In this document: in pieces, positions 1 through 64,000 of the stretch
Numbering within the stretch: the stretch's first letter is position 1
How the letters are laid out: each line of letters begins with the position of its first letter
Assembly (NCBI GenBank): GCA_027307335.1
Contig: DAHUXD010000014.1
Location: 62,001 to 126,000, forward strand
DNA length: 64,000 nucleotides
Reading direction: 5' to 3'
Source: Acidobacteriota bacterium
GTDB taxonomy: Bacteria; Acidobacteriota; Thermoanaerobaculia; UBA5066; Gp7-AA6
Made by a program: the position numbers and the translations under genes
The notes under the pieces: generated by a model
What the model was told of the DNA's origin: nothing
Database searches by the model: none
The model's input: the letters and a program-made list of their open reading frames with translations, nothing else

Positions 1-969
1 GCGCGCGAGGCGCTCGACCTCGCCGGCGAGAGCCCCGAGGGATACGCGCCGCTGGTCGCCGCGATCGCGGAGCGCCACGGCGTGGCGCCCGATCGCGTCG
101 CCACGGCCGGCGGCTGCTCGGGCGCGAACTTCTTCGCGTGCGCCGCGCTCCTCGAGCCGGGCGACGAGGTCCTCTGCGAGCGGCCCTTCTACGATCCGAT
201 CCCGGCCGCCGCCCGGCTCGTCGGCGCTTCGGTCCGCTGGTTCGAACGGCGCGTCGAGAACGGCTGGCAGATCGACCCCGAGACGATCGCGGGCGCTCTG
301 ACCGCTCGCACCCGCGTCGTCCTGCTGTCGAATCCGCACAACCCGTCGGGCGTCGTGACGGCGAGCGAGCGCCTGCGCGCGATCGGGGCCGACGCGGAGC
401 GGCGCGGGATCGCCGTGCTCGTCGACGAGGTGTATCGCGACGTGGTGCTCGAGGACCGCCCCGCGCCCGCGGCCACGCTGTCCGACGCGTTCGTGTCGAC
501 GAGCAGCCTGACGAAGTCCTACGGCCTGGCGTCGCTCCGCTGCGGGTGGGCGATCGCCTCGCCGGAGATCGCGCGGCGCATCCGCCGCGTCCGCGACCTC
601 GTCGACGTCTGGGCGCCGATCCCGTCGGACCGCCTCTCGACCCTCGCGTTTCGGCACCTCGACGCGCTCGCAGAGCGCGCCGCCGCGATCGTGCGCGCGA
701 ACCGCGCCGCCGCCGCCGGGTTCTTCGCGGCCCACCCGGAGCTCGAGGTCGTCCCCCCGACAGCGACCCTCGCGTTTCCGAGGCACCGTGGCGTCGCCGA
801 CGCCACCCCCTTCGTCGATCGGCTGTTCGCGGAGACGGGCATCGCGGTTGCGCCCGGGCACTTCTTCGGCGCGCCGGCGCACTTCCGCATCGCGCTGGGC
901 GCCGCGCCGGAGATCGTGGCGAAAGGACTGGAGGGGATCGGGAGGTTTCTGGAGAGCGGACGAGCCTAG
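1..969 (+). CDS. PLP-dependent aminotransferase class I/II, 5'-truncated by window edge
   Basis: The reading frame is open from base 1, so the N-terminus lies outside the window and 322 residues are visible. It has the fold-type I aminotransferase signatures: a GGCSGAN cofactor-phosphate turn, NPHNPSG, the DEVYRD aspartate strand, the SSLTKSYG lysine that forms the PLP Schiff base, and ASLRCGW. A late FRIAL arginine probably binds the substrate carboxylate. The GTG at 82 is internal, because conserved residues such as ESPEGY precede it. The amino-acid substrate cannot be told from sequence alone. It converges on guaA. Confidence 0.85.
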   Translation, partial: AREALDLAGESPEGYAPLVAAIAERHGVAPDRVATAGGCSGANFFACAALLEPGDEVLCERPFYDPIPAAARLVGASVRWFERRVENGWQIDPETIAGALTARTRVVLLSNPHNPSGVVTASERLRAIGADAERRGIAVLVDEVYRDVVLEDRPAPAATLSDAFVSTSSLTKSYGLASLRCGWAIASPEIARRIRRVRDLVDVWAPIPSDRLSTLAFRHLDALAERAAAIVRANRAAAAGFFAAHPELEVVPPTATLAFPRHRGVADATPFVDRLFAETGIAVAPGHFFGAPAHFRIALGAAPEIVAKGLEGIGRFLESGRA

Positions 970-994
970 CCGGGCGAGACTCTCTCTTTCGGAA

Positions 995-1019
995 CCCGGC
1001 CCGGCTTCGCCGGCCCGGG
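995..1019. terminator. Probable bidirectional terminator hairpin between convergent genes
   Basis: Two 11-base GC arms (995-1005 and 1009-1019) pair around a TTC loop with one internal mismatch. The hairpin sits in the 79-bp gap between the convergent aminotransferase and guaA stop codons. There is no clear T-tract, as is common in such GC-rich genomes. Confidence 0.5.
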
Positions 1020-1048
1020 ATTCCGACGCGGCGTTTCCCCGCCGCGGG

Positions 1049-2587
1049 TCATTCCCACTCGATCGTCGCCGGTGGCTTCGACGTCACGTCGTAGACGACG
1101 CGGTTGATCCCGCGCACCTCGCCCACGACCCGGCTCGCAATCGCGTCCAGGACCTCGTGCGGCATCCGGAACCAGTCGGCGGTCATGAAGTCCGTCGTCT
1201 GCACGGCGCGGACCGCGAGCACCGACTCGTGCGTGCGGCCGTCGCCCATCACCCCCACCGACTTGACCGGCAGGAGGACGGCGAAGGCCTGCGAGATCGC
1301 GTCGTAGAGTCCCGCGCGCCGGATCTCCTCGAGCACGATCGCGTCCGCCTTCTGCAGCATCGCGACCCGCTCCGCCGTCACCTCGCCGGGGATGCGCACG
1401 GCGAGGCCCGGGCCCGGGAACGGATGCCGCGCGAGGAACTCCCGCGGCAGGCCGAGCTCCGCGCCGAGCAGCCTCACCTCGTCCTTGAAGAGCTCCCGCA
1501 CGGGCTCGATCAGCTCGAAGCCGAGCCGCTCGGGCAATCCGCCGACGTTGTGGTGCGTCTTGATGACCGCGGACGGGCCCTTGATCGAGACCGACTCGAT
1601 GACGTCGGGATAGAGCGTCCCCTGAGCGAGGTAGCGCGCGTCGGGGATCGACCGCGCCTCCTGCTCGAACACGTCGATGAAGGTGCGCCCGATGATCCTG
1701 CGCTTCTGCTCGGGGTCGACGACGCCCGCGAGGCGCTCGAGAAAGAGCTTCGACGCGTCGACCGCGTGCACCGCGATGCCGAGGTGCGCGAAGGCCTCGA
1801 CCACCTGCGCCCGCTCGTGGAGGCGCATGAGTCCATGATCGACGAGGATCGGATGCACGCGGTCCCCGAGCGCCTCCCGCAGCAGGATCGCGGTGACGGA
1901 CGAGTCGACGCCGCCCGAGAGGGCGCAGATCACGGCGCCCGTGGGCGCCTGTTTCCGGATCTGCGCGACCTTCTCGTGCCGGAAGTTCTCCATGGTCCAG
2001 CTGGGCTCGACCCGGCAGATCCGGAAGAGAAAGTTCTCCAGCACGCGCGTGCCGTTGACGGTGTGGCGCACCTCCGGGTGGAACTGGATCGCCCAGACGC
2101 ACCGCTCGGCGTTCTCGAAACCCGCGAGCGGCGTGGTCGGCGTCGCGGCGATGCCGCGGAATCCCTCCGGCGGTGCGACGACGGAGTCGCCGTGGTTCAT
2201 CCACACCACCTGCTCGGCGTCGAGCCCGGCGAAGAGAGGCGAGTCCGTCGCGAGCGTGGCCACGGCCCGGCCGTACTCCCGGCCCTCGTTCGCGACGCGG
2301 CCGCCCGCCGCCTGGGCGAGCCACTGCATCCCGTAGCACAGCCCGAGCACGGGAACGCCGAGCGCGGTCGGATCGACCGAAGGCTTCGGGGCGTCCTCCT
2401 CGTAGACGCTCTGCGGTCCGCCCGAGAGGATGATGCCGGCGGGATTCCACTTCCGGATCTCCGCCGCCGGCGCGTTCGGCGGCAGGACGACCGAGAAGAC
2501 GCGCGCGTCGCGGACGCGCCGCGCGATCAGCTGCGTGTACTGGCCGCCGAAATCGAGGATGACGATCGAGCGCGGGGGGCCGCTCAT
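1049..2587 (-). CDS. guaA: GMP synthase (glutamine-hydrolysing)
   Basis: Converts XMP to GMP with ATP and glutamine in cytoplasmic purine synthesis. The 512-residue length is normal. The N-terminal class I glutamine amidotransferase shows GLCYGMQW with nucleophile Cys84 and a later FHPEV His/Glu pair. The ATP-pyrophosphatase domain has the SGGVDSS P-loop. The C-terminal dimerisation domain ends in the family-typical KPPATIEWE. The ATG at 2587 gives the conserved ILDFGGQYTQLIARR start. The frame stays open far upstream, but only by antisense chance. The start overlaps the preceding membrane-protein stop as ATGA, so the two are probably translationally coupled. Confidence 0.97.
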   Translation of the reverse strand: MSGPPRSIVILDFGGQYTQLIARRVRDARVFSVVLPPNAPAAEIRKWNPAGIILSGGPQSVYEEDAPKPSVDPTALGVPVLGLCYGMQWLAQAAGGRVANEGREYGRAVATLATDSPLFAGLDAEQVVWMNHGDSVVAPPEGFRGIAATPTTPLAGFENAERCVWAIQFHPEVRHTVNGTRVLENFLFRICRVEPSWTMENFRHEKVAQIRKQAPTGAVICALSGGVDSSVTAILLREALGDRVHPILVDHGLMRLHERAQVVEAFAHLGIAVHAVDASKLFLERLAGVVDPEQKRRIIGRTFIDVFEQEARSIPDARYLAQGTLYPDVIESVSIKGPSAVIKTHHNVGGLPERLGFELIEPVRELFKDEVRLLGAELGLPREFLARHPFPGPGLAVRIPGEVTAERVAMLQKADAIVLEEIRRAGLYDAISQAFAVLLPVKSVGVMGDGRTHESVLAVRAVQTTDFMTADWFRMPHEVLDAIASRVVGEVRGINRVVYDVTSKPPATIEWE

Positions 2588-3087
2588 GCGAGGCTCGCCT
2601 TCCAGAGCAGCGCGATCGGCCCGGCGAGCCCGGCTGCGGGCACGAGCGCGGCGGCGGGTGCCGCGAAGGGCGCCGCCGCAGCGAGAAGGGGCGCGACGAG
2701 CGAACCGGGGGCCTGCCGAAGCGCCGTCCGCTCCGCGACCCAGAACAGCACGACGCTCGCGGCGAAGAACAGCGGCGGGAAGGCGAGCGCGAACGCGCGC
2801 CGGTAGCGCGACGGCGCCTTCCCCGGTCGTCCGCCGAAGAGCGCCCGCTCGGCGAGCGTGATGCTGAGGATGAAGAGGATGCAGAGCGCGTAGGCCGGCA
2901 CGAAGAAGACGAGCGCCTGCTCGAAGAAGCGGCTCTCGGGCGCCGCCGCGGCGTCGCCGGCCCACGCCTGGAAGAACGGATAGACGCCGAAGCCCGGATC
3001 GTCCCGGCCGTGGGTCAACAGAAAGACCAGAACGTTCAGGAGGAAGGCCGAGGGCAGGAGCAGCGCCGCCTGTCGCAGGAACTTCAC
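2584..3087 (-). CDS. Small integral membrane protein of unknown function
   Basis: A 167-residue protein with four hydrophobic stretches (roughly residues 5-25, 50-75, 98-122 and 130-160) and short charged loops. I do not recognise the family. It is the first gene of a two-gene operon with guaA (4-base overlap). The GTG start at 3087 has no Shine-Dalgarno sequence but a TACAAT -10 element ten bases upstream, so its mRNA is predicted to be leaderless. Confidence 0.7.
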   Translation of the reverse strand: MKFLRQAALLLPSAFLLNVLVFLLTHGRDDPGFGVYPFFQAWAGDAAAAPESRFFEQALVFFVPAYALCILFILSITLAERALFGGRPGKAPSRYRRAFALAFPPLFFAASVVLFWVAERTALRQAPGSLVAPLLAAAAPFAAPAAALVPAAGLAGPIALLWKASLA

Positions 3088-3097
3088 GGAGGCCGGA

Positions 3098-3118
3098 ATT
3101 GTAGCCGATCGCTAGAAT
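3098..3118. promoter_or_regulatory. Back-to-back -10 elements of two divergent leaderless promoters
   Basis: The 40-bp gap between divergent GTG starts at 3087 and 3128 holds TACAAT on the minus strand (3103-3098, ten bases from its start) and TAGAAT on the plus strand (3113-3118, nine bases from its start). Transcription would begin at or within a few bases of each start codon. The -35 regions must lie in or beyond the opposite gene's start. Confidence 0.55.
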
Positions 3119-3127
3119 GGCGTCGCC

Positions 3128-5050
3128 GTGCGTCTCCGAAAATCCACGCGGACCTGGATCGCCGTGCTGGCGGTCGCCGTCGGCCTGTCCCTCGTGCTCG
3201 AGCGTTCCGCGGCGATCAGCGGCTGCTGGACGCTCCTCGCGAAACTCGTCGCCGTTCAGGCCGCGTGCATCCTCCTCTGGCGCGCCGGCGTCGTCCTCGT
3301 GCGCCTGATCGTCCGGCGGCTGACGCTGCGCCTCGCCTTCTCCTACTTCCTGATCGGCATCGTGCCGATCCCGCTGCTCGCCGCCCTTCTCGCCCTCGCG
3401 GGATACATCGTCGCCCATCAATTCATGGCGTACCGGCTCCGCCGCGAAGCCACCGCGGTCGGCGAGCAGGGAGCGCGCGACGCGTCGGTCCGGCCCGAGC
3501 TCGCGGTCGGCGCGGACGGCCGCGTGATCGCCTCCGATCTCCCGTGGCTCGCTCCGGGCTCGTCCGCCCCCTGGGCGCTCCGGATCGCGCGCCCCGGCTT
3601 CGTCGTCCACGGCGACGACGTCTGGCTCGCGGCGCCGCGCGCATCGGACGGGCGCGTGGCGCTGCTGCCGCTGAGCGATCCGAAGGCGCCCTGGCTCCAG
3701 GAACTTTCGGACCGAACCGGCTACGAGACGAGCGTCGACGTCGGCACGGCGAAGCAGGAGGGAACGAACTTCTCGATCGACAGCGAGAAGCCCCGCTCCG
3801 GGATCACCGTCGCCGGCCGGCCGGCGAAAACCGAAGCGGAGTCCGTCCACCGCCGCCCGCGGGGCGCCGCGGCGCCCGGCGCCGGGTTCTGGCGGCGGGA
3901 GTGGGTCCACGCGTTCTATCTCGAGAACGCGCTCAACGCCGCCGACGGCGGCGAGGACGCCCGCCGGGTCGCGGTGGTCATGGCCGTGACCTCTCCGGAC
4001 GTCGTCGTCCATCAGCTCTTCACCCAGGGCGTCGCCGAGATCTCGGGCGTCTTCCGCGTCGCCTTCCTCGTGCTCGCCGGCATCGTGCTCGCCGTGTACG
4101 TCACCGCGCTCGCCGTCGCGTTCGTGCTCGTCGGCTCGATCGCCCGCAACGTCAATCGCCTGACGCGGGCGACCGAGGCGGTCTCCCGGGGGGACTTCTC
4201 CGTGCGCGTGCACTCGAAGTCGCGGGACCAGATCGGCGATCTCGCGCGCTCGTTCGACGGCATGGCGGACTCGATCCAGGGCCTCCTCGTCGAAACCGCG
4301 CACAAGGAGCGGCTCGAGAGCGAGATCGCGATCGCCCGCACGATCCAGCAGAAGCTGCTGCCTCCTCTCGAGGCCCGGCTGGACGGCGTGTCCGCCCTCG
4401 CCCATTTTGCGCCGGTCGCCGAGATCGGCGGGGACTACTACGACCATTTCCGGATGCCGGACGGACGCGTCGCATTCGCCCTGGGTGACGTGTCGGGTCA
4501 CGGCCTGCCGACCGGCCTCCTCGTCGCGATGGCGAAGGCCGGCCTGGTGTCCCTCGTCGAGGCCGGTCACGACGACGGGGAGCTGTTTTCGCGCCTGAAC
4601 GACCTGATCCACCGGTCGACCGACCCGAGACACTACATGACGCTCGCATTCCTCGCGGTCGATCCGCGGACGCGCGAGGGCGCGCTGACCAACGCGGGGC
4701 AGCTCGCGCCCTACCGCATCTCGGCCTCGGGCGTCGAGGCGCTTCCGCTGCCGTCCTTCCCGCTCGGCCTCTTCACCGCGCGCACGTTTCCGTCGCGCCG
4801 CGAGCGGTTCGCCGCGGGCGATCGACTGGTCTTCTACTCCGACGGCTTCGTCGAGGCGACCGACGTCTCGGACGAGCCCTTCGGGTTCGAGCGCTTCGAG
4901 GCGGTCCTCCGCGAGCACGTGGCCTCCCCCGCGACGGCGCTCCGCGACGCGCTTCTCGCCGCCGTCGCGGCGCACACGGGCGGCCGCCCCGCCGAGGACG
5001 ACCGCACGCTCCTGATCCTCACGTTCGAGGAGAACGAACCGCTGGGATAG
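3128..5050 (+). CDS. Membrane-bound PP2C-type (SpoIIE/RsbU) serine phosphatase with HAMP domain
   Basis: Likely a signal-controlled phosphatase acting on an anti-sigma-factor antagonist or similar partner. The 640-residue protein has hydrophobic segments near residues 10-60, one near 75-97, an extracytoplasmic region of about 200 residues, another membrane segment near 310-335, a HAMP linker (about 337-390) and a C-terminal SpoIIE phosphatase. Metal-binding motifs IGGDYYD (about 434), GDVSGHG (about 451), YSDGFVEA (about 570) and EDDRTLL (about 623) are intact, so it should be active. The GTG at 3128 fits the -10 element; the ATG at 3117 is in another frame. No partner kinase or STAS protein is adjacent. 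Confidence 0.9.
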   Translation: MRLRKSTRTWIAVLAVAVGLSLVLERSAAISGCWTLLAKLVAVQAACILLWRAGVVLVRLIVRRLTLRLAFSYFLIGIVPIPLLAALLALAGYIVAHQFMAYRLRREATAVGEQGARDASVRPELAVGADGRVIASDLPWLAPGSSAPWALRIARPGFVVHGDDVWLAAPRASDGRVALLPLSDPKAPWLQELSDRTGYETSVDVGTAKQEGTNFSIDSEKPRSGITVAGRPAKTEAESVHRRPRGAAAPGAGFWRREWVHAFYLENALNAADGGEDARRVAVVMAVTSPDVVVHQLFTQGVAEISGVFRVAFLVLAGIVLAVYVTALAVAFVLVGSIARNVNRLTRATEAVSRGDFSVRVHSKSRDQIGDLARSFDGMADSIQGLLVETAHKERLESEIAIARTIQQKLLPPLEARLDGVSALAHFAPVAEIGGDYYDHFRMPDGRVAFALGDVSGHGLPTGLLVAMAKAGLVSLVEAGHDDGELFSRLNDLIHRSTDPRHYMTLAFLAVDPRTREGALTNAGQLAPYRISASGVEALPLPSFPLGLFTARTFPSRRERFAAGDRLVFYSDGFVEATDVSDEPFGFERFEAVLREHVASPATALRDALLAAVAAHTGGRPAEDDRTLLILTFEENEPLG

Positions 5051-5078
5051 AGTGCGGCGCAACTTGACGGAGAACCCG

Positions 5079-7280
5079 ATGAAGAAGCTTTTCTGGGGCG
5101 GCCTCGGTTGCCTCGTCACGGCCGTCTCCTTCGCGCAGACCTCTCCCTTCGTGTCCGAGAAGACCGAGCGGGCGCTCGCCAACGAGATCTCCGGCGACCG
5201 CGCCTTCGAGTTCGAGAGGCTCTCGACGCAGTGGCACAAGCCGTCCGGTTCCGAGGGCTTCTTCGCCGTGACCGCCCTCGTCGAGGAGCGCGCCCGCGCC
5301 GCGGGGCTCGCGGACGTGCGCCGCATCGACCAGGTCGGCCTGACGGCGTCGTGGACGCCGAAGCGCGCGGAGGCCTGGCTCGTCGAGGGTCCCGCCTCGT
5401 CGGCCCGCGAGACCCTGCTCGGATCGTTCGCCGACGCGAAGACGTCGATCGCGGACGACTCGCGTCCCGCCAACGTGACGGCCGAGCTCGTGGACGTGGG
5501 GTCCGGCGAGAAGGCCTCCGACTACGCCGGCAAGGACGTCCGGGGCAAGATCGTGCTGGCGTTCGGGAGCCTCCACGCCGTCATGGAGCAGGCGGTCTGG
5601 AAGCGCGGCGCGGCGGGAATCCTGTCCTGGAATTCCTCCCGGCTGAACGCGCTCGCCGAGCACCCCGACCAGATCGCCTGGGCGGGCGTCCCGGAGGACG
5701 ACGGCCCCCACGGCGAGAAGACGACCTTCGCGTTCCTCGTCTCGGCGCGGCAGGGCAAGGCGCTCGCGGACCGGCTGGCCGGCGAGAGCGCGCGGCGTTG
5801 GGGCGGCGGCGGCGCGACGAACGCCGAGGCCCTCCGCGTGCGCGTCGTCGTCGAATCGACGACGCTGCCCGAGAAAAAAACCGCCATGCTCGAGGCGCGG
5901 ATCCCGGGGACCGACCCCGCCCTGCCCGAGGTCGTCCTGACGAGCCACCTCCAGGAAAACATCTCGGCGAACGACAACCAGTCGGGCGTCGCGAGCATGC
6001 TCGAGATCGGACGTTCGCTCACGAAGCTCATCGCCGAGGGCAAGCTCCCCCGACCGCGCCGCGGCATCCGCTTCTGGTGGTGCGACGAGATCTACTCGGA
6101 GTACCGCTACTTCGCCGACCATCCCGGCGAGGAGAAGAAGGTCCTCGCGAACCTGAACCAGGACATGGTCGGCGCGAGGCAGTCGGAGGGCGCGCGAACG
6201 GAATTCATGGCGCGGACGCCGTGGTGGAGGCCGTCGTACCTCTCGGACGTCGAGGAGAGCGTTCTCGACATGGTCGTGCGCGGCAACAACGCCTACCTCG
6301 CCGCCTGGGCCTCCGGCTCGATCCCGCCCGGGATCCCCTTCTCGAAGCCCCTGTTCGCCGTGCGGGGCACGCGCGAGCCGTATCACGCGAAGGCCGTTCC
6401 CTACTTCGACTCGACCGACCACATGGTGTTCAACGACTCGTGGGTCGGCGTTCCCGGGACGACGCTCACGAACTGGCCCGACGAGTACATCCACTCCTCC
6501 GACGACGAGCTGTGGCAGATCGACCCGACGCAGATCAAGCGCAACGCCTTCGTCGTCGCCGCGACGGCGTGGTGGCTCGCGACCGCGGGCGACGCCGAGG
6601 CGAACGCCCTGGCGCGGATCGTGGCGGCGTGGGGCTCCGAGCGGCTGGGCCGGGATCTCGCGACCGCGGAGGCGTGGATCGCCGGCGGAGAGGGCACGGA
6701 GGCGGAGCGCGTCGACGCCGCGCGGAACCTCCTGAGCGTGGCGCTCGCGAAGGAGAAGGCGGCCGTCGAGTCGACCGCCGCGCTCGGAGCGTCCCGCGAC
6801 GTCCGGGGAGCCGCCTCGACGCTCCTCGACGGCGTCGCGCAGACGCTGCGCCAGAGGATCCCGCCGGCGACGGCGTCCGCCGACCCGGCAGAGCGGCGGC
6901 TCGAGGCCCGGATTCCGCGCCGGAAAGCCGCGACCCTCTCCGACTGGATGGCGCTCGAGCACGAGGTCGGGGTCAAGCGCGAGGCCGCGGCGCGCGCCGA
7001 CCGCGAGGCCAAGGAGAAGGACGAGGAGGCGCGCCGCTCGGGCCATGCCCGGAAACCATCGCCCGCCCGCCCGTCGGACGATGAGGGCGAGAAGCTCTCG
7101 CCGCTCATGGCGGCGGCGGTCATGAACCGCGTCGACGGAAAGACGAACGCGGGCGAGATCGCGCGCGCGGTGTGCGCCGAGGCGCTTTCCGCGGGGTGGT
7201 GGTACTACGGGAAGACGACGCCCGAGCTCGTCGAGAAGTACCTCGAGAAAGAGGCGAAAGACGGACTGATCGCCTGGTGA
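5079..7280 (+). CDS. Secreted M28-family zinc peptidase with inserted PA domain
   Basis: Probably an exported aminopeptidase. The 733-residue protein begins with a signal peptide (cut near VSFAQ). A PA-like region (about residues 130-270) precedes the M28 core: SHLQE (about 288) and ANDNQSG (about 298) supply the first His and Asp, DEIYSE (about 336) the Glu pair, NQDMVG (about 360) the next Asp and YIHSSDD (about 470) the last His. A helical, charge-rich tail of about 200 residues follows. The ATG at 5079 was chosen over GTG 5052 because it starts the signal peptide and has GGAG six bases upstream. It lies 28 bases after the phosphatase stop. Confidence 0.87.
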   Translation: MKKLFWGGLGCLVTAVSFAQTSPFVSEKTERALANEISGDRAFEFERLSTQWHKPSGSEGFFAVTALVEERARAAGLADVRRIDQVGLTASWTPKRAEAWLVEGPASSARETLLGSFADAKTSIADDSRPANVTAELVDVGSGEKASDYAGKDVRGKIVLAFGSLHAVMEQAVWKRGAAGILSWNSSRLNALAEHPDQIAWAGVPEDDGPHGEKTTFAFLVSARQGKALADRLAGESARRWGGGGATNAEALRVRVVVESTTLPEKKTAMLEARIPGTDPALPEVVLTSHLQENISANDNQSGVASMLEIGRSLTKLIAEGKLPRPRRGIRFWWCDEIYSEYRYFADHPGEEKKVLANLNQDMVGARQSEGARTEFMARTPWWRPSYLSDVEESVLDMVVRGNNAYLAAWASGSIPPGIPFSKPLFAVRGTREPYHAKAVPYFDSTDHMVFNDSWVGVPGTTLTNWPDEYIHSSDDELWQIDPTQIKRNAFVVAATAWWLATAGDAEANALARIVAAWGSERLGRDLATAEAWIAGGEGTEAERVDAARNLLSVALAKEKAAVESTAALGASRDVRGAASTLLDGVAQTLRQRIPPATASADPAERRLEARIPRRKAATLSDWMALEHEVGVKREAAARADREAKEKDEEARRSGHARKPSPARPSDDEGEKLSPLMAAAVMNRVDGKTNAGEIARAVCAEALSAGWWYYGKTTPELVEKYLEKEAKDGLIAW

Positions 7281-7313
7281 CCGGATTCCCGCACCGGGGC
7301 CGGAGCTCGGCTC

Positions 7314-7610
7314 CTACCTCCAGTGCCCGGGGCGCCAGTACCAGCCGCTCGGCGTGCTCTTCCAGTGGCCCGGGATCCAGACCGCTCCCGGGTGCGGCGG
7401 CATTCTCCAGCCGCCCGGGATCCAGGCGTACGCGCCGCCGTGCCAGCGATAGTAGCCGCCGACCCAGACGTAACCGGGCCCCGGCGCGACGACCCTGACC
7501 TCGACCTTCGGCGCGGGAGGCGCCACCTTCACGTAGACCGGCACGGCCTCGGCCGAGGCGGCGGCCAGCACGCCGAAGAGCGCGAGACAGCCCAGGATGC
7601 GTCGGAACAT
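7314..7610 (-). CDS. Small secreted YXWGXW/WXXGXW-repeat protein
   Basis: 98 residues: a signal peptide (cleavage near AEAVP) followed by a Pro/Gly/Trp-rich mature part with repeated aromatic units such as GYVWVGGYYRW, AVWIPGHW and WYWRPGHW. This matches the WXXGXW repeat family of small exported Gram-negative proteins, which have no established function. It stands alone between a convergent peptidase and a dehydratase-like gene. Confidence 0.75.
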   Translation of the reverse strand: MFRRILGCLALFGVLAAASAEAVPVYVKVAPPAPKVEVRVVAPGPGYVWVGGYYRWHGGAYAWIPGGWRMPPHPGAVWIPGHWKSTPSGWYWRPGHWR

Positions 7611-7657
7611 CGTCGTCCTCCCCCCCTTGGACGCGCGAGGCGCCCCTCCGGTTGACG

Positions 7658-8656
7658 TCAGATCCCGCCCGCGACGACCCGCGCGAGCGCCGTGCGGTCG
7701 ATGTTACCTCCGGAGAGCACCACCCCGACCGCGCGCCCCGCGAGCCGCTCCCGCAGCTTCCCGAGTCCCGCGAGGCCGGCGGCGCCGGCGCCCTCCGCGA
7801 GATTGTGCGTCGTGCGGAGCAGGAGCCGCAGCGCCTCCGCGATCTCCGCGTCGGTCACCGTCACGAAGTCGGCGAGGCCCTCGCAGAGCGCGGGAAAGGT
7901 CATCGCGTAGCTCGACCGGGTCGCGAGCCCGTCGGCGAAGGTCGCCGCGGACGCGGTCGTGACCGGACGGCCGGCGCGCCAGGATTCCCATCCCGCGCTG
8001 GCGCCCTCGGCCTGGACGCCGTAGACCTCGAGCCCCGGCGAAAGCGTCCTCGCGACGGTCAGGCCGCCGACCGCCTGCGAGCCCCCGCCGACGGCGTAGA
8101 CGATCGCGTCGAGCCGCGGCTCGTCCCGCAGCATCTCGAGCGTCAGCGTCGCTGCGCCCGCGATGACGCGCGCGTCGTTGGTGGCGTGGACGAGATGCAT
8201 CCCGCGCTCGCGCACGAGCCGCTCCGCCACGAGCACGGCCTCGTCGTAGTCGCGTCCCTCCTCGACAAGCTCGGCGCCGAAGCCCCGGATCCCCTCGTTC
8301 TTCTCCGGGTTGTTGCCGATCGGGACGCAGACGGCGGCGCGGACGCCGAGGGCCGCCGCCGCGCACGCCACGCCGAGGCCGTGGTTGCCCCGCGTCGGCG
8401 TGACCACGCCGCGGCGGCGCTCGTCCTCCGAGAGCGCGGCCATGACGGAAAAGGCGTTGCGCACCTTGAAGGCGTTCGTCGGCGCATGGTTCTCGTGCTT
8501 GACCCAGACCGCGATGCCGTCCCCGACGGCGGCGTCGAGCGCGGCGTAGCGCCGGAGCGGGGTCTCCGGCACCCACGGCCGGATCCGCCGCTCCGCGGCG
8601 AGCACGTCGGCGAAGCGGATGGGCCAGACGCCGGGATCCGTCTCGACGCTCGCCAT
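7658..8656 (-). CDS. PLP-dependent threonine/serine dehydratase-like enzyme
   Basis: Fold-type II PLP enzyme of 332 residues. NAFKVRN carries the Schiff-base lysine (K64); TRGNHGLG is the substrate loop, VGGGSQAVGG the phosphate-binding glycine loop, and LSGGNID the C-terminal pyridine-nitrogen site. It most resembles catabolic threonine dehydratase (threonine to 2-oxobutyrate plus ammonia), but serine racemase and hydroxyaspartate ammonia-lyase share these motifs. It lacks a C-terminal ACT domain, so feedback by isoleucine is unlikely. The ATG at 8656 is preferred to 8671 because a TATGGT -10 lies ten bases upstream. Confidence 0.85.
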   Translation of the reverse strand: MASVETDPGVWPIRFADVLAAERRIRPWVPETPLRRYAALDAAVGDGIAVWVKHENHAPTNAFKVRNAFSVMAALSEDERRRGVVTPTRGNHGLGVACAAAALGVRAAVCVPIGNNPEKNEGIRGFGAELVEEGRDYDEAVLVAERLVRERGMHLVHATNDARVIAGAATLTLEMLRDEPRLDAIVYAVGGGSQAVGGLTVARTLSPGLEVYGVQAEGASAGWESWRAGRPVTTASAATFADGLATRSSYAMTFPALCEGLADFVTVTDAEIAEALRLLLRTTHNLAEGAGAAGLAGLGKLRERLAGRAVGVVLSGGNIDRTALARVVAGGI

Positions 8657-8666
8657 GATCCGTGAA

Positions 8667-8676
8667 ACCATACGCT
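8667..8676. promoter_or_regulatory. Overlapping divergent -10 elements (dehydratase / ParB-like)
   Basis: Minus-strand TATGGT (8672-8667) lies ten bases from ATG 8656, and plus-strand TACGCT (8671-8676) lies six bases from ATG 8683. They share the TA at 8671-8672, giving one symmetric bidirectional promoter for two apparently leaderless genes. Confidence 0.45.
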
Positions 8677-8682
8677 GCCGCG

Positions 8683-9621
8683 ATGCCTCCCCGGAAGAAA
8701 AAGAAGGCGGAGCCGAAGTCCCGCGGACTGACGGCGACCGAGGTCCGCGCCGCGGAACCCTCGCGCGCCGCCGCGACGCTGTCGGAGCAGATCGAGGAGG
8801 ACGGCGGCGCTCCGCTCGCCGCGTACCGCGACCCGCTCGGCGGACACTGGCAGGTGCTGGCCGCCCTTCCGATCGAGAGCGTCGATCCCACGCCCTTCCA
8901 GCGCGACCTCTCCGAGGCGCACGTCAAGCGGCTGACGGCCGTGCTCGAGGCGCTCGGCCGGTTCCTCGACCCCATCATCGCGGTGCGGACGCCCGAGGGC
9001 CGCTACTGGACGCCGAACGGCAACCACCGCCTCGCGTCGCTCCGGGCGCTCGGCGCGAAGTCGATCGTGGCGCTCGTGCTGCCGGAGACCGACATCGCCT
9101 ACAAGATCCTCGCCCTCAACACGGAGAAGGCGCACAACCTCCGCGAGAAGGCGCTCGAGGTGATCCGCATGGCGCGGGACCTCGCGCCGCGAGGCGACCA
9201 GACCGAGAAGGACTACGCCCTCGAGTTCGAGGAGCCGGCCTACCTCACGCTCGGGTGCTGCTACGAGAAGAACGGCCGGTTCGCCGGCGGCGCGTACCAC
9301 GCGCTCCTGAAGCGCCTCGACGCGTTCTCGGAGAGACCCCTCTCGAAGGCGCTCGCCATGCGGGAGGAGCGGGCCGCCGTTCTGCTCGAGCTCGACGAGG
9401 CCGTCGCGGCCGCGATGGCCGCGCTGAAGGAGCGCGGCTTCGAGAGTCCCTACCTGCGCCCCTTCGTGATCGCCCGGATCAATCCCATCCGCTTCCACAA
9501 GGGCGATCCGCCGGAGTTCGACGCGACGATCGCGAAGATGCTCGCGTCGGCGAAGAAGTTCAAGGCCGAGGGCGTCAAGCCGGAGCAGCTCGCCCGCGCG
9601 GGCGGGCCGTCGGAGGAATGA
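8683..9621 (+). CDS. Orphan ParB/Srx N-terminal-domain protein
   Basis: 312 residues. A lysine-rich N-terminus (PPRKKKKAEPKS) precedes a ParB-type nuclease/CTPase-like domain containing TPFQRDLSEAHVKRL and a WTPNGNHRLASLRALG core (about residues 70-140). The rest is helical and not recognised. Unlike partition ParB it has no adjacent parA and no obvious helix-turn-helix. It is better read as a ParB-like DNA- or nucleotide-binding protein than a segregation factor. The ATG at 8683 matches the nearby -10 element. A secreted cyclase follows 23 bp downstream. Confidence 0.7.
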   Translation: MPPRKKKKAEPKSRGLTATEVRAAEPSRAAATLSEQIEEDGGAPLAAYRDPLGGHWQVLAALPIESVDPTPFQRDLSEAHVKRLTAVLEALGRFLDPIIAVRTPEGRYWTPNGNHRLASLRALGAKSIVALVLPETDIAYKILALNTEKAHNLREKALEVIRMARDLAPRGDQTEKDYALEFEEPAYLTLGCCYEKNGRFAGGAYHALLKRLDAFSERPLSKALAMREERAAVLLELDEAVAAAMAALKERGFESPYLRPFVIARINPIRFHKGDPPEFDATIAKMLASAKKFKAEGVKPEQLARAGGPSEE

Positions 9622-9644
9622 CGCCCGGGGCTCGAGGAGGAACC

Positions 9645-10463
9645 ATGCGCCCGGGTTCGACGATCCTCTGCCTCGCGCTGTCGGCCGCCACGGCGGCCGC
9701 GCAGGACCACTCCCGGCAATCCCTACCCGTACCCGTTCCCGATCTCGCCACGGCGAAGGTGGTCGACCTCACCCACCCCTTCGACGCGCAGACCATCTAC
9801 TGGCCGACCTCGACGTCGGCCTTCGAGCTGAAGCCGCTCGCGTACGGACCGACGCCCGGCGGCTGGTTCTACTCCTCGAACACGCTCTGCACCCCGGAGC
9901 ACGGCGGCACGCACCTCGACGCGCCGATTCATTTCGCGAAGGACGGCGCCACGGCCGACCAGCTCGACCCGCGCCAGCTGATCGCTCCCGCCGCGGTCCT
10001 CGACATCCGGAAGAAGACGGCGTCGGACCCCGATTACCGCCTGACGGTCGACGACGTGAAGGACTGGGAGAAGCGGCACGGGCCGATCGCCGCGGGCACG
10101 ATCGTGCTCCTCGAGACGGGCTGGAGCTCGCGGTGGCCCGACAAGAAGGCCTACCTCGGCGACGACACGCCGGGCGACGCGTCGAAGCTGCACTTCCCCT
10201 CCTACGGAAAGGAGTCGGCCGAGTACCTCGTCCGCGACCGCCGCGTCGCGGCCCTCGGCGTCGACACGGCCTCGATCGACACCGGCGCCTCGAAGGACTT
10301 CATCGTCCACCAGATCGCCAACGGCGCCGGCGTGCCGGGCCTCGAGAACGTCGCGCACCTCGACGCGCTGCCCGAGCGGGGCGCGTGGGTGGTCGCGCTG
10401 CCGATGAAGATCGCCGGCGGTTCGGGAGGCCCGCTTCGCATCGTCGCGCTCCTGCCCCGATGA
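9645..10463 (+). CDS. Secreted cyclase/kynurenine-formamidase-fold hydrolase
   Basis: 272 residues with a signal peptide (cut near AAAQ). The mature part is a cyclase-family (KynB-like) metal-dependent amidohydrolase with the HGGTHLDAPIHF metal motif (HxGTHxDxPxH). Family members open formyl-kynurenine, isatin or cyclic amides; the substrate here is unknown. GAGGAGG stands just before ATG 9645. Its stop overlaps the kdd start as ATGA, so it appears to be the first gene of the lysine operon. An exported enzyme here is odd, because lysine fermentation is cytoplasmic. Confidence 0.8.
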   Translation: MRPGSTILCLALSAATAAAQDHSRQSLPVPVPDLATAKVVDLTHPFDAQTIYWPTSTSAFELKPLAYGPTPGGWFYSSNTLCTPEHGGTHLDAPIHFAKDGATADQLDPRQLIAPAAVLDIRKKTASDPDYRLTVDDVKDWEKRHGPIAAGTIVLLETGWSSRWPDKKAYLGDDTPGDASKLHFPSYGKESAEYLVRDRRVAALGVDTASIDTGASKDFIVHQIANGAGVPGLENVAHLDALPERGAWVVALPMKIAGGSGGPLRIVALLPR

Positions 10464-11500
10464 CCCCGCATCCGTTCGGCCTCCACCGCTCCCTCGATCC
10501 CGCGGGGGTCCTCCCCCAGCTCGCGCGCCGCCTCGACGCGACGCCGACCGCGCTCGAGAACGAGATCGCCGTTTCGGTGCGCGCGCTCTCGATCGATTCC
10601 GCCTCCTTCCGCCAGCTCCGGGAGACCGAGTCCGCGACGGGCGAGAGCGTGCGGGAGCAGATCGCCCGCATCGTCCGCGAGCGCGGCAAGATGCAGAATC
10701 CCGTCACGGGATCGGGCGGCATGCTCCTCGGCGAGGTCGCGACCGTCGGTCCGCGGCATCCCGCCGCGGCGCGGCTCCGGCCCGGCGAAGCGATCGCCTC
10801 TCTCGTCTCCCTGACCCTGACGCCGCTCCACCTCGAGTCGATCGGCGAGATCCACGTGCAGACCGAGCGGGTCGAGGTCCGCGGGACCGCGATCCTCTTC
10901 GAGCGCACGCTCTTCGCGAAGCTACCGCCGGACTTCCCCGAACCCGTCGCGCTGGCCGCGTTCGACGTCGCCGGCGCGCCCGCGACGGTCCTGCGCGACG
11001 CGGCGCCGGGCGCCACCGTCCTCGTCGTCGGCACCGGAAAGGCCGGCCTCCTCTGTCTGGCGGCCGCGCGCGAACGCGTCGGCGGCAAGGGGAAGGTCCT
11101 CGCGGTCGAGCCGTCGCGCGATGCGGCGGACCGGGCGCGCGCGCTCGGCTTCGCCGACGCGGTCTTCGCGATCGACGCGCGCGATCCCGCCGCGATGCTC
11201 GGCGCGATCGAGGGGGCGACGGGCGGGCGCCTGGCGGACCTCGTCGTCAACGTCGCGAACGCCTCCGGCACGGAGGCCGCGAGCGTGCTCTGCGCGAAGG
11301 ACGACGGCGCGGTCCTCTTCTTCGGCATGGCGACGTCCTTCGCCGCGGCCGCCCTCGGCGCCGAGGGGCTCGCGAAGCCGACGCGGCTCGCGATCGGCAA
11401 CGGCTACGTGCCCGGTCACGACGAGGCGGCGCTCGGCCTCCTGCGCCGGCATCCCGCCCTCGCGCGCGCCTTCGCGGGCCTCGCCGGGCCTGAGCGGTGA
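10460..11500 (+). CDS. kdd: L-erythro-3,5-diaminohexanoate dehydrogenase
   Basis: Oxidatively deaminates 3,5-diaminohexanoate to 5-amino-3-oxohexanoate with NAD(P), the step after lysine 5,6-aminomutase in lysine fermentation. The 346-residue protein starts with the family-like PFGLHRSLDP, has a central substrate domain and a Rossmann domain with VVGTGKAGLLCLAAA (about residues 190-205) and AVEPSRD. The call rests on these and on direct linkage to kamB, kamD, kamE, kal and kce. It overlaps the cyclase upstream (ATGA) and the KamB-like gene downstream (GTGA) by four bases each. Confidence 0.9.
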   Translation: MTPHPFGLHRSLDPAGVLPQLARRLDATPTALENEIAVSVRALSIDSASFRQLRETESATGESVREQIARIVRERGKMQNPVTGSGGMLLGEVATVGPRHPAAARLRPGEAIASLVSLTLTPLHLESIGEIHVQTERVEVRGTAILFERTLFAKLPPDFPEPVALAAFDVAGAPATVLRDAAPGATVLVVGTGKAGLLCLAAARERVGGKGKVLAVEPSRDAADRARALGFADAVFAIDARDPAAMLGAIEGATGGRLADLVVNVANASGTEAASVLCAKDDGAVLFFGMATSFAAAALGAEGLAKPTRLAIGNGYVPGHDEAALGLLRRHPALARAFAGLAGPER

Positions 11501-12405
11501 CAACGGCCGCACGCGCCCTCGCCGGACTCCTCGTCCGCTCCGGCGCGCGGCGCGTGGCGTTCCTCGGCCTCGCGAAGAACGTCGGCAAGACGACCGCGCT
11601 CGTAGCCGTCCTCGAGGAGCTTCACCGCTCGGGGGTGCCGGCCGGCGTCACCTCCGCCGGCCGCGACGGGGAGATCTTCGACGCGATCACGGGAGAACCC
11701 AAGCCGCGGTTTCGCCTCCACCGGGGACAGCTCCTCGCTTCCGCGGCCTCCACGCTCGCCGCCGCCTCCTTCGCGTCGACACGGATCGGCGCCCTGCCGT
11801 TCTCGACGCGGTTCGGCCCCATCGAGATCCGCCGCGCCGACGGGGCCGGCGAAATCGAGATGATCGGCCCGTCGACGGCGTCGCAGACGGCGGCGGCGGC
11901 CGCCGCCCTGGAGGAGGCCGGTGCGCGCCTGGTGCTCCTCGACGGCGCGATCGGCCGCCGCGCATTCGCCTGCGCCCGCGTGGCCGACGCCATCGTGCTC
12001 GCCGCCGGGCTCGCCGCGGGCCCGACCCTGGAGGCCGCTCTCGGCGCCGCCCGCTCGGCCGGAGGGCTCCTGCGGCTCGGGCCTCCCGCCACGGACGGGG
12101 AGGTTCGCCGCGTCGAAGGCGCCCTGACGGGAGCGTGGCTGCGCGCCGCGGATCCGCGTCCGGGCGAGACGCTCGAGGCCGAGGACTTCGCGTCGATCTT
12201 CCTCGACCCGGCGGAGCGCGCGGCGCTCGCGGAACGCGGCGTCGCACTCTCCGTCCGCCATCCCGCGCGCCTGCTGGCCGTCGTCGCGAACCCCACCGCG
12301 CCGGCGCGGCCGCCGCTGTCTCCCGGCCGCTTCCACGAGCTCCTCGCCCGCGAGTTCGAGGACACGCCCGTGTTCGATGTCGTCGCTGACCTGCAGTCAG
12401 CGTAG
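11497..12405 (+). CDS. kamB: Lysine 5,6-aminomutase reactivase subunit KamB (probable)
   Basis: 302 residues with a P-loop GLAKNVGKTT at residues 24-33 and a following SAGRDGE segment. In lysine-fermenting clusters such a P-loop protein (KamB) works with the MutS-like ATPase KamC to release damaged cobalamin from the aminomutase. The assignment rests on the P-loop form and on the position between kdd and kamD. No kamC is present in this window. The GTG start overlaps the kdd stop as GTGA. Confidence 0.68.
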   Translation: MTTAARALAGLLVRSGARRVAFLGLAKNVGKTTALVAVLEELHRSGVPAGVTSAGRDGEIFDAITGEPKPRFRLHRGQLLASAASTLAAASFASTRIGALPFSTRFGPIEIRRADGAGEIEMIGPSTASQTAAAAAALEEAGARLVLLDGAIGRRAFACARVADAIVLAAGLAAGPTLEAALGAARSAGGLLRLGPPATDGEVRRVEGALTGAWLRAADPRPGETLEAEDFASIFLDPAERAALAERGVALSVRHPARLLAVVANPTAPARPPLSPGRFHELLAREFEDTPVFDVVADLQSA

Positions 12406-12495
12406 CCGGCCTTCCGCCGCTTCTGTTTTCGAAACCGGGCCCTCGCTATGTTCGCCCCCGGCTTCGACGCGTCGTTCCCTCGCCGCGACGCGACT

Positions 12496-12501
12496 TATAC
12501 T
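12496..12501 (+). promoter_or_regulatory. Internal -10 element TATACT ahead of kamD
   Basis: TATACT ends ten bases before the kamD ATG at 12512, inside the 106-bp gap after kamB, the longest gap in this operon. No good -35 match is visible. The spacing predicts a leaderless transcript beginning at kamD, which would let the aminomutase genes be expressed apart from kdd-kamB. Confidence 0.5.
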
Positions 12502-12511
12502 TTCTTCCCGC

Positions 12512-14071
12512 ATGACCCCGAAGCTGGGGCTCTCCGCCGCACAGATCGCCCGCTGCCGGGACCTCGCCATCGAGGTGGCCGCCGGCGTGCGGCGCGAGAC
12601 CGAGCGTTTCACGACCGTCTCGACCGAGCGGACCGTTCTGCGGCTCCTCGGCGTCGATGGCGTCGACGGGAACGAGGTCCCGATCCCGAACCGTGTCGTG
12701 GCGTCCCTCGAGGCGGCCGGCCGGCTCGGCCGCGGCGCGGCGGTGTGGATGGGCAGCGCGCTCGCCGCCGGCGCGGCGGACTCGACCGCGGCCGCCGCCC
12801 TGCTGTCGGATCCCGCACGCGCGCGGGCTCTCCCCGAGCATCCACGCTGGCGCGACGCCGTCGCCCCGCTGGTCGAGGCGACGCTCGCGCGCATCCGCGC
12901 CAACCGCGCCGAGCGCGAGCGCCGCCTGGCCGCCCACCCGCCCGACGAGCTGCCGCTCCTCTACGCCATCGTGGCCACGGGCAACATCCACGAGGACGTC
13001 GTCCAGGCCGACGCCGCGGCCCGGGCCGGGGCCCAGTGCATCGCGGTCATCCGATCGACCGCGCAGTCGCTCCTCGACCACGTGCCGTACGGCGCGACGA
13101 CCTCCGGATTCGGCGGCACCTTCGCGACCCAGGAGAACTTCCGCCTCATGCGCGCGGCGCTCGACCGCCTCGAGCCCGAGCTCGGCCGGTACGTGCGGCT
13201 CGTGAACTACTGCTCGGGGCTCTGCATGCCCGAGATCGCCGCGATGGGAGCGCTCGAACGCCTCGACTTCATGCTGAACGACGCGCTCTACGGGATCATC
13301 TTCCGCGACATCAATCCCCTGCGCACGCTGATCGACCAGAACTTCTCCCGCCGCATCAACGCGGTCGCGGGCGTCGTCATCAACACGGGCGAAGACAACT
13401 ACCTCACGACCGCGGACGCCGTCGAGCAGGCGCCGGCCGTCCTCGCCTCCCAGTTCATCAACGAGCGCCTCGCCCGCGACGCGGGCCTCGCCGACTGGCA
13501 GATCGGGCTCGGGCACGCCTTCGAGATCGACCCCGAGCTCGAGGACGGCCTGCTCCACGAGATCGCCCAGGCCGAGGCGGCCCGCGAGATCTTCCCGGAC
13601 GCGCCGCTGAAATACATGCCGCCGACGAAGCACATGACCGGAAACGTGTTCCGCGGCTACCAGCAGAACGCGCTCTTCGCCCTGACGTCTGTCATGACGC
13701 GGCAGCACATCCACCTGCTCGGCATGCTGACGGAGGCGCTGCACACCCCGTTCCTCCACGACCGCTGGCTCGCGATCGAGCAGGCGAAGACGATCCGCAG
13801 GAACGCCCGGCACCTCGCCGACGAGATCGAGTTCCGTCCCGACGGACGGATCGTGCGCCGCGCGAAGGAGGTGCTCGACGGCGCGGAGACGATCCTCCGC
13901 CGCGTCGCGGGGCACGGGCTCTTCGCCGCGCTCGCCGACGGCGTCTTCGCCGACACGCGGCGGCCGCGCGACAGGGGCCGCGGGTACGACGGCGTGGTGC
14001 GCCGCGACGACGCGTACGCCAACCCCTTCCTGGAGGCCTGGAGCCAGACGCCGGCGGAGGCCAACGCGTGA
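12512..14071 (+). CDS. kamD: Lysine 5,6-aminomutase alpha subunit
   Basis: Large TIM-barrel subunit of the adenosylcobalamin- and PLP-dependent mutase that moves the terminal amino group of D-lysine (or L-beta-lysine) from C6 to C5. The 519-residue length is close to the clostridial alpha subunit. Recognisable segments include YGATTSGFGGTFATQENFR, NYCSGLCMPEIA, INTGEDNYLTTADAVE, KYMPPTKHMTGN and LGMLTEALHTPF. The ATG at 12512 gives MTPKLGL. An upstream extension is open but lies in the intergenic region. kamE follows after 85 bp. Confidence 0.95.
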   Translation: MTPKLGLSAAQIARCRDLAIEVAAGVRRETERFTTVSTERTVLRLLGVDGVDGNEVPIPNRVVASLEAAGRLGRGAAVWMGSALAAGAADSTAAAALLSDPARARALPEHPRWRDAVAPLVEATLARIRANRAERERRLAAHPPDELPLLYAIVATGNIHEDVVQADAAARAGAQCIAVIRSTAQSLLDHVPYGATTSGFGGTFATQENFRLMRAALDRLEPELGRYVRLVNYCSGLCMPEIAAMGALERLDFMLNDALYGIIFRDINPLRTLIDQNFSRRINAVAGVVINTGEDNYLTTADAVEQAPAVLASQFINERLARDAGLADWQIGLGHAFEIDPELEDGLLHEIAQAEAAREIFPDAPLKYMPPTKHMTGNVFRGYQQNALFALTSVMTRQHIHLLGMLTEALHTPFLHDRWLAIEQAKTIRRNARHLADEIEFRPDGRIVRRAKEVLDGAETILRRVAGHGLFAALADGVFADTRRPRDRGRGYDGVVRRDDAYANPFLEAWSQTPAEANA

Positions 14072-14088
14072 GGCCTCGGATCCTGAGC

Positions 14089-14147
14089 GGCCCGCGTCGC
14101 GGGCCAACGGAGAGAGAGGGAAAGTCGCTCGGGAGCGCTCTCCCTCT
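14089..14147 (+). promoter_or_regulatory. Two tandem hairpins between kamD and kamE
   Basis: Hairpin 1 is a perfect 7-bp GC stem (14089-14095 with 14099-14105, three-base loop). Hairpin 2 has outer arms 14115-14121 and 14141-14147 (AGAGGGA / TCCCTCT) with a smaller inner stem (CGCTC / GAGCG). It ends directly before the GGAG ribosome-binding site (14148-14151) of kamE. It may act in mRNA stability or in tuning subunit stoichiometry. It does not look like a cobalamin riboswitch, being far too short. Confidence 0.45.
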
Positions 14148-14156
14148 GGAGATCGC

Positions 14157-14921
14157 ATGACTCCACCCGCGAGAGAAGAGAACGTCCGTCCGTACGGCGA
14201 CAAGAAGGGCGACGGCGCCGTACAGGTTTCCTTCACGCTGCCGGTCGCGAAGTCGGCGGCGGCCACCGAGGCGGCCAAGCGCTACGTGGCGAAGATGGGC
14301 CTCCGCGAGCCGTACGTCACGCTCGCCGAGTCGATCGCCCCCGAGTTCACGTACTTCATCGTCTACGCGCGCGCCACGCACGACGTCGACATGGCCGGGA
14401 TCGTCGCCGAGGAGGCTCCGGCCGCCGCCCTGGGCCGGGAGGAGATCGACCGCGAGCTCTCCCGCCGCTTCGGCCGCCGCATCGTCGTCCTCGGCTGCGC
14501 GCTCGAGTCCGACGCCCACACGGTCGGCCTCGACGCGATCTTCAACATGAAGGGCTACGCCGGCGACTACGGCCTGGAACGTTACGGCGCGATCGACGCC
14601 CGGAACCTCGGGGCGCAGGTCCCGGTCGCCGAGGTCGTCCGCCTCGTGCGGGAGACCCGCGCCGACGCTGTGCTCGTCTCCGCCACGGTGACCCAGAACG
14701 AGATCCACGTCCGGCACCTCACGGACCTCGTCGACATGCTGGAGGCCGAGGGACTTCGGGACCGCGTCGTCCTGATCGCGGGCGGCGCGCGCGTCGACCA
14801 CGCGCTCGCGAAGGAGCTCGGCTACGACGCGGGGTTCGGCCCCGGCACGACGGCATCGCGCGTCGCGGCGTTCCTCCTCGAGGAGCTCTCGCGACGCGCC
14901 GCGACGGCGTCCCCCGCGTGA
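14157..14921 (+). CDS. kamE: Lysine 5,6-aminomutase beta subunit (cobalamin-binding)
   Basis: 254 residues. The B12-binding Rossmann domain has the base-off ligand motif SDAHTVG (His121). NMKGYAG supplies the PLP Schiff-base lysine (K132). The 11-residue distance equals that between His133 and Lys144 of the clostridial enzyme, supporting a functional subunit. Conserved [13 protein letters not shown] and [12 protein letters not shown] follow. It pairs with kamD, and its stop overlaps the kal start (GTGA). Confidence 0.95.
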
Positions 14922-15301
14922 GCGAGCGCGTCCTCCTGCGTCTGCGCGTCGGCGCCGAGCAGGCCCACTACGGGGGCGGGCTCGTCGACGGCGCCTTCGT
15001 GCTCAAGCTCTTCGGCGACGCCGCGACCGAGCTCCTGATCCGCCGCGACGGGGACGAGGGCCTCTTCCGCGCGTACTCCTCGGTCGACTTCCTCGCGCCC
15101 GTCCACGGGGGCGACTACCTCGAGGTCGAGGCCGAGATCGTCCGCGTCGGAAGGACGTCGCGCGAGATGCGCTTCGAGGCGCGGCGCGTGATCACGCCGG
15201 GCGACGGCTCCTCGGCCCGCGTCCTCGAGCCGCCCGAGGTCGTCGCCCGCGCCACCGGAACCTGCGTCGTGCCGCTCGACCGGCAGCGGGGCCCCGCCTG
15301 A
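14918..15301 (+). CDS. kal: 3-aminobutyryl-CoA ammonia-lyase
   Basis: A single hotdog-fold domain of 127 residues matching the lysine-fermentation lyase that removes ammonia from L-3-aminobutyryl-CoA to give crotonyl-CoA. The [21 protein letters not shown] segment and the [16 protein letters not shown] core are typical. Position between kamE and kce supports the call over a generic thioesterase. Start GTG 14918 is coupled to kamE by GTGA. Confidence 0.9.
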
Positions 15302-16125
15302 GCGACGCGCTCCTCATCACGGTCGCGGGCGTCGGCGCGGAGGTGACCCGCTCGCAGCAGCCCCGTCTGCCGCTCCTGCCGGACGAGGTCGGGGAGGAGT
15401 ACCGCCGCGCGTTCGACGCGGGCGCCACGATCGGCCACGTGCACGGCCGCCGCCCGGACGGGGTGCCCACGCAGGACCTCGAGACGTTCCGGGCCTACGC
15501 CGCGGCGATCCGCGCCCGCTGCCCGATCATCCAGCAGTTCTCGACGGGCGGGGCCGTCGGCATGGCCGTCGAGGAGCGCATCGCCGCCCTCTCGCTCCGA
15601 CCGGACATGGCCACGCTGACCCTCGGCACGTGCAATTTCGGCGACGACGTCTTCGAGAACTCCCTGCCGACGATCCGGACGATCCTCGAGCGGATCCGAT
15701 CGTTCGGGATCGCCCCCGAGCTCGAGATCTTCGACGACGGCATGCTCGGGACGGCGGACGTCCTCTTCGCGAAGGGACTGCTCGCGCCTCCCGTTCACTT
15801 CGACTTCGTGCTCGGCGTGCCGGGGGCGGCCGCGGCGACGCCGGAGAACCTGCTCCACTTCGCCCGGTCCATCCCGAACGGCTGCACGTGGACCGTCGCC
15901 GGGATCGGCCGGCGCCAGACCGCGATGGCGACCCTCGCGATCGCGATGGGGGGGCACGTGCGCGTCGGCTTCGAGGACAACATCTGGTACCGGAAGGGCG
16001 AGCTCGCCGACTCCAACGTCCGATTCGTCGAGCGGGTCGTGCGGATCGCGCGCGAGGTGGGCCGCGAGCCCGCCTCGATCGGCGAGGCCCGCGCGCTCCT
16101 CCGGCTCCCGGCGGTCGCCGCTTGA
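15298..16125 (+). CDS. kce: 3-keto-5-aminohexanoate cleavage enzyme, with a probable CTG start
   Basis: BKACE/DUF849 TIM-barrel zinc enzyme: 5-amino-3-oxohexanoate plus acetyl-CoA gives 3-aminobutyryl-CoA and acetoacetate. IGHVHGR supplies zinc ligands His47 and His49, and GFEDN supplies Glu226. The first standard start, GTG 15343, would delete the first barrel strand ([14 protein letters not shown]), which the family needs. No ATG, GTG or TTG occurs in frame anywhere upstream within kal. CTG at 15298 overlaps the kal stop as CTGA, matching the 4-base couplings around it. With this start the protein has 275 residues, the usual length. Confidence 0.88.
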
Positions 16126-17564
16126 GCTCCCGCCCCGAGGCGCCCGCACCCGAGGCCTCCGAGCTCTCCCGCGGCCTCAACCTCTGGGACACCTCGCTCC
16201 TGGTTCTCGGGCTCGTCATCGGCGGCGGGATCTTCTTAACGCCGACGTCGATCGCGAAGGCGATTCCCTCCGAGCCCTGGATCCTCGGCGCGTGGACCGT
16301 CGGGGGGCTGCTCGCGATCGCGGGCGGCCTCGTCTTCGCCGAGCTGGGGGCCATGATGCCCCGCGCGGGCGGCCTCTACGTCTACATCCGCGAGGCCTTC
16401 GGCGATCTGCCGGCCTTCCTCTACGCCTGGGTGGCCTACTGGATCATCATCATCGGCTCGGACGCCGCCGTCGCCGTGGGGTTCTCGACGTACCTCGCCG
16501 TCTTCTTTCCCTCGCTCGGCAACGACCGCGTCGTCGCGAGCCTCGGCTTCACGACGATCTCCGCCGGCCAGCTCGTCGCGGTCGCGCTGACGCTCGTCTT
16601 CTCGGCGACCCACTACGTGGGCGTGCGCGAGGGCGCGCGCATCCAGGGCGTCTTCACGGTCGTCATCGTCGCCGCGCTCGCCGCTCTGGGCGTGGGAGGG
16701 CTCTTCGCGGGGGCGCCCCGCGCCGTCGCCGTTCCGATCGCGCCGCCCATCGTGTTCTCGGCCCTCGGCACCGCGCTCATCGGCGTCTTCTGGACGTTCT
16801 ACGGCTGGAACGAGATCGTCGCGGTCGCCGGCGAGGTGGCGAACCCCCGGCGCAACCTGCCGCTCGCGCTGATCCTCGGAACGGGTCTCGTGACGCTCCT
16901 CTACGTCGGCGTCAACGCCGCGTTCCTCAAGGTGATCCCCGCGGCCGAGATGGCGCACACCGAGCAGCCCGGCACGCTCGCGGCGACGCGGCTGTTCGGT
17001 CCCGGGGCGGGGCTGCTCGTGGCGCTCGCGATCACGGCCGCCGCGATCGGCTGCACGTCGGCGGGTCTCGTCCCGGCGCCCCGGATCGTCTACGCCCTCG
17101 CGAAGGACGGCCTCTTCCCGAAGGCGTTCGCCCGCGTCCATCCGCGCTTCCGTACGCCGTCCTTCGCGATCGTCGTCCAGGCCGTCTGGATGTCCCTGCT
17201 GTGCCTCTCCGGCCGCTACGACCAGCTCTACACGTACGCGACCTTCTTCGTGATCCTCGCGTACGCGGCCGCCGGGGTGGCGCTCTTCGTGTTCCGCCGA
17301 CGGCGGCCGGACCTGCCGCGCCCCTACCGGTGCTGGGGCTATCCGGCCGTGCCGTTCCTCTTCGTCGCCAGCGCGCTCCTGCTCGCCGTGAACACGGTGC
17401 GCGAGCAGCCGGTCGAGACGCTCGCCGGCGTCGGGATCCTCGTGCTGGGGCTCCCCTTCTACTTCGCGCTGCGCCGCCGCGCGTCGGCCTCCGGAGGGGG
17501 CGGCGCGTCCCCCGACTGCGCCGGCCCGGGCCGCGCGCCCGCGACGTCCGACACGATCGCGTAG
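16122..17564 (+). CDS. APC-family amino acid permease, probably lysine uptake
   Basis: 480 residues with about twelve membrane helices. The first helix has the APC signature GLVIGGGIFLTP, and EVANPRRNLP follows helix 6. Operon context suggests lysine or a beta-lysine-type substrate. A TTG start at 16122 overlaps the kce stop as TTGA and gives the 20-residue cytoplasmic N-terminus; no better start exists before helix 1. The last 106 bases overlap the convergent M20 peptidase gene. The low-complexity C-terminal tail encoded there (SGGGGASPDC) is probably dispensable. Confidence 0.88.
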   Translation: MSSRPEAPAPEASELSRGLNLWDTSLLVLGLVIGGGIFLTPTSIAKAIPSEPWILGAWTVGGLLAIAGGLVFAELGAMMPRAGGLYVYIREAFGDLPAFLYAWVAYWIIIIGSDAAVAVGFSTYLAVFFPSLGNDRVVASLGFTTISAGQLVAVALTLVFSATHYVGVREGARIQGVFTVVIVAALAALGVGGLFAGAPRAVAVPIAPPIVFSALGTALIGVFWTFYGWNEIVAVAGEVANPRRNLPLALILGTGLVTLLYVGVNAAFLKVIPAAEMAHTEQPGTLAATRLFGPGAGLLVALAITAAAIGCTSAGLVPAPRIVYALAKDGLFPKAFARVHPRFRTPSFAIVVQAVWMSLLCLSGRYDQLYTYATFFVILAYAAAGVALFVFRRRRPDLPRPYRCWGYPAVPFLFVASALLLAVNTVREQPVETLAGVGILVLGLPFYFALRRRASASGGGGASPDCAGPGRAPATSDTIA

Positions 17565-18916
17565 GTCGCCTCCAGTCCGAACCGCAGGTTGTCGACCGAC
17601 AACCGCTCGTCGTCGCCGTGGCTGCGGTCGTCGTCGTCGGAGAGGGCGAACGGCTCGAACCCGTAGACCACGACGCCCGTCTGCCGCAGGCGCGAGGCAT
17701 CGGTCGAGGACGTCAGGGGCGGCGTCAGGACGGGCACGCCCGGCGCGAAGCGGTCGCGCGCCCGCTCGATCGCGCGGAAGAGCGCGGTATCGATCGGCGA
17801 CTCCGTCGCGGTCTCCGAGAGGAGCACCTCCCAGCGGAGCGAGCCGTCGCCCGCAACCTCCTTCAGCTTCGCGAGGAAGCGCTGCGGGTCGTCGCCGGGC
17901 AGGAGGCGGCAGTCGAGCGAAGCGGTCGCCTCGGCCGGAATCACGTTGATCTTCTCGCTGCCCGACAGGCCCGTAATCGAAATCGTGGTCCGCAGATCGG
18001 CGTTGCGCTGCGGATCCTCGACGAGGAGCGCACGGAGCGGGGCGTCGCGGAGCGCCGCCGAGGGATCGGCGAGGGCCCGCGCGAGGTCGCCCTTCTCCCG
18101 CAGCGCGAGCTGCCGGAAGTAGTGGTCGACGGCGGGGATCAGACGGATCGGCGGCTCGTAGGCGAGCACGCGATCGAGCGCTCGGACGAGGTGCGCAACC
18201 GCGCCGTCCGGCTCGGGAATCGAGGCGTGGCCGGCCTTTCCCGGGGCGATCACCTTCAGCCACAGCGGCGCCTTCTCGGTGACCGCGACGTCCCAGGACA
18301 CGACGCGCCCCTCCTCCACTGTGATCGTGTTGCCCTCGGTCAGACAGAACTCCGGGTCCCGCAGGTCCGCGCGGTGGCGCTCGAGCATCTCGGCGACGCC
18401 GTTCTCCCTGCCCTCCTCCTCGTCCGCCGTGCCGAGGAACAGCACGTCGCGATCGAGCACGGCGCCGGAGCGCTTCAGGAGCAGCAGCGTCATGAGCTGG
18501 CAGACCGCGGTGCCCTTCATGTCGGTCGCGCCGCGGCCCCACACGTAGCCGTCGCGGACGTCGCCCGAGAACGGCGGTACGCTCCAGCGCTCGGGGTCGG
18601 CAGGCACCACGTCGAGGTGATTCAGAAGCAGGATGGGCCGCCCGAGGCCGCGGCCCGGAAGGCGCGCGAGGATGTTGGCGCGGCCCTCGCCCAGGTCGTA
18701 GACGCGGTTCTCGATGCCCTCGCCGTCGAGGATCTCGCGGAAGAACTCCGCCGCCAGCCGCTCGTTGCCGGGCGGGTTCGTCGTGTCGACGCGCAGGTAG
18801 GCCTGCAGCATCGACAGCGCCTCCTTCTCCGCGGCATCGAAGTCGGGGCCGGGCGCCGGCGCGGGACTCTCGGGCCCGCGGCGCAGGGCCAGCGCGAGAA
18901 GGAGCCCGAGCATCAT
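17459..18916 (-). CDS. M20-family metallopeptidase, exported or membrane-anchored
   Basis: 485 residues. A short hydrophobic N-terminus (MMLGLLLALAL) suggests export or anchoring. Di-zinc motifs are intact: LNHLDVVPAD (His, about residue 98), GRGATDMKG (bridging Asp), ADEEEG (catalytic and ligand Glu), TEGN, and a C-terminal SHGDDERL His. A dimerisation insert lies in the middle. It resembles the carboxypeptidase PM20D1/ArgE group. TAGGAT lies six bases before ATG 18916. Its 3' end runs 106 bases into the convergent permease. Confidence 0.88.
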   Translation of the reverse strand: MMLGLLLALALRRGPESPAPAPGPDFDAAEKEALSMLQAYLRVDTTNPPGNERLAAEFFREILDGEGIENRVYDLGEGRANILARLPGRGLGRPILLLNHLDVVPADPERWSVPPFSGDVRDGYVWGRGATDMKGTAVCQLMTLLLLKRSGAVLDRDVLFLGTADEEEGRENGVAEMLERHRADLRDPEFCLTEGNTITVEEGRVVSWDVAVTEKAPLWLKVIAPGKAGHASIPEPDGAVAHLVRALDRVLAYEPPIRLIPAVDHYFRQLALREKGDLARALADPSAALRDAPLRALLVEDPQRNADLRTTISITGLSGSEKINVIPAEATASLDCRLLPGDDPQRFLAKLKEVAGDGSLRWEVLLSETATESPIDTALFRAIERARDRFAPGVPVLTPPLTSSTDASRLRQTGVVVYGFEPFALSDDDDRSHGDDERLSVDNLRFGLEATYAIVSDVAGARPGPAQSGDAPPPPEADARRRSAK

Positions 18917-18922
18917 GGGCAG

Positions 18923-18928
18923 ATCCTA
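18923..18928 (-). promoter_or_regulatory. -10 element TAGGAT for the M20 peptidase
   Basis: Minus-strand TAGGAT with six bases to ATG 18916, predicting a leaderless transcript. No Shine-Dalgarno sequence fits in the remaining space. Confidence 0.4.
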
Positions 18929-18953
18929 TCCGCCCTCGGGCAGGAGATCGGCG

Positions 18954-19667
18954 CTAGCGCGCGGCCGTGAGGTCGGCGGGCTGCCACCAGCCGAGGATGC
19001 GCCGCACGTACGAGACCGTCTCGCGGTACGGCGGCACGCCGCCGTACGTCTCGACCGCGCCCTCGCCGGCGTTGTAGGCGGCGAGGACGAGGTCCGGGCG
19101 GTTGCCGTACCGGTCGAGCAGCTCGCGGAGGTAGCGCACGCCGCCCTGGACGTTCGCGGCCGGATCGAAGGGGCGCGCGACCGAGAGACGGCGGGCGGTC
19201 GCGGGCATCAACTGCATCAGTCCGCGGGCTCCCTTGCGCGAGACCGCGCGCGGCTCGTAGTTCGACTCCGCGCGGATGAGCGCCGAGACGAAGGAGGCGT
19301 CGACGTTCCAGCGCTTCGCCTCGCGCTCGATCAGACCGTCGTAGGAGGAGCCGAAGAGGGGCTTGCGGCCGGCGTTGTAGGAGAGGTCGTACGCCCCCGC
19401 CTTCCGGAAGCCGCGCTCTTCGACCAGGACCGTGTCCACCGCCACCTCGTCGTCCACGATGCGGTCGACGCGCGCGAGGTCGACTCGATAGCTTCCGCCG
19501 CCCGGCAGGCGAATCTCGAGCTCGTCGTCGAGCAGCCGGTAGCCCTCGGCCTTGACGACGCGACCGTCCTCGAACACGACGAGCTCCGCCCGCGCGTCCG
19601 GGGCGGCGGCGAGGAGGCCCAGTCCCATCAGGAGCAGTGCGGGGAGGCGTCGGAAGACCGAGGGCAT
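18954..19667 (-). CDS. Secreted lytic murein transglycosylase (SLT domain)
   Basis: 237 residues: signal peptide (cut near ARA), a small N-terminal region (FEDGRVVKAEGY, SPOR/DUF4124-like in look but not assigned), then an SLT domain with catalytic Glu in IRAESNYEPRAVS, GLMQLMP and LAAYNAGEGAV. It would cleave peptidoglycan glycan strands to 1,6-anhydro ends. The ATG at 19667 was chosen for the signal peptide and the GAGGGCGG just upstream, although the frame extends far beyond. It lies 59 bp downstream of the recombinase gene. Confidence 0.9.
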   Translation of the reverse strand: MPSVFRRLPALLLMGLGLLAAAPDARAELVVFEDGRVVKAEGYRLLDDELEIRLPGGGSYRVDLARVDRIVDDEVAVDTVLVEERGFRKAGAYDLSYNAGRKPLFGSSYDGLIEREAKRWNVDASFVSALIRAESNYEPRAVSRKGARGLMQLMPATARRLSVARPFDPAANVQGGVRYLRELLDRYGNRPDLVLAAYNAGEGAVETYGGVPPYRETVSYVRRILGWWQPADLTAAR

Positions 19668-19726
19668 GCCGCCCTCGGAACCCTCGGGGGCCCGCGGGCA
19701 TTCCGTCCTTCGCCGGGAGGGCTCGC

Positions 19727-20692
19727 TCACCCGCGCATTTTGCCACGGGAGGCCCGCGCCCGGGGGTGATACGCGTCGTACACCCGCTGGAGGCGGGAGC
19801 GGGACACCTGCGTGTAGACCTGCGTCGTGGCGATGTCGGCGTGCCCGAGCATCATCTGCAGAGCCCGCAGGTCCGCCCCGTGCTCGAGCAGGTGCGTCGC
19901 GAAGGAGTGCCGGAGCCGGTGCGGAGTCAGCCGCGTCCGGATGCCCGCCGCGCGGCCGTAGCCCTCGATGAGCTGCCAGAACCGCTGGCGGGTCATCCCC
20001 GCGCCGCGCGCGGAGAGGAAGAGGTGCGGCGAGCGGCGCCGGTCGAGCGCGGTTCGCGCCGTTTCCACGTATCGCGCGAGCCACCGCGCCGCCGACTTCC
20101 CGAAGGGCACGAGGCGCTCCTTGCCTCCCTTGCCGCGGACGCGCAGGATGCCGGCCTCGAGGTCGACGGCGTCGCAGGGCAGGCCGACGATCTCGGAGAC
20201 GCGGAGTCCGGAGGCGTAGAGAAGCTCGAGCATGGCACGGTCGCGCAGCCCGAGCGGGGTCGTCGCGTCGGGGCTCTGCAGGAGCGCCTCCACCTCGTCC
20301 TCCGCGAGGCTCTTCGGGAGCGCGAGGCCCGTCTTCGGGTTCACGAGTTCCGCCGTCGGGTCATCGCGGAACGCGAGGTGCGCGGCGGCGAACCCGTAGA
20401 AGCCCCGCAGGGCCGACAGGGCGCGCGACGCGGACCGGGCCGTCAGTCCTCGCGCGCGGAGCGCCGACAGATATCGACCGAGGTCCGCCCGCGTCGCCGC
20501 GGCCGCCTCGAGCCCGCGCTCCCGGAGATGCCGGCCGAACGCTTCGAGGTCCGTCCGGTACGCGGCGACGCTCGCCGCGGCGAGGCCCCGCTCGACCGCG
20601 AGGTGGTCGAGGTACGTCGGCAGCTCCCGGTCGAGAAAACGGGAAGCGGCCGCCGGCTTCGAATCTCGGGCTCCGGAACGGGAGCGGCGCAT
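19727..20692 (-). CDS. xerD: Tyrosine site-specific recombinase XerC/XerD type
   Basis: 321 residues with an N-terminal SAM-like core-binding domain (about 18-105) and a C-terminal catalytic domain. All active-site residues are visible: Arg in ASGLRVSE, Lys in GKGGKE, His-x-x-Arg in TPHRLRHSFATHLL, His in MLGHADI and the nucleophile in TQVYTQV. It probably resolves chromosome dimers at dif. Length, lack of mobile genes and chromosomal setting argue against a phage integrase. XerC and XerD cannot be told apart with certainty. Confidence 0.9.
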   Translation of the reverse strand: MRRSRSGARDSKPAAASRFLDRELPTYLDHLAVERGLAAASVAAYRTDLEAFGRHLRERGLEAAAATRADLGRYLSALRARGLTARSASRALSALRGFYGFAAAHLAFRDDPTAELVNPKTGLALPKSLAEDEVEALLQSPDATTPLGLRDRAMLELLYASGLRVSEIVGLPCDAVDLEAGILRVRGKGGKERLVPFGKSAARWLARYVETARTALDRRRSPHLFLSARGAGMTRQRFWQLIEGYGRAAGIRTRLTPHRLRHSFATHLLEHGADLRALQMMLGHADIATTQVYTQVSRSRLQRVYDAYHPRARASRGKMRG

Positions 20693-20735
20693 GGCGGCGG
20701 CGCGGGCCGGGTCGCTCGGTCCCGCCCCGCGGGCG

Positions 20736-21998
20736 TTAAGACCGCCCGGCGGCCGCCGGCGCGAATCGCTGGACGACCTCGAGGATCTCCTCGTCCGCGA
20801 GGACGTGATCGCTCTCCTTCGCGCGGCGAAAGACCGCGTCCACCAGCTCCGGCCGCGGTTCGATGCCGTGGTCGGCGAGCCAGCACTGGACGTTCGAGAG
20901 GCCGCACATGGGCCCGACCTCGATCACCTGGTGGCGGCCGATCATGCTCGCCGGCACCCCCGAGTAGACGCGATCGGCGAGCCACTCGTCGCCCTTCTTG
21001 CGGGCCTTGATGATCGCGGCGGCGTGCACGCCGGTGCCGGTGCGGAACGCGTCCCGGCCGACGATCGGGTAGTTGTCGGGAATCGGAACCCCGGTGGCCT
21101 CGGAGACCGCCGCGCAGTAGTCGTGCAGCCGCGTCAGATCGCGGTCGATCCAGCCGAGGAGCTGGAGGTTGACGAGCAGCTGATCCATCGGCGTGTTGCC
21201 GACCCGCTCCCCGATCCCGAGCGCGCAGGCGTGGACGCGGTGCGCGCCCGCCTCGAGCGCCCAGAGCGCGTTGGTGACGCCGAGCCCGCGGTCCTGGTGC
21301 CCGTGCCAGTCCACCTTCACGTTGGGATCGAGGTCGGCGGCGAGCCGCGCGACGAAGCGCACGAGGTTGCGGACTCCGTCCGGCGTCGCGTGGCCGACGG
21401 TGTCGCAGACGCAGACGCGCCCGGCGCCGGCCCGGATCGCCGTCGTGTACATCCGCCGGATGTGGTCCGGGTGGGCGCGCGTCGTGTCCTCGGTGACGTA
21501 CATGACCGGAAGGCCCGCGCGCACCGCGAGCGAGACCGCGTTCTCCGAGAGCCGCAGCATGCGGTCGAAGTCCCAGTCCTCGGCGTACTGCCGGATCGGC
21601 GAGGAGCCGATGAAGCAAGACACCTCGATCGGGATGCCGACCTTCTGGGAGATCTCGATGATCGGGAGGATGTCGGCGTCCACCGTGCGCGCCGCGCAGT
21701 TCGGCCGGATCTTCATCTTCTCGCGGACGATCTCCTGCGCGAGGCGGGTCACCGTCTCGACCACGTGCGGACCCGCGCCCGGCAGGCCGATGTCGGCGGA
21801 GTCGATACCGAGCGCCTCCATCAGGTGGAGAATGCGGACCTTCTGCTCGATCGAGGGACTCTTGACGGAAGGCGATTGGAGGCCGTCCCGGAGGGTCTCG
21901 TCGTCGATTTCGACGGCGCCGCGGGCCGGGAACACCGCGCCGCCCGCGCGGTTCCAGTCGTAGATCAGGTCGGAGTCCTGGGGGTGCGGCAAGGGCAT
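20736..21998 (-). CDS. LeuA-like acyltransferase (DRE-TIM metallolyase), product uncertain
   Basis: 420 residues with the DRE-TIM fold: DDETLRDGLQSPS at the metal/catalytic strand, CDTVGHATP, and the metal motif HGHQDRGLG. The enzyme would condense acetyl-CoA with a 2-oxo acid or release it. It resembles 2-isopropylmalate/homocitrate/citramalate synthases but has Leu where most have Glu (DGLQ versus DGEQ). It ends near residue 420 without the LeuA_dimer regulatory domain, so leucine feedback is unlikely. No other leucine genes are near. Xer recombinase follows after 43 bp. Confidence 0.75.
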   Translation of the reverse strand: MPLPHPQDSDLIYDWNRAGGAVFPARGAVEIDDETLRDGLQSPSVKSPSIEQKVRILHLMEALGIDSADIGLPGAGPHVVETVTRLAQEIVREKMKIRPNCAARTVDADILPIIEISQKVGIPIEVSCFIGSSPIRQYAEDWDFDRMLRLSENAVSLAVRAGLPVMYVTEDTTRAHPDHIRRMYTTAIRAGAGRVCVCDTVGHATPDGVRNLVRFVARLAADLDPNVKVDWHGHQDRGLGVTNALWALEAGAHRVHACALGIGERVGNTPMDQLLVNLQLLGWIDRDLTRLHDYCAAVSEATGVPIPDNYPIVGRDAFRTGTGVHAAAIIKARKKGDEWLADRVYSGVPASMIGRHQVIEVGPMCGLSNVQCWLADHGIEPRPELVDAVFRRAKESDHVLADEEILEVVQRFAPAAAGRS

Positions 21999-22010
21999 CT
22001 CTCCCGGGTC

Positions 22011-22016
22011 AGTGTA
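22011..22016 (-). promoter_or_regulatory. -10 element TACACT for the LeuA-like gene
   Basis: Minus-strand TACACT with twelve bases to ATG 21998. GGGAGAG directly precedes the ATG, so a very short leader of about five bases, rather than a strictly leaderless mRNA, is likely. Confidence 0.4.
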
Positions 22017-22056
22017 AACCCCGTCCCGCGGCCGATCAACCGACCACGCGCCGCCG

Positions 22057-23247
22057 CTAGCGCGGCGGCGGCGGAGCCGGCGCGCCGATCGCGAAGTCCG
22101 CGCCGAGGAAGAACGCGGCCTCCGGCGTGCCGATCGACGTGGAGAGCCCCCCGCCGAAGATCCCTCGCCGGTGCACGTCGAAGGTGACGGGCGGAAGGAC
22201 TCCCGTCGGATCGGTGAGGTTCACCGTCTCCGATCCCCACGCGAGCACGACGTCGAGGCGGATGCGGATCGCTGGCGTCGCCGCCCAGCGGAACGCCATG
22301 TCGAAGTACGCCTCGTCGTTGACCGAGCTCGTGTCGTACCCCTGGTCGAAGGCGAGCTGCTCGGTGCCGAGGACCGCGATCGCGACGAACGGCAGCTTCT
22401 GCCGCTCGTACGTCGCCGTCAGGAAGAGATCCGTGCGCGGCCAGGAATAGCCGCCGCCGAGCCGGATCGCTTCGAACTCGGCCGGCTCGGACGTGTTGCG
22501 ATCGGCGAAATCGGGCTGGCTCTCGCGATGCACGTCGAGGTTGCCCCACGTGCCCTCGCCGTGGAGGAGGACGGTCCAGCCCGACTTCCGCCAGCGCACC
22601 TCGGCCTCGCCGCCCCAGAGCGTTCCCTTGCCCTGCTGGAAGGAGAACTGGCTCGAGTTGTAGCCGTTCGGCTCCGACCCGTGCAGCCCGATCTCGGCCT
22701 CGAAGCCCGGCCAGCGATGACGCCACCCGAGCGCGAAGTCGGCGCGCGAGGCCGAGAGCGAACGCGACGACGACACGTTGCCGTTCTCCGGTCCGACGTT
22801 GATGAGGTCGGTCGAGCTCTCCGCGCGCCGGTCGATCGCGAGCTCGACCGAGTCGCGCTCAGAGACCTTCACGCGGCCGAGCAATGCGAAGTTCTCGTAG
22901 CGGCCGGTGCCGGAGGTCAGGATGCGGTCGAGGTCGCCCTCCGGGTAAGCCTTGCGCTCCTGCTGGTCGTGCGACGTGCCGAAGGCGACCCGCGCGCGCC
23001 ACTCCGACGCGGGCGTTCCCGCGCCGAGTCCGTCCGGTGCCGGCCACGCGTCACCCATCCCCACCAGCACGAATTTCGGCGTGATGTCCGAGGAGTCGAC
23101 GCGGATGCCCGGGATCACGTCCAACCGCCGCGCCATCGTCGCGTACGAGAACCCCATCTGTCCCGACAGGCCGTCGCGCGGCGCGAGGTCCATCCCGAGG
23201 AGCCAGCCGGCGCAGAAGATGCAGGCCGAGACGAGATCCGTGCCCAT
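22057..23247 (-). CDS. Predicted outer-membrane beta-barrel-like protein, unknown
   Basis: 396 residues rich in alternating amphipathic strands ending in aromatic residues (WRARVAFG, YENFALLGRVKV, DFALGWRHRW, FEAEIGLHG, GGEAEVRWRKSG, YFDMAFRWAA), typical of outer-membrane barrels. A hydrophobic N-terminus (about residues 5-20) may be a weak signal sequence. No family recognised. It starts 12 bp after the crotonase stop on the same strand and may be co-transcribed. Confidence 0.6.
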   Translation of the reverse strand: MGTDLVSACIFCAGWLLGMDLAPRDGLSGQMGFSYATMARRLDVIPGIRVDSSDITPKFVLVGMGDAWPAPDGLGAGTPASEWRARVAFGTSHDQQERKAYPEGDLDRILTSGTGRYENFALLGRVKVSERDSVELAIDRRAESSTDLINVGPENGNVSSSRSLSASRADFALGWRHRWPGFEAEIGLHGSEPNGYNSSQFSFQQGKGTLWGGEAEVRWRKSGWTVLLHGEGTWGNLDVHRESQPDFADRNTSEPAEFEAIRLGGGYSWPRTDLFLTATYERQKLPFVAIAVLGTEQLAFDQGYDTSSVNDEAYFDMAFRWAATPAIRIRLDVVLAWGSETVNLTDPTGVLPPVTFDVHRRGIFGGGLSTSIGTPEAAFFLGADFAIGAPAPPPPR

Positions 23248-23259
23248 CGCGGCGGGACC

Positions 23260-24045
23260 CTAGCGGCCGAGGAATCGGGGAGGACGCTTCTCGAGGAAGG
23301 CCGTCATGCCCTCCTTCGTGTCGGCGGTCGCGGCGCACAGTCCGAAGAGCGTCGCCTCGAGCAGCTGGCCCTCCGCGAGCGGCATCTCCATGCCGCGCCG
23401 CACCGCCTCCATGGCGTAGCGGCACGCGATCGGGCCGTTCGCCACGATCTTCCTCGCGATCGCGAGCGCGCCCTCCAGGGCCTCGCCCGCGGGCACGACC
23501 CTGTTGACGAGACCGATGCGCTCCGCCTCGGTGGCCGTCAGCCCCTTCTCGGCGGTCAGCACGAGCTCGAGCGCGCGCGCCGGACCCACGATGCGGGCGA
23601 GCCGCTGCGTGCCGCCGTACCCCGGAAGGATCCCGAGCGAGGTCTCCGGAAGCCCCATGCGCGCGTTCTCCGACGCGATGCGCAGCGTGCACGCCATCGC
23701 GAACTCGAGACCGCCGCCGTACGCGAAGCCGTTGATCGCGGCGATGGTGGGCACGGGAAGGCCCGCCACGCGATCGAGGAGCGCCTGGCCGCGCCGCGCA
23801 TGCTCGCGTCCCTGCACGGGAGAGAGCGTCGCGAGCTCCGCGATATCGGCGCCCGCGATGAACGCCCTCTCGCCCGCGCCGGTCACGATCAGGCAGCGCA
23901 GCCCCCCGTCCGTCTCGGCCTGTCCGACCGCCGCCCCGAGGTCGTCGAGGACCGCCGCGTTCAGCGCGTTGAGCTTCTCGGGCCGCGTGACCGTCAGGAC
24001 CCGGACCCCGCCGTCGCGGTCCTCGACCTTGACGAACTCCCACAT
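23260..24045 (-). CDS. Enoyl-CoA hydratase/isomerase (crotonase family)
   Basis: 261 residues. Oxyanion-hole motifs are AFIAGADIAEL and GFAYGGGLEFAMAC. The catalytic glutamates of hydratases are present (GGLEFAMAC and GLPETSLGILPGYGGTQRLAR), so hydration of crotonyl- or enoyl-CoA is likely. It lies four bases after the hydroxyacyl-CoA dehydrogenase and forms a beta-oxidation-type operon with it and the thiolase. Confidence 0.92.
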   Translation of the reverse strand: MWEFVKVEDRDGGVRVLTVTRPEKLNALNAAVLDDLGAAVGQAETDGGLRCLIVTGAGERAFIAGADIAELATLSPVQGREHARRGQALLDRVAGLPVPTIAAINGFAYGGGLEFAMACTLRIASENARMGLPETSLGILPGYGGTQRLARIVGPARALELVLTAEKGLTATEAERIGLVNRVVPAGEALEGALAIARKIVANGPIACRYAMEAVRRGMEMPLAEGQLLEATLFGLCAATADTKEGMTAFLEKRPPRFLGR

Positions 24046-24049
24046 CGGC

Positions 24050-24904
24050 CTACCCTCCGTACTCGTAGAAGCCGCGCCCGGACTTCCGGCCGTAACGACC
24101 CGCGAGGACCATCCGTTTCAGGAGCGGCGGCGGCGCGAAGCGCTTCTCGCGGTACTCGTCGAACATGATCTCCGCGATCGCGTACGTCGTGTCGAGCCCG
24201 ACGAAGTCGAGGAGCTTCAGCGGTCCCATGGGATGGCCGCACCCGAGCTCCATGCCCTTGTCGATGTCCTCTCGGCTGCCGACGCCGTCCTCGAGCGCCC
24301 GCACGGCGTCGAGCAGATACGGCACGAGGAGCCGGTTGACGATGAAGCCCGAGTTGTCGTGCGTCCGGATCGGCTCCTTGCCGAGCGACTTCGCGAACGC
24401 AAAGACGGCCTCGGCGGTCGCGTCCGACGTCGAGATCGTCCGCACGACCTCCACGAGCTTCATCACCGGAACCGGGTTGAAGAAGTGGAGTCCGGCGAAG
24501 CGGTCGGCGCGCTCTGTCGCCGAGGACATCTCGGTGATCGTCAGCGACGACGTGTTCGAGCAGAAGATCGCCGCCGGTCCGCAGATCCGGTCGAGCGCCG
24601 CGTACGTCTCTTTCTTCACGTCGAGGTTCTCGACGATCGCCTCGATGACGAGGTCGCAGTCGGCGAGATCCTCGAGCTTCGTCGTGGACGAGAGCCGCTT
24701 TCCGGCGGCGTCGCGGTCGGCGGCCGCGAGCTTGCCCTTCTCCACGGCCTTGCCGAGCGAAGACTCGATGCGGCCCATCCCTTTCTTCACGAGCTCGTCG
24801 CTGACCTCGCGGACCCGCGTCTCGTAGCCCGCCTTCGCGCACACCTCGGCGATGCCGGAGCCCATCAGCCCCGCGCCGAGCACACCCACCCTACGAATGC
24901 TCAT
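24050..24904 (-). CDS. hbd: 3-hydroxybutyryl-CoA dehydrogenase
   Basis: 284-residue stand-alone short-chain hydroxyacyl-CoA dehydrogenase. The N-terminal NAD site is GVLGAGLMGSGIAEVCA. HFFNPVPVMKLVEVV holds the catalytic His, and SNTSSL and NSGFIVNRLL are typical. The C-terminal dimer domain contains ELGCGHPMGPLKLLDFVGLD. The ATG at 24904 gives the usual MSIRRVGVLGAG start. It overlaps the upstream 111-residue ORF by 14 bases. Confidence 0.93.
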   Translation of the reverse strand: MSIRRVGVLGAGLMGSGIAEVCAKAGYETRVREVSDELVKKGMGRIESSLGKAVEKGKLAAADRDAAGKRLSSTTKLEDLADCDLVIEAIVENLDVKKETYAALDRICGPAAIFCSNTSSLTITEMSSATERADRFAGLHFFNPVPVMKLVEVVRTISTSDATAEAVFAFAKSLGKEPIRTHDNSGFIVNRLLVPYLLDAVRALEDGVGSREDIDKGMELGCGHPMGPLKLLDFVGLDTTYAIAEIMFDEYREKRFAPPPLLKRMVLAGRYGRKSGRGFYEYGG

Positions 24905-25226
24905 CGTCGTGCGACTCCTCTTCTCTCTCAAGCGGCGTTTCCGGTTCCCTGGGATCGGCCTCCGGCGTCTGCCCGCAGAACTCCCGCAGGCCGATCTGCG
25001 GCACGAACGACGGTCCCGCGAGCGCCACCGTCGGCTGGTTCGGCGCGAGCACGATCCAGCCGTTGTCCGTCCAGCGCCCGACCGCCTCGCGGCACAGGCT
25101 GCCCTCGCTCAGCGTCGTCAGCACCGCGTTCAGGTCTCCCTTTCCGTGGGCGCGGAGCTCGCGGAGGAAGTCGTCGACGGCCGCCGCGCGCACGGGGAAC
25201 TCGAGGATCCGCTCGCTCCAGTTCAC
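24891..25226 (-). CDS. Small conserved-looking protein inside the beta-oxidation operon, unknown
   Basis: 111 residues from GTG 25226. The N-terminus has ERILEFPVRAAAVDDFLRELRAHGKGDLNAVLTTLSEG, then WTDNGWIVLAPNQPTVALAG and an acidic tail. It fills the space between the thiolase stop (14 bp away) and hbd exactly and overlaps hbd by 14 bases, which supports a real gene. No family recognised; the DGD-poor, helix-strand pattern does not suggest a membrane or secreted protein. Confidence 0.6.
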   Translation of the reverse strand: MNWSERILEFPVRAAAVDDFLRELRAHGKGDLNAVLTTLSEGSLCREAVGRWTDNGWIVLAPNQPTVALAGPSFVPQIGLREFCGQTPEADPREPETPLEREEESHDDEHS

Positions 25227-25240
25227 GCGCGAAGCGGGCT

Positions 25241-26431
25241 CTACGCCGCGGACTCCAGGACGAGAGCGATGCCCTGCCCGCCGCCGATGCACGCGCCGGC
25301 GACTCCGTAGCGGACGCCGCGCCGCCGCATCTCCTTCAGGAGCGTCAGCGTGCACCGCGTGCCCGTCGCGGCGAGCGGATGGCCGAGCGCGATCGCCCCG
25401 CCGTTGACGTTCAGCTTCTCGCGGTCGAGGCCGAGCTCGCGCACGACGCCGAGGATCTGCCCGGCGAACGCCTCGTTGATCTCCCAGAGCCCGATGTCGT
25501 CGCGCTGCAGGCCGGCCTTCTCGAGCGCGGCCCGCGCGGCCGGCGCGGGACCGAGTCCCATCAGCTCAGGGTCGACGCCGACGACGGCCCACGACACCAG
25601 CCGTCCGAGCGGCGCGCGCCCCTTCGCTCTGGCCCGGGCCTCGGAGGTCACGACGACCGCCGCCGCGCCGTCGACGATACCCGACGCGTTGCCGGCCGTC
25701 ACGGATCCATCCTTGCCGAACGAGGGCGGCAGCGCCGCGAGGGCCTCGAGGGTCGAGTCCGGCCGCAGATGATCGTCCTTCTCCACCCGGACCGTCTTGC
25801 GCCCGGCCTTGACCTCGACGGGAACGATCTCCTCCGAGAGGCGGCACGCGGCCCAGGCCGCGGCGGCGCGCTGCTGCGAGGAGAGCGCGTACGCATCCTG
25901 CTCCGCCCGCGTGATGCCGTACTTGCCCGCCACGCGGTCCGACGTCTGCGCCATGTAGAGGCCGCAGTAGGAGTCGAGCAGGGACACCATGAGCGAGTCC
26001 TCGAGCTGGCCCTGCCCGAGGCGCAGCCCCTTGCGCGCGCCGCGGATCACGTGCGGCGCCTGCGACATGTTCTCCATGCCTCCGGCGAGCACGGTTCCGG
26101 CCTCGCCGAGGAGGATCCGGTGGGCCCCCTGGACGATCGACTCGAAGCCCGAGCCGCAGAGGCGGTTGACGGTCAGCGCCGGGACCTCCTTCGGGACGCC
26201 CGACTTCAGCGCGACGTGCCGGGCGCCGTAGATCGCGTCGCCCGACGTCTGCAGGGCGTTGCCGAAGATGACGTGGTCGATCTCGCCGGGCTCCGTGCCC
26301 GAGCGCCGCAACGCCTCGCGGGCCGCGTGGACCCCGAGGTCGATCGCGGAGACGTCCGAGAAGCTGCCGTTGTACTCGGCCATCGGGGTCCGGGCGCCTT
26401 CGAGGATGACGACGGGAGAGCGTTCCGCCAT
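25241..26431 (-). CDS. Acetyl-CoA acetyltransferase (thiolase)
   Basis: 396 residues. Nucleophile Cys in NRLCGSGFESI (about residue 91), NEAFAGQ, GGAIALGHPLAATG (His) and the second Cys in CIGGGQG are all present. It would interconvert two acetyl-CoA and acetoacetyl-CoA, or thiolyse longer 3-ketoacyl-CoA. First gene of the operon with the 111-residue protein, hbd and crotonase. TAAACT lies ten bases before ATG 26431. Confidence 0.94.
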   Translation of the reverse strand: MAERSPVVILEGARTPMAEYNGSFSDVSAIDLGVHAAREALRRSGTEPGEIDHVIFGNALQTSGDAIYGARHVALKSGVPKEVPALTVNRLCGSGFESIVQGAHRILLGEAGTVLAGGMENMSQAPHVIRGARKGLRLGQGQLEDSLMVSLLDSYCGLYMAQTSDRVAGKYGITRAEQDAYALSSQQRAAAAWAACRLSEEIVPVEVKAGRKTVRVEKDDHLRPDSTLEALAALPPSFGKDGSVTAGNASGIVDGAAAVVVTSEARARAKGRAPLGRLVSWAVVGVDPELMGLGPAPAARAALEKAGLQRDDIGLWEINEAFAGQILGVVRELGLDREKLNVNGGAIALGHPLAATGTRCTLTLLKEMRRRGVRYGVAGACIGGGQGIALVLESAA

Positions 26432-26441
26432 AGGGACGGGC

Positions 26442-26447
26442 AGTTTA
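26442..26447 (-). promoter_or_regulatory. -10 element TAAACT for the thiolase operon
   Basis: Minus-strand TAAACT with ten bases to ATG 26431, inside the 18-bp gap behind the serine-hydrolase stop. It gives the thiolase-hbd-crotonase genes their own start, separate from the upstream hydrolase. Confidence 0.5.
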
Positions 26448-26449
26448 CC

Positions 26450-27496
26450 TCACGCGAACGCCGCGTAGGCGGCCTCGTGGAAGCGCTGGCGCACCTCGTT
26501 GAACCGGATCTCGCGCACCTCGGGATGGACCCGATTGGTGAGCAGCACGAGGACGAGACCCGCGTCCGGATCCATCCACAGCGACGTTCCCGTGAACCCG
26601 GTGTGGCCGAACGCGCGGGGCGACATGCGGGCGATCGCGGAGCCCGCGCCGCGGCTCCCCTGCCACGCGAGGCCGCGCGCCTCCGCGTGATCCGCGGTGC
26701 GATCGGTCCAGTACGCCGCACGCCCCGGCTCCAGCCAGCGGCGCGCGAGCTGCCAGACGTCGCGGGCGGTCCCGAAGAGGCCGGCGTTTCCCGCCGCGCC
26801 GCCGCGCCGCAACGCGTTGCCGTCGTGGACCTCGCCGCGCACGACGCCGCGGCGGAAACCCGCGTAGGCGAGCCCGCGCGCCTCGGTCATCGCCCGCTCG
26901 AAGCGGTCGCCCCTCTCGGTCGCGGCGCACGCCGCCGCGTCCGCCGGACGGAATCGGGCCGCGGACCCCGAGGGTCGCGCGACCGCCGCGTCGAACGCGG
27001 CCTCGACCGGCGCTCCCAGGACCTCCTCGAGGACGGCGCCGAGCGCCAGGAAGTTCAGGTCGCTGTAGATCACCCGCTCCCCCGGCGCCGCCTCGGGCTC
27101 CATCTCCGCGAGAGTCCGGCGGTAGGCCGCCGGACCCTCGCCGCCGACGTACACCGGGTACCACGCCGGAAGGCCGGACGTGTGGGTCAGGAGACGCTCC
27201 AGCGTGATGCCGTCGAAGCGCGTCTTCTTCCACTCCGGCAGGTAGCGCCCGGGCGGGGCATCGAGCGCCAGGGCGCGCGCGTTTTCGAAAACGAGCGCCC
27301 CCGTGCACAGGGGCTTCGTCAGGCTGGCGAGGTCCCAGAGCGTCCCGTTCGTCGCCGACGAGCGATCCGGCTCGACCGACGCGGCGCCGGCGACCGCCTC
27401 GGCCAGGACCTCGCTCCCGCTGCCGACGAGCGCGGCGCCGCCCGGAAACGAGCCCGCCTCGATCTCCCGCTCGAGGAAGAGGTCGAGCGGCGTCAA
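26450..27496 (-). CDS. Serine hydrolase of the beta-lactamase (class C/AmpH-like) family
   Basis: 348 residues. Ser-x-x-Lys nucleophile motif in ASLTKP, YSDLNF as the Tyr-x-Asn motif and GHTGFTGTS as the third motif, plus the family segment RLLTHTSGLPAW. Family members are D-aminopeptidases, esterases or peptidoglycan carboxypeptidases; resistance to antibiotics should not be assumed. No signal peptide is visible. TTG at 27496 overlaps the upstream lipoprotein stop as TTGA and begins TPLDLFLEREIEAG; no ATG or GTG gives a complete domain. Confidence 0.85.
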   Translation of the reverse strand: MTPLDLFLEREIEAGSFPGGAALVGSGSEVLAEAVAGAASVEPDRSSATNGTLWDLASLTKPLCTGALVFENARALALDAPPGRYLPEWKKTRFDGITLERLLTHTSGLPAWYPVYVGGEGPAAYRRTLAEMEPEAAPGERVIYSDLNFLALGAVLEEVLGAPVEAAFDAAVARPSGSAARFRPADAAACAATERGDRFERAMTEARGLAYAGFRRGVVRGEVHDGNALRRGGAAGNAGLFGTARDVWQLARRWLEPGRAAYWTDRTADHAEARGLAWQGSRGAGSAIARMSPRAFGHTGFTGTSLWMDPDAGLVLVLLTNRVHPEVREIRFNEVRQRFHEAAYAAFA

Positions 27497-28020
27497 GGTC
27501 CGGCCTTCTCGAGCTCCCCCCGGCGCGGCGCGATCCGGACGGCGTTGCGGCTCGCCGGTGCCGCCGCCTCCGAGCGGCGCAGCGTCGCGCGCTCGCGCTC
27601 GAGCGTGGCGATCTCGGCATCGAGACGGGAGCTCGCCCGGGGATCCCGGGTGCTCCGACGCGTCTCGCGGAGGCGCGCGAGTGCGGTGCCGTACGCGTCG
27701 AACGCGGCGTCGCCGACCTGCTTCGCGTCGAGAGCGACGAGCGCCTCCGCGATCCGGGCGCGCACCCAGGCGAACTCCGCGGGGTCGACGCCCATCTCGG
27801 TGGCGACATCCGACGGCGGCCGCCGGCCCGCGGCCCGGCGCACGCGCAGGAACAGGTCGATTTGGGCGTCGGTCAGAAGCCCGTCCGCCGGCGGCTGGAA
27901 CCGAGGTCCCGCCCTGCCCCGGAGCGCTCGGACGGCATCGAGCTCGCGCGTGTCGAACCGGCGGCAGGCCGGGACGGCGGCGAGCACCGCGAGCGCCAGC
28001 GCGGCGAGGATCCGTCGCAT
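27493..28020 (-). CDS. Predicted lipoprotein, unknown function
   Basis: 175 residues with a lipoprotein signal (MRRILAALALAVLAAVPAC, lipobox VPAC). The mature part is helical and charged: two helices around SDVATEMGVDPAEFAWVRARIAEALVALD and a coiled-coil-like stretch near residues 130-155. The ATG at 28020 is preferred to the earlier in-frame start because it gives the lipobox and sits seven bases from a TACACT -10. Coupled to the serine hydrolase by TTGA; divergent from the kinase. Confidence 0.7.
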   Translation of the reverse strand: MRRILAALALAVLAAVPACRRFDTRELDAVRALRGRAGPRFQPPADGLLTDAQIDLFLRVRRAAGRRPPSDVATEMGVDPAEFAWVRARIAEALVALDAKQVGDAAFDAYGTALARLRETRRSTRDPRASSRLDAEIATLERERATLRRSEAAAPASRNAVRIAPRRGELEKAGP

Positions 28021-28027
28021 CGGCCAG

Positions 28028-28081
28028 AGTGTACCGGGCCGGCCCCGGCGCGATTCCATGCCGGGTCGCTTCGTTTAGACT
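28028..28081. promoter_or_regulatory. Divergent promoters for the lipoprotein and kinase genes
   Basis: Minus-strand TACACT (28033-28028) is seven bases from the lipoprotein ATG, so leaderless. Plus-strand TAGACT (28076-28081) is 22 bases from the kinase ATG 28104, leaving a leader of about 15 bases. The two face away from each other in an 83-bp gap. Confidence 0.45.
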
Positions 28082-28103
28082 CAAGGGGGGACTGGGGCGC
28101 GGA

Positions 28104-30005
28104 ATGCTCGAGAAGATCGGGAAATACGAGGTCTCGGAGCAGATCGGGGTCGGCGGCTTCGGCGCCGTCTACCGCGGGCGGGACCCGTTCATCAAGCGCA
28201 CCGTCGCGATCAAGACCTGCCAGGTCAACGACGAGGAGATCAAGCACCGCTTCTTCCGGGAGGCGGAGCTCGCGGGAAACCTCCACCACCGCAACATCAC
28301 GACGATCTATGACTTCGGCGTCGAGAACGGGATTCCCTACATCGTTCAGGAATTCCTGACCGGGGAGGACCTCGACCGGAAGATCAAGCGCGGCGATGCG
28401 CTCCCGGTCGCGCGGAAGATCGAGATCCTCATGGCGATCGCCGAGGGCCTCGGCTACGCCCACGCCGCGAGCATCGTCCATCGCGACGTCAAGCCGGCGA
28501 ACGTCCGCATCCTGGAGGACGGCACGGTCAAGGTCATGGACTTCGGCATCGCCAAGTCGCTCCAGACCGAATCCAATCTGACCCAGACCGGCATCACGCT
28601 GGGGACGTCGGCCTATCTCGCCCCCGAGCAGATCCGCGGCGAGGCGATCGATCCGCGGACGGACGTCTTCGCGATGGGCGTCCTCTCCTACGAGCTCGTC
28701 ACGTACCGCAAGCCGTTCCGGGGCGAGCACCTCTCGACGATCCTCTACAAGATCCTGAACGAGAATCCCGAGCCGATCCCGTCGATCGCTCCGGACGTTC
28801 CGCCGGGCCTCGTCGCGATCGTCGACCGCGCGCTCGCGAAGAGCCCGGCCGACCGGTACGCGAGCATGGAGGAGATGCGGCGGGACCTGCAGCTGATCCA
28901 CCGGGAGCTGCTCGGCGGGTCGGCCCGCTACCCGGTCACGCAGGTTCTCCCCGACACGCTCCGGACGCCGCGTCCCGCCCCGGACGACGACACGACGCTG
29001 GCGACGCCGTCGAGCGGCGTCACCGCGCTTCCCATCACGCCGCCGTCGGGCGCGCTCGCGCGGATCCCGGCCGCCGCGCGCTCCGACGCGACGCCGACGC
29101 CCGGAGGCTCGGGCTCCGGCGGGGTTCGCCCGCCGCTCGAGCTCGTCAACTTCCGGGACCCGAGCTCCGAGTCGCTCAACGAGCCTCCCTCATCGGCCCT
29201 CGCCACCGCTGCGGCCGCGGCGCCGCGGGCGACCACCGAGACGGGGACCCGCGTCCGCCGGACCCGGCTGACGATCCTCGCCGCGCTCCTGATCCTCGGC
29301 GTCGCCGGCGCGGAGATCTACCGGCTGCTGAACCGCCCGGAGGGAGCGTCCGCGCCGGAACCCGTGCCCGCGCGCCCTCCGGCGACCGCCCGGCCGGCTC
29401 CCGCGCCCACGGCCCCGCTCGAGTTCCCCGAACCGAAGCTCGGCGTCGGCGAGGCGGCCAGGGCCGCGCCGCCTCCGCTTTCGACGGCCGCTCCCCCGGT
29501 CGCCGCGGCGCCCGCCGCGCCGGCCCCGCCGCCCCCCGTCGCGACCGAGAAGCCCGCTCCGCCGAAGAAGTATCGGATCCAGTTCTCGTCGGTTCCGGTC
29601 GCGACGCTCACGGTGGACGGAAAGGTCATCGGCCCGTCGATCCCGGCGCGCACGCTCCAGCTCGACGAGGGCGAGCACACGGTGCGGTTCGAGGCGAAGG
29701 GATACCCGGTCCACGAGCGCCCGTTTAAGGTCGGTCCGAAGTCCGAGGACCGCATCCACTACCAGTTCCCGGTCTCGATGCTCGTCATCGAGGCGCCGCA
29801 GTGGCCCGGCGCGAACGTCCTCGTGGACGGCAAGTTCCGAGGGACGCTCCCGGGCGCCGGCCGGCTCCAGCTCGCCCCGGGCACCTACACCGTCACGCTC
29901 TCGCGGGAGGGCCTGAGTCCCGCGACCGAAAGGGTTTCGATCGAGGAAGGCGCGACGAAGACGTGGACCGTCCCGCCGCCGCAGCCCGCCTCGGGAGGCA
30001 ACTGA
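28104..30005 (+). CDS. Transmembrane serine/threonine protein kinase with C-terminal PEGA domains
   Basis: 633 residues. Complete Hanks-type kinase: GVGGFG (15-20), Lys37, Glu53, HRDVKPAN (126-133), DFG (146-148) and APEQIRG. A Pro/Ala-rich linker (about 280-385), one membrane helix (about 392-408), another Pro/Ala linker and two PEGA-like repeats (FSSVPVATLTVDGKVIG and IEAPQWPGANVLVDGKFRG) form the extracytoplasmic sensor. The domain order is common in Acidobacteriota and myxobacteria. Its stop overlaps the TPR gene start (TGATG), so the exported TPR protein may be its partner or substrate. Confidence 0.93.
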   Translation: MLEKIGKYEVSEQIGVGGFGAVYRGRDPFIKRTVAIKTCQVNDEEIKHRFFREAELAGNLHHRNITTIYDFGVENGIPYIVQEFLTGEDLDRKIKRGDALPVARKIEILMAIAEGLGYAHAASIVHRDVKPANVRILEDGTVKVMDFGIAKSLQTESNLTQTGITLGTSAYLAPEQIRGEAIDPRTDVFAMGVLSYELVTYRKPFRGEHLSTILYKILNENPEPIPSIAPDVPPGLVAIVDRALAKSPADRYASMEEMRRDLQLIHRELLGGSARYPVTQVLPDTLRTPRPAPDDDTTLATPSSGVTALPITPPSGALARIPAAARSDATPTPGGSGSGGVRPPLELVNFRDPSSESLNEPPSSALATAAAAAPRATTETGTRVRRTRLTILAALLILGVAGAEIYRLLNRPEGASAPEPVPARPPATARPAPAPTAPLEFPEPKLGVGEAARAAPPPLSTAAPPVAAAPAAPAPPPPVATEKPAPPKKYRIQFSSVPVATLTVDGKVIGPSIPARTLQLDEGEHTVRFEAKGYPVHERPFKVGPKSEDRIHYQFPVSMLVIEAPQWPGANVLVDGKFRGTLPGAGRLQLAPGTYTVTLSREGLSPATERVSIEEGATKTWTVPPPQPASGGN

Positions 30006-31636
30006 TGCGCCGCTTCGTTCTGGCCGCTCCCCTCTTCCTCGCCGCCGCGCTCGCCTTCGCGCAGGACTCCGCGCGCCTCGCGGCCGACGCCAAGAAGGCG
30101 TTCGACGCCGGCCGCTTCCGCGAGGCGGGCGAGAAATACGCGAAGGCCGCCGAGTCCGCCGCCGCCGATCGCAAGTCGGATTTCTTCCTCCAGAGCGCCT
30201 GGTCGTACTACATCGCGGGCAACTCGAAGAACGCGCGCGAGGAGCTGAAGGCCGCCATCATCACCCGGCCCGATCTCCAGGTGATCGCCGACTTCTACAG
30301 CCCGGACTTCGCCAACCTCGCCGCGACGGTGCGCGCCGAGGTCGCGGGCGCGAACGTGCCCGCGGTCGACATGGACGAGCTGAAGCGCTCGGCGAAGGCC
30401 AAACTCGCCGACGGCAAGGCCGAGGACGCGCTCTTCGACTTGAAGCGCGCCACGGGCTCGACGGATCCCGAGGTCTACCGGCTGATGGCCGAGGCGGACG
30501 ACAAGCTCGGCAAGAGCGCCGACGCGGACGCGAACCGCCGCAAGGCCGCCGAGCTCGAGAAGGGGCTCGTCAGCTCGGTGCCGATCGGGAGCGGGACCGG
30601 AGCGACACCGGAGTCGCCCGCCGCGCCGGGGGCGCCCGCCGCGCCGGCGTCGGCGGCTCCGCTGCTCGAGTCCGCGGACAAGGCGATCGCGGCCGGAGAC
30701 TTCAAGGCCGCCGCCTTCTATGCCCGCCAGGCGTCGGAGGCCGACCCCCGCAACGCGGACGCGCATCGCATCCTCGGCGATGCGGCGCTCGCCGCGAACC
30801 AGAACCCGGACGCGGAACGCGAGTACACGGCCGCGATCGTCCTCGATCTCGCCAACGGAAAGGCCGAGTACGGGCTGGCCGTCGTCGCCGAGCGCCAGAA
30901 GAAATGGAACACGGCCGCCAGCCACTACCGGCGCGCGCTCGATCTGAATCCGAAGAGCGTGTCGGCGGCGCGGGGGCTCGGGCGCGCGATGAGCGAGCTC
31001 GGAGACAGGAGCGCGGCCCGCATCGCCTTCGGACGCGCCATCGAGATCGACCCCGCGTCCGCCGAAGCCCACAACGACTTCGGCGTGTTCCTCTACCGCT
31101 CGGACGAGGTCGACCGCTCGATCCAGGAGCTCATCGAGGCCGTCCGTCTCGACCCGTCCTCGGCGCTGTACCACGAGAACCTCGGCCGCGCCTACCGCAA
31201 GAAGTCGCAGTGGAAGGAGGCGGAGCGCGAGCTCGACGCGACGTCGAAGGTCGCCCCGAACGATACCGCCGTGTGGGTCGCCCTGGGACAGACTTGCGCC
31301 GCCGAGAAGAAGCTCGAAGACGCGGCGGCGGCGTACGGCAGGGCGCTCGAAATTGACCCGCTCGACGAGGAGGCGGCCGCGGGCCTGGCCGCGACGCTGC
31401 GGGCCCAGGGCAAGCTCGCCGAGGCGGAGACGGCGCTGACGAAGTCGCTGTCTTCGATCGCCAAGTCCCCGGCGCTCTGGAACAACCTCGGGGTCGTGCG
31501 CGTCGAGCGCGGCGAGTATGCTCAGGCCGTCGAAGCCTTTCAGAAGGCGCTCGCGATGGACGCGGGCTTCGAAGCGGCGAAGACCAACCTCGCCCGCGCG
31601 AACGAGCTCGCGGCCCTCGACCGCGCCGCGTCGTAG
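30005..31636 (+). CDS. Exported tetratricopeptide-repeat protein
   Basis: 543 residues: signal peptide (cut near LAFAQ), an N-terminal helical region with two TPR-like units, an Ala/Pro/Gly linker (about 195-220), then about nine TPRs (for example AEAHNDFGVFLYRSDEVDRS, ALYHENLGRAYRKKSQW, PALWNNLGVVRVERGEYAQA). It probably scaffolds periplasmic complexes. It is translationally coupled to the PEGA kinase and precedes the DUF1684 gene by ten bases. Confidence 0.85.
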   Translation: MRRFVLAAPLFLAAALAFAQDSARLAADAKKAFDAGRFREAGEKYAKAAESAAADRKSDFFLQSAWSYYIAGNSKNAREELKAAIITRPDLQVIADFYSPDFANLAATVRAEVAGANVPAVDMDELKRSAKAKLADGKAEDALFDLKRATGSTDPEVYRLMAEADDKLGKSADADANRRKAAELEKGLVSSVPIGSGTGATPESPAAPGAPAAPASAAPLLESADKAIAAGDFKAAAFYARQASEADPRNADAHRILGDAALAANQNPDAEREYTAAIVLDLANGKAEYGLAVVAERQKKWNTAASHYRRALDLNPKSVSAARGLGRAMSELGDRSAARIAFGRAIEIDPASAEAHNDFGVFLYRSDEVDRSIQELIEAVRLDPSSALYHENLGRAYRKKSQWKEAERELDATSKVAPNDTAVWVALGQTCAAEKKLEDAAAAYGRALEIDPLDEEAAAGLAATLRAQGKLAEAETALTKSLSSIAKSPALWNNLGVVRVERGEYAQAVEAFQKALAMDAGFEAAKTNLARANELAALDRAAS

Positions 31637-31648
31637 CGCGGAAGCGTG

Positions 31649-32494
31649 ATGTTCGATGCCGCCGCCCACGCGGCGGAGATCGAGGCGTGGCGGCGGCGCC
31701 GCCGGGGACGCCTCATCGGCGACGACGGCTGGCTGTCGCTGACCGGATTGTTCTGGCTCGCCGACGGCCCGAGCGCCGTCGGGGCCGCGCCGGACGCGGC
31801 GATCCGGCTTCCGCCGTCCGGCCCCGCCCGCGCCGGCACGATCCTCCTCTCGAAAGGACGTGCGGTCCTCGCGCCCCCCGACCCGGCTCCCCCGGGGCTC
31901 TCGGCCGACGGCCGTCCCGTGGAGGGCCCCGTCGAGCTCCGCACGGACGCCGACGGCGAGCCCACCACCGTGGCGATCCGCAGCATCCGGTTCCACCTGC
32001 TCGAGAGAGGCGGCCGAATCGCCGTTCGCGTGCGCGATCGCGACAATCCCGCCCGCTCCCGCCTGGGAGCGATCCTGTCCTTCCCGATCGATCCCGCGTG
32101 GCGCTTCGAAGCGCGCTTCGAGCCGTACGACCCGCCGCGCCGCATGCCGGTGACGAGCGTCGTCGGGACCGTGGAAGAGGAGACAGTGCCGGGCGCGGTG
32201 GCGTTCGAGCTCGCCGGCCACGTGTATCGCCTCGAGCCCGTCCTGGAGCGCGGCGAGACCGACTACTGGATCGTCTTCGGCGATGCGACGAACGGCGCAG
32301 AGACCTACGGCGGGGGCCGCTTCGTCTACGTCTCCCCGCCCGCCGGCGGAAGGACGGTGCTCGACTTCAACAGGGCGTACAACCCGCCCTGCGTCTTCAC
32401 GCCGTATTCGACCTGCCCGCTGCCCGCGCCGCGGAATCGGCTGCCCATCCGCGTCGAGGCCGGGGAGAAGCTGTACCGATCGACGTCCGACTAG
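31649..32494 (+). CDS. DUF1684 family protein
   Basis: 281 residues with family marks: EIEAWRRRRRGRLIGDDGWLSLTGLFWL at the N-terminus, a central beta-rich region (PVTSVVGTVEEE, ETYGGGRFVYV) and the signature FNRAYNPPCVFTPYSTCPLPAPRNRLPI near the end. The molecular role of DUF1684 is unknown. No signal peptide. GTG 31646 and ATG 31649 are both possible starts. Last gene behind the kinase and TPR genes. Confidence 0.85.
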   Translation: MFDAAAHAAEIEAWRRRRRGRLIGDDGWLSLTGLFWLADGPSAVGAAPDAAIRLPPSGPARAGTILLSKGRAVLAPPDPAPPGLSADGRPVEGPVELRTDADGEPTTVAIRSIRFHLLERGGRIAVRVRDRDNPARSRLGAILSFPIDPAWRFEARFEPYDPPRRMPVTSVVGTVEEETVPGAVAFELAGHVYRLEPVLERGETDYWIVFGDATNGAETYGGGRFVYVSPPAGGRTVLDFNRAYNPPCVFTPYSTCPLPAPRNRLPIRVEAGEKLYRSTSD

Positions 32495-32520
32495 CGGCTG
32501 GAACTCCCCTCACCCCTACC

Positions 32521-32541
32521 CCCTCTCCCGCGGGGAGAGGG
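32521..32541. terminator. Bidirectional terminator hairpin (DUF1684 / NUDIX)
   Basis: Perfect 9-bp stem CCCTCTCCC / GGGAGAGGG with a three-base loop in the 60-bp gap between convergent stops, preceded by a C-rich run. This C-rich run plus stem is a form often seen in intergenic spacers of many bacteria. No T-tract of note. Confidence 0.55.
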
Positions 32542-32554
32542 CTCACTGGTTCTC

Positions 32555-33136
32555 TTACTGGAGCGCGTCGAGCAGCTCTTTCAGCATCCGCGCGGTCGCC
32601 CCCCAGATCACGTGGGCGCCGTAGCGGTAGAAGAGGGTCGGCTCGTCGCGACCCGGGAGCATTCGGCGCTCGAGCGCCTTCGGGTCGAGGAGCGCCGCGA
32701 TCGGGACGTCGATCACCTCCGCGATCTCCGCCTCCGCCGGACGGAGGACGTGCGGGTACGGGATCGCGCCGACGAAGGGCTCCACGAAGAAGTCCGTCAC
32801 CGTGACGAGCGGGGTCAGCGCGCCGAGGAGGTGCACGTCGCCGGGCGCGATGCCGAGCTCCTCCTCGGTCTCCCGCATCGCCGTCGCCCACGGCGAGTCG
32901 TCGTCCTCCTCCTCGACGCCGCCCGGAAACGAGATCTGGCCGCGGTGGTGCTCGACCGTGTCGGTGCGCCGCGTCAGGAGGACCCGGAGCGCGCCGTCGC
33001 GGACGAACAGGGGCATGAGCACGGCCGCCCTCCGCCGTCCCTCCGGCGGCTCGACCGGCTCGCGCTCGACCGCCTCGAGCCGAGAGGCGATCTCGGCCAT
33101 CCAGGAGAGGCGCGGCGGCGCGGCCTCAGGAGGCAC
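32555..33136 (-). CDS. NUDIX hydrolase, CoA pyrophosphatase-like (NudL)
   Basis: 193 residues. The NUDIX box runs [25 protein letters not shown] with the REVxEE-type core RETEEELG. The preceding [22 protein letters not shown] matches the CoA/acyl-CoA diphosphatase subgroup. It would cleave CoA to 3',5'-ADP and phosphopantetheine. Start GTG 33136 overlaps the prfB 3' end by 11 bases. Last gene of the lipA-lnt-prfB run. Confidence 0.87.
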
Positions 33137-34245
33137 GCGCGGGGCTTCCCTCCGCCATCCACTTCAGGTACGCCTCCACGAACGGCGTGATGCCGCCGTC
33201 GAGCACCGAGTCGGTGTCGCCCGTCTCCTGGCCGGTGCGGTGATCCTTGACCATGCGGTAGGGATGGAGGACGTACGAGCGGATCTGGCTCCCCCACTCG
33301 ATCGACTTCTTCTCGCCGACCCGCCTCTCCTCCTCCGCGCGGCGTTCGTCGAGCGCCCGCTGGTAGAGGCGCGCGCGCAGCACCCGCATCGCCATGTCGC
33401 GGTTGCGTCCCTGGCTGCGCTCGTTCTGGCAGGTCACGACGATCCCGGTCGGCAGGTGCGTGATGCGCACCGCGGAGTCCGTGACGTTGACGTGCTGGCC
33501 GCCCGCGCCGCTCGAGCGATACGTGTCGACGCGGATGTCCTTGTCGGCGATCTCGATCTCGATGTCCTCGTCGATCTCGGGGGCGACGTAGATCGAGGCG
33601 AAGGAGGTGTGGCGCCGTTTCGCGGAATCGAACGGCGAGATGCGCACGAGCCGGTGCACGCCCATCTCCCCCTTCAGATATCCGTAGGCGTGGTCGCCGA
33701 CGACGTGGAGCGTCGCGCTCTTCAGCCCGGCCTCCTCGCCGTCCTGGCGGTCGATCAGCTCGCCCTTCCAGCCGCGGCCCTCGACGAAGCGCATGTACAT
33801 GCGCAGGAGCATCTCGGCCCAGTCCTGCGACTCGGTTCCGCCCGCGCCCGCGTGGATCGAGAGCCACGCGTTCCGCGCGTCCTCCGGGGCGCTCATCTTG
33901 ACCGAGAGCTCGAGCTCGTCGCCGAACGATGCCGCTCCGGCGAGCGCCGCTCGCGCGTCGGCGTCGGCGGGCTCGCCCTCGCGGAGCAGCTCGCCGAAGG
34001 TGTCCAGCTCGCCGCGCCACTCGTCGAGGCGCTCGGCGGTCCCGATCCGGCGCTCGAGGCCGCGCATCTCGCGCAGCGTCTCCTGGGCCTTCTCCTGCGC
34101 CGACCAGAAGTCGGGGGCGGCGGCCCGGCGCCTCAGATCGTCGAGCGCGCTCCGCGCGGCGTCCAGATCAAAGGTAGCCCCGGAGCGCCGCGAGGCGGTC
34201 CGAGGCGGCGGAGAGGGCGGCAATCAGGTCGTCGCGTTCGGTCAT
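33126..34245 (-). CDS. prfB: Peptide chain release factor 2, with programmed +1 frameshift
   Basis: Reads UGA and UAA stop codons. The gene has two frames: 25 codons from ATG 34245 ([18 protein letters not shown], ending LRGYL) to an in-frame TGA at 34170-34168, then +1 into the main frame from 34169 to 33126, giving 372 residues. The joint CTT-TGA with a G-rich stretch just upstream is the classical RF2 autoregulatory site, so this is not a pseudogene. The RF2 tripeptide SPF ([15 protein letters not shown]) and the catalytic GGQ (SGAGGQHVN) are intact. The start overlaps lnt by four bases. Confidence 0.95.
34168..34182 (-). promoter_or_regulatory. prfB programmed frameshift site
   Basis: Minus-strand codons CGG GGC TAC CTT TGA followed by T. 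Slippage of the P-site tRNA on CTT into the TTT codon, when RF2 is scarce and TGA is poorly read, moves the ribosome +1. The GGGG run a few bases upstream is the Shine-Dalgarno-like stimulator. Same layout as in Escherichia coli (established knowledge). Confidence 0.9.
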
Positions 34246-35777
34246 GGGTTCGGGAGCCCTGGGCCGGAGGCCGGGCGCCGGCGCTCGCGGATCCAGCGGG
34301 CGAAGCCGAAGAGTAGCACGGCCGCGGCGCCCCCGTCGGCGACGCCGGCGAGCCGGAAGCCCCAGCGCGTCCAGGCCGTCGTCTCCTCCTCGAGGCGAAC
34401 GGTCCCGTGCACGAGCGTGCGCTCGTCCGGCCGCGTCTCGGCGCGGATGCGCCCGCGCGCGTCCACGATGCCGGAGACGCCGGTGATCGCCGCGCGCACC
34501 AGCCACCGGCCGTTCTCGACCGCGCGCAGCACGGCGCCCGCGAAGTGCTGTTCCTGCGCCCCCGCGCGCCCGTACCAGGAGTCGTTCGAGATCGTCGCGA
34601 GGAGGTTCGCGCCGGCGCGTGTCTCCTCGCGGGCGAGCGACGGGTAGATCGCCTCGTAGCAGATCGCGGTGCCGATCGCGAGCGCGCCGGAACGCAGGAG
34701 CTCCGGGCGCGCCGCCGGCGTGAAGGCGCCGATCTCGGTCGAGATCTGCCGCACGAAGAAGAAGAGCCGCGGCAGGGGCACGTACTCGCCGAAGGGAACG
34801 AGGTGGACCTTCCGGTAGGAGGGACCGGCGAGGCCGTCGGGACCGAGCAGCCGCGCCGCGTTGAAGTAGCGGCCGTCCGCCTCCTCCTCGACGTCGTTGA
34901 ACAGGATCCGCGATCCGCCGTGCGCGAGGCGCGCGAGGTCCTGCCGAAGCTCGGGGCTCCGCTGCCAGTACACGGGGAAGGACGACTCCGGCACCACGAT
35001 CAGCCCTGGAAGGACGCTCGCGGCCTCCCGGGCCTGATCGAGAACCGCGCGATATCCGGAGAGGGCCCCCTCCGCGGTCGCGCGCGACTCCTCGTTCAGA
35101 TTCGGCTGAAGGAGCGCCACCGACAGGTCCGGCCGCTCGGACACCGGAGCGCCGAGCCGCGCCGCGCCGAACGTCCCGACGGCGATCGCGATGAGAGCGG
35201 CGAGGAGCGCCGGGCGCCACCGGCGGGTCGCCGCGGCCCGCGCGAGGAGCGCGGCGGTCCCGATCACGAGCGCGCCCACGCCGAAGACGCCCCAGAGCGA
35301 GGCCGTCTGCGTCCAGATCGGGTGCCGGTAGAGCGCGTGCCCCGTCAGGTTCCACGGAAACCCCTTGTAGACGACTGTCCGAGCATGCTCCGACGCGACC
35401 CACAGCAGCGGGAACACGCCGAGCCGCGCCGCCGAACCGGGCGGCCCCGCGGCCACCGTGCCCCACGCGACGATCGCCGGCCACTCCGCGAGGATGAGCG
35501 CGAGGAGAACGAGGCACACCACGCCCATCGCCGTCCCCTGGCCGCCGTAATGCGTCACGACGTAGACGATCCAGGGAATCGACGCACACCAATACGCGAG
35601 GCCGAAGAGCGCCCCGGAGAGGAGCGCGGCGCCGCGGCTCTCCTCCCGGGCGAGGCGCACGAGCCAGGGCACGAGCGCGAGCGGCAGGAGGAGCACCGCC
35701 TCGAACGGCGGGAACGCCAGCGCGAACAGGAGGCCCGAGACGATGCCGGCGAGCGCCGTCCGCGCGCCGGGCCTCAC
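34242..35777 (-). CDS. lnt: Apolipoprotein N-acyltransferase
   Basis: Inner-membrane enzyme adding the third acyl chain to lipoproteins. 511 residues: about six N-terminal membrane helices, a periplasmic nitrilase domain (about 220-480) and a last helix near 483-500. The catalytic triad is visible: Glu in VVPESSFPV, Lys in RKVHLVPFGEYVP and Cys in AICYEAIYP. GTG start overlaps the lipA stop (GTGA); the end overlaps the prfB start (ATGA). It marks the host as a diderm with mature triacyl lipoproteins. Confidence 0.95.
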   Translation of the reverse strand: MRPGARTALAGIVSGLLFALAFPPFEAVLLLPLALVPWLVRLAREESRGAALLSGALFGLAYWCASIPWIVYVVTHYGGQGTAMGVVCLVLLALILAEWPAIVAWGTVAAGPPGSAARLGVFPLLWVASEHARTVVYKGFPWNLTGHALYRHPIWTQTASLWGVFGVGALVIGTAALLARAAATRRWRPALLAALIAIAVGTFGAARLGAPVSERPDLSVALLQPNLNEESRATAEGALSGYRAVLDQAREAASVLPGLIVVPESSFPVYWQRSPELRQDLARLAHGGSRILFNDVEEEADGRYFNAARLLGPDGLAGPSYRKVHLVPFGEYVPLPRLFFFVRQISTEIGAFTPAARPELLRSGALAIGTAICYEAIYPSLAREETRAGANLLATISNDSWYGRAGAQEQHFAGAVLRAVENGRWLVRAAITGVSGIVDARGRIRAETRPDERTLVHGTVRLEEETTAWTRWGFRLAGVADGGAAAVLLFGFARWIRERRRPASGPGLPNP

Positions 35778-36652
35778 GCCGGGGAGGACGCCGCGCGCAG
35801 GGCCTCCTCCGCCCGGTACGAGGACCGGACGAACGGTCCCGAGAAGACGTGACGGAAGCCCAGGCGCTCGCCAAACTCGCGATGGCGCTCGAACGTCTCG
35901 GGCGGCACGTACTCGACGACCGGTAGGTTCTCGCGGGACGGCCGCAGGTACTGACCGATCGTGACGATGTCGACGTCCGCACCGCGAAGCGCCTGGAGAA
36001 GTTCACGGACCTCCCCGTCCCGCTCGCCGAGGCCGAGCATGAGGCCCGACTTGGTCGTGAGCGATGGCTCCAGGACCTTCGCCGCCGAGAGCAGACCGAG
36101 CGACCGGTCGAGGCGCGCCCCTCGCCGGACCGTCGGATACAGGCGCGGGACGGTCTCGACGTTGTGATTGAACACGTGGGGCCGCGCGTCGACGACGACG
36201 CGCAGGGAATCGAAGCGGCCCTGGAAGTCGGGCGTCAGCACCTCCACGCCGGGCGCGGGCGTGAGCGTCCGGAGCGCCCGGATCGTCGCCGCGAAGTGCG
36301 CGGCGCCTCCGTCCGGCAGGTCGTCGCGGTCGACCGAGGTCAGCACCACGAACTCGAGCCCCATCGCCTCGGCCGCATCTCGCACACGCGCGGGCTCCGC
36401 CGGATCGACCGGCCCGGGTCGGCCCGTCGCGATGTCGCAGAAGCCGCAGGCCCGCGTGCACACGTCGCCGAGGAGGAGGAACGTCGCCGTGCCGTTCGCG
36501 AAGCACTCGCCGCGGTTCGGACAGCGCGCCTCCTCGCACACCGTGTGGAGGCGATGCCGGCGCATCACGCCCTTCACCTCGTGGAGGTCCGAGAGGCGGA
36601 GCTTGCGCGCCCGGATCCACTCGGGGGGGCGCGCCGCGGGCCGCTCGCTCAC
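35774..36652 (-). CDS. lipA: Lipoyl synthase
   Basis: Radical-SAM enzyme inserting two sulfurs into octanoyl-protein. 292 residues. The auxiliary cluster motif is CEEARCPNRGEC, the SAM cluster motif CTRACGFC, and the C-terminal RSSY (FVRSSYRAEE) ligates the auxiliary cluster. GTG at 36652 overlaps the SPOR-protein stop (GTGA) and gives a normal N-terminus; the frame extends upstream only by chance. No lipB in the window. Confidence 0.96.
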   Translation of the reverse strand: MSERPAARPPEWIRARKLRLSDLHEVKGVMRRHRLHTVCEEARCPNRGECFANGTATFLLLGDVCTRACGFCDIATGRPGPVDPAEPARVRDAAEAMGLEFVVLTSVDRDDLPDGGAAHFAATIRALRTLTPAPGVEVLTPDFQGRFDSLRVVVDARPHVFNHNVETVPRLYPTVRRGARLDRSLGLLSAAKVLEPSLTTKSGLMLGLGERDGEVRELLQALRGADVDIVTIGQYLRPSRENLPVVEYVPPETFERHREFGERLGFRHVFSGPFVRSSYRAEEALRAASSPA

Positions 36653-37356
36653 TTCCCCTCCGGGACGATCCACGGCTCCCGGATCTTCTCCTGCCGAGAC
36701 AGCCTCGCCACCGCCTTCGAGGCCTCCTCCTCGCTGCGGTACGGCCCCACGCGGACTCGATACACCTTCCCCTTCGGCCCGGCGCCGCTCTGCACGACGG
36801 CGTGGAACCCGTGCTTCAACAGCCGCGCGCCGAGGGCGTGCGCCTCGTCGGCGGAGGACAGCGACGCGGCCTGGATCCACACCTTGCCCCCGGCGGCGTG
36901 CGAAGGAACGCTCGCGGCGGGACGGGCGGGGGGCGCGGGCTTCGGCGCCGCGTCCCCGGGACCCGACGACGGCGCGCCGACGACGGTGGTGCGGCTTCCC
37001 GGCGTCACGGGCGCGCTCTCGCTCTCGGCCGAGTCCTCGAAGGTGCTGAGCGTCGCGGGGACGGTCGGCTCCGCGGGCGGCGGGGTCGCGGCGGACGGGG
37101 CCGCCCCGCCCCGCAGCGCGGCGACCGGCAGGCCGGTCTCGACCGGGGGGACGGCGAGGTCGGTGCCCGCGACGGCGGTCGGCTCGGGAACCTCCCGGCG
37201 CGGCGGCGCCTCGGCGGCGCGCGCCTCGCGGCCGGAAAGGCCCGTCATCAGCCCGAAGAAGTAGGCGAGGCCGAGCGCGAGGAGGAGCGCGACGAAGATG
37301 CCGACCGCCTGCCGCGCCGTCAGCGAGATCTGGTAGTGCGTCCGCGACTCCCCCAC
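36649..37356 (-). CDS. Membrane-anchored SPOR-domain protein
   Basis: 235 residues: a short cytoplasmic N-terminus, one membrane helix (about residues 15-35), a long Pro/Ala-rich periplasmic linker and a C-terminal SPOR domain (KVWIQAASLSSADEAHALGARL ... YRVRVGPYRSEEEA). SPOR domains bind denuded glycan at the septum. GTG 37356 (MGESRTHYQ) was chosen because TACACT lies eight bases upstream; the in-frame TTG at 37365 overlaps that -10. Coupled to lipA. Confidence 0.85.
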   Translation of the reverse strand: MGESRTHYQISLTARQAVGIFVALLLALGLAYFFGLMTGLSGREARAAEAPPRREVPEPTAVAGTDLAVPPVETGLPVAALRGGAAPSAATPPPAEPTVPATLSTFEDSAESESAPVTPGSRTTVVGAPSSGPGDAAPKPAPPARPAASVPSHAAGGKVWIQAASLSSADEAHALGARLLKHGFHAVVQSGAGPKGKVYRVRVGPYRSEEEASKAVARLSRQEKIREPWIVPEGK

Positions 37357-37364
37357 GGGCCGCA

Positions 37365-37370
37365 AGTGTA
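37365..37370 (-). promoter_or_regulatory. -10 element TACACT for the SPOR-lipA-lnt-prfB operon
   Basis: Minus-strand TACACT with eight bases to GTG 37356. It rules out the alternative TTG start at 37365, which falls inside the element, and predicts a leaderless transcript. Confidence 0.5.
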
Positions 37371-37407
37371 GCAGCGGCGCCGCGACTCTCTCACGTCGAG
37401 CCGCTCG

Positions 37408-38178
37408 CTAGCCGGACTTCGGCTTCGCCAGGAACATCTGGATCAGGTCGAGCGGGAGCGGAAAGACGATCGTCGAGTTCTTCTCGCTCGCGATCTCGGT
37501 CAGGGTCTGCAGGTAGCGCAGCTGCAGGGTGGCCGGCTGACGCGAGATGATCTCGGCCGCCTCGGACAGCCGCGTCGCCGCCTCGTACTCGCCCGCGGCG
37601 TGGATGATCTTCGCGCGCTTCTCCCGCTCGGCCTCGGCCTGCCGGGCCATCGCGCGCTGCATCTCGGGAGGCAGGTCCACCTGCTTGACCTCGACCAGCG
37701 AGACCTTGATCCCCCAGGGCTGCGTGTGCTCGTCGATGATCTTCTGCAGGTCGAGGTTGAGCTTCTCGCGCTCCGACAGGAGCTCGTCGAGGAGCGCCTG
37801 GCCGAGGACGCTGCGGAGGGTCGTCTGCGCGAGCTGCGACGTGGCGTAGAGGTAGTTCTCGACCTGGACGACGGACTTCTCCGGCTCGACGACGCGGAAG
37901 TAGACGACCGCGTTGACCTTCACCGAGACGTTGTCCCGCGTGATGATGTCCTGCGAGGGCACGTCGTGGACGACGGTGCGGAGCGAGATCCGGACCATGC
38001 GCTCGAAGGGCCAGAAGATCAGCACGAGCCCAGGCCCCTTGGGCTTCTTGCCCAGCCGCCCCAGCCAGAAGGTGACCGCCCGCTCGTACTCGTTCAAGAC
38101 GTTGATCCACTTGAAGAGAAAGACGAGCGCCACGAACAGCGCCAGGACCAGCCCGGGCAGCGACACGATCTGACTCAT
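37408..38178 (-). CDS. Slipin/stomatin-like SPFH membrane protein
   Basis: 256 residues: an N-terminal hydrophobic anchor (about 5-24), then an SPFH domain with [53 protein letters not shown] and a helical region ending [21 protein letters not shown]. It forms oligomeric membrane scaffolds. The start overlaps the nfeD stop as ATGA; NfeD and slipin form a conserved pair in which the NfeD protease cuts the stomatin C-terminus. Confidence 0.93.
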
Positions 38179-39470
38179 GCGTTCCTCCGCTCCACGTGCA
38201 GCGTGCGGCCGGTCACGCTCGCGATGCGCACGGTCTCGCCCGGCGCGAGACCCTCCGGACCCGCCGCGTCCCAGTACTCGCCGAAGACCTGGACCTTCCC
38301 TTCCCCCGCCGGCCCGAAGCCCTCGACCACGCGCGCGGGCTCGCCGACCATCGCCGCCAGCCCCGTCCGCGCGGGCTCGCGCCGCAGCCGCGCCGTCTTC
38401 CACGCGAGCAGGCCCACGATCCCGAGCGTCGCGGCGAGCGCGGGAAGGACGACGGAGAGATCGACGCGGTACCCCTCCCCCGCGCTGCCGCCCGAGAACA
38501 GCAGCAGCGAGCCGGCGACGAGCGCGATGGCGCCGCCCACGGCGAGCACGCCGTGGCTCGCCGCCTTCACCTCGGCGACGAACAGGGCGATGCCGAGGAG
38601 GATCAGGGCGAGGCCCGCGAGGTTCACGGGCAGCACGGAGAAGGCGTAGAGGGCGAGCAGCAGCGCGATCGCTCCCGCGACGCCCGGCAGGATGGCCCCG
38701 GGCGTCGACAGCTCGAAGTAGAGGCCCACGAGACCGACGAGGAAGAGGACATACGCCACGTTGGGGTCGGAGACGACCCCGAGCGCCCGCTCGACGCCTC
38801 CCATCGGCCGATCCTCGATGCGCGCGCCCTTCAGCGCGAGGGTCGTCTCGGCGCCGCCGACGCGGAGGATTCGGCGTCCGTCGAGCTGCGCGACGAGGTC
38901 GGGCACGTCGCGAGCGATGACCTCGATGAGGCCGGCGGCCTTCGCCTCGGTCTCCGTGTAGGAGACGCTCTGGAGCACCGCGGCCTCCGCCTTTTCGACA
39001 TTCCGACCCCGCTGGCGGGCGAGCGTCCGGATGAACGCGCGGGCGTCCTGCTCGGCCTTCTCGTTCAGCTTCTTCGGAAGGTCCTGCCCCTCCCCGCCCA
39101 CCGGATGCGCGGCGCCCGTGTTCGTGCCCGGCGCCATCGCCGCCACGTCGCCCGAGAGCAGCAGGAAGAACCCGGCCGACGCCGCCTGCGCGCCGGAGGG
39201 CGCCACGAACGTGGCGACCGGGACCTTCGACTGCAGGATCGTCGAGCTCATCGCGCGGGTCGAGGACAGCAGCCCGCCCGGCGTCGACAGCGTCACGACG
39301 ACGAGCGCGGCGCCGTCGCGCTCCGCCTCGCCGATCGTCTTCTTCAGATAGTTCGCCGACGCGGGATGGATCGCGGTGTCGATGCGCGCTTCGACCACGA
39401 AAGGCGCGCGCTCGGCCGCGGCCACCGGCAGCGCGAGTGTCGCGAAAACGAGCAACACCCGCCGTTTCAT
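38175..39470 (-). CDS. NfeD-type membrane serine protease (ClpP-class)
   Basis: 431 residues: signal peptide (cut near VAAAE), an N-terminal ClpP-like protease domain with nucleophile Ser in [10 protein letters not shown] and likely base Lys in the [11 protein letters not shown] region, four or so membrane helices (about 225-350) and a C-terminal OB-fold NfeD domain ([17 protein letters not shown]). This is the long NfeD1b form with the protease. Paired with the slipin gene by ATGA. TAGACT lies ten bases before ATG 39470. Confidence 0.92.
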
Positions 39471-39480
39471 GGAATGTGGG

Positions 39481-39504
39481 AGTCTATCCCGTCTCGGGCA
39501 TAAT
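39481..39504. promoter_or_regulatory. Divergent leaderless promoters for nfeD and the PAP2 gene
   Basis: The 40-bp gap between ATG 39470 (minus) and GTG 39511 (plus) holds minus-strand TAGACT (39486-39481, ten bases to start) and plus-strand CATAAT (39499-39504, six bases to start). The geometry equals that at 3088-3127, where the gap is also 40 bp. Confidence 0.55.
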
Positions 39505-39510
39505 CCCCCC

Positions 39511-40428
39511 GTGCGTCTCCGCCCCACCGAAGCCATCCACTGCGCCGCCCTGGCGGTGCTGACGAGCCTCGGGATCCTCCTCTGGCCGCGGCTGGCCGAG
39601 CCCGTCGCCATGCTGGCGGGCTACGCCGGGCTCGCCCTCCTCGTCGGGGTGATGGTCCTGATCGCCCCCCGGGAGGACCGCCTGCCGCCCCTGGCGACGT
39701 TCGTGGTCGACTTCTACCCGGCGGCATTCCTGCCCCTCCTCTTCAACACCCTCGAGCCACTGATCCAGGCCCTGCGCGGCGGACCGCGGGACGCCTGGCT
39801 GATCGCGGCGGACCGGTTCCTGTTCGGCGTCGACGTCACCGTCTGGGCGCAGCGCCTCGTGCGCCCCTGGTTGAGCGACCTCTTGTACGGCTTCTACTCG
39901 ACCTACTACTTCATCTCGCTGACGCTCTGCCTCGTGTTGTGGCTCCGGAACCGCGCCACCGCGCGCCGCTTCGTCTTCACGCTGATGGTCGTCTATTACG
40001 TCTCGTGGACCGGCTACTTCATCATTCCGGCGCTCGGGCCGCGGTTCGCCCAGGCGGCCGAGTACACGGTGTCCCTCACGACCACCCCGATCGCCCGCAC
40101 GATCAACGACACCATCAACAACATGGAGAAGACCAAGTTCGACGTCTTCCCGTCCGGCCACACGATGATCTCGGTCGCGGTCCTGATCGTGGCCTGGCGT
40201 CGCGCCCGCGACGTCTTCTGGGTCCTGCTCCCGATCGCGACCGGCCTCGTGATCTCGACGGTCTACTGCCGCTACCACTACGTCATCGACGTGATCGCCG
40301 GGATGACGCTGGCGTTCGTGACGGTCCCGATCGGCGACGGCATCTACGACCGGCTCATGAGCCGGACCGCCGCCGCGCCGGCGGCCGCGCGGCGCGAGCC
40401 GCGCCGCGCCTACAACGCCTTCTCGTAG
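39511..40428 (+). CDS. Aur1-like PAP2 membrane phosphatase/phosphotransferase
   Basis: 305 residues with about six membrane helices. PAP2 motifs are DVFPSGHTM and CRYHYVIDVIAG; the RYHYVIDV form is typical of the Aur1/inositol-phosphorylceramide synthase-like subgroup rather than of undecaprenyl phosphatases. It converges on, and overlaps by 19 bases, a gene set that looks like ceramide synthesis, so transfer of a phospho-headgroup to ceramide is a reasonable inference. GTG 39511 lies at a CATAAT promoter. Confidence 0.8.
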   Translation: MRLRPTEAIHCAALAVLTSLGILLWPRLAEPVAMLAGYAGLALLVGVMVLIAPREDRLPPLATFVVDFYPAAFLPLLFNTLEPLIQALRGGPRDAWLIAADRFLFGVDVTVWAQRLVRPWLSDLLYGFYSTYYFISLTLCLVLWLRNRATARRFVFTLMVVYYVSWTGYFIIPALGPRFAQAAEYTVSLTTTPIARTINDTINNMEKTKFDVFPSGHTMISVAVLIVAWRRARDVFWVLLPIATGLVISTVYCRYHYVIDVIAGMTLAFVTVPIGDGIYDRLMSRTAAAPAAARREPRRAYNAFS

Positions 40429-41549
40429 ATCCGGTAGGTCTTGTAGAGCCGGCCGCCCCAGAGACGGACGGCGCCGATGACGAGCTCGTTGTCCTCGAGC
40501 AGCCAGGACACCTCGGAGCCGGTGTAGCCCTTCGACAGCAGAAAGCGGAGGGAGTCGGCCATCATGATCGACTGGATCCCGCTCTGCCGGTACGGACGCT
40601 TGATGCCGAGCGTGAGGACTCGGACGGTCTTGATCTTCTTGACGCCGAAGAGGAACTTCAGCCAACCGAAGGGAAGGAGACGCCCCCGCAGCGGCTTCAT
40701 CGCGACGTTGTAGTCCGGCAGCATCAGCATGAACGCGATCGGTTCGAGGGTCCCGTCCGGACGGGGCGCCTCCGCGAGCCAGAGCAGCTCCGGGACGAGG
40801 AGAGGCTTCATCCGGGCAGCCATGAAGTCCATCTCCTCGGGCGTCATCGGAACGAAGCCCCAGTTCTTCTCCCAGGCCTCGTTGTAGACCTCGCGAATCT
40901 TCATCAGGTCCTTCGCGAGAGTCTTCTTCGTCACGTTGCGGACGAGGATGTCCTTCGACCGCTTCCGGAAGCGCTCGGCGACGCGCGACAGGCGCTCGAG
41001 CGGCTTCTCCTCGAGCGGGAACCAGTACGCGAGGAGGTCCTTCGCCTTCCGGAAGCCCTGTCCCTCGATGAGCCCGATGTACGACCTCGGGTTGTACGTC
41101 ATCATCAGGACGGGCGACGAGTCGAATCCGTCCACGAGGAGACCGGCCTCGTCGTTGAGCGTCGGGTTCGTGGGCCCGCGGAGCACGGTCATCTTGCGCT
41201 CGCGGCCCCAGACCGCCGCGGCGTCGAGGAGGGCGGCCGCCACGCGGGGGTCGTCCTCGCTCTCGAAGTAGCCGAAGAAGGAGGCCCGCTCGCCGTGGAA
41301 CTCGTTGTGGTTGCGGTCGAGGATCGCGGCGATGCGGCCGACGTCGGCGCCGCCGCGGCGCGCGACGAAGAGCTGCATCTCGCCGTGGCGGAAGAACGGG
41401 TTCTCGTTCTTGAAGACCTTGGCGAGGTCGTCGCGCAGCGGCGCCACCCAGTGCGGGTCCCTGGCGTAGAGGCGGTCCGCGACGTCGAAGAAGCGGGAGA
41501 GATCGGCCTTCTCGCGGCCGATCCGCTCGATGGCGATCGGATCGCTCAA
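40410..41549 (-). CDS. GNAT-fold acyltransferase, candidate bacterial ceramide synthase
   Basis: 379 residues. Repeated GNAT-like modules: FVARRGGADVGRIAAILDRNHNEFH and SFFGYFES near the N-terminus, and a C-terminal acyl-CoA site TLGIKRPYRQSGIQSIMM. Relatives are often annotated as GNAT or dATP pyrophosphohydrolase. In Caulobacter a GNAT-type protein encoded near serine palmitoyltransferase is the ceramide synthase (bCerS), adding the second acyl chain. Here it lies 22 bp after the serine palmitoyltransferase-like gene, which suggests the same job. The fold is clear; the substrate is inferred. Confidence 0.7.
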   Translation of the reverse strand: MSDPIAIERIGREKADLSRFFDVADRLYARDPHWVAPLRDDLAKVFKNENPFFRHGEMQLFVARRGGADVGRIAAILDRNHNEFHGERASFFGYFESEDDPRVAAALLDAAAVWGRERKMTVLRGPTNPTLNDEAGLLVDGFDSSPVLMMTYNPRSYIGLIEGQGFRKAKDLLAYWFPLEEKPLERLSRVAERFRKRSKDILVRNVTKKTLAKDLMKIREVYNEAWEKNWGFVPMTPEEMDFMAARMKPLLVPELLWLAEAPRPDGTLEPIAFMLMLPDYNVAMKPLRGRLLPFGWLKFLFGVKKIKTVRVLTLGIKRPYRQSGIQSIMMADSLRFLLSKGYTGSEVSWLLEDNELVIGAVRLWGGRLYKTYRIYEKAL

Positions 41550-41571
41550 GACCGCCGCGTCTCCCGCAGGA

Positions 41572-42816
41572 TCAGACCTCGACCGCGCGGAGGAGGCCCA
41601 CCTCGCGGCCGACCTTCTCGAAGCCCTCGAGCGCCCGGTCGAGATGCGCGCGCGCGTGCGTCGCCATCAGCGAGGTCCGGATCAGCGCGCGGCCCGGGGG
41701 CGTCGCCGGAGAAAGCACGCAGTTGACGAAGACCCCCTCCTCCTCGAGGCGCTTGACCATGCGGAGGGCGGTCAGGTCCTCGCCGACCACGATGGGAACG
41801 ACCGGGGATCGCGTCTCCCCGGTGTCGAAGCCGAGCTCCCGCAGGCCGGCGAGGAAGTACCGCGTGTTGTCCCAGAGCCGCTGCCGGCGCTCCGGTTCGC
41901 GCTCCATGATGTCGACCGTCGCGAGGGCCGCGGCCGCCGACGCGGGAGGCGGCGCGGCGGAGAAGATCAGCGTGCGAGCGCGGTGCTTGATGTACTCGAT
42001 GACGCGCGCGTTGCCGGCGATGAAACCGCCGACCGAGGCCATCGACTTCGAGAACGTGCCCATGATCAGGTCGACGTCCCGCTCGAGCCCGAAGTGCTCC
42101 GCGGTGCCGCGGCCCGTGGGTCCCATGACGCCGATGCCGTGCGCGTCGTCCACCATCACGCCGGCGGCGAACTCCCGCGCGACGGCGACGATCTCGGGCA
42201 GCGGCGCGACGTCGCCCTCCATCGAGAAGACGCCGTCCACGACGACCAGGCGTCCCCGCGACTCGTGGTCGTTGCGCAGCTGGCGCCGCAGGTCGGCGGC
42301 GTCGTTGTGCTTGAACTTCCGGACGTCGCCGAAGGAGAGGCGTGCGCCGTCGATGATGCACGCGTGGTCCTGCTTGTCGAGATAGACCGTGTCGCCCTTG
42401 CCGACGAGGCAGGAGATCGCGCCGAGGTTGACCTGGAAACCCGTCGAGAACGTGACGGCGGCTTCCTGGCGCATGAACTCGGCCAGCCGGTTCTCGAGAC
42501 GGACGTGGAGGTCGAGCGTGCCATTCAGAAACCGGCTGCCCGCGCATCCGGATCCATATTTCCGGATGGCGTCGATCGCCGCCTCCTTCACGCGCGGATC
42601 GTTCGTCAGCCCGAGGTAATTGTTCGACCCGAGCATGACCAACCGGCGGCCGTGGAGCGTGACCTCTGGATCCTGGGCGGACTCGATCACCCGGAAAAAC
42701 GAGTAGAAGCCGGTCGCGCGGACGCGCGCGGGATCTTCGTATCGATAGCATTTTTCGAAGAACGGAACGGCCTCTGCCGTCTCCGCCCTCGCGGCCCGGG
42801 CGAGCTTGCTCATCAT
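41572..42816 (-). CDS. spt: Serine palmitoyltransferase-like alpha-oxoamine synthase
   Basis: 414-residue PLP enzyme condensing an acyl-CoA/ACP with an amino acid. NNYLGL, KQDHACIIDGARLS, VDDAHGIGVMG and GTFSKSMASVGGFIAG (Schiff-base Lys) are family marks. KBL and BioF share them, but the N-terminal FFEKCYRYEDPARVRATGFYSFFR extension and the flanking CerR-like and GNAT genes favour serine palmitoyltransferase over glycine or alanine acyltransferases. The start is ATG 42816 (or 42813), preceded by AGGTGGGGG. Confidence 0.82.
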   Translation of the reverse strand: MMSKLARAARAETAEAVPFFEKCYRYEDPARVRATGFYSFFRVIESAQDPEVTLHGRRLVMLGSNNYLGLTNDPRVKEAAIDAIRKYGSGCAGSRFLNGTLDLHVRLENRLAEFMRQEAAVTFSTGFQVNLGAISCLVGKGDTVYLDKQDHACIIDGARLSFGDVRKFKHNDAADLRRQLRNDHESRGRLVVVDGVFSMEGDVAPLPEIVAVAREFAAGVMVDDAHGIGVMGPTGRGTAEHFGLERDVDLIMGTFSKSMASVGGFIAGNARVIEYIKHRARTLIFSAAPPPASAAAALATVDIMEREPERRQRLWDNTRYFLAGLRELGFDTGETRSPVVPIVVGEDLTALRMVKRLEEEGVFVNCVLSPATPPGRALIRTSLMATHARAHLDRALEGFEKVGREVGLLRAVEV

Positions 42817-42851
42817 CACCCCCACCTGTGCGTGCCGACTCGGCGGGCCGG

Positions 42852-42857
42852 ATCTTA
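42852..42857 (-). promoter_or_regulatory. Possible -10 TAAGAT ahead of the spt gene
   Basis: An AT-rich patch just after the cerR stop contains minus-strand TAAGAT about 35 bases from the start, leaving a leader with a good ribosome-binding site (AGGTGGGGG). Part of the AT content is the TAA stop of the preceding gene. Confidence 0.35.
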
Positions 42858-42864
42858 GCAAATT

Positions 42865-43860
42865 TTACAAACCCTTGCCCGCAAGCCATCCGGCGGCGCG
42901 GTACCAGTCCCAGGCCACCCGAAGGCCCTCCGTCAGTGGCGCCGGCGGCGGGAGGTCGAGCGCGCGGGAGAGCGGCGCCCCGTCGCACAGCCAGTCCCCC
43001 GCGAGAAGCTCGCGCGCCTTGTCGGCGTTGAACGGCCGGGAGCGCCGCGTGACGAGCTCGAGCCCCGTCTCGAGGGCGCCCAGCGCCCGGACGCCGAGGT
43101 CCGGCACGGTCACGAAACGAGGGCGCCGCGACGGGAGGGCGCCGATCATCCGTGCGAGCTCCCCCAGCGCGACCGGCGCGGGGTCGCACAGAAACGACGT
43201 GCGGCCGCCGAGGTCCGGGCGCGAGGCCGCGCGGGCGAGCGCGATGGCGGCGCGCTCCACCGCGATGACCTGGACGCGAGATCGCGGCGCGGGAATCGGG
43301 ACGATGCCCCGCGCGGCCATCTGGAAGTACTGGAGCAGGCCGCGGTCCCCCGGCCCGTACACCACGCCCGGCCGGATCACGTGCCACGGCCCGCGCCAGA
43401 GGCGCTCGACCGCCTCCTCGCCTTCCCGCTTCGAGATTCCGTACCAGGAAACGGGCCGCGGCGGATCCCGCTCGGTGACGGGAACGCCGTCGCGCGAGGG
43501 CCCGGCGGCCGCCTGGCTCGACACCAGGACGAAGACGGCGTCGGGAGAGGCGCGCGCCGCCTCTTCGAGAAGCCGCTCGGTGCCGCGCGCATTGACGTCC
43601 CGATAGTCCTCGAGCGAGCGCGCCTTGACGAGCCCCGCAACATGGACGATCGCGTCGACGCCCGAAAGCGCCGCGGCCGGCAACCCGCCCGGGGAAAGAT
43701 CGCCCGCGACCGCCTCGGCCGCGACCCCTTCGAGGAGACCCGCTCGCGCCGCCTCGGGCCGCCGCGCGAGGAGCCGCACCGTCCACCCCCCGCCGGCGAG
43801 CGCCCGCGCCACGTGGCCGCCCACGAACCCGGTCCCGCCCGTGACGAAGGCCGTCGGCAT
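42865..43860 (-). CDS. cerR: NAD-dependent epimerase/dehydratase-family reductase, CerR-like
   Basis: 331-residue extended SDR: GGTGFVGGHVARAL at the N-terminus, SSQAAAG with the catalytic Ser, and YGISKREGE (Tyr-x-x-x-Lys). In Caulobacter an SDR of this type (CerR), encoded beside serine palmitoyltransferase, reduces the 3-keto group of the sphingoid or ceramide intermediate. Here it is the first gene of an operon with spt and the GNAT protein. The general fold is sure; the ceramide role is inferred. TAGAAT lies nine bases before ATG 43860. Confidence 0.72.
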   Translation of the reverse strand: MPTAFVTGGTGFVGGHVARALAGGGWTVRLLARRPEAARAGLLEGVAAEAVAGDLSPGGLPAAALSGVDAIVHVAGLVKARSLEDYRDVNARGTERLLEEAARASPDAVFVLVSSQAAAGPSRDGVPVTERDPPRPVSWYGISKREGEEAVERLWRGPWHVIRPGVVYGPGDRGLLQYFQMAARGIVPIPAPRSRVQVIAVERAAIALARAASRPDLGGRTSFLCDPAPVALGELARMIGALPSRRPRFVTVPDLGVRALGALETGLELVTRRSRPFNADKARELLAGDWLCDGAPLSRALDLPPPAPLTEGLRVAWDWYRAAGWLAGKGL

Positions 43861-43869
43861 CGCGCGTCG

Positions 43870-43875
43870 ATTCTA
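43870..43875 (-). promoter_or_regulatory. -10 element TAGAAT for the cerR-spt operon
   Basis: Minus-strand TAGAAT with nine bases to ATG 43860, predicting a leaderless cerR transcript. Confidence 0.5.
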
Positions 43876-43963
43876 TTGACAGCCAGGGCTCCCGGCGACA
43901 GGATGGCGCGCCCGCCGGGGAACATTCCGCCGCGCGGGCGCGTATCGCGGTTCGGAGGTGAAG

Positions 43964-46081
43964 GTGACTCGCACGGCGCTCGCCCTGGTTCTGCTCGCCG
44001 CCCCGCTCGCAGCGGCGGCGCCTCCCTCCCCGCCGGTCGTGGACTACACGATCTCGGTGTCGCTCGACCCGAAGGCGAAGACGCTCGACGGCACGGAGCG
44101 GCTCGTCTGGCGCAACCCCTCGCCGGACCTCGTGACCGAGCTCCGCTTCCACCTCTACCTGAACGCCTTCAAGAACAACCGCACGACGTTCATGCGCGAG
44201 TCGGGCGGGCGGCTCCGCGGCGACGAGGCGGGCAGGAAGCCGGAGGACTGGGGCTGGATCGACGTCGCCTCGATGAAGACCCCGGACGGAGTCGACCTCC
44301 GGCCGGCCGCCCGCTTCATCCAGCCCGACGGCAACGATCCCTCCGACGAGACCGTGCTGCTCGTGCCGCTGCCCGCGCCCGTGCCGCCGCACGGGGCGAT
44401 CACCCTGGACATCGCGTTCCACGCGAAGCTGCCGAAGATCTTCGCGCGCACGGGCTACGTCCGCGATTACTTCCTCGTCGGCCAGTGGTTCCCGAAGATC
44501 GGCGTCTATGAGCCCGCCGGGATGCGCGGCCGGAAGGCGGGCGGCTGGAACTGCCACGCGTTCCACGCCAACTCCGAGTTCTACGCGGACTACGGGCGCT
44601 TCGACGTCACGATGAGCGTGCCCTCGAAGTTCGTCGTGGGCGCGACCGGAAAGCGCGTCTCCGAGGAGAAGCACGGCGACCGCACGTCCTACCGCTACGT
44701 CCAGAGCGACGTCCACGACTTCGCGTGGACCGCCGACCCGCGGTTCATCGTCGTCGAATTCCCGTTCGACCCGGGCAAGGACGTGCCGAAGGAGGTCCTC
44801 GCGAAGGCGTCGAAGGAGCTCGGGATGTCCGAGGCCGAGATCGCGCTGAAGCCGGTGTCCTGCCGGCTGCTCCTCCAGCCCGGGCACGAGGCCGTCCGGG
44901 AGCGCTACATCCGCTCCACGAAGGCGGGGATCGTCTTCTACGGGCTCTGGTTCGGCGCGTACCCGTACGAGACGCTGACGGTCGTCGACCCGCCCGACGA
45001 CGGCGGCGGTTCGGGCGGCATGGAGTACCCGACGTTCATCACGGGAGGCCTCTTCCTCCCGTCGTGGACGCAGTACTGGCCCTTCAACAAGGTCCTCACC
45101 GTCGAGGTCGTCACGGTCCACGAGTTCGGCCACCAGTACTGGTACGGCATGGTCGGCTCGAACGAGTTCGAGGAGTCCTGGCTGGACGAGGGCCTGAACA
45201 CCGACTCCGAGTACCGCACGATGGCGCTCTTCTACGGTCCCCGCGACATGGCCGAGTTGCCGGGCGGCTTCGGCATGGACGAGATGTCGTTCGCCCATGA
45301 GAACTACACGCACCTGCCGAACCTCGACCCGATCCACGCCTGCGCGTGGTGCTTCGCGGACGGCGCCTCCTACGGCACCAATTCCTATCCCAAGGTGGGC
45401 CTCTTCATGGCGCAGCTGCGCCATGACCTGGGCCCCGAGACCTTCGCCCGCGCCCAGCGCGCCTACTTCCAGGAATGGTCGTTCCGCCACCCGGACACGC
45501 AGGACTTCTTCGACGTCTTCGAGCGGGTGTCGGGCCGCGACCTCTCGACGTACCGGAAGAACATCGTGGACGGCCGCGCCCAGCTCGACTGGCAGGTCGT
45601 CACGGCGCGGAGCGGAGAGGCCGAGGCGAACTTCGGCGTGTTCGAGAGCGCCGGCAAGAAGGCAACGTACGACGACGGCCGGGTCGTCCCACCGGGCGAG
45701 AAGAAAGCGAAGCGCTCCGGGAAGAAGGACGACAAGAAAAAGACGTACTCGACGCTCGTCCTCTTCGCGAACACCGGCGACTGGCCGCACGACGCCGTGG
45801 CGCGCATGGTCTTCGACGACGGCGCGGTGGTCGAACGCCGGCTGCCGGCGGAGGCCCGCTGGGTCCGTTTCCGCATCGCCCACTCGGCGCGCCTGGCCCA
45901 CGCCGTCGTCGATCCCGACCGCGTCAACACGTGGGACTGGGACCGCTTGAACGACTCGAAGGTGCTGCGCTCCGGGAAGGGCGCGGCGAAGACGCTCGGA
46001 CAGCGTGCGGCCGTCAAGTACACGGCGTGGGTCGCGTACCTCGGCGCGCTGTGGTCGCAGCTGCTGTGGGCGCTCGCATGA
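43964..46081 (+). CDS. Secreted M1-family zinc aminopeptidase-like protein
   Basis: 705 residues. Signal peptide (cut near LAAAA), an N-terminal beta domain, then the gluzincin motif HEFGHQYWYGMVGSNEFEESWLDEG with two His and distal Glu ligands, preceded by GGSGGMEYPTFITGG (exopeptidase GxMEN-like loop, here GGMEYP). A Lys-rich loop (about residues 575-600) lies in the C-terminal part. GTG 43964 has GGAGG five bases upstream and is preferred to GTG 43958. The stop overlaps the next start as ATGA. Confidence 0.88.
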   Translation: MTRTALALVLLAAPLAAAAPPSPPVVDYTISVSLDPKAKTLDGTERLVWRNPSPDLVTELRFHLYLNAFKNNRTTFMRESGGRLRGDEAGRKPEDWGWIDVASMKTPDGVDLRPAARFIQPDGNDPSDETVLLVPLPAPVPPHGAITLDIAFHAKLPKIFARTGYVRDYFLVGQWFPKIGVYEPAGMRGRKAGGWNCHAFHANSEFYADYGRFDVTMSVPSKFVVGATGKRVSEEKHGDRTSYRYVQSDVHDFAWTADPRFIVVEFPFDPGKDVPKEVLAKASKELGMSEAEIALKPVSCRLLLQPGHEAVRERYIRSTKAGIVFYGLWFGAYPYETLTVVDPPDDGGGSGGMEYPTFITGGLFLPSWTQYWPFNKVLTVEVVTVHEFGHQYWYGMVGSNEFEESWLDEGLNTDSEYRTMALFYGPRDMAELPGGFGMDEMSFAHENYTHLPNLDPIHACAWCFADGASYGTNSYPKVGLFMAQLRHDLGPETFARAQRAYFQEWSFRHPDTQDFFDVFERVSGRDLSTYRKNIVDGRAQLDWQVVTARSGEAEANFGVFESAGKKATYDDGRVVPPGEKKAKRSGKKDDKKKTYSTLVLFANTGDWPHDAVARMVFDDGAVVERRLPAEARWVRFRIAHSARLAHAVVDPDRVNTWDWDRLNDSKVLRSGKGAAKTLGQRAAVKYTAWVAYLGALWSQLLWALA

Positions 46082-47034
46082 CGCCGCGCCGCGCTCCCGT
46101 CGCCGCCGGCTTCGCGTCGATGCGGCACGCCAAGCTGGTCCTGCTGCTCGCGCTCGTCACCGCGGCGCTCGGCGTCGGAGGTTCGCTGCCCCTCCAGCCC
46201 GTGTTCCAGGACAAGCTGGCCGGGACCCTCGCCGGCGACCACTTCATCCGCAACCACCCGACGTTCGCCCCCGCCGACTTCTTCGACTTCATGAAGGAGG
46301 CCGGGGGAACGATCGGCGGCACGGCCCGGACCATGAACACGCTCGGCTTCTTCGGCGTCGTCCTCCAGATGTTCTTCGCGGGCGGCATCGTCGTCGTGCT
46401 CGGCCGGGGCCCGTTCTCGTTCGGCGAGTTCTTCGAGCCGGCGCGCCGGAACTTCTGGCACAACGTGAAGTGTTTCTTCCTCTTCGCGGTACTCGCCGGA
46501 CTCCTGCTCGGGGTGTGGCTCGGCGGCGTCGGCTGGGCCCGGACGAAGCTCCTCGAGGAGGTGCCGCCCGACGCCGCGGCGCGCAGCCTGACCGGCTGGC
46601 TCCTGTTCTTCGGGGCCGTGCTCCTCTTCGCGTCGGCCTCGCTCTTCTACGACTTCGCGCGCGCGGCGCGCCGCTACTCGCCCGCGATCGGCGCGTGGCG
46701 CTCGTTCGGCTTCGCCCGCCGGGCGCTCGCGGGTTCCTGGGGCGCGGCACTCGGGCTCTGGGCCCTGTGGTTCGTGCTCGGCAGCGCGGCCGTGCTCGTC
46801 TTCTTCGGGATCACCTGGGCGATGCCCGCCGTTTCGGTCCCGGCGATTGCGCTCCTCGCCCTGCTGCAGTTCGCGGCGGTCTGGGTGCGCTCCGCGGTCC
46901 GCGTCGGGGCGTGGGGCTCGTACCTCGCGTTCCTCGACCCGCGGGCGGCCGCGGCGCTCCCGGCCGTGGCCCGGACCCGCTTCGCGCCGACGGGGGCGTT
47001 TGCCCCCGCCGCCGCCCCCGAGAGGACGCCCTAG
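46078..47034 (+). CDS. Polytopic membrane protein of unknown function
   Basis: 318 residues with about six membrane helices (for example residues 20-40, 95-115, 135-157, 175-195, 220-245 and 248-270) and a soluble segment after helix 1 (about 45-85). No family recognised. It is coupled to the M1 peptidase (ATGA), so it may serve its membrane localisation or transport of its products. Its TAG stop shares CTAG with the convergent aminotransferase stop. Confidence 0.7.
   Translation: MTPRRAPVAAGFASMRHAKLVLLLALVTAALGVGGSLPLQPVFQDKLAGTLAGDHFIRNHPTFAPADFFDFMKEAGGTIGGTARTMNTLGFFGVVLQMFFAGGIVVVLGRGPFSFGEFFEPARRNFWHNVKCFFLFAVLAGLLLGVWLGGVGWARTKLLEEVPPDAAARSLTGWLLFFGAVLLFASASLFYDFARAARRYSPAIGAWRSFGFARRALAGSWGAALGLWALWFVLGSAAVLVFFGITWAMPAVSVPAIALLALLQFAAVWVRSAVRVGAWGSYLAFLDPRAAAALPAVARTRFAPTGAFAPAAAPERTP
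46991..47008. terminator. Strong hairpin inside the convergent 3' ends
   Basis: Perfect 7-bp stem CGGGGGC / GCCCCCG around GTTT. It lies in the last codons of the plus-strand membrane protein and 23 bases past the stop of the minus-strand aminotransferase. It may terminate the aminotransferase transcript. No T-tract. Confidence 0.35.
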
Positions 47035-48224
47035 GCCTTCGCGACCCAGTCCGCGACGCGGCGGACGCCCTCGGTGACGCGCGCCTCGTCCGCGGCGAAC
47101 GAGAACCGGACGCAGGCGTCGTCGCCGAAGGCGTCCCCGGGCACCGTCGCCACGTGGGCGTCGGCGAGCAGGCGGTCGCACATTGCCGCCGAGCCCGCGA
47201 CCCCGAGCCTCTCGTACAGCGCCGAGAAGTCGGCGAACGCGTAGAACGCGCCCTCCGGAGACGGGCACCGGACGCCCCGGATGCGCGAGAGCCCGTCGAC
47301 CATCAGGCGGCGGCGGGCCTCGTACCGGGCGAGCATGCCGTCGACCGCCGAGGCGGTGCTCTCGATGTCGGTGAGCGCTTCGAGCGCGGCCGCCTGCGAG
47401 ATCGAGGACGCATTCGAGGTCGTGTGACTCTGGTAGGCGCCGATCGCGGCGACCAGGTCCGGCGGACCGAGGACCCAGCCGAGCCGCCAGCCGGTCATCG
47501 CCCACGTCTTCGACGCCGCCCCGGTGACCGCGATGCGCTCGTAACGCGGGCGCAGCGCCGCGGCCGACGCGTGATGCCGGCCCTCGTAGAGGAATCGATC
47601 GTACGTCTCGTCGTAGACGAGCCAGGCGCCCCGCGCGGCGCACCAGTCCACGATCCGCTCGAGCTCGTCCGCGGCGACGACGGCGCCCGTGGGGTTGTTG
47701 GGAGAGTTGAGGATCACGCCGCGCGTGGCGGACGGCGCGTGCCGCTCGAGCGCCGCCGCGGTCGGATGCCAGCCATCGGCAATCTCGGTCGGGACGAAGG
47801 CGGGCGCCGCGCCGGTCAGCCGCACCATCTCGGGGAAGGAGACCCAGTACGGCGAGAACAGGGCCACCGCGTCCCCCTCGTCGAACAGGGCCTGGCAGAC
47901 ATTGAACACGGCCTGCTTCGCGCCGGCCGTGACGATCACGTTCTCGCGCGAGGCCTTCGCGCCCTGCTCGCGGGCGTACTTCGCCGCGATCGCGTCCCGG
48001 AGCGTCGCCTCCCCGGAGACGTCCGTGTACCGCGTCTTGCCGGTCTCGATCGCCCGCACGCCGGCGCGGCTCACGAAATCCGGCGTCGGGAAGTCCGGCT
48101 CGCCGATCGAGAGGTCCACGACGTCGACGCCCGAGGCCGCCAGGGCCTTGGCCTTGCGGCCGGCGGCCGCGGTGGACGAGGGGGCGAGCGCCGCGATGCG
48201 GCGGGACAGCTTCCAGCCGCTCAA
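47031..48224 (-). CDS. Aspartate aminotransferase-like PLP enzyme, with TTG start
   Basis: 397 residues of the aspartate aminotransferase Igamma subgroup: KLSRRIAALAPSSTAAAGRKAKAL and DLSIGEPDFPTP at the N-terminus, NSPNNPTGAVV, VYDETYDRFLYEG, GAASKTWAMTGWRLGW (Schiff-base Lys) and a C-terminal VRFSFA Arg. TTG 48224 overlaps the exchanger stop as TTGA; no ATG or GTG lies between it and the conserved KLSRR segment. It probably moves amino groups among aspartate, glutamate and related acids. Confidence 0.9.
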   Translation of the reverse strand: MSGWKLSRRIAALAPSSTAAAGRKAKALAASGVDVVDLSIGEPDFPTPDFVSRAGVRAIETGKTRYTDVSGEATLRDAIAAKYAREQGAKASRENVIVTAGAKQAVFNVCQALFDEGDAVALFSPYWVSFPEMVRLTGAAPAFVPTEIADGWHPTAAALERHAPSATRGVILNSPNNPTGAVVAADELERIVDWCAARGAWLVYDETYDRFLYEGRHHASAAALRPRYERIAVTGAASKTWAMTGWRLGWVLGPPDLVAAIGAYQSHTTSNASSISQAAALEALTDIESTASAVDGMLARYEARRRLMVDGLSRIRGVRCPSPEGAFYAFADFSALYERLGVAGSAAMCDRLLADAHVATVPGDAFGDDACVRFSFAADEARVTEGVRRVADWVAKA

Positions 48225-49417
48225 CCGCGCTCCCGCCACGCGCGCGCGAACGCGTGAAACGCGAGGATCCGCTTCCGGCCCGCAAGCAGCAGGGCGATCT
48301 CGACCGCGATCCACGCCGCGTACACCCACAGCATGTCGTGCCGCAGGGAGGGTACCGCGAACTGGACGAGCCACAGAACGAAAAGTCCGGCCGCCTCGTA
48401 GGCCTCGAAGCTCATCGAGGCGAGGAAGAGCCAGCCGAGGAAGGCCTGCAGGATCGTCAGGAGAATCTCGAGCCGCTGGAACTCGTCGAACGGGAGGGCC
48501 GACGTGTCGCCGTGGCTGACGCAGTAGATGACGGCGAGGAGTCCGGACAGCACGCCCCACTGGTTGATGTTCGAGGACACCATGTTCAGCAGCGCGACGG
48601 GCGCGCGCGTGATCCGCCGCGCCCACGCGAACGCCGACGTCTTCTCCGGAAACTCGGAGACGAACGGCGCGACCCACTGGATGAACACGAACTGCGAGAT
48701 GCCCGCGCTCGCCGCAATCGCCATCATCGAGGCGAGGAACGGCTCCGCGACGAAGAAGATGATCGCGCCGCCGGCCAGGAAGAGGCCTCCCACCGCCGCC
48801 CAGCGCCCCACCCCCGTGAACGAGAGGGCCCATCGCGAGACCGCCGGCACCTCGTCGTCCTGCTCCTCGGTCTCCGCCCGCGGCGGGAGCTTCAGCAGCA
48901 CGACGAGATAGACGACGTACGTGCCCACGAGGAAGACGGCGTCGACGAGAGACAGGCTCCCCTTCGCCCACACGACCACGAAATAGGCGAGCGGCGGGAG
49001 GAGGCCGATCACCTCGATCGCGTGGTCGTCCGCGAGGACGATCCGGCCGAGCGGCCGCCCCCGCTTCTGGCGGGACGAGAACGCGGCGACGCCGTAGATC
49101 ATGGGCCAGCCGAATCCCGTCAGAAGCCGCAGGCTGCCGGTGAAGTTCGCGATCGCGAGGTGCACCATGTCCGGGTTCTTGCCGGCCTTCCAGGCGATCA
49201 CCGCCTCGACGGCGAACTCGGGCATCGTCTGAATCAGCGCGAGCATCGCCAGTGCGAGACCCTGCGACATCAGGAACTCGGCGGCCTCGGCGCCCCAGGC
49301 GACGACGAAGGCCGAGCCGATCATCGCGGGGAACGTCCACAGCGCGGAGTTCGGCGAGCCGGCCGGAACCTGCTCCGCAACGGTCGCGAGCAGGCCCGCG
49401 TCGCGGAGCGATTTCAT
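48221..49417 (-). CDS. Sodium/calcium exchanger-family membrane protein
   Basis: 398 residues with about ten membrane helices in two halves. The alpha-repeat motifs are recognisable: QTMPEFAVEAVIAWKAGKNPDMVHLAIANFTGS and VAPFVSEFPEKTSAFAWARR ... VSSNINQWGVLSG. Each carries the Glu that binds cations in the CaCA superfamily. Ion specificity is unknown. Leaderless start predicted (TATAAC eight bases from ATG 49417). Coupled to the aminotransferase by TTGA. Confidence 0.8.
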   Translation of the reverse strand: MKSLRDAGLLATVAEQVPAGSPNSALWTFPAMIGSAFVVAWGAEAAEFLMSQGLALAMLALIQTMPEFAVEAVIAWKAGKNPDMVHLAIANFTGSLRLLTGFGWPMIYGVAAFSSRQKRGRPLGRIVLADDHAIEVIGLLPPLAYFVVVWAKGSLSLVDAVFLVGTYVVYLVVLLKLPPRAETEEQDDEVPAVSRWALSFTGVGRWAAVGGLFLAGGAIIFFVAEPFLASMMAIAASAGISQFVFIQWVAPFVSEFPEKTSAFAWARRITRAPVALLNMVSSNINQWGVLSGLLAVIYCVSHGDTSALPFDEFQRLEILLTILQAFLGWLFLASMSFEAYEAAGLFVLWLVQFAVPSLRHDMLWVYAAWIAVEIALLLAGRKRILAFHAFARAWRERG

Positions 49418-49425
49418 CGCGGCGG

Positions 49426-49433
49426 GTTATAGC
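49426..49433. promoter_or_regulatory. Symmetric bidirectional -10 (exchanger / SpoU methyltransferase)
   Basis: GTTATAGC: minus strand reads TATAAC (49431-49426, eight bases to ATG 49417) and plus strand reads TTATAG/TATAGC (49427-49433, about ten bases to GTG 49443). The opposed elements overlap almost fully in a 25-bp region between the two likely starts. Confidence 0.5.
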
Positions 49434-49442
49434 ATGGAGCCC

Positions 49443-50210
49443 GTGCCCGCGATCGAGTCGCCCGGCAATCCTCTCGTTCGCGAGATCGCGCGCGGACTCG
49501 AAGAGAAGACGCTGCTCCTGCTCGAGGGCGAGAAGACGATCCTCGATGCCGTCGCGGCCGGGATCCCACTCGAGCACGTGCTCCACGACGCCAGCGTCCG
49601 CCCCGGCCGCCTCGCGGCGCTGACGTCGGCGCACCCGCGGCTCGTCTCGCGCGCGATCCTCGAACGCCTCTCCGACGCCCGGACGCCGCAGCACCTGCTC
49701 GCGGTGGCGAGGCGCCGGGACGTCCCCGTCGCGGAGGTCCTGGCCCGCCCGGGTCCGATCGTGTTCGTCTTCGGGATCCAGGACCCCGGCAATCTCGGCG
49801 CGATCGTGCGGGTCGCCGAAGCCGCGGGCGGCGCGGGCGTGCTCGGCGCGCCGGGCTCCGCCGACTTCTTCCACCCGCGCGCGGTGCGCGGGAGCGCCGG
49901 CAGCGTGCTGCGTTTGCCGGTCTCCGGCCGCGTCTCGTTCGAGCCGTTCGCCGCCGATGCGAAGGCCGCGGGGCGTCCGATCTGCGGGGCCGTGTCGCGC
50001 GACGGCGAGGACGCGTTCGCCGCGCCGCTCGACCCGCGCTCGGTCCTGGTGGTCGGGGCCGAGGGCGGCGGCCTCCCCGCGGGGGCCTACCGCTATCTCG
50101 ACCGGCGGCTCACGATCCCGATGGCTTCTCCGGTCGATTCGTTGAACGCGGCGGTCGCCACGGCGCTGCTCCTCTACTCCCCTTCCCTGCGGAGGGCGCC
50201 GGAGGCCTGA
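49443..50210 (+). CDS. SpoU/TrmH-family RNA 2'-O-methyltransferase
   Basis: 255 residues: an N-terminal substrate-binding domain with LLLLEGEKTILDA, and a SPOUT domain with QDPGNLGAIVRVAEAAG, VVGAEGGGLP and IPMASPVDSLNAAVATALLLY, which form the SAM knot. It probably methylates a ribose in 23S rRNA or tRNA. ATG 49434 is in frame, but the -10 element (49427-49432) would place transcription after it, so GTG 49443 is preferred. Confidence 0.9.
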   Translation: MPAIESPGNPLVREIARGLEEKTLLLLEGEKTILDAVAAGIPLEHVLHDASVRPGRLAALTSAHPRLVSRAILERLSDARTPQHLLAVARRRDVPVAEVLARPGPIVFVFGIQDPGNLGAIVRVAEAAGGAGVLGAPGSADFFHPRAVRGSAGSVLRLPVSGRVSFEPFAADAKAAGRPICGAVSRDGEDAFAAPLDPRSVLVVGAEGGGLPAGAYRYLDRRLTIPMASPVDSLNAAVATALLLYSPSLRRAPEA

Positions 50211-50267
50211 AGCCGCCGCGTTCGCGCCGAGGGGTCACCACCTTCTTCTGCCGGTTCCCCGTCCCCT

Positions 50268-50831
50268 TCATTCCGAGAACACCTCCGCGCGAAACGCGAA
50301 CAGTCTCGCGTCGGGGCGCCGCCACGCGTTCGGGGGAAGGCCCGCCTTCACGGAGACCTCGTCGAGGAAGCGCTCGCGATCGAATCCCCACTCGGTCGCG
50401 ACCTGCGGCAGCAGGAGACCGCGGCGGCCGCCGAGCTCCAGGATGAGCCCGTCCCGGCCGATCTCGATCTCCTCGGCAGAAGAAACCGGCCGCGGCGCCG
50501 TCAGGACGGAGATCTCGAGCTGGCACTCGGCGAGCTCCCTCTCTTCGAGCGGAGCGAAGCGCGGGTCCTCGAACGCCGCGCGCTTCGCGAACTCCGACAC
50601 GACCCGCGTCAGGTCTCCCGTGGGCGCGAGGGTGCCGATGCAGCCGCGCAGACGGCCGGCCTTGTGCAGCGTGACGAACAGCCCGCGGGGCTCGCCGAAC
50701 GTCGCGGCGCGGTCGGACGCGAGACGGGGTGGGGGCGCCCCGCGGAAGTGCGCCTCGAGAGTGCCGCGCGCGAGCGCGAGGAGCTCGGCCCGCGCCTCCT
50801 CGGAGAGCGTCTCGCCCGCCCCGGCGCTCAC
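50268..50831 (-). CDS. AMMECR1-domain protein (AmmeMemoRadiSam protein A-like)
   Basis: 187 residues covering one AMMECR1 domain: TLHKAGRLRGCIGTLAPTGDL carries the signature LRGCIG, with FEDPRF and WGFDRERFLDEVSVKAGLPPNAW typical of the family. In many genomes it is linked to a Memo protein and a radical-SAM enzyme; neither is near. The GTG start overlaps the stop of the upstream hydrolase (GTGA). Function unknown. Confidence 0.87.
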   Translation of the reverse strand: MSAGAGETLSEEARAELLALARGTLEAHFRGAPPPRLASDRAATFGEPRGLFVTLHKAGRLRGCIGTLAPTGDLTRVVSEFAKRAAFEDPRFAPLEERELAECQLEISVLTAPRPVSSAEEIEIGRDGLILELGGRRGLLLPQVATEWGFDRERFLDEVSVKAGLPPNAWRRPDARLFAFRAEVFSE

Positions 50832-51472
50832 GCGCGCGCCCGCGCCCCGCGGGCCGGGAGCCGCGCGAGGAATCCGTCGAGCGCCTCCCCGAGCGCATCG
50901 AGCGCGCCCTCGAAGAAGTGATCCGTACCGGGAACGACGACGATCTCCCCGGCGCCCCCGACGAAGCGCGCGAGCAGGTCGGGCGGGCCGTACGTGTCGC
51001 CCTCGCCGACCGCGTACAGCGTCGGCACCGCCGGCCGAGGGGTGCCCGCCCCCGATTCGGTCGCGAGCGGCAACCCCAGCGCGATCGCGGCCTCGACCCG
51101 GCGATCTCCGTCGATCCCGCGGAGGGCCGCCGCCGCGCCGAAGGAGAATCCGCCGGCGACGAGCGGGAGGCCTGCGTGCCGCTCGGCCTCGTCGAGCGCG
51201 GCCCGGAAGTCGTCGACCTCGCCGCGCAGCGCGTCGTACGACCCCTCCGAGAGGCCGACGCCCCGGAAGTTGAACCGCAGCGTGGCGAATCCCGCCTTCG
51301 CGAGCGACTGTGCCGCCCGGTACACGACCTTGTTGTGCATGGTGCCGCCGAAGCGAGGGTGCGGGTGCGCGAACACCGCGCCTCCGCGAACCGCGCCGGC
51401 GGCCTCCTTCCAGAGGCCCTCGAGAGCGCCCGCCGGTCCGCGAAACCGCACCGTCCGAAGCTTACCGGTCAA
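50828..51472 (-). CDS. Alpha/beta hydrolase (COG2945-like)
   Basis: 214 residues. FAHPHPRFGGTMHNKVVY, RFNFRGVGLSEG, nucleophile Ser in GGFSFGAAAAL, and the final GTDHFFEG His mark a compact serine hydrolase without a lid. Substrate unknown. An ATG at 51508 is in frame, but it lies within a minus-strand TACGAT -10 (51512-51507). TTG 51472 has GGAGG eight bases upstream and starts just before the conserved VRFRGPAG strand, so it is preferred. The longer form cannot be excluded. Coupled to AMMECR1. Confidence 0.8.
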   Translation of the reverse strand: MTGKLRTVRFRGPAGALEGLWKEAAGAVRGGAVFAHPHPRFGGTMHNKVVYRAAQSLAKAGFATLRFNFRGVGLSEGSYDALRGEVDDFRAALDEAERHAGLPLVAGGFSFGAAAALRGIDGDRRVEAAIALGLPLATESGAGTPRPAVPTLYAVGEGDTYGPPDLLARFVGGAGEIVVVPGTDHFFEGALDALGEALDGFLARLPARGARARA

Positions 51473-51506
51473 TGATCCATCCTCCGGTTGGCGAAACGCC
51501 TGTCTC

Positions 51507-51516
51507 ATCGTATCCT
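51507..51516. promoter_or_regulatory. Overlapping divergent -10 elements (hydrolase / GAPDH)
   Basis: Minus-strand TACGAT (51512-51507) and plus-strand TATCCT (51511-51516) share TA at 51511-51512. Both genes then have leaders of some 30-45 bases with Shine-Dalgarno sequences, unlike the leaderless pairs. Confidence 0.4.
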
Positions 51517-51565
51517 TCGGCCCGTTTCTCGATTCGACGAACTCGCAGCACACAGGAGATTCCCG

Positions 51566-52627
51566 ATGAAGAAGATCGTCCACGTCGTCGGCACCGGCAC
51601 GATCGGCGAGCCTCTGATCGGCCTGTTCGCCGACTTCGGGAAGCATCTCGGCGTCGACGAGGTCACCTTTCACAAGCGCACCCCCATGACGACGGAGAGG
51701 GCCAAGGTCAACCACTTGATCGAGCGCGGCGCGCGTCTCGCGGTCGACAACGACAAGGTCGCCGACTTCGAGGCGCTCGGCCACCGGGTCTCGCAGGAGG
51801 CGCAGGCGGCGCTCGAGCGCGCGACCGTCGTCATCGACTGCACGCCCGCAGGCAACGAGAACAAGAAGGTCTACGAGAAGATCTCCGGCCCGAAGGGCTA
51901 CCTCGCGCAGGGCAGCGAGTTCGGCTTCGGCAAGATGTACGCGATGGGCATCAACGACGAGGCCCTCGTGCCGGGGCAGGACCGGTTCCTCCAGATCGTC
52001 TCCTGCAACACCCACAACATCTCCTGCCTGATCAAGACGCTCGGCACGGACGACTCGGGCGAGCGCACCCTGACGAAGGGGCGCTTCGTCTGCATGCGCC
52101 GCGCCAACGACGTCTCGCAGGACTCGGGCTTCGCGCCGGCGCCGTCGGCCGGCAAGCACGACGATCCCGAGTTCGGCACGCACCACGCGCGCGACGCGTC
52201 GGCGCTGCTCTCGACGATCGGCTGGCAGCCGCCGATCTTCTCGTCCGCGATGAAGATCAACACGCAGTACATGCACTCGCTGTGGTTCGACATGGAGCTG
52301 TCGAAGCCGACGTCGAAGGCGAAGGTGATCGAGCGCCTCAAGGCAAACCGCCGCATCGCGATGACCGAGCGGCGCTCCGCGAACCAGATCTTCTCGTTCG
52401 GCCGGGACCACGGCTACTACGGCCGGATCCTCTCCCAGACGGTCATCTCGACGCCCACGCTGGCCGTCAAGGGCGACCGCGAGATCCTCGGCTTCTGCTT
52501 CACGCCGCAGGACGGGAATTCGCTCGCCTCGTCGATCCGGGCGGCGCTGTGGCTCATGGATCCCGACCCCAGGGCGCTCGCGGAGCAGATGGCGGTGCTC
52601 GACCGGTTCTTCTTCCAGGAGATCTAG
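51566..52627 (+). CDS. Archaeal-type (type II) glyceraldehyde-3-phosphate dehydrogenase-like protein
   Basis: 353 residues. Rossmann N-terminus VVGTGTIGEPLIGLFADFG, then VVIDCTPAGNENK, GSEFGFGKMYAMGIN and SCNTHNISCLIKTL with the presumed catalytic Cys147. This layout (DCTPxG then SCNTxx) is that of archaeal GAPDH, distinct from the bacterial GapA SCTTNC motif. It may act in glycolysis or gluconeogenesis, or be a related semialdehyde dehydrogenase. The ATG at 51566 follows CAGGAG; in-frame sequence upstream is not conserved-looking. Confidence 0.78.
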   Translation: MKKIVHVVGTGTIGEPLIGLFADFGKHLGVDEVTFHKRTPMTTERAKVNHLIERGARLAVDNDKVADFEALGHRVSQEAQAALERATVVIDCTPAGNENKKVYEKISGPKGYLAQGSEFGFGKMYAMGINDEALVPGQDRFLQIVSCNTHNISCLIKTLGTDDSGERTLTKGRFVCMRRANDVSQDSGFAPAPSAGKHDDPEFGTHHARDASALLSTIGWQPPIFSSAMKINTQYMHSLWFDMELSKPTSKAKVIERLKANRRIAMTERRSANQIFSFGRDHGYYGRILSQTVISTPTLAVKGDREILGFCFTPQDGNSLASSIRAALWLMDPDPRALAEQMAVLDRFFFQEI

Positions 52628-52678
52628 GAGAGATCCAGGACACAGACGGCCCGACGCCTCCTGTTACGATAGGAGGCA

Positions 52679-53662
52679 ATGGCCTGGGTCACCTGCCCGC
52701 ACTGCGGCTTCACCCAGATCCCCTCGGCCCGCTGCCTCAAGTGCCACAAGAGCCTCGAGCGCCCGGCCGGAGGCGCCGAAAAGCCGGCGGCTCCCGCGGA
52801 GGTCCCGGCCGCCGCCCCGCCTCCGGGGTACGCCCAGCTCGTGAAGTCGCTCCCGCGGCCGTTTCTCTGGACGATCGCGGGCCTCGCGATCGCGGTCGTC
52901 GCCGCGACCCTGATCTGGAGCGGCGGCTCTGCGATCTCCGCGAACACCGCGCCCGAGCCTCCGCCGGCGACGCCGGAGCCCTGGTCGATGGACTTGACCG
53001 GACGCTGGCAGGGGCGCGCCGCGACGACGATCCCCGGTAATCCGCCGCGCCCCGCCCTGCGCGAGGCCTTCATCGAGACGGATCGGTCCGGCACGATCGT
53101 GGCCGCCGGGGCCGTGCTCACCGATCCCGGACGCGGGGGCGCCGGCGCCGGCTACCTGACGGTGCCGGACGGGCGCCGCCGCGTGCGCGAAATCGCTCAG
53201 GCGCTCGCCGCGGCGCCTCGGGGCGCCGCTCTCGCGCTCGACTTCATCCCGCTCTCGCCCTGGGTCCCGCACCGCGACCGCGTCTGGCGCGCCCTCGAGG
53301 GCCAGCGCTCGAAGGCGGAGGACGTCTCGTATCTCCTCGTCGAATCGCTCGAACCGGACTACTTGATCCAGGCCGGCATCAACACGAGCGGCTTTCTCTC
53401 CTACGTCTTCCTGTCGCGGGAGTACGCCGGGAACCGCGGCGAGGACGCGCTCTCGCGGGTCATCCACCCGGGACCCGAGAGCTCGCTCCGCGGCTTCCGC
53501 AACGTGGTGTGGGACATGTCCGGGGCCGCCGACTTCGTGACGCTGCAGGTGCCGGTCACGCTGTCGCAGCCGGCCGGGGCCGCGGATCGGATCGTGTTGC
53601 GCCGGGAGGGCGCCGCCACTCGCGCGGCGGCTTCTACCGGCGCATCCGCCGCGAATCCCTAG
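52679..53662 (+). CDS. Zinc-ribbon membrane protein, unknown function
   Basis: 327 residues. N-terminal zinc ribbon CPHCGF ... CLKCHK (four Cys, residues 6-26), a Pro/Ala linker, one membrane helix (about 62-82) and an extracytoplasmic beta-rich domain (about 100-315) with LTGRWQGRAATT, reminiscent of small lipocalin-like or DUF folds but not assigned. AGGAGG precedes the ATG at 52679. Confidence 0.7.
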   Translation: MAWVTCPHCGFTQIPSARCLKCHKSLERPAGGAEKPAAPAEVPAAAPPPGYAQLVKSLPRPFLWTIAGLAIAVVAATLIWSGGSAISANTAPEPPPATPEPWSMDLTGRWQGRAATTIPGNPPRPALREAFIETDRSGTIVAAGAVLTDPGRGGAGAGYLTVPDGRRRVREIAQALAAAPRGAALALDFIPLSPWVPHRDRVWRALEGQRSKAEDVSYLLVESLEPDYLIQAGINTSGFLSYVFLSREYAGNRGEDALSRVIHPGPESSLRGFRNVVWDMSGAADFVTLQVPVTLSQPAGAADRIVLRREGAATRAAASTGASAANP

Positions 53663-53667
53663 AGCGG

Positions 53668-53697
53668 GAGAGGGCGACTCCGCCGACGTTCCCTCTC
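53668..53697. terminator. Possible terminator hairpin between convergent genes
   Basis: Arms GAGAGGG (53668-53674) and CCCTCTC (53691-53697) with a 16-base loop, in the 57-bp gap between the convergent zinc-ribbon and NYN genes. Confidence 0.4.
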
Positions 53698-53719
53698 ATG
53701 TCGACGCGTCGAGCGCCGC

Positions 53720-54673
53720 CTAGGACGACACCACGTACCCGCCGCTCTTCGCATCCTTCTTCATCGTCAGGAGCCCGTGCCGCTCGGCGTCCTCGAGCAG
53801 CTCCGAGAACGACTTGTACCCGTAGTACGACTCGTTGAAGTAGGGCTGCTTGCGCTGCATGGTCTGCTTGACCATCGAGCCCCAGATCACGTCGTAGTTC
53901 TCGCGGCGCAGCGCCTGGAGCGAGTCGAGCACGAGGCGGAAGACCTCCTGCTTCTTCTTCGGCAGGTTCTCGATCGACGGCAGCGCGTGCGTCTCGCGGA
54001 CGAGGTCCTCGTAGAAGATGAACTCGTCGCAGTTGGTGATCAGGAGGTTCGACGTCGAGTTCTTGACGCCCACGCCGATCACGCTCTTGTCGTTCTCCTT
54101 CAGCTTCGAGACGAGCGGCGAGAAGTCCGAGTCGCCCGAGCAGATGACGAACGTCGTGATGTGGCCCTTCGAGGCGACCAGATCCATCGCATCCACGACC
54201 ATCCGGATGTCCGCGGAGTTCTTCGCGGCGTAGTTGCGCTGGGGGATGTCGATCAGCTCGATGCCGGCCTCGTGGAACTCGCGCTTGTACTCGGAGTAGC
54301 GCGTCCAGTCGGAGTACGCCTTCTTGAACACGATGCGGCCCTTCTCGATGAGCCGCTGCAACACGAGCTGGATGTCGAACTTCTTGTACTGGGCGTCGCG
54401 CGCGCCGAGCGCGATGTTCTCGAAGTCGATGAACAGCGCCAGGCGCTGGTCGACCGACGCGCGGGTCGGCGGCGCCGACGAGACGCTCATCGAGGCCGCG
54501 GCCGCCGCGGTCGTCGTCGCCGGCGCGAGAGCGGCGGCCGGGAGCGGCGCCTGGGTCTCCTCCGGGGGCGCGGAGAATCCCTTGCGCCGCCGGGCTCCTC
54601 CCCGCCGCCGGCGCGGCTTGCGCTCCGGCTCCGCGGGCTCCGCCGCGGGAAACGGGACCGTGTCTTCCATCAT
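53720..54673 (-). CDS. NYN-domain (LabA-like) RNase with LOTUS/OST-HTH domain
   Basis: 317 residues. A disordered, Arg-rich N-terminus ([14 protein letters not shown]) and Ala/Thr linker (to about residue 68) precede a NYN PIN-like nuclease domain with acidic active-site residues in LFIDFENIA, SADIRMVVDAMD and CSGDSDFSPL, and a C-terminal LOTUS/OST-HTH RNA-binding domain (KKKQEVFRLVLDSLQAL ... YGYKSFSELLEDAERHGLL). Probably an RNA-processing or decay enzyme. ATG 54673 overlaps the thioesterase stop (ATGA). Confidence 0.88.
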   Translation of the reverse strand: MMEDTVPFPAAEPAEPERKPRRRRGGARRRKGFSAPPEETQAPLPAAALAPATTTAAAAASMSVSSAPPTRASVDQRLALFIDFENIALGARDAQYKKFDIQLVLQRLIEKGRIVFKKAYSDWTRYSEYKREFHEAGIELIDIPQRNYAAKNSADIRMVVDAMDLVASKGHITTFVICSGDSDFSPLVSKLKENDKSVIGVGVKNSTSNLLITNCDEFIFYEDLVRETHALPSIENLPKKKQEVFRLVLDSLQALRRENYDVIWGSMVKQTMQRKQPYFNESYYGYKSFSELLEDAERHGLLTMKKDAKSGGYVVSS

Positions 54674-55152
54674 GGTGTCCTTTCCGTCCTTTCCGGCGCG
54701 TAGTCGAACGAGGAGGTCGTCAGGATGAAGGTGGCGAGGACCCGAGCGACCTCTCGGCCATCGGCGTCCACGATCTCGACCTCTCCGACGTTGACTCGCT
54801 GCCCCTTCTTCAGGATGCGCGCCCGGGCGCGGACTTCGCCGCGCGCCCGGCGCAGAAAATGAATCGTCAGGTCCGTCGTGGCGAACCCCATCTTGCCGTC
54901 GAAATTCGTGGCCAGCGCGAACGCCAGGGCGGTGTCCGCGAGGGTCGCCAGCACGCCCCCGTGGACCGTCCCCGACCCGTTCGTGATCGCCTCCCGGTAC
55001 GGCAGCCGGAGGACGCACTCGTCCAGGGACAGCTCCTCCAGGCTCGGCGACAGCCATCCGAGCGCGGGATTGTCGGCCAGACGTTTGCGGAGACGCGGCA
55101 GGAGGTCGGGGGCGATCCCGGCCCGGTCCCGCCGGACCGTGTGAAGGCTCAC
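54670..55152 (-). CDS. PaaI-type hotdog thioesterase
   Basis: 160 residues. The hotdog core NGSGTVHGGVLATLADTALAFAL matches the PaaI/YiiD acyl-CoA thioesterase group (HGG with downstream Asp/Thr). It would hydrolyse an acyl- or aryl-CoA. First gene of a pair with the NYN-LOTUS RNase (ATGA overlap), an unexpected partner. TACAAT lies nine bases before GTG 55152. Confidence 0.87.
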   Translation of the reverse strand: MSLHTVRRDRAGIAPDLLPRLRKRLADNPALGWLSPSLEELSLDECVLRLPYREAITNGSGTVHGGVLATLADTALAFALATNFDGKMGFATTDLTIHFLRRARGEVRARARILKKGQRVNVGEVEIVDADGREVARVLATFILTTSSFDYAPERTERTP

Positions 55153-55161
55153 GAACCTCGT

Positions 55162-55167
55162 ATTGTA
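55162..55167 (-). promoter_or_regulatory. -10 element TACAAT for the thioesterase-NYN operon
   Basis: Minus-strand TACAAT with nine bases to GTG 55152, a near-consensus element predicting a leaderless mRNA. Confidence 0.55.
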
Positions 55168-55246
55168 CGCGATCCGCGGCGAGGAAACGCCGCGCCGCGG
55201 GCACGGGCCGGACGTCGTCCGTCGCGTGGCGACGGAAGAAGCGGCG

Positions 55247-55519
55247 CTATTCCGGGGGTTCCCGCGGCCCCTCCGGAGCGTAATAGGGCAGCTCCTCGGC
55301 CCTCCTCGTCGAATTGTCGAGGTGCTTCGGGACCTCCACGATCGTGCGCGTGACGTTCGGGTCGCAGACGTCGTTCTCGCACTCGTAGGTGTACACGTTC
55401 TTCTCCGCCTCCTTCCGGAAGCGGACGAGCGTCTGGTACCCGTCGCACTGGCCGCACTTGACCGACATCATGAAGACGTCGATCACGTGAAGGTCGGGGC
55501 GATCCTCGGGCTCGGTCAC
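55247..55519 (-). CDS. Small zinc-ribbon-like protein, unknown
   Basis: 90 residues from GTG 55519. CGQC followed by YECENDVCDP gives four Cys likely to bind zinc, with an acidic Pro-rich C-terminus. No family recognised. GTG 55519 lies six bases from minus-strand TATCAT; internal ATGs (VFMMSVKCGQC) are possible later starts. Confidence 0.6.
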   Translation of the reverse strand: MTEPEDRPDLHVIDVFMMSVKCGQCDGYQTLVRFRKEAEKNVYTYECENDVCDPNVTRTIVEVPKHLDNSTRRAEELPYYAPEGPREPPE

Positions 55520-55525
55520 GCGCGG

Positions 55526-55535
55526 ATGATACGCT
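55526..55535. promoter_or_regulatory. Overlapping divergent -10 elements (zinc-ribbon / secreted protein)
   Basis: Minus-strand TATCAT (55531-55526, six bases to GTG 55519) and plus-strand TACGCT (55530-55535) share TA at 55530-55531. The plus gene then has a leader of about 14 bases containing GGAGGAG. Confidence 0.45.
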
Positions 55536-55555
55536 TTCGGCGCACGGAGGAGACC

Positions 55556-56011
55556 ATGAAGGGACGGGCCCTCGCCGCCGCCGCTCTCGCGCTCGCCATC
55601 GCCGCCGCCGCCCTCGCCGAGGATGGACGATTCGACAAGACGATCCCCTTTCCCCGCAACGGCGACGCGAAGCTCGACTGGAAGTACGACAAGGTCACGA
55701 TCCGCAGCGTCGAGTGCCGCAACTACCCGAACGACGAGGACATCGAGAAGGCGCGCTCGAAGGACCCGAAGGACCACTCCTGGCTCTGGTGGGAGTTCCG
55801 CGTCGACAACCGGGGGCCGAAGAGCTACAAGGTCCGTTTCTGGGTCGACGTGCTCGACAAGGACGGCAGGGTGCTGAAGTCCGACGACCGCAGCGCCTCG
55901 ATCGACGCCGACAAGATCGACGATTCGATCCGCGTCTCGGGACGGCTCCTGACCCTGCAGGCGGCGGACGCCCCGAAGGTGCGGGTCCGCGCCGAGATCG
56001 TCCCGAAGTAG
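55556..56011 (+). CDS. Small secreted protein, unknown
   Basis: 151 residues: signal peptide (cut near AALAE) and a mature beta-sandwich-like domain (WWEFRVDNRGPKSYKVRFWVDVLDKDGRVLKSDD) resembling FxLYD/DUF3426-type extracellular domains. GGAGGAG precedes ATG 55556. The ygfZ-like gene starts 13 bp later. Confidence 0.65.
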   Translation: MKGRALAAAALALAIAAAALAEDGRFDKTIPFPRNGDAKLDWKYDKVTIRSVECRNYPNDEDIEKARSKDPKDHSWLWWEFRVDNRGPKSYKVRFWVDVLDKDGRVLKSDDRSASIDADKIDDSIRVSGRLLTLQAADAPKVRVRAEIVPK

Positions 56012-56024
56012 CCGCCGGCCCCGC

Positions 56025-56888
56025 GTGACGACCCGCCTCGCGCACCGCCGGCGGTCGTTCGGCGTTCTCGCCGTCTCCGGCGCGGACCGCGAGGCGTTTC
56101 TGCAGGGTCAGCTGACGCAGGACGCGCGCGGCCTCCGCGAGGGCGGCGCGCGCCGCATGGCCGGGCTGACCCCGAAGGGAAAGCTCCTGTACTTCGGGTG
56201 GCTCGTCGGCGAGCGGGACCGGTCCCTGCTGCTCGTCCCCGCCTCCGCGACCGACGCCGCCCGCGTCCACCTCGCGCGCTTCGCCGTCTTCCAGAAGGTC
56301 TCGGTCGAGGACGCGACGCCGGCCTACGCGGCGTGGGGGCTCTACGGTCCGGCGGCGGAGCTGCCCCGTCCGGATGGCGCGGTCCCCCTGCCGGCCGAAG
56401 GCGAGATGTCGGGCGGGTGGCTGTCGCCCGCCTCCGAGGCGGGGCGGATCGAGGCCGCGCTCGCGGCCGCCTGCTCTCGGGAGATGCCCGAGGCCGAGGC
56501 GGAGGTCCTCCGCGTCGAGGCCGGGCGGCCGCGCTTCGGCGTCGACGCCGACGGGGCAAATCTCCCGGACGAGATCGGCCTGGACGACGCGATCTCCACG
56601 AGCAAGGGCTGCTACGTCGGTCAGGAAGTCGTCGCTCGGCTCCGCACGTACGGACAGGTCAGCCGGCGGCTCGCGGGGTTCCGTCTGGAGGGCGGCGCGG
56701 CGGCCGGCGCGGTCTTCCCGAACCCCGAGAAGCCGTCGCACGAGCTCGCGCGGATCACGAGCGCCGCCGACTCCGCGCGGTTCGGCCGGATCGGCATCGG
56801 GATGGCCGCGCGCGACGTCGAGGAGGGGCGCGCCCTCTCCGGTCCCGGCGGCATCGCCGCCCGCGTCGTCGCGCTGCCCTTTTCGTGA
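56025..56888 (+). CDS. ygfZ: YgfZ/GcvT-fold folate-binding protein
   Basis: 287 residues with the YgfZ signature KGCYVGQE (here SKGCYVGQEVVARLRTYGQVSRRL), whose Cys is important for function, and an N-terminal GcvT-like domain (LQGQLTQDARGL, GLTPKGKLLYFGWL). YgfZ supports repair and assembly of Fe-S enzymes such as MiaB, in a folate-dependent way, and is in line with lipA in this genome. The stop overlaps the next start (GTGA). Confidence 0.92.
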   Translation: MTTRLAHRRRSFGVLAVSGADREAFLQGQLTQDARGLREGGARRMAGLTPKGKLLYFGWLVGERDRSLLLVPASATDAARVHLARFAVFQKVSVEDATPAYAAWGLYGPAAELPRPDGAVPLPAEGEMSGGWLSPASEAGRIEAALAAACSREMPEAEAEVLRVEAGRPRFGVDADGANLPDEIGLDDAISTSKGCYVGQEVVARLRTYGQVSRRLAGFRLEGGAAAGAVFPNPEKPSHELARITSAADSARFGRIGIGMAARDVEEGRALSGPGGIAARVVALPFS

Positions 56889-57799
56889 GCGCCGGCGACG
56901 GGGCCCGTCGCTGGGAGGTCCACCTCGCGCTCGCGGGCGCGCAGGCGGGGTTCGCGCTCTTTCCGATCCTCGGCAAGCTCGCGCTCGCCGGCATCCCGCC
57001 CTTCCTCTTCGCCGCCTTCCGGGTCACAAGCGCGGCACTCCTGCTCGAGGGCATCCACCGGCTCGGCGACCGCCAGCCCGTGCGCCGCGCCGATCGGCCG
57101 CGCCTCGTCCTCTACGCTCTGCTCGGGGTCTCCTTCAACCAGGTCCTCTTCATCCTCGGCCTCTACTACACGACGGCGATCAACACGACGATCCTGACGG
57201 CGACGATCCCGGTGCTGACGCTCGCCGCAGCGGTCGCGCTCCGCCACGAGCGGCTCACGCTCCGGGGGGCGGCCGGGGTCGTGCTCGCGGGCGCAGGCGC
57301 CCTCGCGCTCCTGGGCGCCCAGCGCTTCGCCTGGTCGAGCGACACGTTTCGAGGCGACCTGCTCCTCATCGCCAACAGCACGTCCTACTCGCTCTACCTC
57401 GTGCTGTCGCGATCGGTCCTCGACCGCTATCGCGTCGTGCCGTTCACGGCCACGGTGTTCCGCTACGGGGCGGTGCTGATCGCGATCGTCGCGTTGCCCT
57501 CGCTCCGGGGGTTCGACCCGCGCGCCGTGCCGCGCCTCGCCTGGGCCTGCCTGGCCGGCGTCGTCGTCTTCTGCACGGTGCTGCCGTACCTGCTGAACTC
57601 CTGGGCGCTCGCCCGGACCCACGCGTCGCGGGTCGCGTTCTTCGTGTTCCTGCAGCCGCTGATCTCGACCGTCCTCGCGATCGCCATCCTCGGCGAGGGC
57701 TTCACCGCCGGCACGGCGGCCGCCGGCCTCCTGATTCTCGCGGGGCTCGCGGTGACGATCTCCCCGGGGCGGCGCCTGCCGGCGCGCGCGATCCCGTAG
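56885..57799 (+). CDS. EamA-family (DMT) transporter
   Basis: 304 residues with ten membrane helices in two EamA repeats (about residues 12-140 and 155-295). Typical features are the GLYYTTAINTTILTATIPVLT stretch and the second-repeat LQPLISTVLAIAILGEGFT. Likely exports or imports a small metabolite; the substrate is unknown. Start GTG 56885 overlaps the ygfZ stop (GTGA). Six bases separate its stop from the convergent thioesterase. Confidence 0.88.
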   Translation: MSAGDGARRWEVHLALAGAQAGFALFPILGKLALAGIPPFLFAAFRVTSAALLLEGIHRLGDRQPVRRADRPRLVLYALLGVSFNQVLFILGLYYTTAINTTILTATIPVLTLAAAVALRHERLTLRGAAGVVLAGAGALALLGAQRFAWSSDTFRGDLLLIANSTSYSLYLVLSRSVLDRYRVVPFTATVFRYGAVLIAIVALPSLRGFDPRAVPRLAWACLAGVVVFCTVLPYLLNSWALARTHASRVAFFVFLQPLISTVLAIAILGEGFTAGTAAAGLLILAGLAVTISPGRRLPARAIP

Positions 57800-57805
57800 C
57801 CGCCC

Positions 57806-58213
57806 TCAGGAATCGCGGAACCGCTCGAGTCCCGCGACGAGGTCGGCGGGCGCCCGGATGGCCCTCCCGTTCGGGTCCGTGAACACGTGGCGCGTCGCCC
57901 CGTCGGCGAGCCGGTCGCCGTCCGGATTCTCGACCCGGTAGCCGAACGTGCAGCCGCGGCCCGAGAGGTCGGTCATCGCCGTGACGATCCGGATGGCGTC
58001 GTCGTAGGACGAGCGCCGCCGGAAGGCCGCCTCGACGCGGGTGACGGGAATGTAGAGGCCGTCCCGCTCCATCGCGGCGTACGGATGACCCGCCGCCCGG
58101 CACCACTCCGTGCGGCCGATCTCGAACCAGACGAGGTAGTGCGCGTGGTACACGATTCCCATCTGGTCCGTCTCGGAGTAGCGGACCCGCAGGTCCGTCG
58201 GGACTTCGCGCAC
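57806..58213 (-). CDS. 4-hydroxybenzoyl-CoA/YbgC-type thioesterase
   Basis: 135-residue single hotdog domain. YSETDQMGIVYHAHYLVWFEIGRTEW contains the catalytic Asp of the 4HBT/YbgC family. It would hydrolyse short acyl-CoA. Last gene behind coaD (seven bases away). Confidence 0.9.
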   Translation of the reverse strand: MREVPTDLRVRYSETDQMGIVYHAHYLVWFEIGRTEWCRAAGHPYAAMERDGLYIPVTRVEAAFRRRSSYDDAIRIVTAMTDLSGRGCTFGYRVENPDGDRLADGATRHVFTDPNGRAIRAPADLVAGLERFRDS

Positions 58214-58220
58214 GCGACGC

Positions 58221-59527
<1,307 letters not shown>

Positions 59528-59534
59528 CGTCCGC

Positions 59535-60509
59535 CTACGAGCCCGCCCCGTCGCGCACGCGCGGGTCTGCGGCGGCGAGCGCGATGTCGGCCGCGAGCGT
59601 CGCGGCGAGGGTCGCCGCCGCGGAGAGGAGCGAGAGAGCGAGGACGACCGGATAGTCCCGCGCGAGGATCGAATCGAAGTACAGGCGGCCGAGCCCGGGC
59701 CAGGCGAAGATCTTCTCGACGATCACGCTCCCCGAGAGCAGCGCGGGCAGCAGCAGCCCCGTCAGCGTGATCACCGGCAGCAGCGCGTTCGGGAACGCGT
59801 GGCTCCAGATCGCCCGGCGGCGCGACGCGCCCCGGGCGCGCGCGGCGAGCACGTAGTCGCTCGAGCGCGCCTCGGCGACCCCGGAGCGGACGAGCCGCGC
59901 GACGAACGCGAGCGTGCCGTACGCGAGGCACGTGACCGGCAGCGCGAGGTGCGCGAGCCGGTCGCCGAGACCCGCGAGGCCCGGCGAGGCGGCGTCGGAG
60001 GCGGTGCCGTAGAGGGGCAGCCAGCGCAGCCGGACGGCGAAGAGCGTCTGGAGCAGCAGGGCCGCCCAGAACGTCGGGAGCGAGTAGAGCGCGAAGAGCG
60101 CGGCGCCCGAGAGGCGATCGAACGCCCTCTCCGGCCTCGCCCCGGCGGCCACCCCGAGCGGGATCGCCACGGCGAGCGCCACCAGGAGCGCGAGGCCGTT
60201 TAAGGCCAGCGTGTGGGGCAGCGCCTCGCGAATGCGCTCCGCGACCGGCCGATGATCCGCGAACGACTCGCCGAAGTCGAACCGCGCGACGCGGCCGATC
60301 CAGCGTGCGAACTGCTCGGGCAGCGGCCGGTCGAGCCCGTAGAGGCGCCGCATCTCTTCCGCCGCCCGTCCGCTCGAGCGGCGCACCGCATCCGGTCCGC
60401 CGGCCGAGGGCGCTCCGGGCGCGAGGTGGAGGAGCACGAAAACGATCACCGCGATGCCGAGGAGCGTCGGCAGCGCCAGAAGGAGCCTCCTCCCGACGTA
60501 GCGGATCAC
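59535..60509 (-). CDS. Oligopeptide ABC transporter permease (DppB/OppB type)
   Basis: 324 residues with six membrane helices: RRLLLALPTLLGIAVIVFVLLHLAPG at the start, LYGLDRPLPEQFARWIG, and the EAA loop ARARGASRRRAIWSHAFPNALLPVIT. GTG 60509 overlaps the binding-protein stop (GTGA) and begins with the family-typical IRYVGRR. The frame is open further upstream only by chance. Confidence 0.92.
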   Translation of the reverse strand: MIRYVGRRLLLALPTLLGIAVIVFVLLHLAPGAPSAGGPDAVRRSSGRAAEEMRRLYGLDRPLPEQFARWIGRVARFDFGESFADHRPVAERIREALPHTLALNGLALLVALAVAIPLGVAAGARPERAFDRLSGAALFALYSLPTFWAALLLQTLFAVRLRWLPLYGTASDAASPGLAGLGDRLAHLALPVTCLAYGTLAFVARLVRSGVAEARSSDYVLAARARGASRRRAIWSHAFPNALLPVITLTGLLLPALLSGSVIVEKIFAWPGLGRLYFDSILARDYPVVLALSLLSAAATLAATLAADIALAAADPRVRDGAGS

Positions 60510-62206
60510 TTCGCGGAGCCGCCCCCGGGCTCGGCCCACCAGGCGAGGGGACCGGGCCAGATCCCGTAGAGTCCGAGCGGCGAGGTGGTCAGCCCGCGGA
60601 TGCGGCGGCGGAAGGCGTTCTTCTGCGACGCGTTGACGACGAAGATGGCCGGCGCCTCGTCGCGGAAGAGGCGGTGCAGGCGGTGGAGGTCCGCGAGCCG
60701 CCGGGCGTCGTCCGTCTCGCCGCGGGCCTCGGTCATCAGCCGGTCCGCCTCCGCGCTCGCGAAGCAGCCGTCGTTCAAGCCTGCGGGCGCGCACTGCGAG
60801 GAGTGCCAGTACGGATACGGATCGGGATTCGGGTCGACCGCCGACCAGGCGAGCGACGCGGCCTCGAAGGCGCCGCCGTCGACGCGCTCGACGAACGCAG
60901 CCCACTCCATCGGCCGCACGCGCGCGGTCACCCCGACTTTCGCGAGCTCGGCCGCGAGCATCTCGTCGATCTGCCGGCCGATCTCCGAGCCCGCCGAGAC
61001 GAGCAGCTCGAACTCGAACCGGCGGCCGTCCTTCTCCCGCGGCGCGCCCGGCGAGGGCGACCGCCAGCCGGCCTCGTCCAGCAGCTTCGCCGCGGCGGCC
61101 GGATCGAACGGGAGCGGCTCGACGGTCGCGTCGTACGCGGGCGAGTCCGGGGCCCAGGGCCCCGAGATGATCCGGGCGGAGCCCCGGTAGAGGTTCCGCA
61201 CGATCGACGCCCGGTCGAGCAGCATCGTGAGCGCGCGGCGCACCCGGGCGTCTCCGAAGAACGGCGACCGGCTGTTCAGCGCGATGTAGTTGTAGTCGAG
61301 GTTGTAGAACTCGACCAGGCGGCAGCAGGCGGCGAAGTCCGGGTCGGCGGCGGCCCGCTGCTTCGCCGCCGCGTCGATCGGATCGGCGTCGAGCTCGCCG
61401 GCGAGCAGCAGGCGCCAGGCCGTCGTGTCGTCGGGAAGGATCCGGAACACGACGCGGTCGAAGTGCCCCGCCGGCCCCGCGTAACGCGGGTTGCGCTCGA
61501 GGACGATCGACTCCTGCGTCTTCCACGAGACCAGCCGGTACGGGCCGTCCGACAGGGGCGCGCGGTTGTCCCGGGCGCGAAGGAACTTCTGGCGCTCGAA
61601 ACGATGGGCGGGCAGGACCGGGAGCACGAACGCCATTGCGCGGAAGGCGTAGGGCTTCCGGAATCGGACGCGGAAGCGCCGCTCCCCGACGGCCTCGACG
61701 CCATCGAGCTCTTCGAACAGCGGCTTGAACACCGGCGCGGGCACCTTCGGATCCGCGATCTGCCGGATCGTGAAGACCGCGTCCCCGGCGGTGACCGGCT
61801 TCCCGTCCTCCCAGACCGCGTCGGGGCGCAGCGTGATCGTGAAGGTCAGGCCGTCCGGGGACCGCTCGAGCGACTCGGCGAGACCCGGCACGAGCGCGAG
61901 CGTCGCGTCGAAGTCGAACAGGTTCCGCTGCACGTACTGCAGGACCTCCGCCTCGGGCCCGCTCGACTGCAGCACCGCGTTCAAGGTCGTCGGCTCCCCC
62001 GTCAGGCGCCGGCGCAGCACGCCGCCGTCCACGGGCGTTCCGGTCCGCGACTCGTCCAGATAGCCGAGCTTCGCGGGCGCCGAGGTTGGTGTCCGCGCGG
62101 GTCCGGGCGTCGGGGGCAGCACCGCCGGCGCCTCGGGGCGCGCGCGGCAACCCGCGCCGGCGGAAAGAAGGGTCCCGAGGAAAACCGCCGCGGCGCCCCG
62201 GTTCAT
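60506..62206 (-). CDS. Peptide ABC transporter substrate-binding lipoprotein (SBP_bac_5)
   Basis: 566 residues. Lipoprotein signal with lipobox AGAGC (Cys20), a Pro-rich linker, then an SBP_bac_5 domain: GGVLRRRLTGEPTTLNAV, LTFTITLRPDAVWEDGKPVTAGDAVFT and LDYNYIALNSRSPFFGDARVRRALTMLLDR. It binds peptides or nickel-type ligands and delivers them to the two permeases behind it. ATG 62206 lies nine bases from a CATAAT -10. Confidence 0.92.
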   Translation of the reverse strand: MNRGAAAVFLGTLLSAGAGCRARPEAPAVLPPTPGPARTPTSAPAKLGYLDESRTGTPVDGGVLRRRLTGEPTTLNAVLQSSGPEAEVLQYVQRNLFDFDATLALVPGLAESLERSPDGLTFTITLRPDAVWEDGKPVTAGDAVFTIRQIADPKVPAPVFKPLFEELDGVEAVGERRFRVRFRKPYAFRAMAFVLPVLPAHRFERQKFLRARDNRAPLSDGPYRLVSWKTQESIVLERNPRYAGPAGHFDRVVFRILPDDTTAWRLLLAGELDADPIDAAAKQRAAADPDFAACCRLVEFYNLDYNYIALNSRSPFFGDARVRRALTMLLDRASIVRNLYRGSARIISGPWAPDSPAYDATVEPLPFDPAAAAKLLDEAGWRSPSPGAPREKDGRRFEFELLVSAGSEIGRQIDEMLAAELAKVGVTARVRPMEWAAFVERVDGGAFEAASLAWSAVDPNPDPYPYWHSSQCAPAGLNDGCFASAEADRLMTEARGETDDARRLADLHRLHRLFRDEAPAIFVVNASQKNAFRRRIRGLTTSPLGLYGIWPGPLAWWAEPGGGSAK

Positions 62207-62215
62207 GCGGCGAAG

Positions 62216-62221
62216 ATTATG
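62216..62221 (-). promoter_or_regulatory. -10 element CATAAT for the peptide-transporter operon
   Basis: Minus-strand CATAAT with nine bases to ATG 62206, in the 46-bp gap behind the large propeller-like gene. It predicts a leaderless transcript for the binding protein-dppB-dppC-coaD-thioesterase operon. Confidence 0.55.
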
Positions 62222-62252
62222 CCGCGATTCGGTACCGCGCCGCGGACGGCCG

Positions 62253-64000
62253 CTACGGAGCGACGAACGAGGCGGTCGCGACGTTGCGCGCGGCGTCGGT
62301 GACGCGCACGAGGAGGTAACCGCCCTTCGCCTCGGGCGGGAGGTGGATGGCGTACGACTCGCGCGGCGAGTCGGAGAGGCCGTCCTTCGGCTCGACGCGG
62401 GTCCACTTCTTCGCGTCGACGCTGTACTCGGCCTCGAGAATCGGCGAGGCGGAGTCCTCGGCCGAAAACTCGAGAACCCCGGCCGAGCGCGCGGTTTCCC
62501 GGATCACCGGCGGCGTGTTGTCGATCCGCACGGGCGACGTCTCCCGCGAGGCGGTGCGGGCGTCGCCCGGGTTCGTCTCGGCGTCGGAGGCGTGGAGGCG
62601 GAAGATGTAGTCGCCGTCGGGCAGGGCGGTCGCGTCGAACGAGTAGAACGTGTCGCGGATGTCCTTGCGGAGCAGGATCCACTTGCCGCCCGAGGCCGGA
62701 CGGAACTCGAGCTCGTAGACGAGCGGGTCCCCGTCCGGATCGGATGCCTTCCACTGGAGCGTCCGGTAGCCCTTCCGGAAGAGCTTGCGCGGCGAGCCCT
62801 CGGAGCGCGGCTCCTCGAGGCCGGTGAAGATGCCGCGCTCGTCCTGGGCCGAGCTCTCGAAGACGTTCGCGCCTCCCGACGCCGATCGCGCGAGCACCTC
62901 GGCCGGATCGAGCGCGGTGAACGCGTCGATCACCGGGGTCGCGTTGTGATTCCGGTACGCGGCCTCGACCCTTCGGACGACCGGGGTGAGCCCCTCGCGG
63001 CCGGTCATGTGGAGCTTCCACTGGAGGTAGCGCCCGTCCGGCGCCCGGATCTCGACGGATTCCGCCCCCGCCTCCCAGGCCGACCACGCGCTCCACGTGG
63101 CGTCGGGCGTCGCGGACTCGCCCGAGCGGAACGCGAACTCGATGCGGGTCCCCCCGGGCACGTCGCCTTGCCAGCGAAACGCGCCGAAGCGGCTCGTGCG
63201 GCCGGTGTCCTTCACGGCCGAGACGTACTCGCCCGCGGCCGCGCCGGTGGTCGGGCGGTAGAGCGCCGTCGGCCCGTTCGTCCCGACGTCGCCGCCGGCG
63301 AGGAAGGTGACCTGCTTCTCGTCGAACGTCCGCGCGAGCGCCCACGAATCCGGCGTGAGCTCGTACAGCTTGCCGCGCGGCCCGGTTCCGGCGAGGACGC
63401 CCTCCCCCGCCGGATCCCGCGCGAGGTCGAAAACGATCTCGTCGGAGCTCGTCCACACGGCCCGGGGCACCTCCGCGCCGTCGAACAGGACGACCTCCGA
63501 GGAGTAGCCGCCGCGCAGGCCGCTCCGGCCCGGCGCGAGCCTCGGCGACGACACCGACACCGAGACCTCCGCCTTGCCGCCCCGGTCCTCGTCGTCGCTG
63601 CCGGGCGAGGCGGTCCGCGGCGCCTTCGGCGGCGGCAGCGCGGCGGGCAGCGAGACCGGCTCGCCCCCGGAGGAAGGCGACGCGCCGTCGGCCGACGTGA
63701 ACGCGGCCCAGACACGACCCGCCCGGTCGCCCGCGATCGACGCCACCTCCTGCTTCGACGAGTCGTAGACGGTGGCGACGCGTCCGGCCCTGTCGATGCG
63801 CAGCAGCAGGCCCGATCCGGACGTGCCGGCCCAGACGCGCCCCTCGCCGTCGACGTACAGCGCGCGAACGTGGGGGTCGCTCGCGGCGTGCACGCGCTCG
63901 CCCTTCCCCGCCGCGGTGACGCGGTGGATCTCGCCCGGCAGACCGGTGCCGACGTAGAGCACCGGCCCGTCGAAGGCGAGCGCCCAGACGTACTGCGCCT
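62253..64000 (-). CDS. Large beta-propeller/fibronectin-like surface or periplasmic protein, N-terminus outside window
   Basis: The frame is open to the window edge; 581 residues visible. Repeated propeller-blade units appear at the N-terminal part (LYVGTGLPGEIHRV, VRALYVDGEGRVWAGTSGSGLLLRID, VASIAGDRAGRVWAAF), as in NHL/two-component-regulator propellers. A central carbohydrate-binding-like region follows (ARTFDEKQVTFLAGG to WSAWSAWE). Then come Ig/FN3-like domains (WKASDPDGDPLVYELEFR; VRIDNTPPVIRETARSAGVLEFSAEDSASPILEAEYS). The TPPVI and DxxSPI patterns suggest an extracellular adhesion-like protein. Its full size and signal peptide cannot be seen. Confidence 0.75.
   Translation of the reverse strand, partial: AQYVWALAFDGPVLYVGTGLPGEIHRVTAAGKGERVHAASDPHVRALYVDGEGRVWAGTSGSGLLLRIDRAGRVATVYDSSKQEVASIAGDRAGRVWAAFTSADGASPSSGGEPVSLPAALPPPKAPRTASPGSDDEDRGGKAEVSVSVSSPRLAPGRSGLRGGYSSEVVLFDGAEVPRAVWTSSDEIVFDLARDPAGEGVLAGTGPRGKLYELTPDSWALARTFDEKQVTFLAGGDVGTNGPTALYRPTTGAAAGEYVSAVKDTGRTSRFGAFRWQGDVPGGTRIEFAFRSGESATPDATWSAWSAWEAGAESVEIRAPDGRYLQWKLHMTGREGLTPVVRRVEAAYRNHNATPVIDAFTALDPAEVLARSASGGANVFESSAQDERGIFTGLEEPRSEGSPRKLFRKGYRTLQWKASDPDGDPLVYELEFRPASGGKWILLRKDIRDTFYSFDATALPDGDYIFRLHASDAETNPGDARTASRETSPVRIDNTPPVIRETARSAGVLEFSAEDSASPILEAEYSVDAKKWTRVEPKDGLSDSPRESYAIHLPPEAKGGYLLVRVTDAARNVATASFVAP

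Follow-up and report, generated by a model that had tools for sequence, protein, structure and literature searches.

The window, a stretch of 64,000 nucleotides (G000:C31:62001-126000) from a 4.37-Mb assembly that is 96.5% complete, contains a four-gene locus in which a minus-strand run of three genes meets a converging plus-strand gene. The run starts with an extended SDR of 331 aa (42865..43860), CerR-like by position and proposed as a keto-ceramide or ketosphinganine reductase. After a gap of 3 bases follows the oxoamine synthase gene, which encodes a serine palmitoyltransferase (SPT; 41572..42861, with a likely, better-placed ATG start at about 42816), and after a gap of 22 bases a tandem-GNAT protein of the YghO/bCerS family (379 aa, 40410..41549), the proposed ceramide synthase. 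On the plus strand, a PAP2_3-family membrane protein recognized by Pfam is encoded at 39511..40428 (305–319 aa; start options are the first ATG at 39469 and the GTG at 39511, the choice of the sequence-only reading of this DNA), and is proposed as a phosphoceramide (headgroup) synthase. Read directly, the stop codon of the GNAT gene occupies 40412-40410 and that of the PAP2 gene 40426-40428, so the two reading frames overlap tail to tail by 19 bases (40410..40428). Inspection of open reading frames and stops confirmed the description given by the sequence-only reading: the four genes, their order SDR-SPT-GNAT and the overlap of 19 bases are all real.

The oxoamine synthase is a serine palmitoyltransferase. 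The best NCBIfam model was SerpalmtaseCFB, with 558 bits against a curated cut-off of 640; this model is specific to Bacteroidota-type SPT, and its cut-off does not define SPT as such. No other NCBIfam oxoamine synthase model reached its own cut-off with the protein. The best PDB match was Sphingobacterium multivorum SPT (458 bits), and alignment to 8guh located both the PLP lysine motif GTFSKS and the DHxxIIDG histidine, present as GTFSKSMASVGG and DHACIIDG, respectively. The protein had previously been called SPT-like, with a phylogeny against KBL and BioF suggested as the check. In the maximum-likelihood tree, it grouped with the SPTs of S. multivorum, E. coli and Sphingomonas at a split supported by 96/93, on the opposite side of which lay KBL of E. 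coli and a KBL-like paralogue from the window's genome, with BioF as a long outside branch. A KBL or BioF identity was ruled out by this grouping with characterized SPTs. Within the order and class, the SPT group was recovered at 62–80% identity, with paralogues clearly apart at 35–45%.

The GNAT protein belongs to the YghO/bCerS family of tandem GNATs. It is homologous over its full length to the spt-linked YghO family (97–99% coverage, 33–36% identity), including 33.5% identity over 99% with E. coli YghO and 35% identity with a protein encoded in the Sphingomonas spt neighborhood. The E. coli yghO gene is adjoined by genes for an oxoamine synthase, an acyl carrier protein, an SDR and an acyl-AMP ligase. 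Equivalence to bCerS is taken from PMC9386255 (Fig. 9), which pairs yghO (ECD_02850) with CC_1154, the gene for the bacterial ceramide synthase of Caulobacter. The protein had no family in a Pfam search and no match in a PDB sequence search; its structural model (pLDDT 91.4) returned tandem-GNAT structures in Foldseek. Structure and sequence searches thus agree with the earlier description of a two-module GNAT of the bCerS type, and the protein is predicted to act as an N-acyltransferase on a sphingoid base. The gene is present in a single copy in the genome, and the YghO-type family is widespread, with at least 581 confirmed places in named genomes, often adjoining SPT and SDR genes. Two of the points by which the sequence-only reading could have failed were tested, and neither came true: the oxoamine synthase does not group with KBL or BioF, and the GNAT protein matches the YghO/bCerS family.

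The SDR carries an Epimerase Pfam domain (90.6 bits), and the motifs TGxxGxxG and YxxxK can be read in its sequence. An SDR gene adjoins SPT and GNAT genes in many phyla, which is the position of CerR. The protein in the CerR position of E. coli is 30% identical to the window SDR (73 bits), but scored marginally better (79 bits) against another SDR of the same genome at G000:C31:7561, taken as NDUFA9-like; CerR itself has been described in the literature as NDUFA9-like. The SDR tree was also poorly resolved, so that CerR identity is not settled by the sequence on its own. The earlier parallel with CerR holds for the location of this gene beside SPT and GNAT and is weakened by the slightly better match elsewhere, and we regard the SDR as CerR-like mainly by position.

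Taken together, the SPT grouping, the YghO-family tandem GNAT and the position of the SDR make ceramide synthesis by this uncultured bacterium, as first proposed from the sequence, well supported; the assignment to Acidobacteriota made from the sequence alone is correct as well. In the proposed pathway, SPT would join serine and an acyl thioester into 3-ketosphinganine, which the tandem GNAT of YghO/bCerS type would N-acylate; reduction of the ketone by the CerR-like SDR would then give dihydroceramide. The ceramide operon itself is ordinary and not new, and spt, bcerS and cerR are often clustered (PMC11334938). Interest lies in the fourth gene, which encodes the PAP2 protein.

The linkage of this PAP2 gene to ceramide genes was surveyed in the order, the class and beyond. 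The SDR-SPT-GNAT operon is kept across the class and in other phyla, and in three families of the order the PAP2 and GNAT genes meet tail to tail, which argues that the arrangement is not due to chance. Spacing in the order varies: nine loci overlap by 19–49 bases, one has the genes 31 bases apart and two have them 0.8–1.5 kb apart. In class-mates of families f6 and f68 the operon is retained, but a PAP2 homologue lies elsewhere or is absent altogether, and in two other Acidobacteriota loci (L054 and L066) the PAP2 gene sits behind the SDR gene on the same strand. An independent scan of named genomes found a PAP2 member in 17 of 80 GNAT loci. The layouts included SDR-PAP2-GNAT-SPT on one strand (Bryobacteraceae and Solibacter), SPT-SDR-PAP2 on one strand running into GNAT (Limisphaerales and a Thermodesulfobacteriota MAG), PAP2 tail to tail with GNAT (Verrucomicrobiota and Methylomirabilota), PAP2 adjoining GNAT (Cloacimonadota) and PAP2 roughly 0.5–3 kb upstream of SPT (four Myxococcaceae). 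The 80 loci total 0.85 Mb, compared to a genome-wide background of about one strong PAP2 member per 4 Mb, a rough figure because linked members went into the profile. Across 149 Acidobacteriota genomes, PAP2 and GNAT genes co-occurred (23/43 versus 17/106, p = 9e-6 without correction for shared ancestry). PAP2 proteins are common and some operon carriers in the class have none nearby, as would be expected if the gene were a chance or housekeeping neighbor with no role in sphingolipid metabolism. However, the conserved tail-to-tail overlap in the order, the independent in-operon placements in several phyla and the frequency at GNAT loci relative to background make such an explanation very unlikely. 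In the open-access papers searched, we found no description of a linkage between PAP2 and ceramide genes. The earlier statement that no such bacterial set had been described therefore holds only narrowly, as the bacterial IPC synthase BT_1522 and clustered spt, bcerS and cerR were already known.

The PAP2 protein matched Pfam PAP2_3 with 82 bits and contains the catalytic residues in FPSGH...RYHYVID, with the His/His/Asp set kept in 18/18 ceramide-locus relatives. In the AlphaFold2 model (pLDDT 89.6), this triad is predicted to lie in an Aur1-like fold. In Foldseek, no PDB entry other than two Aur1 structures passed E ≤ 0.001, although with a TM-score of only about 0.55; PgpB and LpxE ranked behind them. 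A search with the family profile likewise returned AUR1 best (1.8e-6, over most of the length), followed by PgpB (1.2e-3, C-terminal part only); the Aur1 match needed the alignment profile, as a PDB search with the single sequence gave only a chance receptor match. Among solved structures, Aur1 is therefore nearest in both fold and profile, in agreement with the likeness noted earlier.

PAP2 enzymes switch easily between phosphatase and transferase. The catalytic residues found here are also those of phosphatases, and the protein could accordingly be read as a lipid phosphate phosphatase of the same pathway, with ceramide-1-phosphate, sphinganine-1-phosphate or phosphatidate as substrate and free ceramide as the product. 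The second rank of PgpB and LpxE in the fold search is consistent with such an activity, as are the ceramides reported from an acidobacterium, Solibacter usitatus (Halamka 2024, as cited in PMC12619533). We nevertheless consider a phosphatase unlikely, since the lipid-phosphatase signatures C1 (Kx6RP) and C3 (SRx5Hx3D) are absent from all 18 ceramide-locus PAP2 members and profile and fold favor Aur1 over nearly the full length. The Aur1-nearest fold and profile, combined with the absence of both signatures, make a phospho-headgroup transferase class plausible.

The window PAP2 is not a member of the Aur1/BT_1522 group of inositol phosphorylceramide (IPC) synthases; BT_1522 is a bacterial IPC synthase described as Aur1-like (PMC9246714 and PMC8791184). 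The best NCBIfam match of the window PAP2 is indeed the PI-dihydroceramide synthase model NF052609, but it is weak (29.6 bits against a cut-off of 480), and the BT_1522 family model searched across the relatives gave weak, scattered matches only. The sequence-only reading had pointed to an 'Aur1-type RYHYVIDVIAG' motif. The motif is present, but Aur1's own is LTHHYFVDLMAG, so RYHYVIDVIAG is a general PAP2_3 motif and was rejected as an Aur1-specific feature. Aur1 instead shares PSLH...THHYxxD with PAP2s linked to inositol-phosphate synthase (MIPS) in three myxobacteria, a pattern that the window PAP2 lacks. In ceramide-locus PAP2s the first element reads PSGH or PSSH, and all except one of them have arginine at the second position ahead of the histidine of HYxxD. 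In agreement with the motifs, Aur1 and the MIPS-linked myxobacterial PAP2s formed a single clade (support 100/99; the Aur1 branch is long) that excludes the window PAP2. These myxobacteria have both types, with the PAP2 beside MIPS being a second gene apart from that of the ceramide locus. The former scored 136–143 bits on the PI-dihydroceramide synthase model, whereas ceramide-locus PAP2s, those from these myxobacteria among them, reached at most about 30 bits and fell outside the Aur1 clade.

The distribution of MIPS bears on the same question. A PAP2 match was found in 18/19 genomes of the order (one weak and unlinked) and MIPS in only 3/19; of the 17 PAP2-linked genomes that the scan of named genomes led to, 7 are without MIPS. 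MIPS is present in the window's genome and in 12 of the 22 genomes reached through other loci. With so many carriers lacking it, a general dependence of the PAP2 clade on de novo inositol is improbable. In the window's genome, the neighbors of MIPS encode a CDP-alcohol transferase and an NTP transferase, a neighborhood that resembles the alternative cluster for inositol lipids that has been proposed in B. vulgatus, so inositol phosphoceramide is possible in this organism. This neighborhood, the Aur1-nearest fold and profile and the weak NF052609 match would all fit a PAP2 that is an IPC synthase proper, fed by phosphatidylinositol and functionally equivalent to BT_1522 or Aur1. That identity is improbable in view of the scarcity of MIPS among PAP2 carriers, the strong score of the myxobacterial MIPS-side PAP2s where their ceramide-locus PAP2s go unmatched, and the split of the two groups by tree and motif. 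Accordingly, the earlier suggestion that the enzyme acts as the fungal IPC synthase does was not borne out: the protein lies outside the Aur1 and MIPS-linked clade, lacks PSLH...THHY and belongs to a family whose carriers in the order mostly have no MIPS.

The PAP2 protein is best read as a phosphoceramide synthase of an uncharacterized class, with a donor that is not necessarily inositol. The computations establish the identities of SPT and GNAT, the operon, the linkage, the fold and the motifs, while the substrates, a transferase as opposed to a hydrolase activity and the headgroup are inferred. The converging PAP2 would move a phospho-headgroup from a glycerophospholipid to ceramide through the PAP2 His/Asp mechanism as used by Aur1, with a donor that is probably not restricted to phosphatidylinositol. 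On balance, we lean toward a bacterial sphingolipid locus in which a PAP2 of a separate, uncharacterized PAP2_3 clade transfers a phospho-headgroup to ceramide. Recurrent linkage and a distinct clade together point to a second bacterial type of phosphoceramide synthase. More tentatively, the whole ceramide-locus clade may constitute an unrecognized phosphoceramide synthase family that uses a glycerophospholipid other than phosphatidylinositol, a proposal for which the odds seem to us somewhat short of even. Its scope would take in Acidobacteriota, Verrucomicrobiota, Myxococcota, Methylomirabilota and others. Were the donor not phosphatidylinositol, the clade would supply an ethanolamine- or glycerol-phosphoceramide synthase; the ethanolamine-phosphoceramide synthase of Bacteroides has been sought by homology and not found (PMC8791184). 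Ceramide synthesis is by now known from a wide range of bacteria, but as far as we found, phospho-headgroup addition to ceramide outside Bacteroides is known only for Caulobacter, where CpgA/B/C synthesize ceramide phosphoglycerate (PMC11324152). Coupled to ceramide genes across many phyla and distinct from the inositol-type synthases, the PAP2 family is a concrete candidate for a headgroup enzyme.

Parallels to this locus can be drawn with four known systems. Caulobacter crescentus has the same SPT, SDR and GNAT-type N-acyltransferase (spt CC_1162, cerR/epi CC_1164 and bcerS/aca CC_1154), but the window operon is without AcpR or AasR, its SPT is nearer the Sphingobacterium type, and the Caulobacter headgroup is added by the Cpg enzymes and not by a PAP2 protein. 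The cluster BT_1522-1526 of Bacteroides thetaiotaomicron likewise encodes an enzyme for a phospho-headgroup on dihydroceramide, the role proposed for the window PAP2; that cluster, however, is linked to MIPS and PI synthesis and not to SPT, and the window PAP2 falls far below the cut-off of the corresponding model. Fungal Aur1, an IPC synthase, offers the best fold and profile match with the same catalytic His/His/Asp arrangement, yet is 14% identical over the fold alignment, has PSLH...LTHHY in place of PSGH...CRYHY and belongs to a separate clade. The SDR-PAP2-GNAT-SPT operons of Solibacter and Bryobacteraceae (L249 and L220) combine the same four gene families in the same phylum; there, all genes share a strand, PAP2 lies within the operon, and the PAP2 proteins are about 24% identical to that of the window.

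SPT and GNAT lie apart in two members of the order (L040 and L117), with inserts of 2.5 and 3.7 kb between them, and GNAT and PAP2 still adjoin at both loci. Of the proteins in this genome, the one that E. coli CerR matches best, by a small margin, is an NDUFA9-like SDR on the same contig as the window (G000:C31:7561-8382), a candidate second ceramide reductase. The genome also carries an inositol cluster (G000:C20, about 61800-69300, equivalent to L168:3821-11291) encoding an LPG_synthase_TM protein, an NTP transferase, a class III aminotransferase, a Gfo/Idh oxidoreductase, a DIPPS-like CDP-alcohol transferase and MIPS, which would provide a pathway either for an inositol lipid or for a di-inositol-phosphate solute.

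At the MIPS loci of Myxococcus and Corallococcus (L270, L272 and L277), MIPS is adjoined by a second PAP2, which scored 136-143 bits against the PI-dihydroceramide synthase model and is a likely myxobacterial IPC synthase. In Myxococcales loci L209, L212 and L216, the SDR lies between a pair of bCerS-like GNAT genes within a single cluster (SPT-GNAT-SDR-GNAT), an arrangement that suggests two N-acyltransferases of different specificity. Copies of lptF/lptG were not seen at the window's ceramide locus. Such copies adjoin the spt genes of E. coli (L173) and Sphingomonas (L174), hinting there at export dedicated to sphingolipid.
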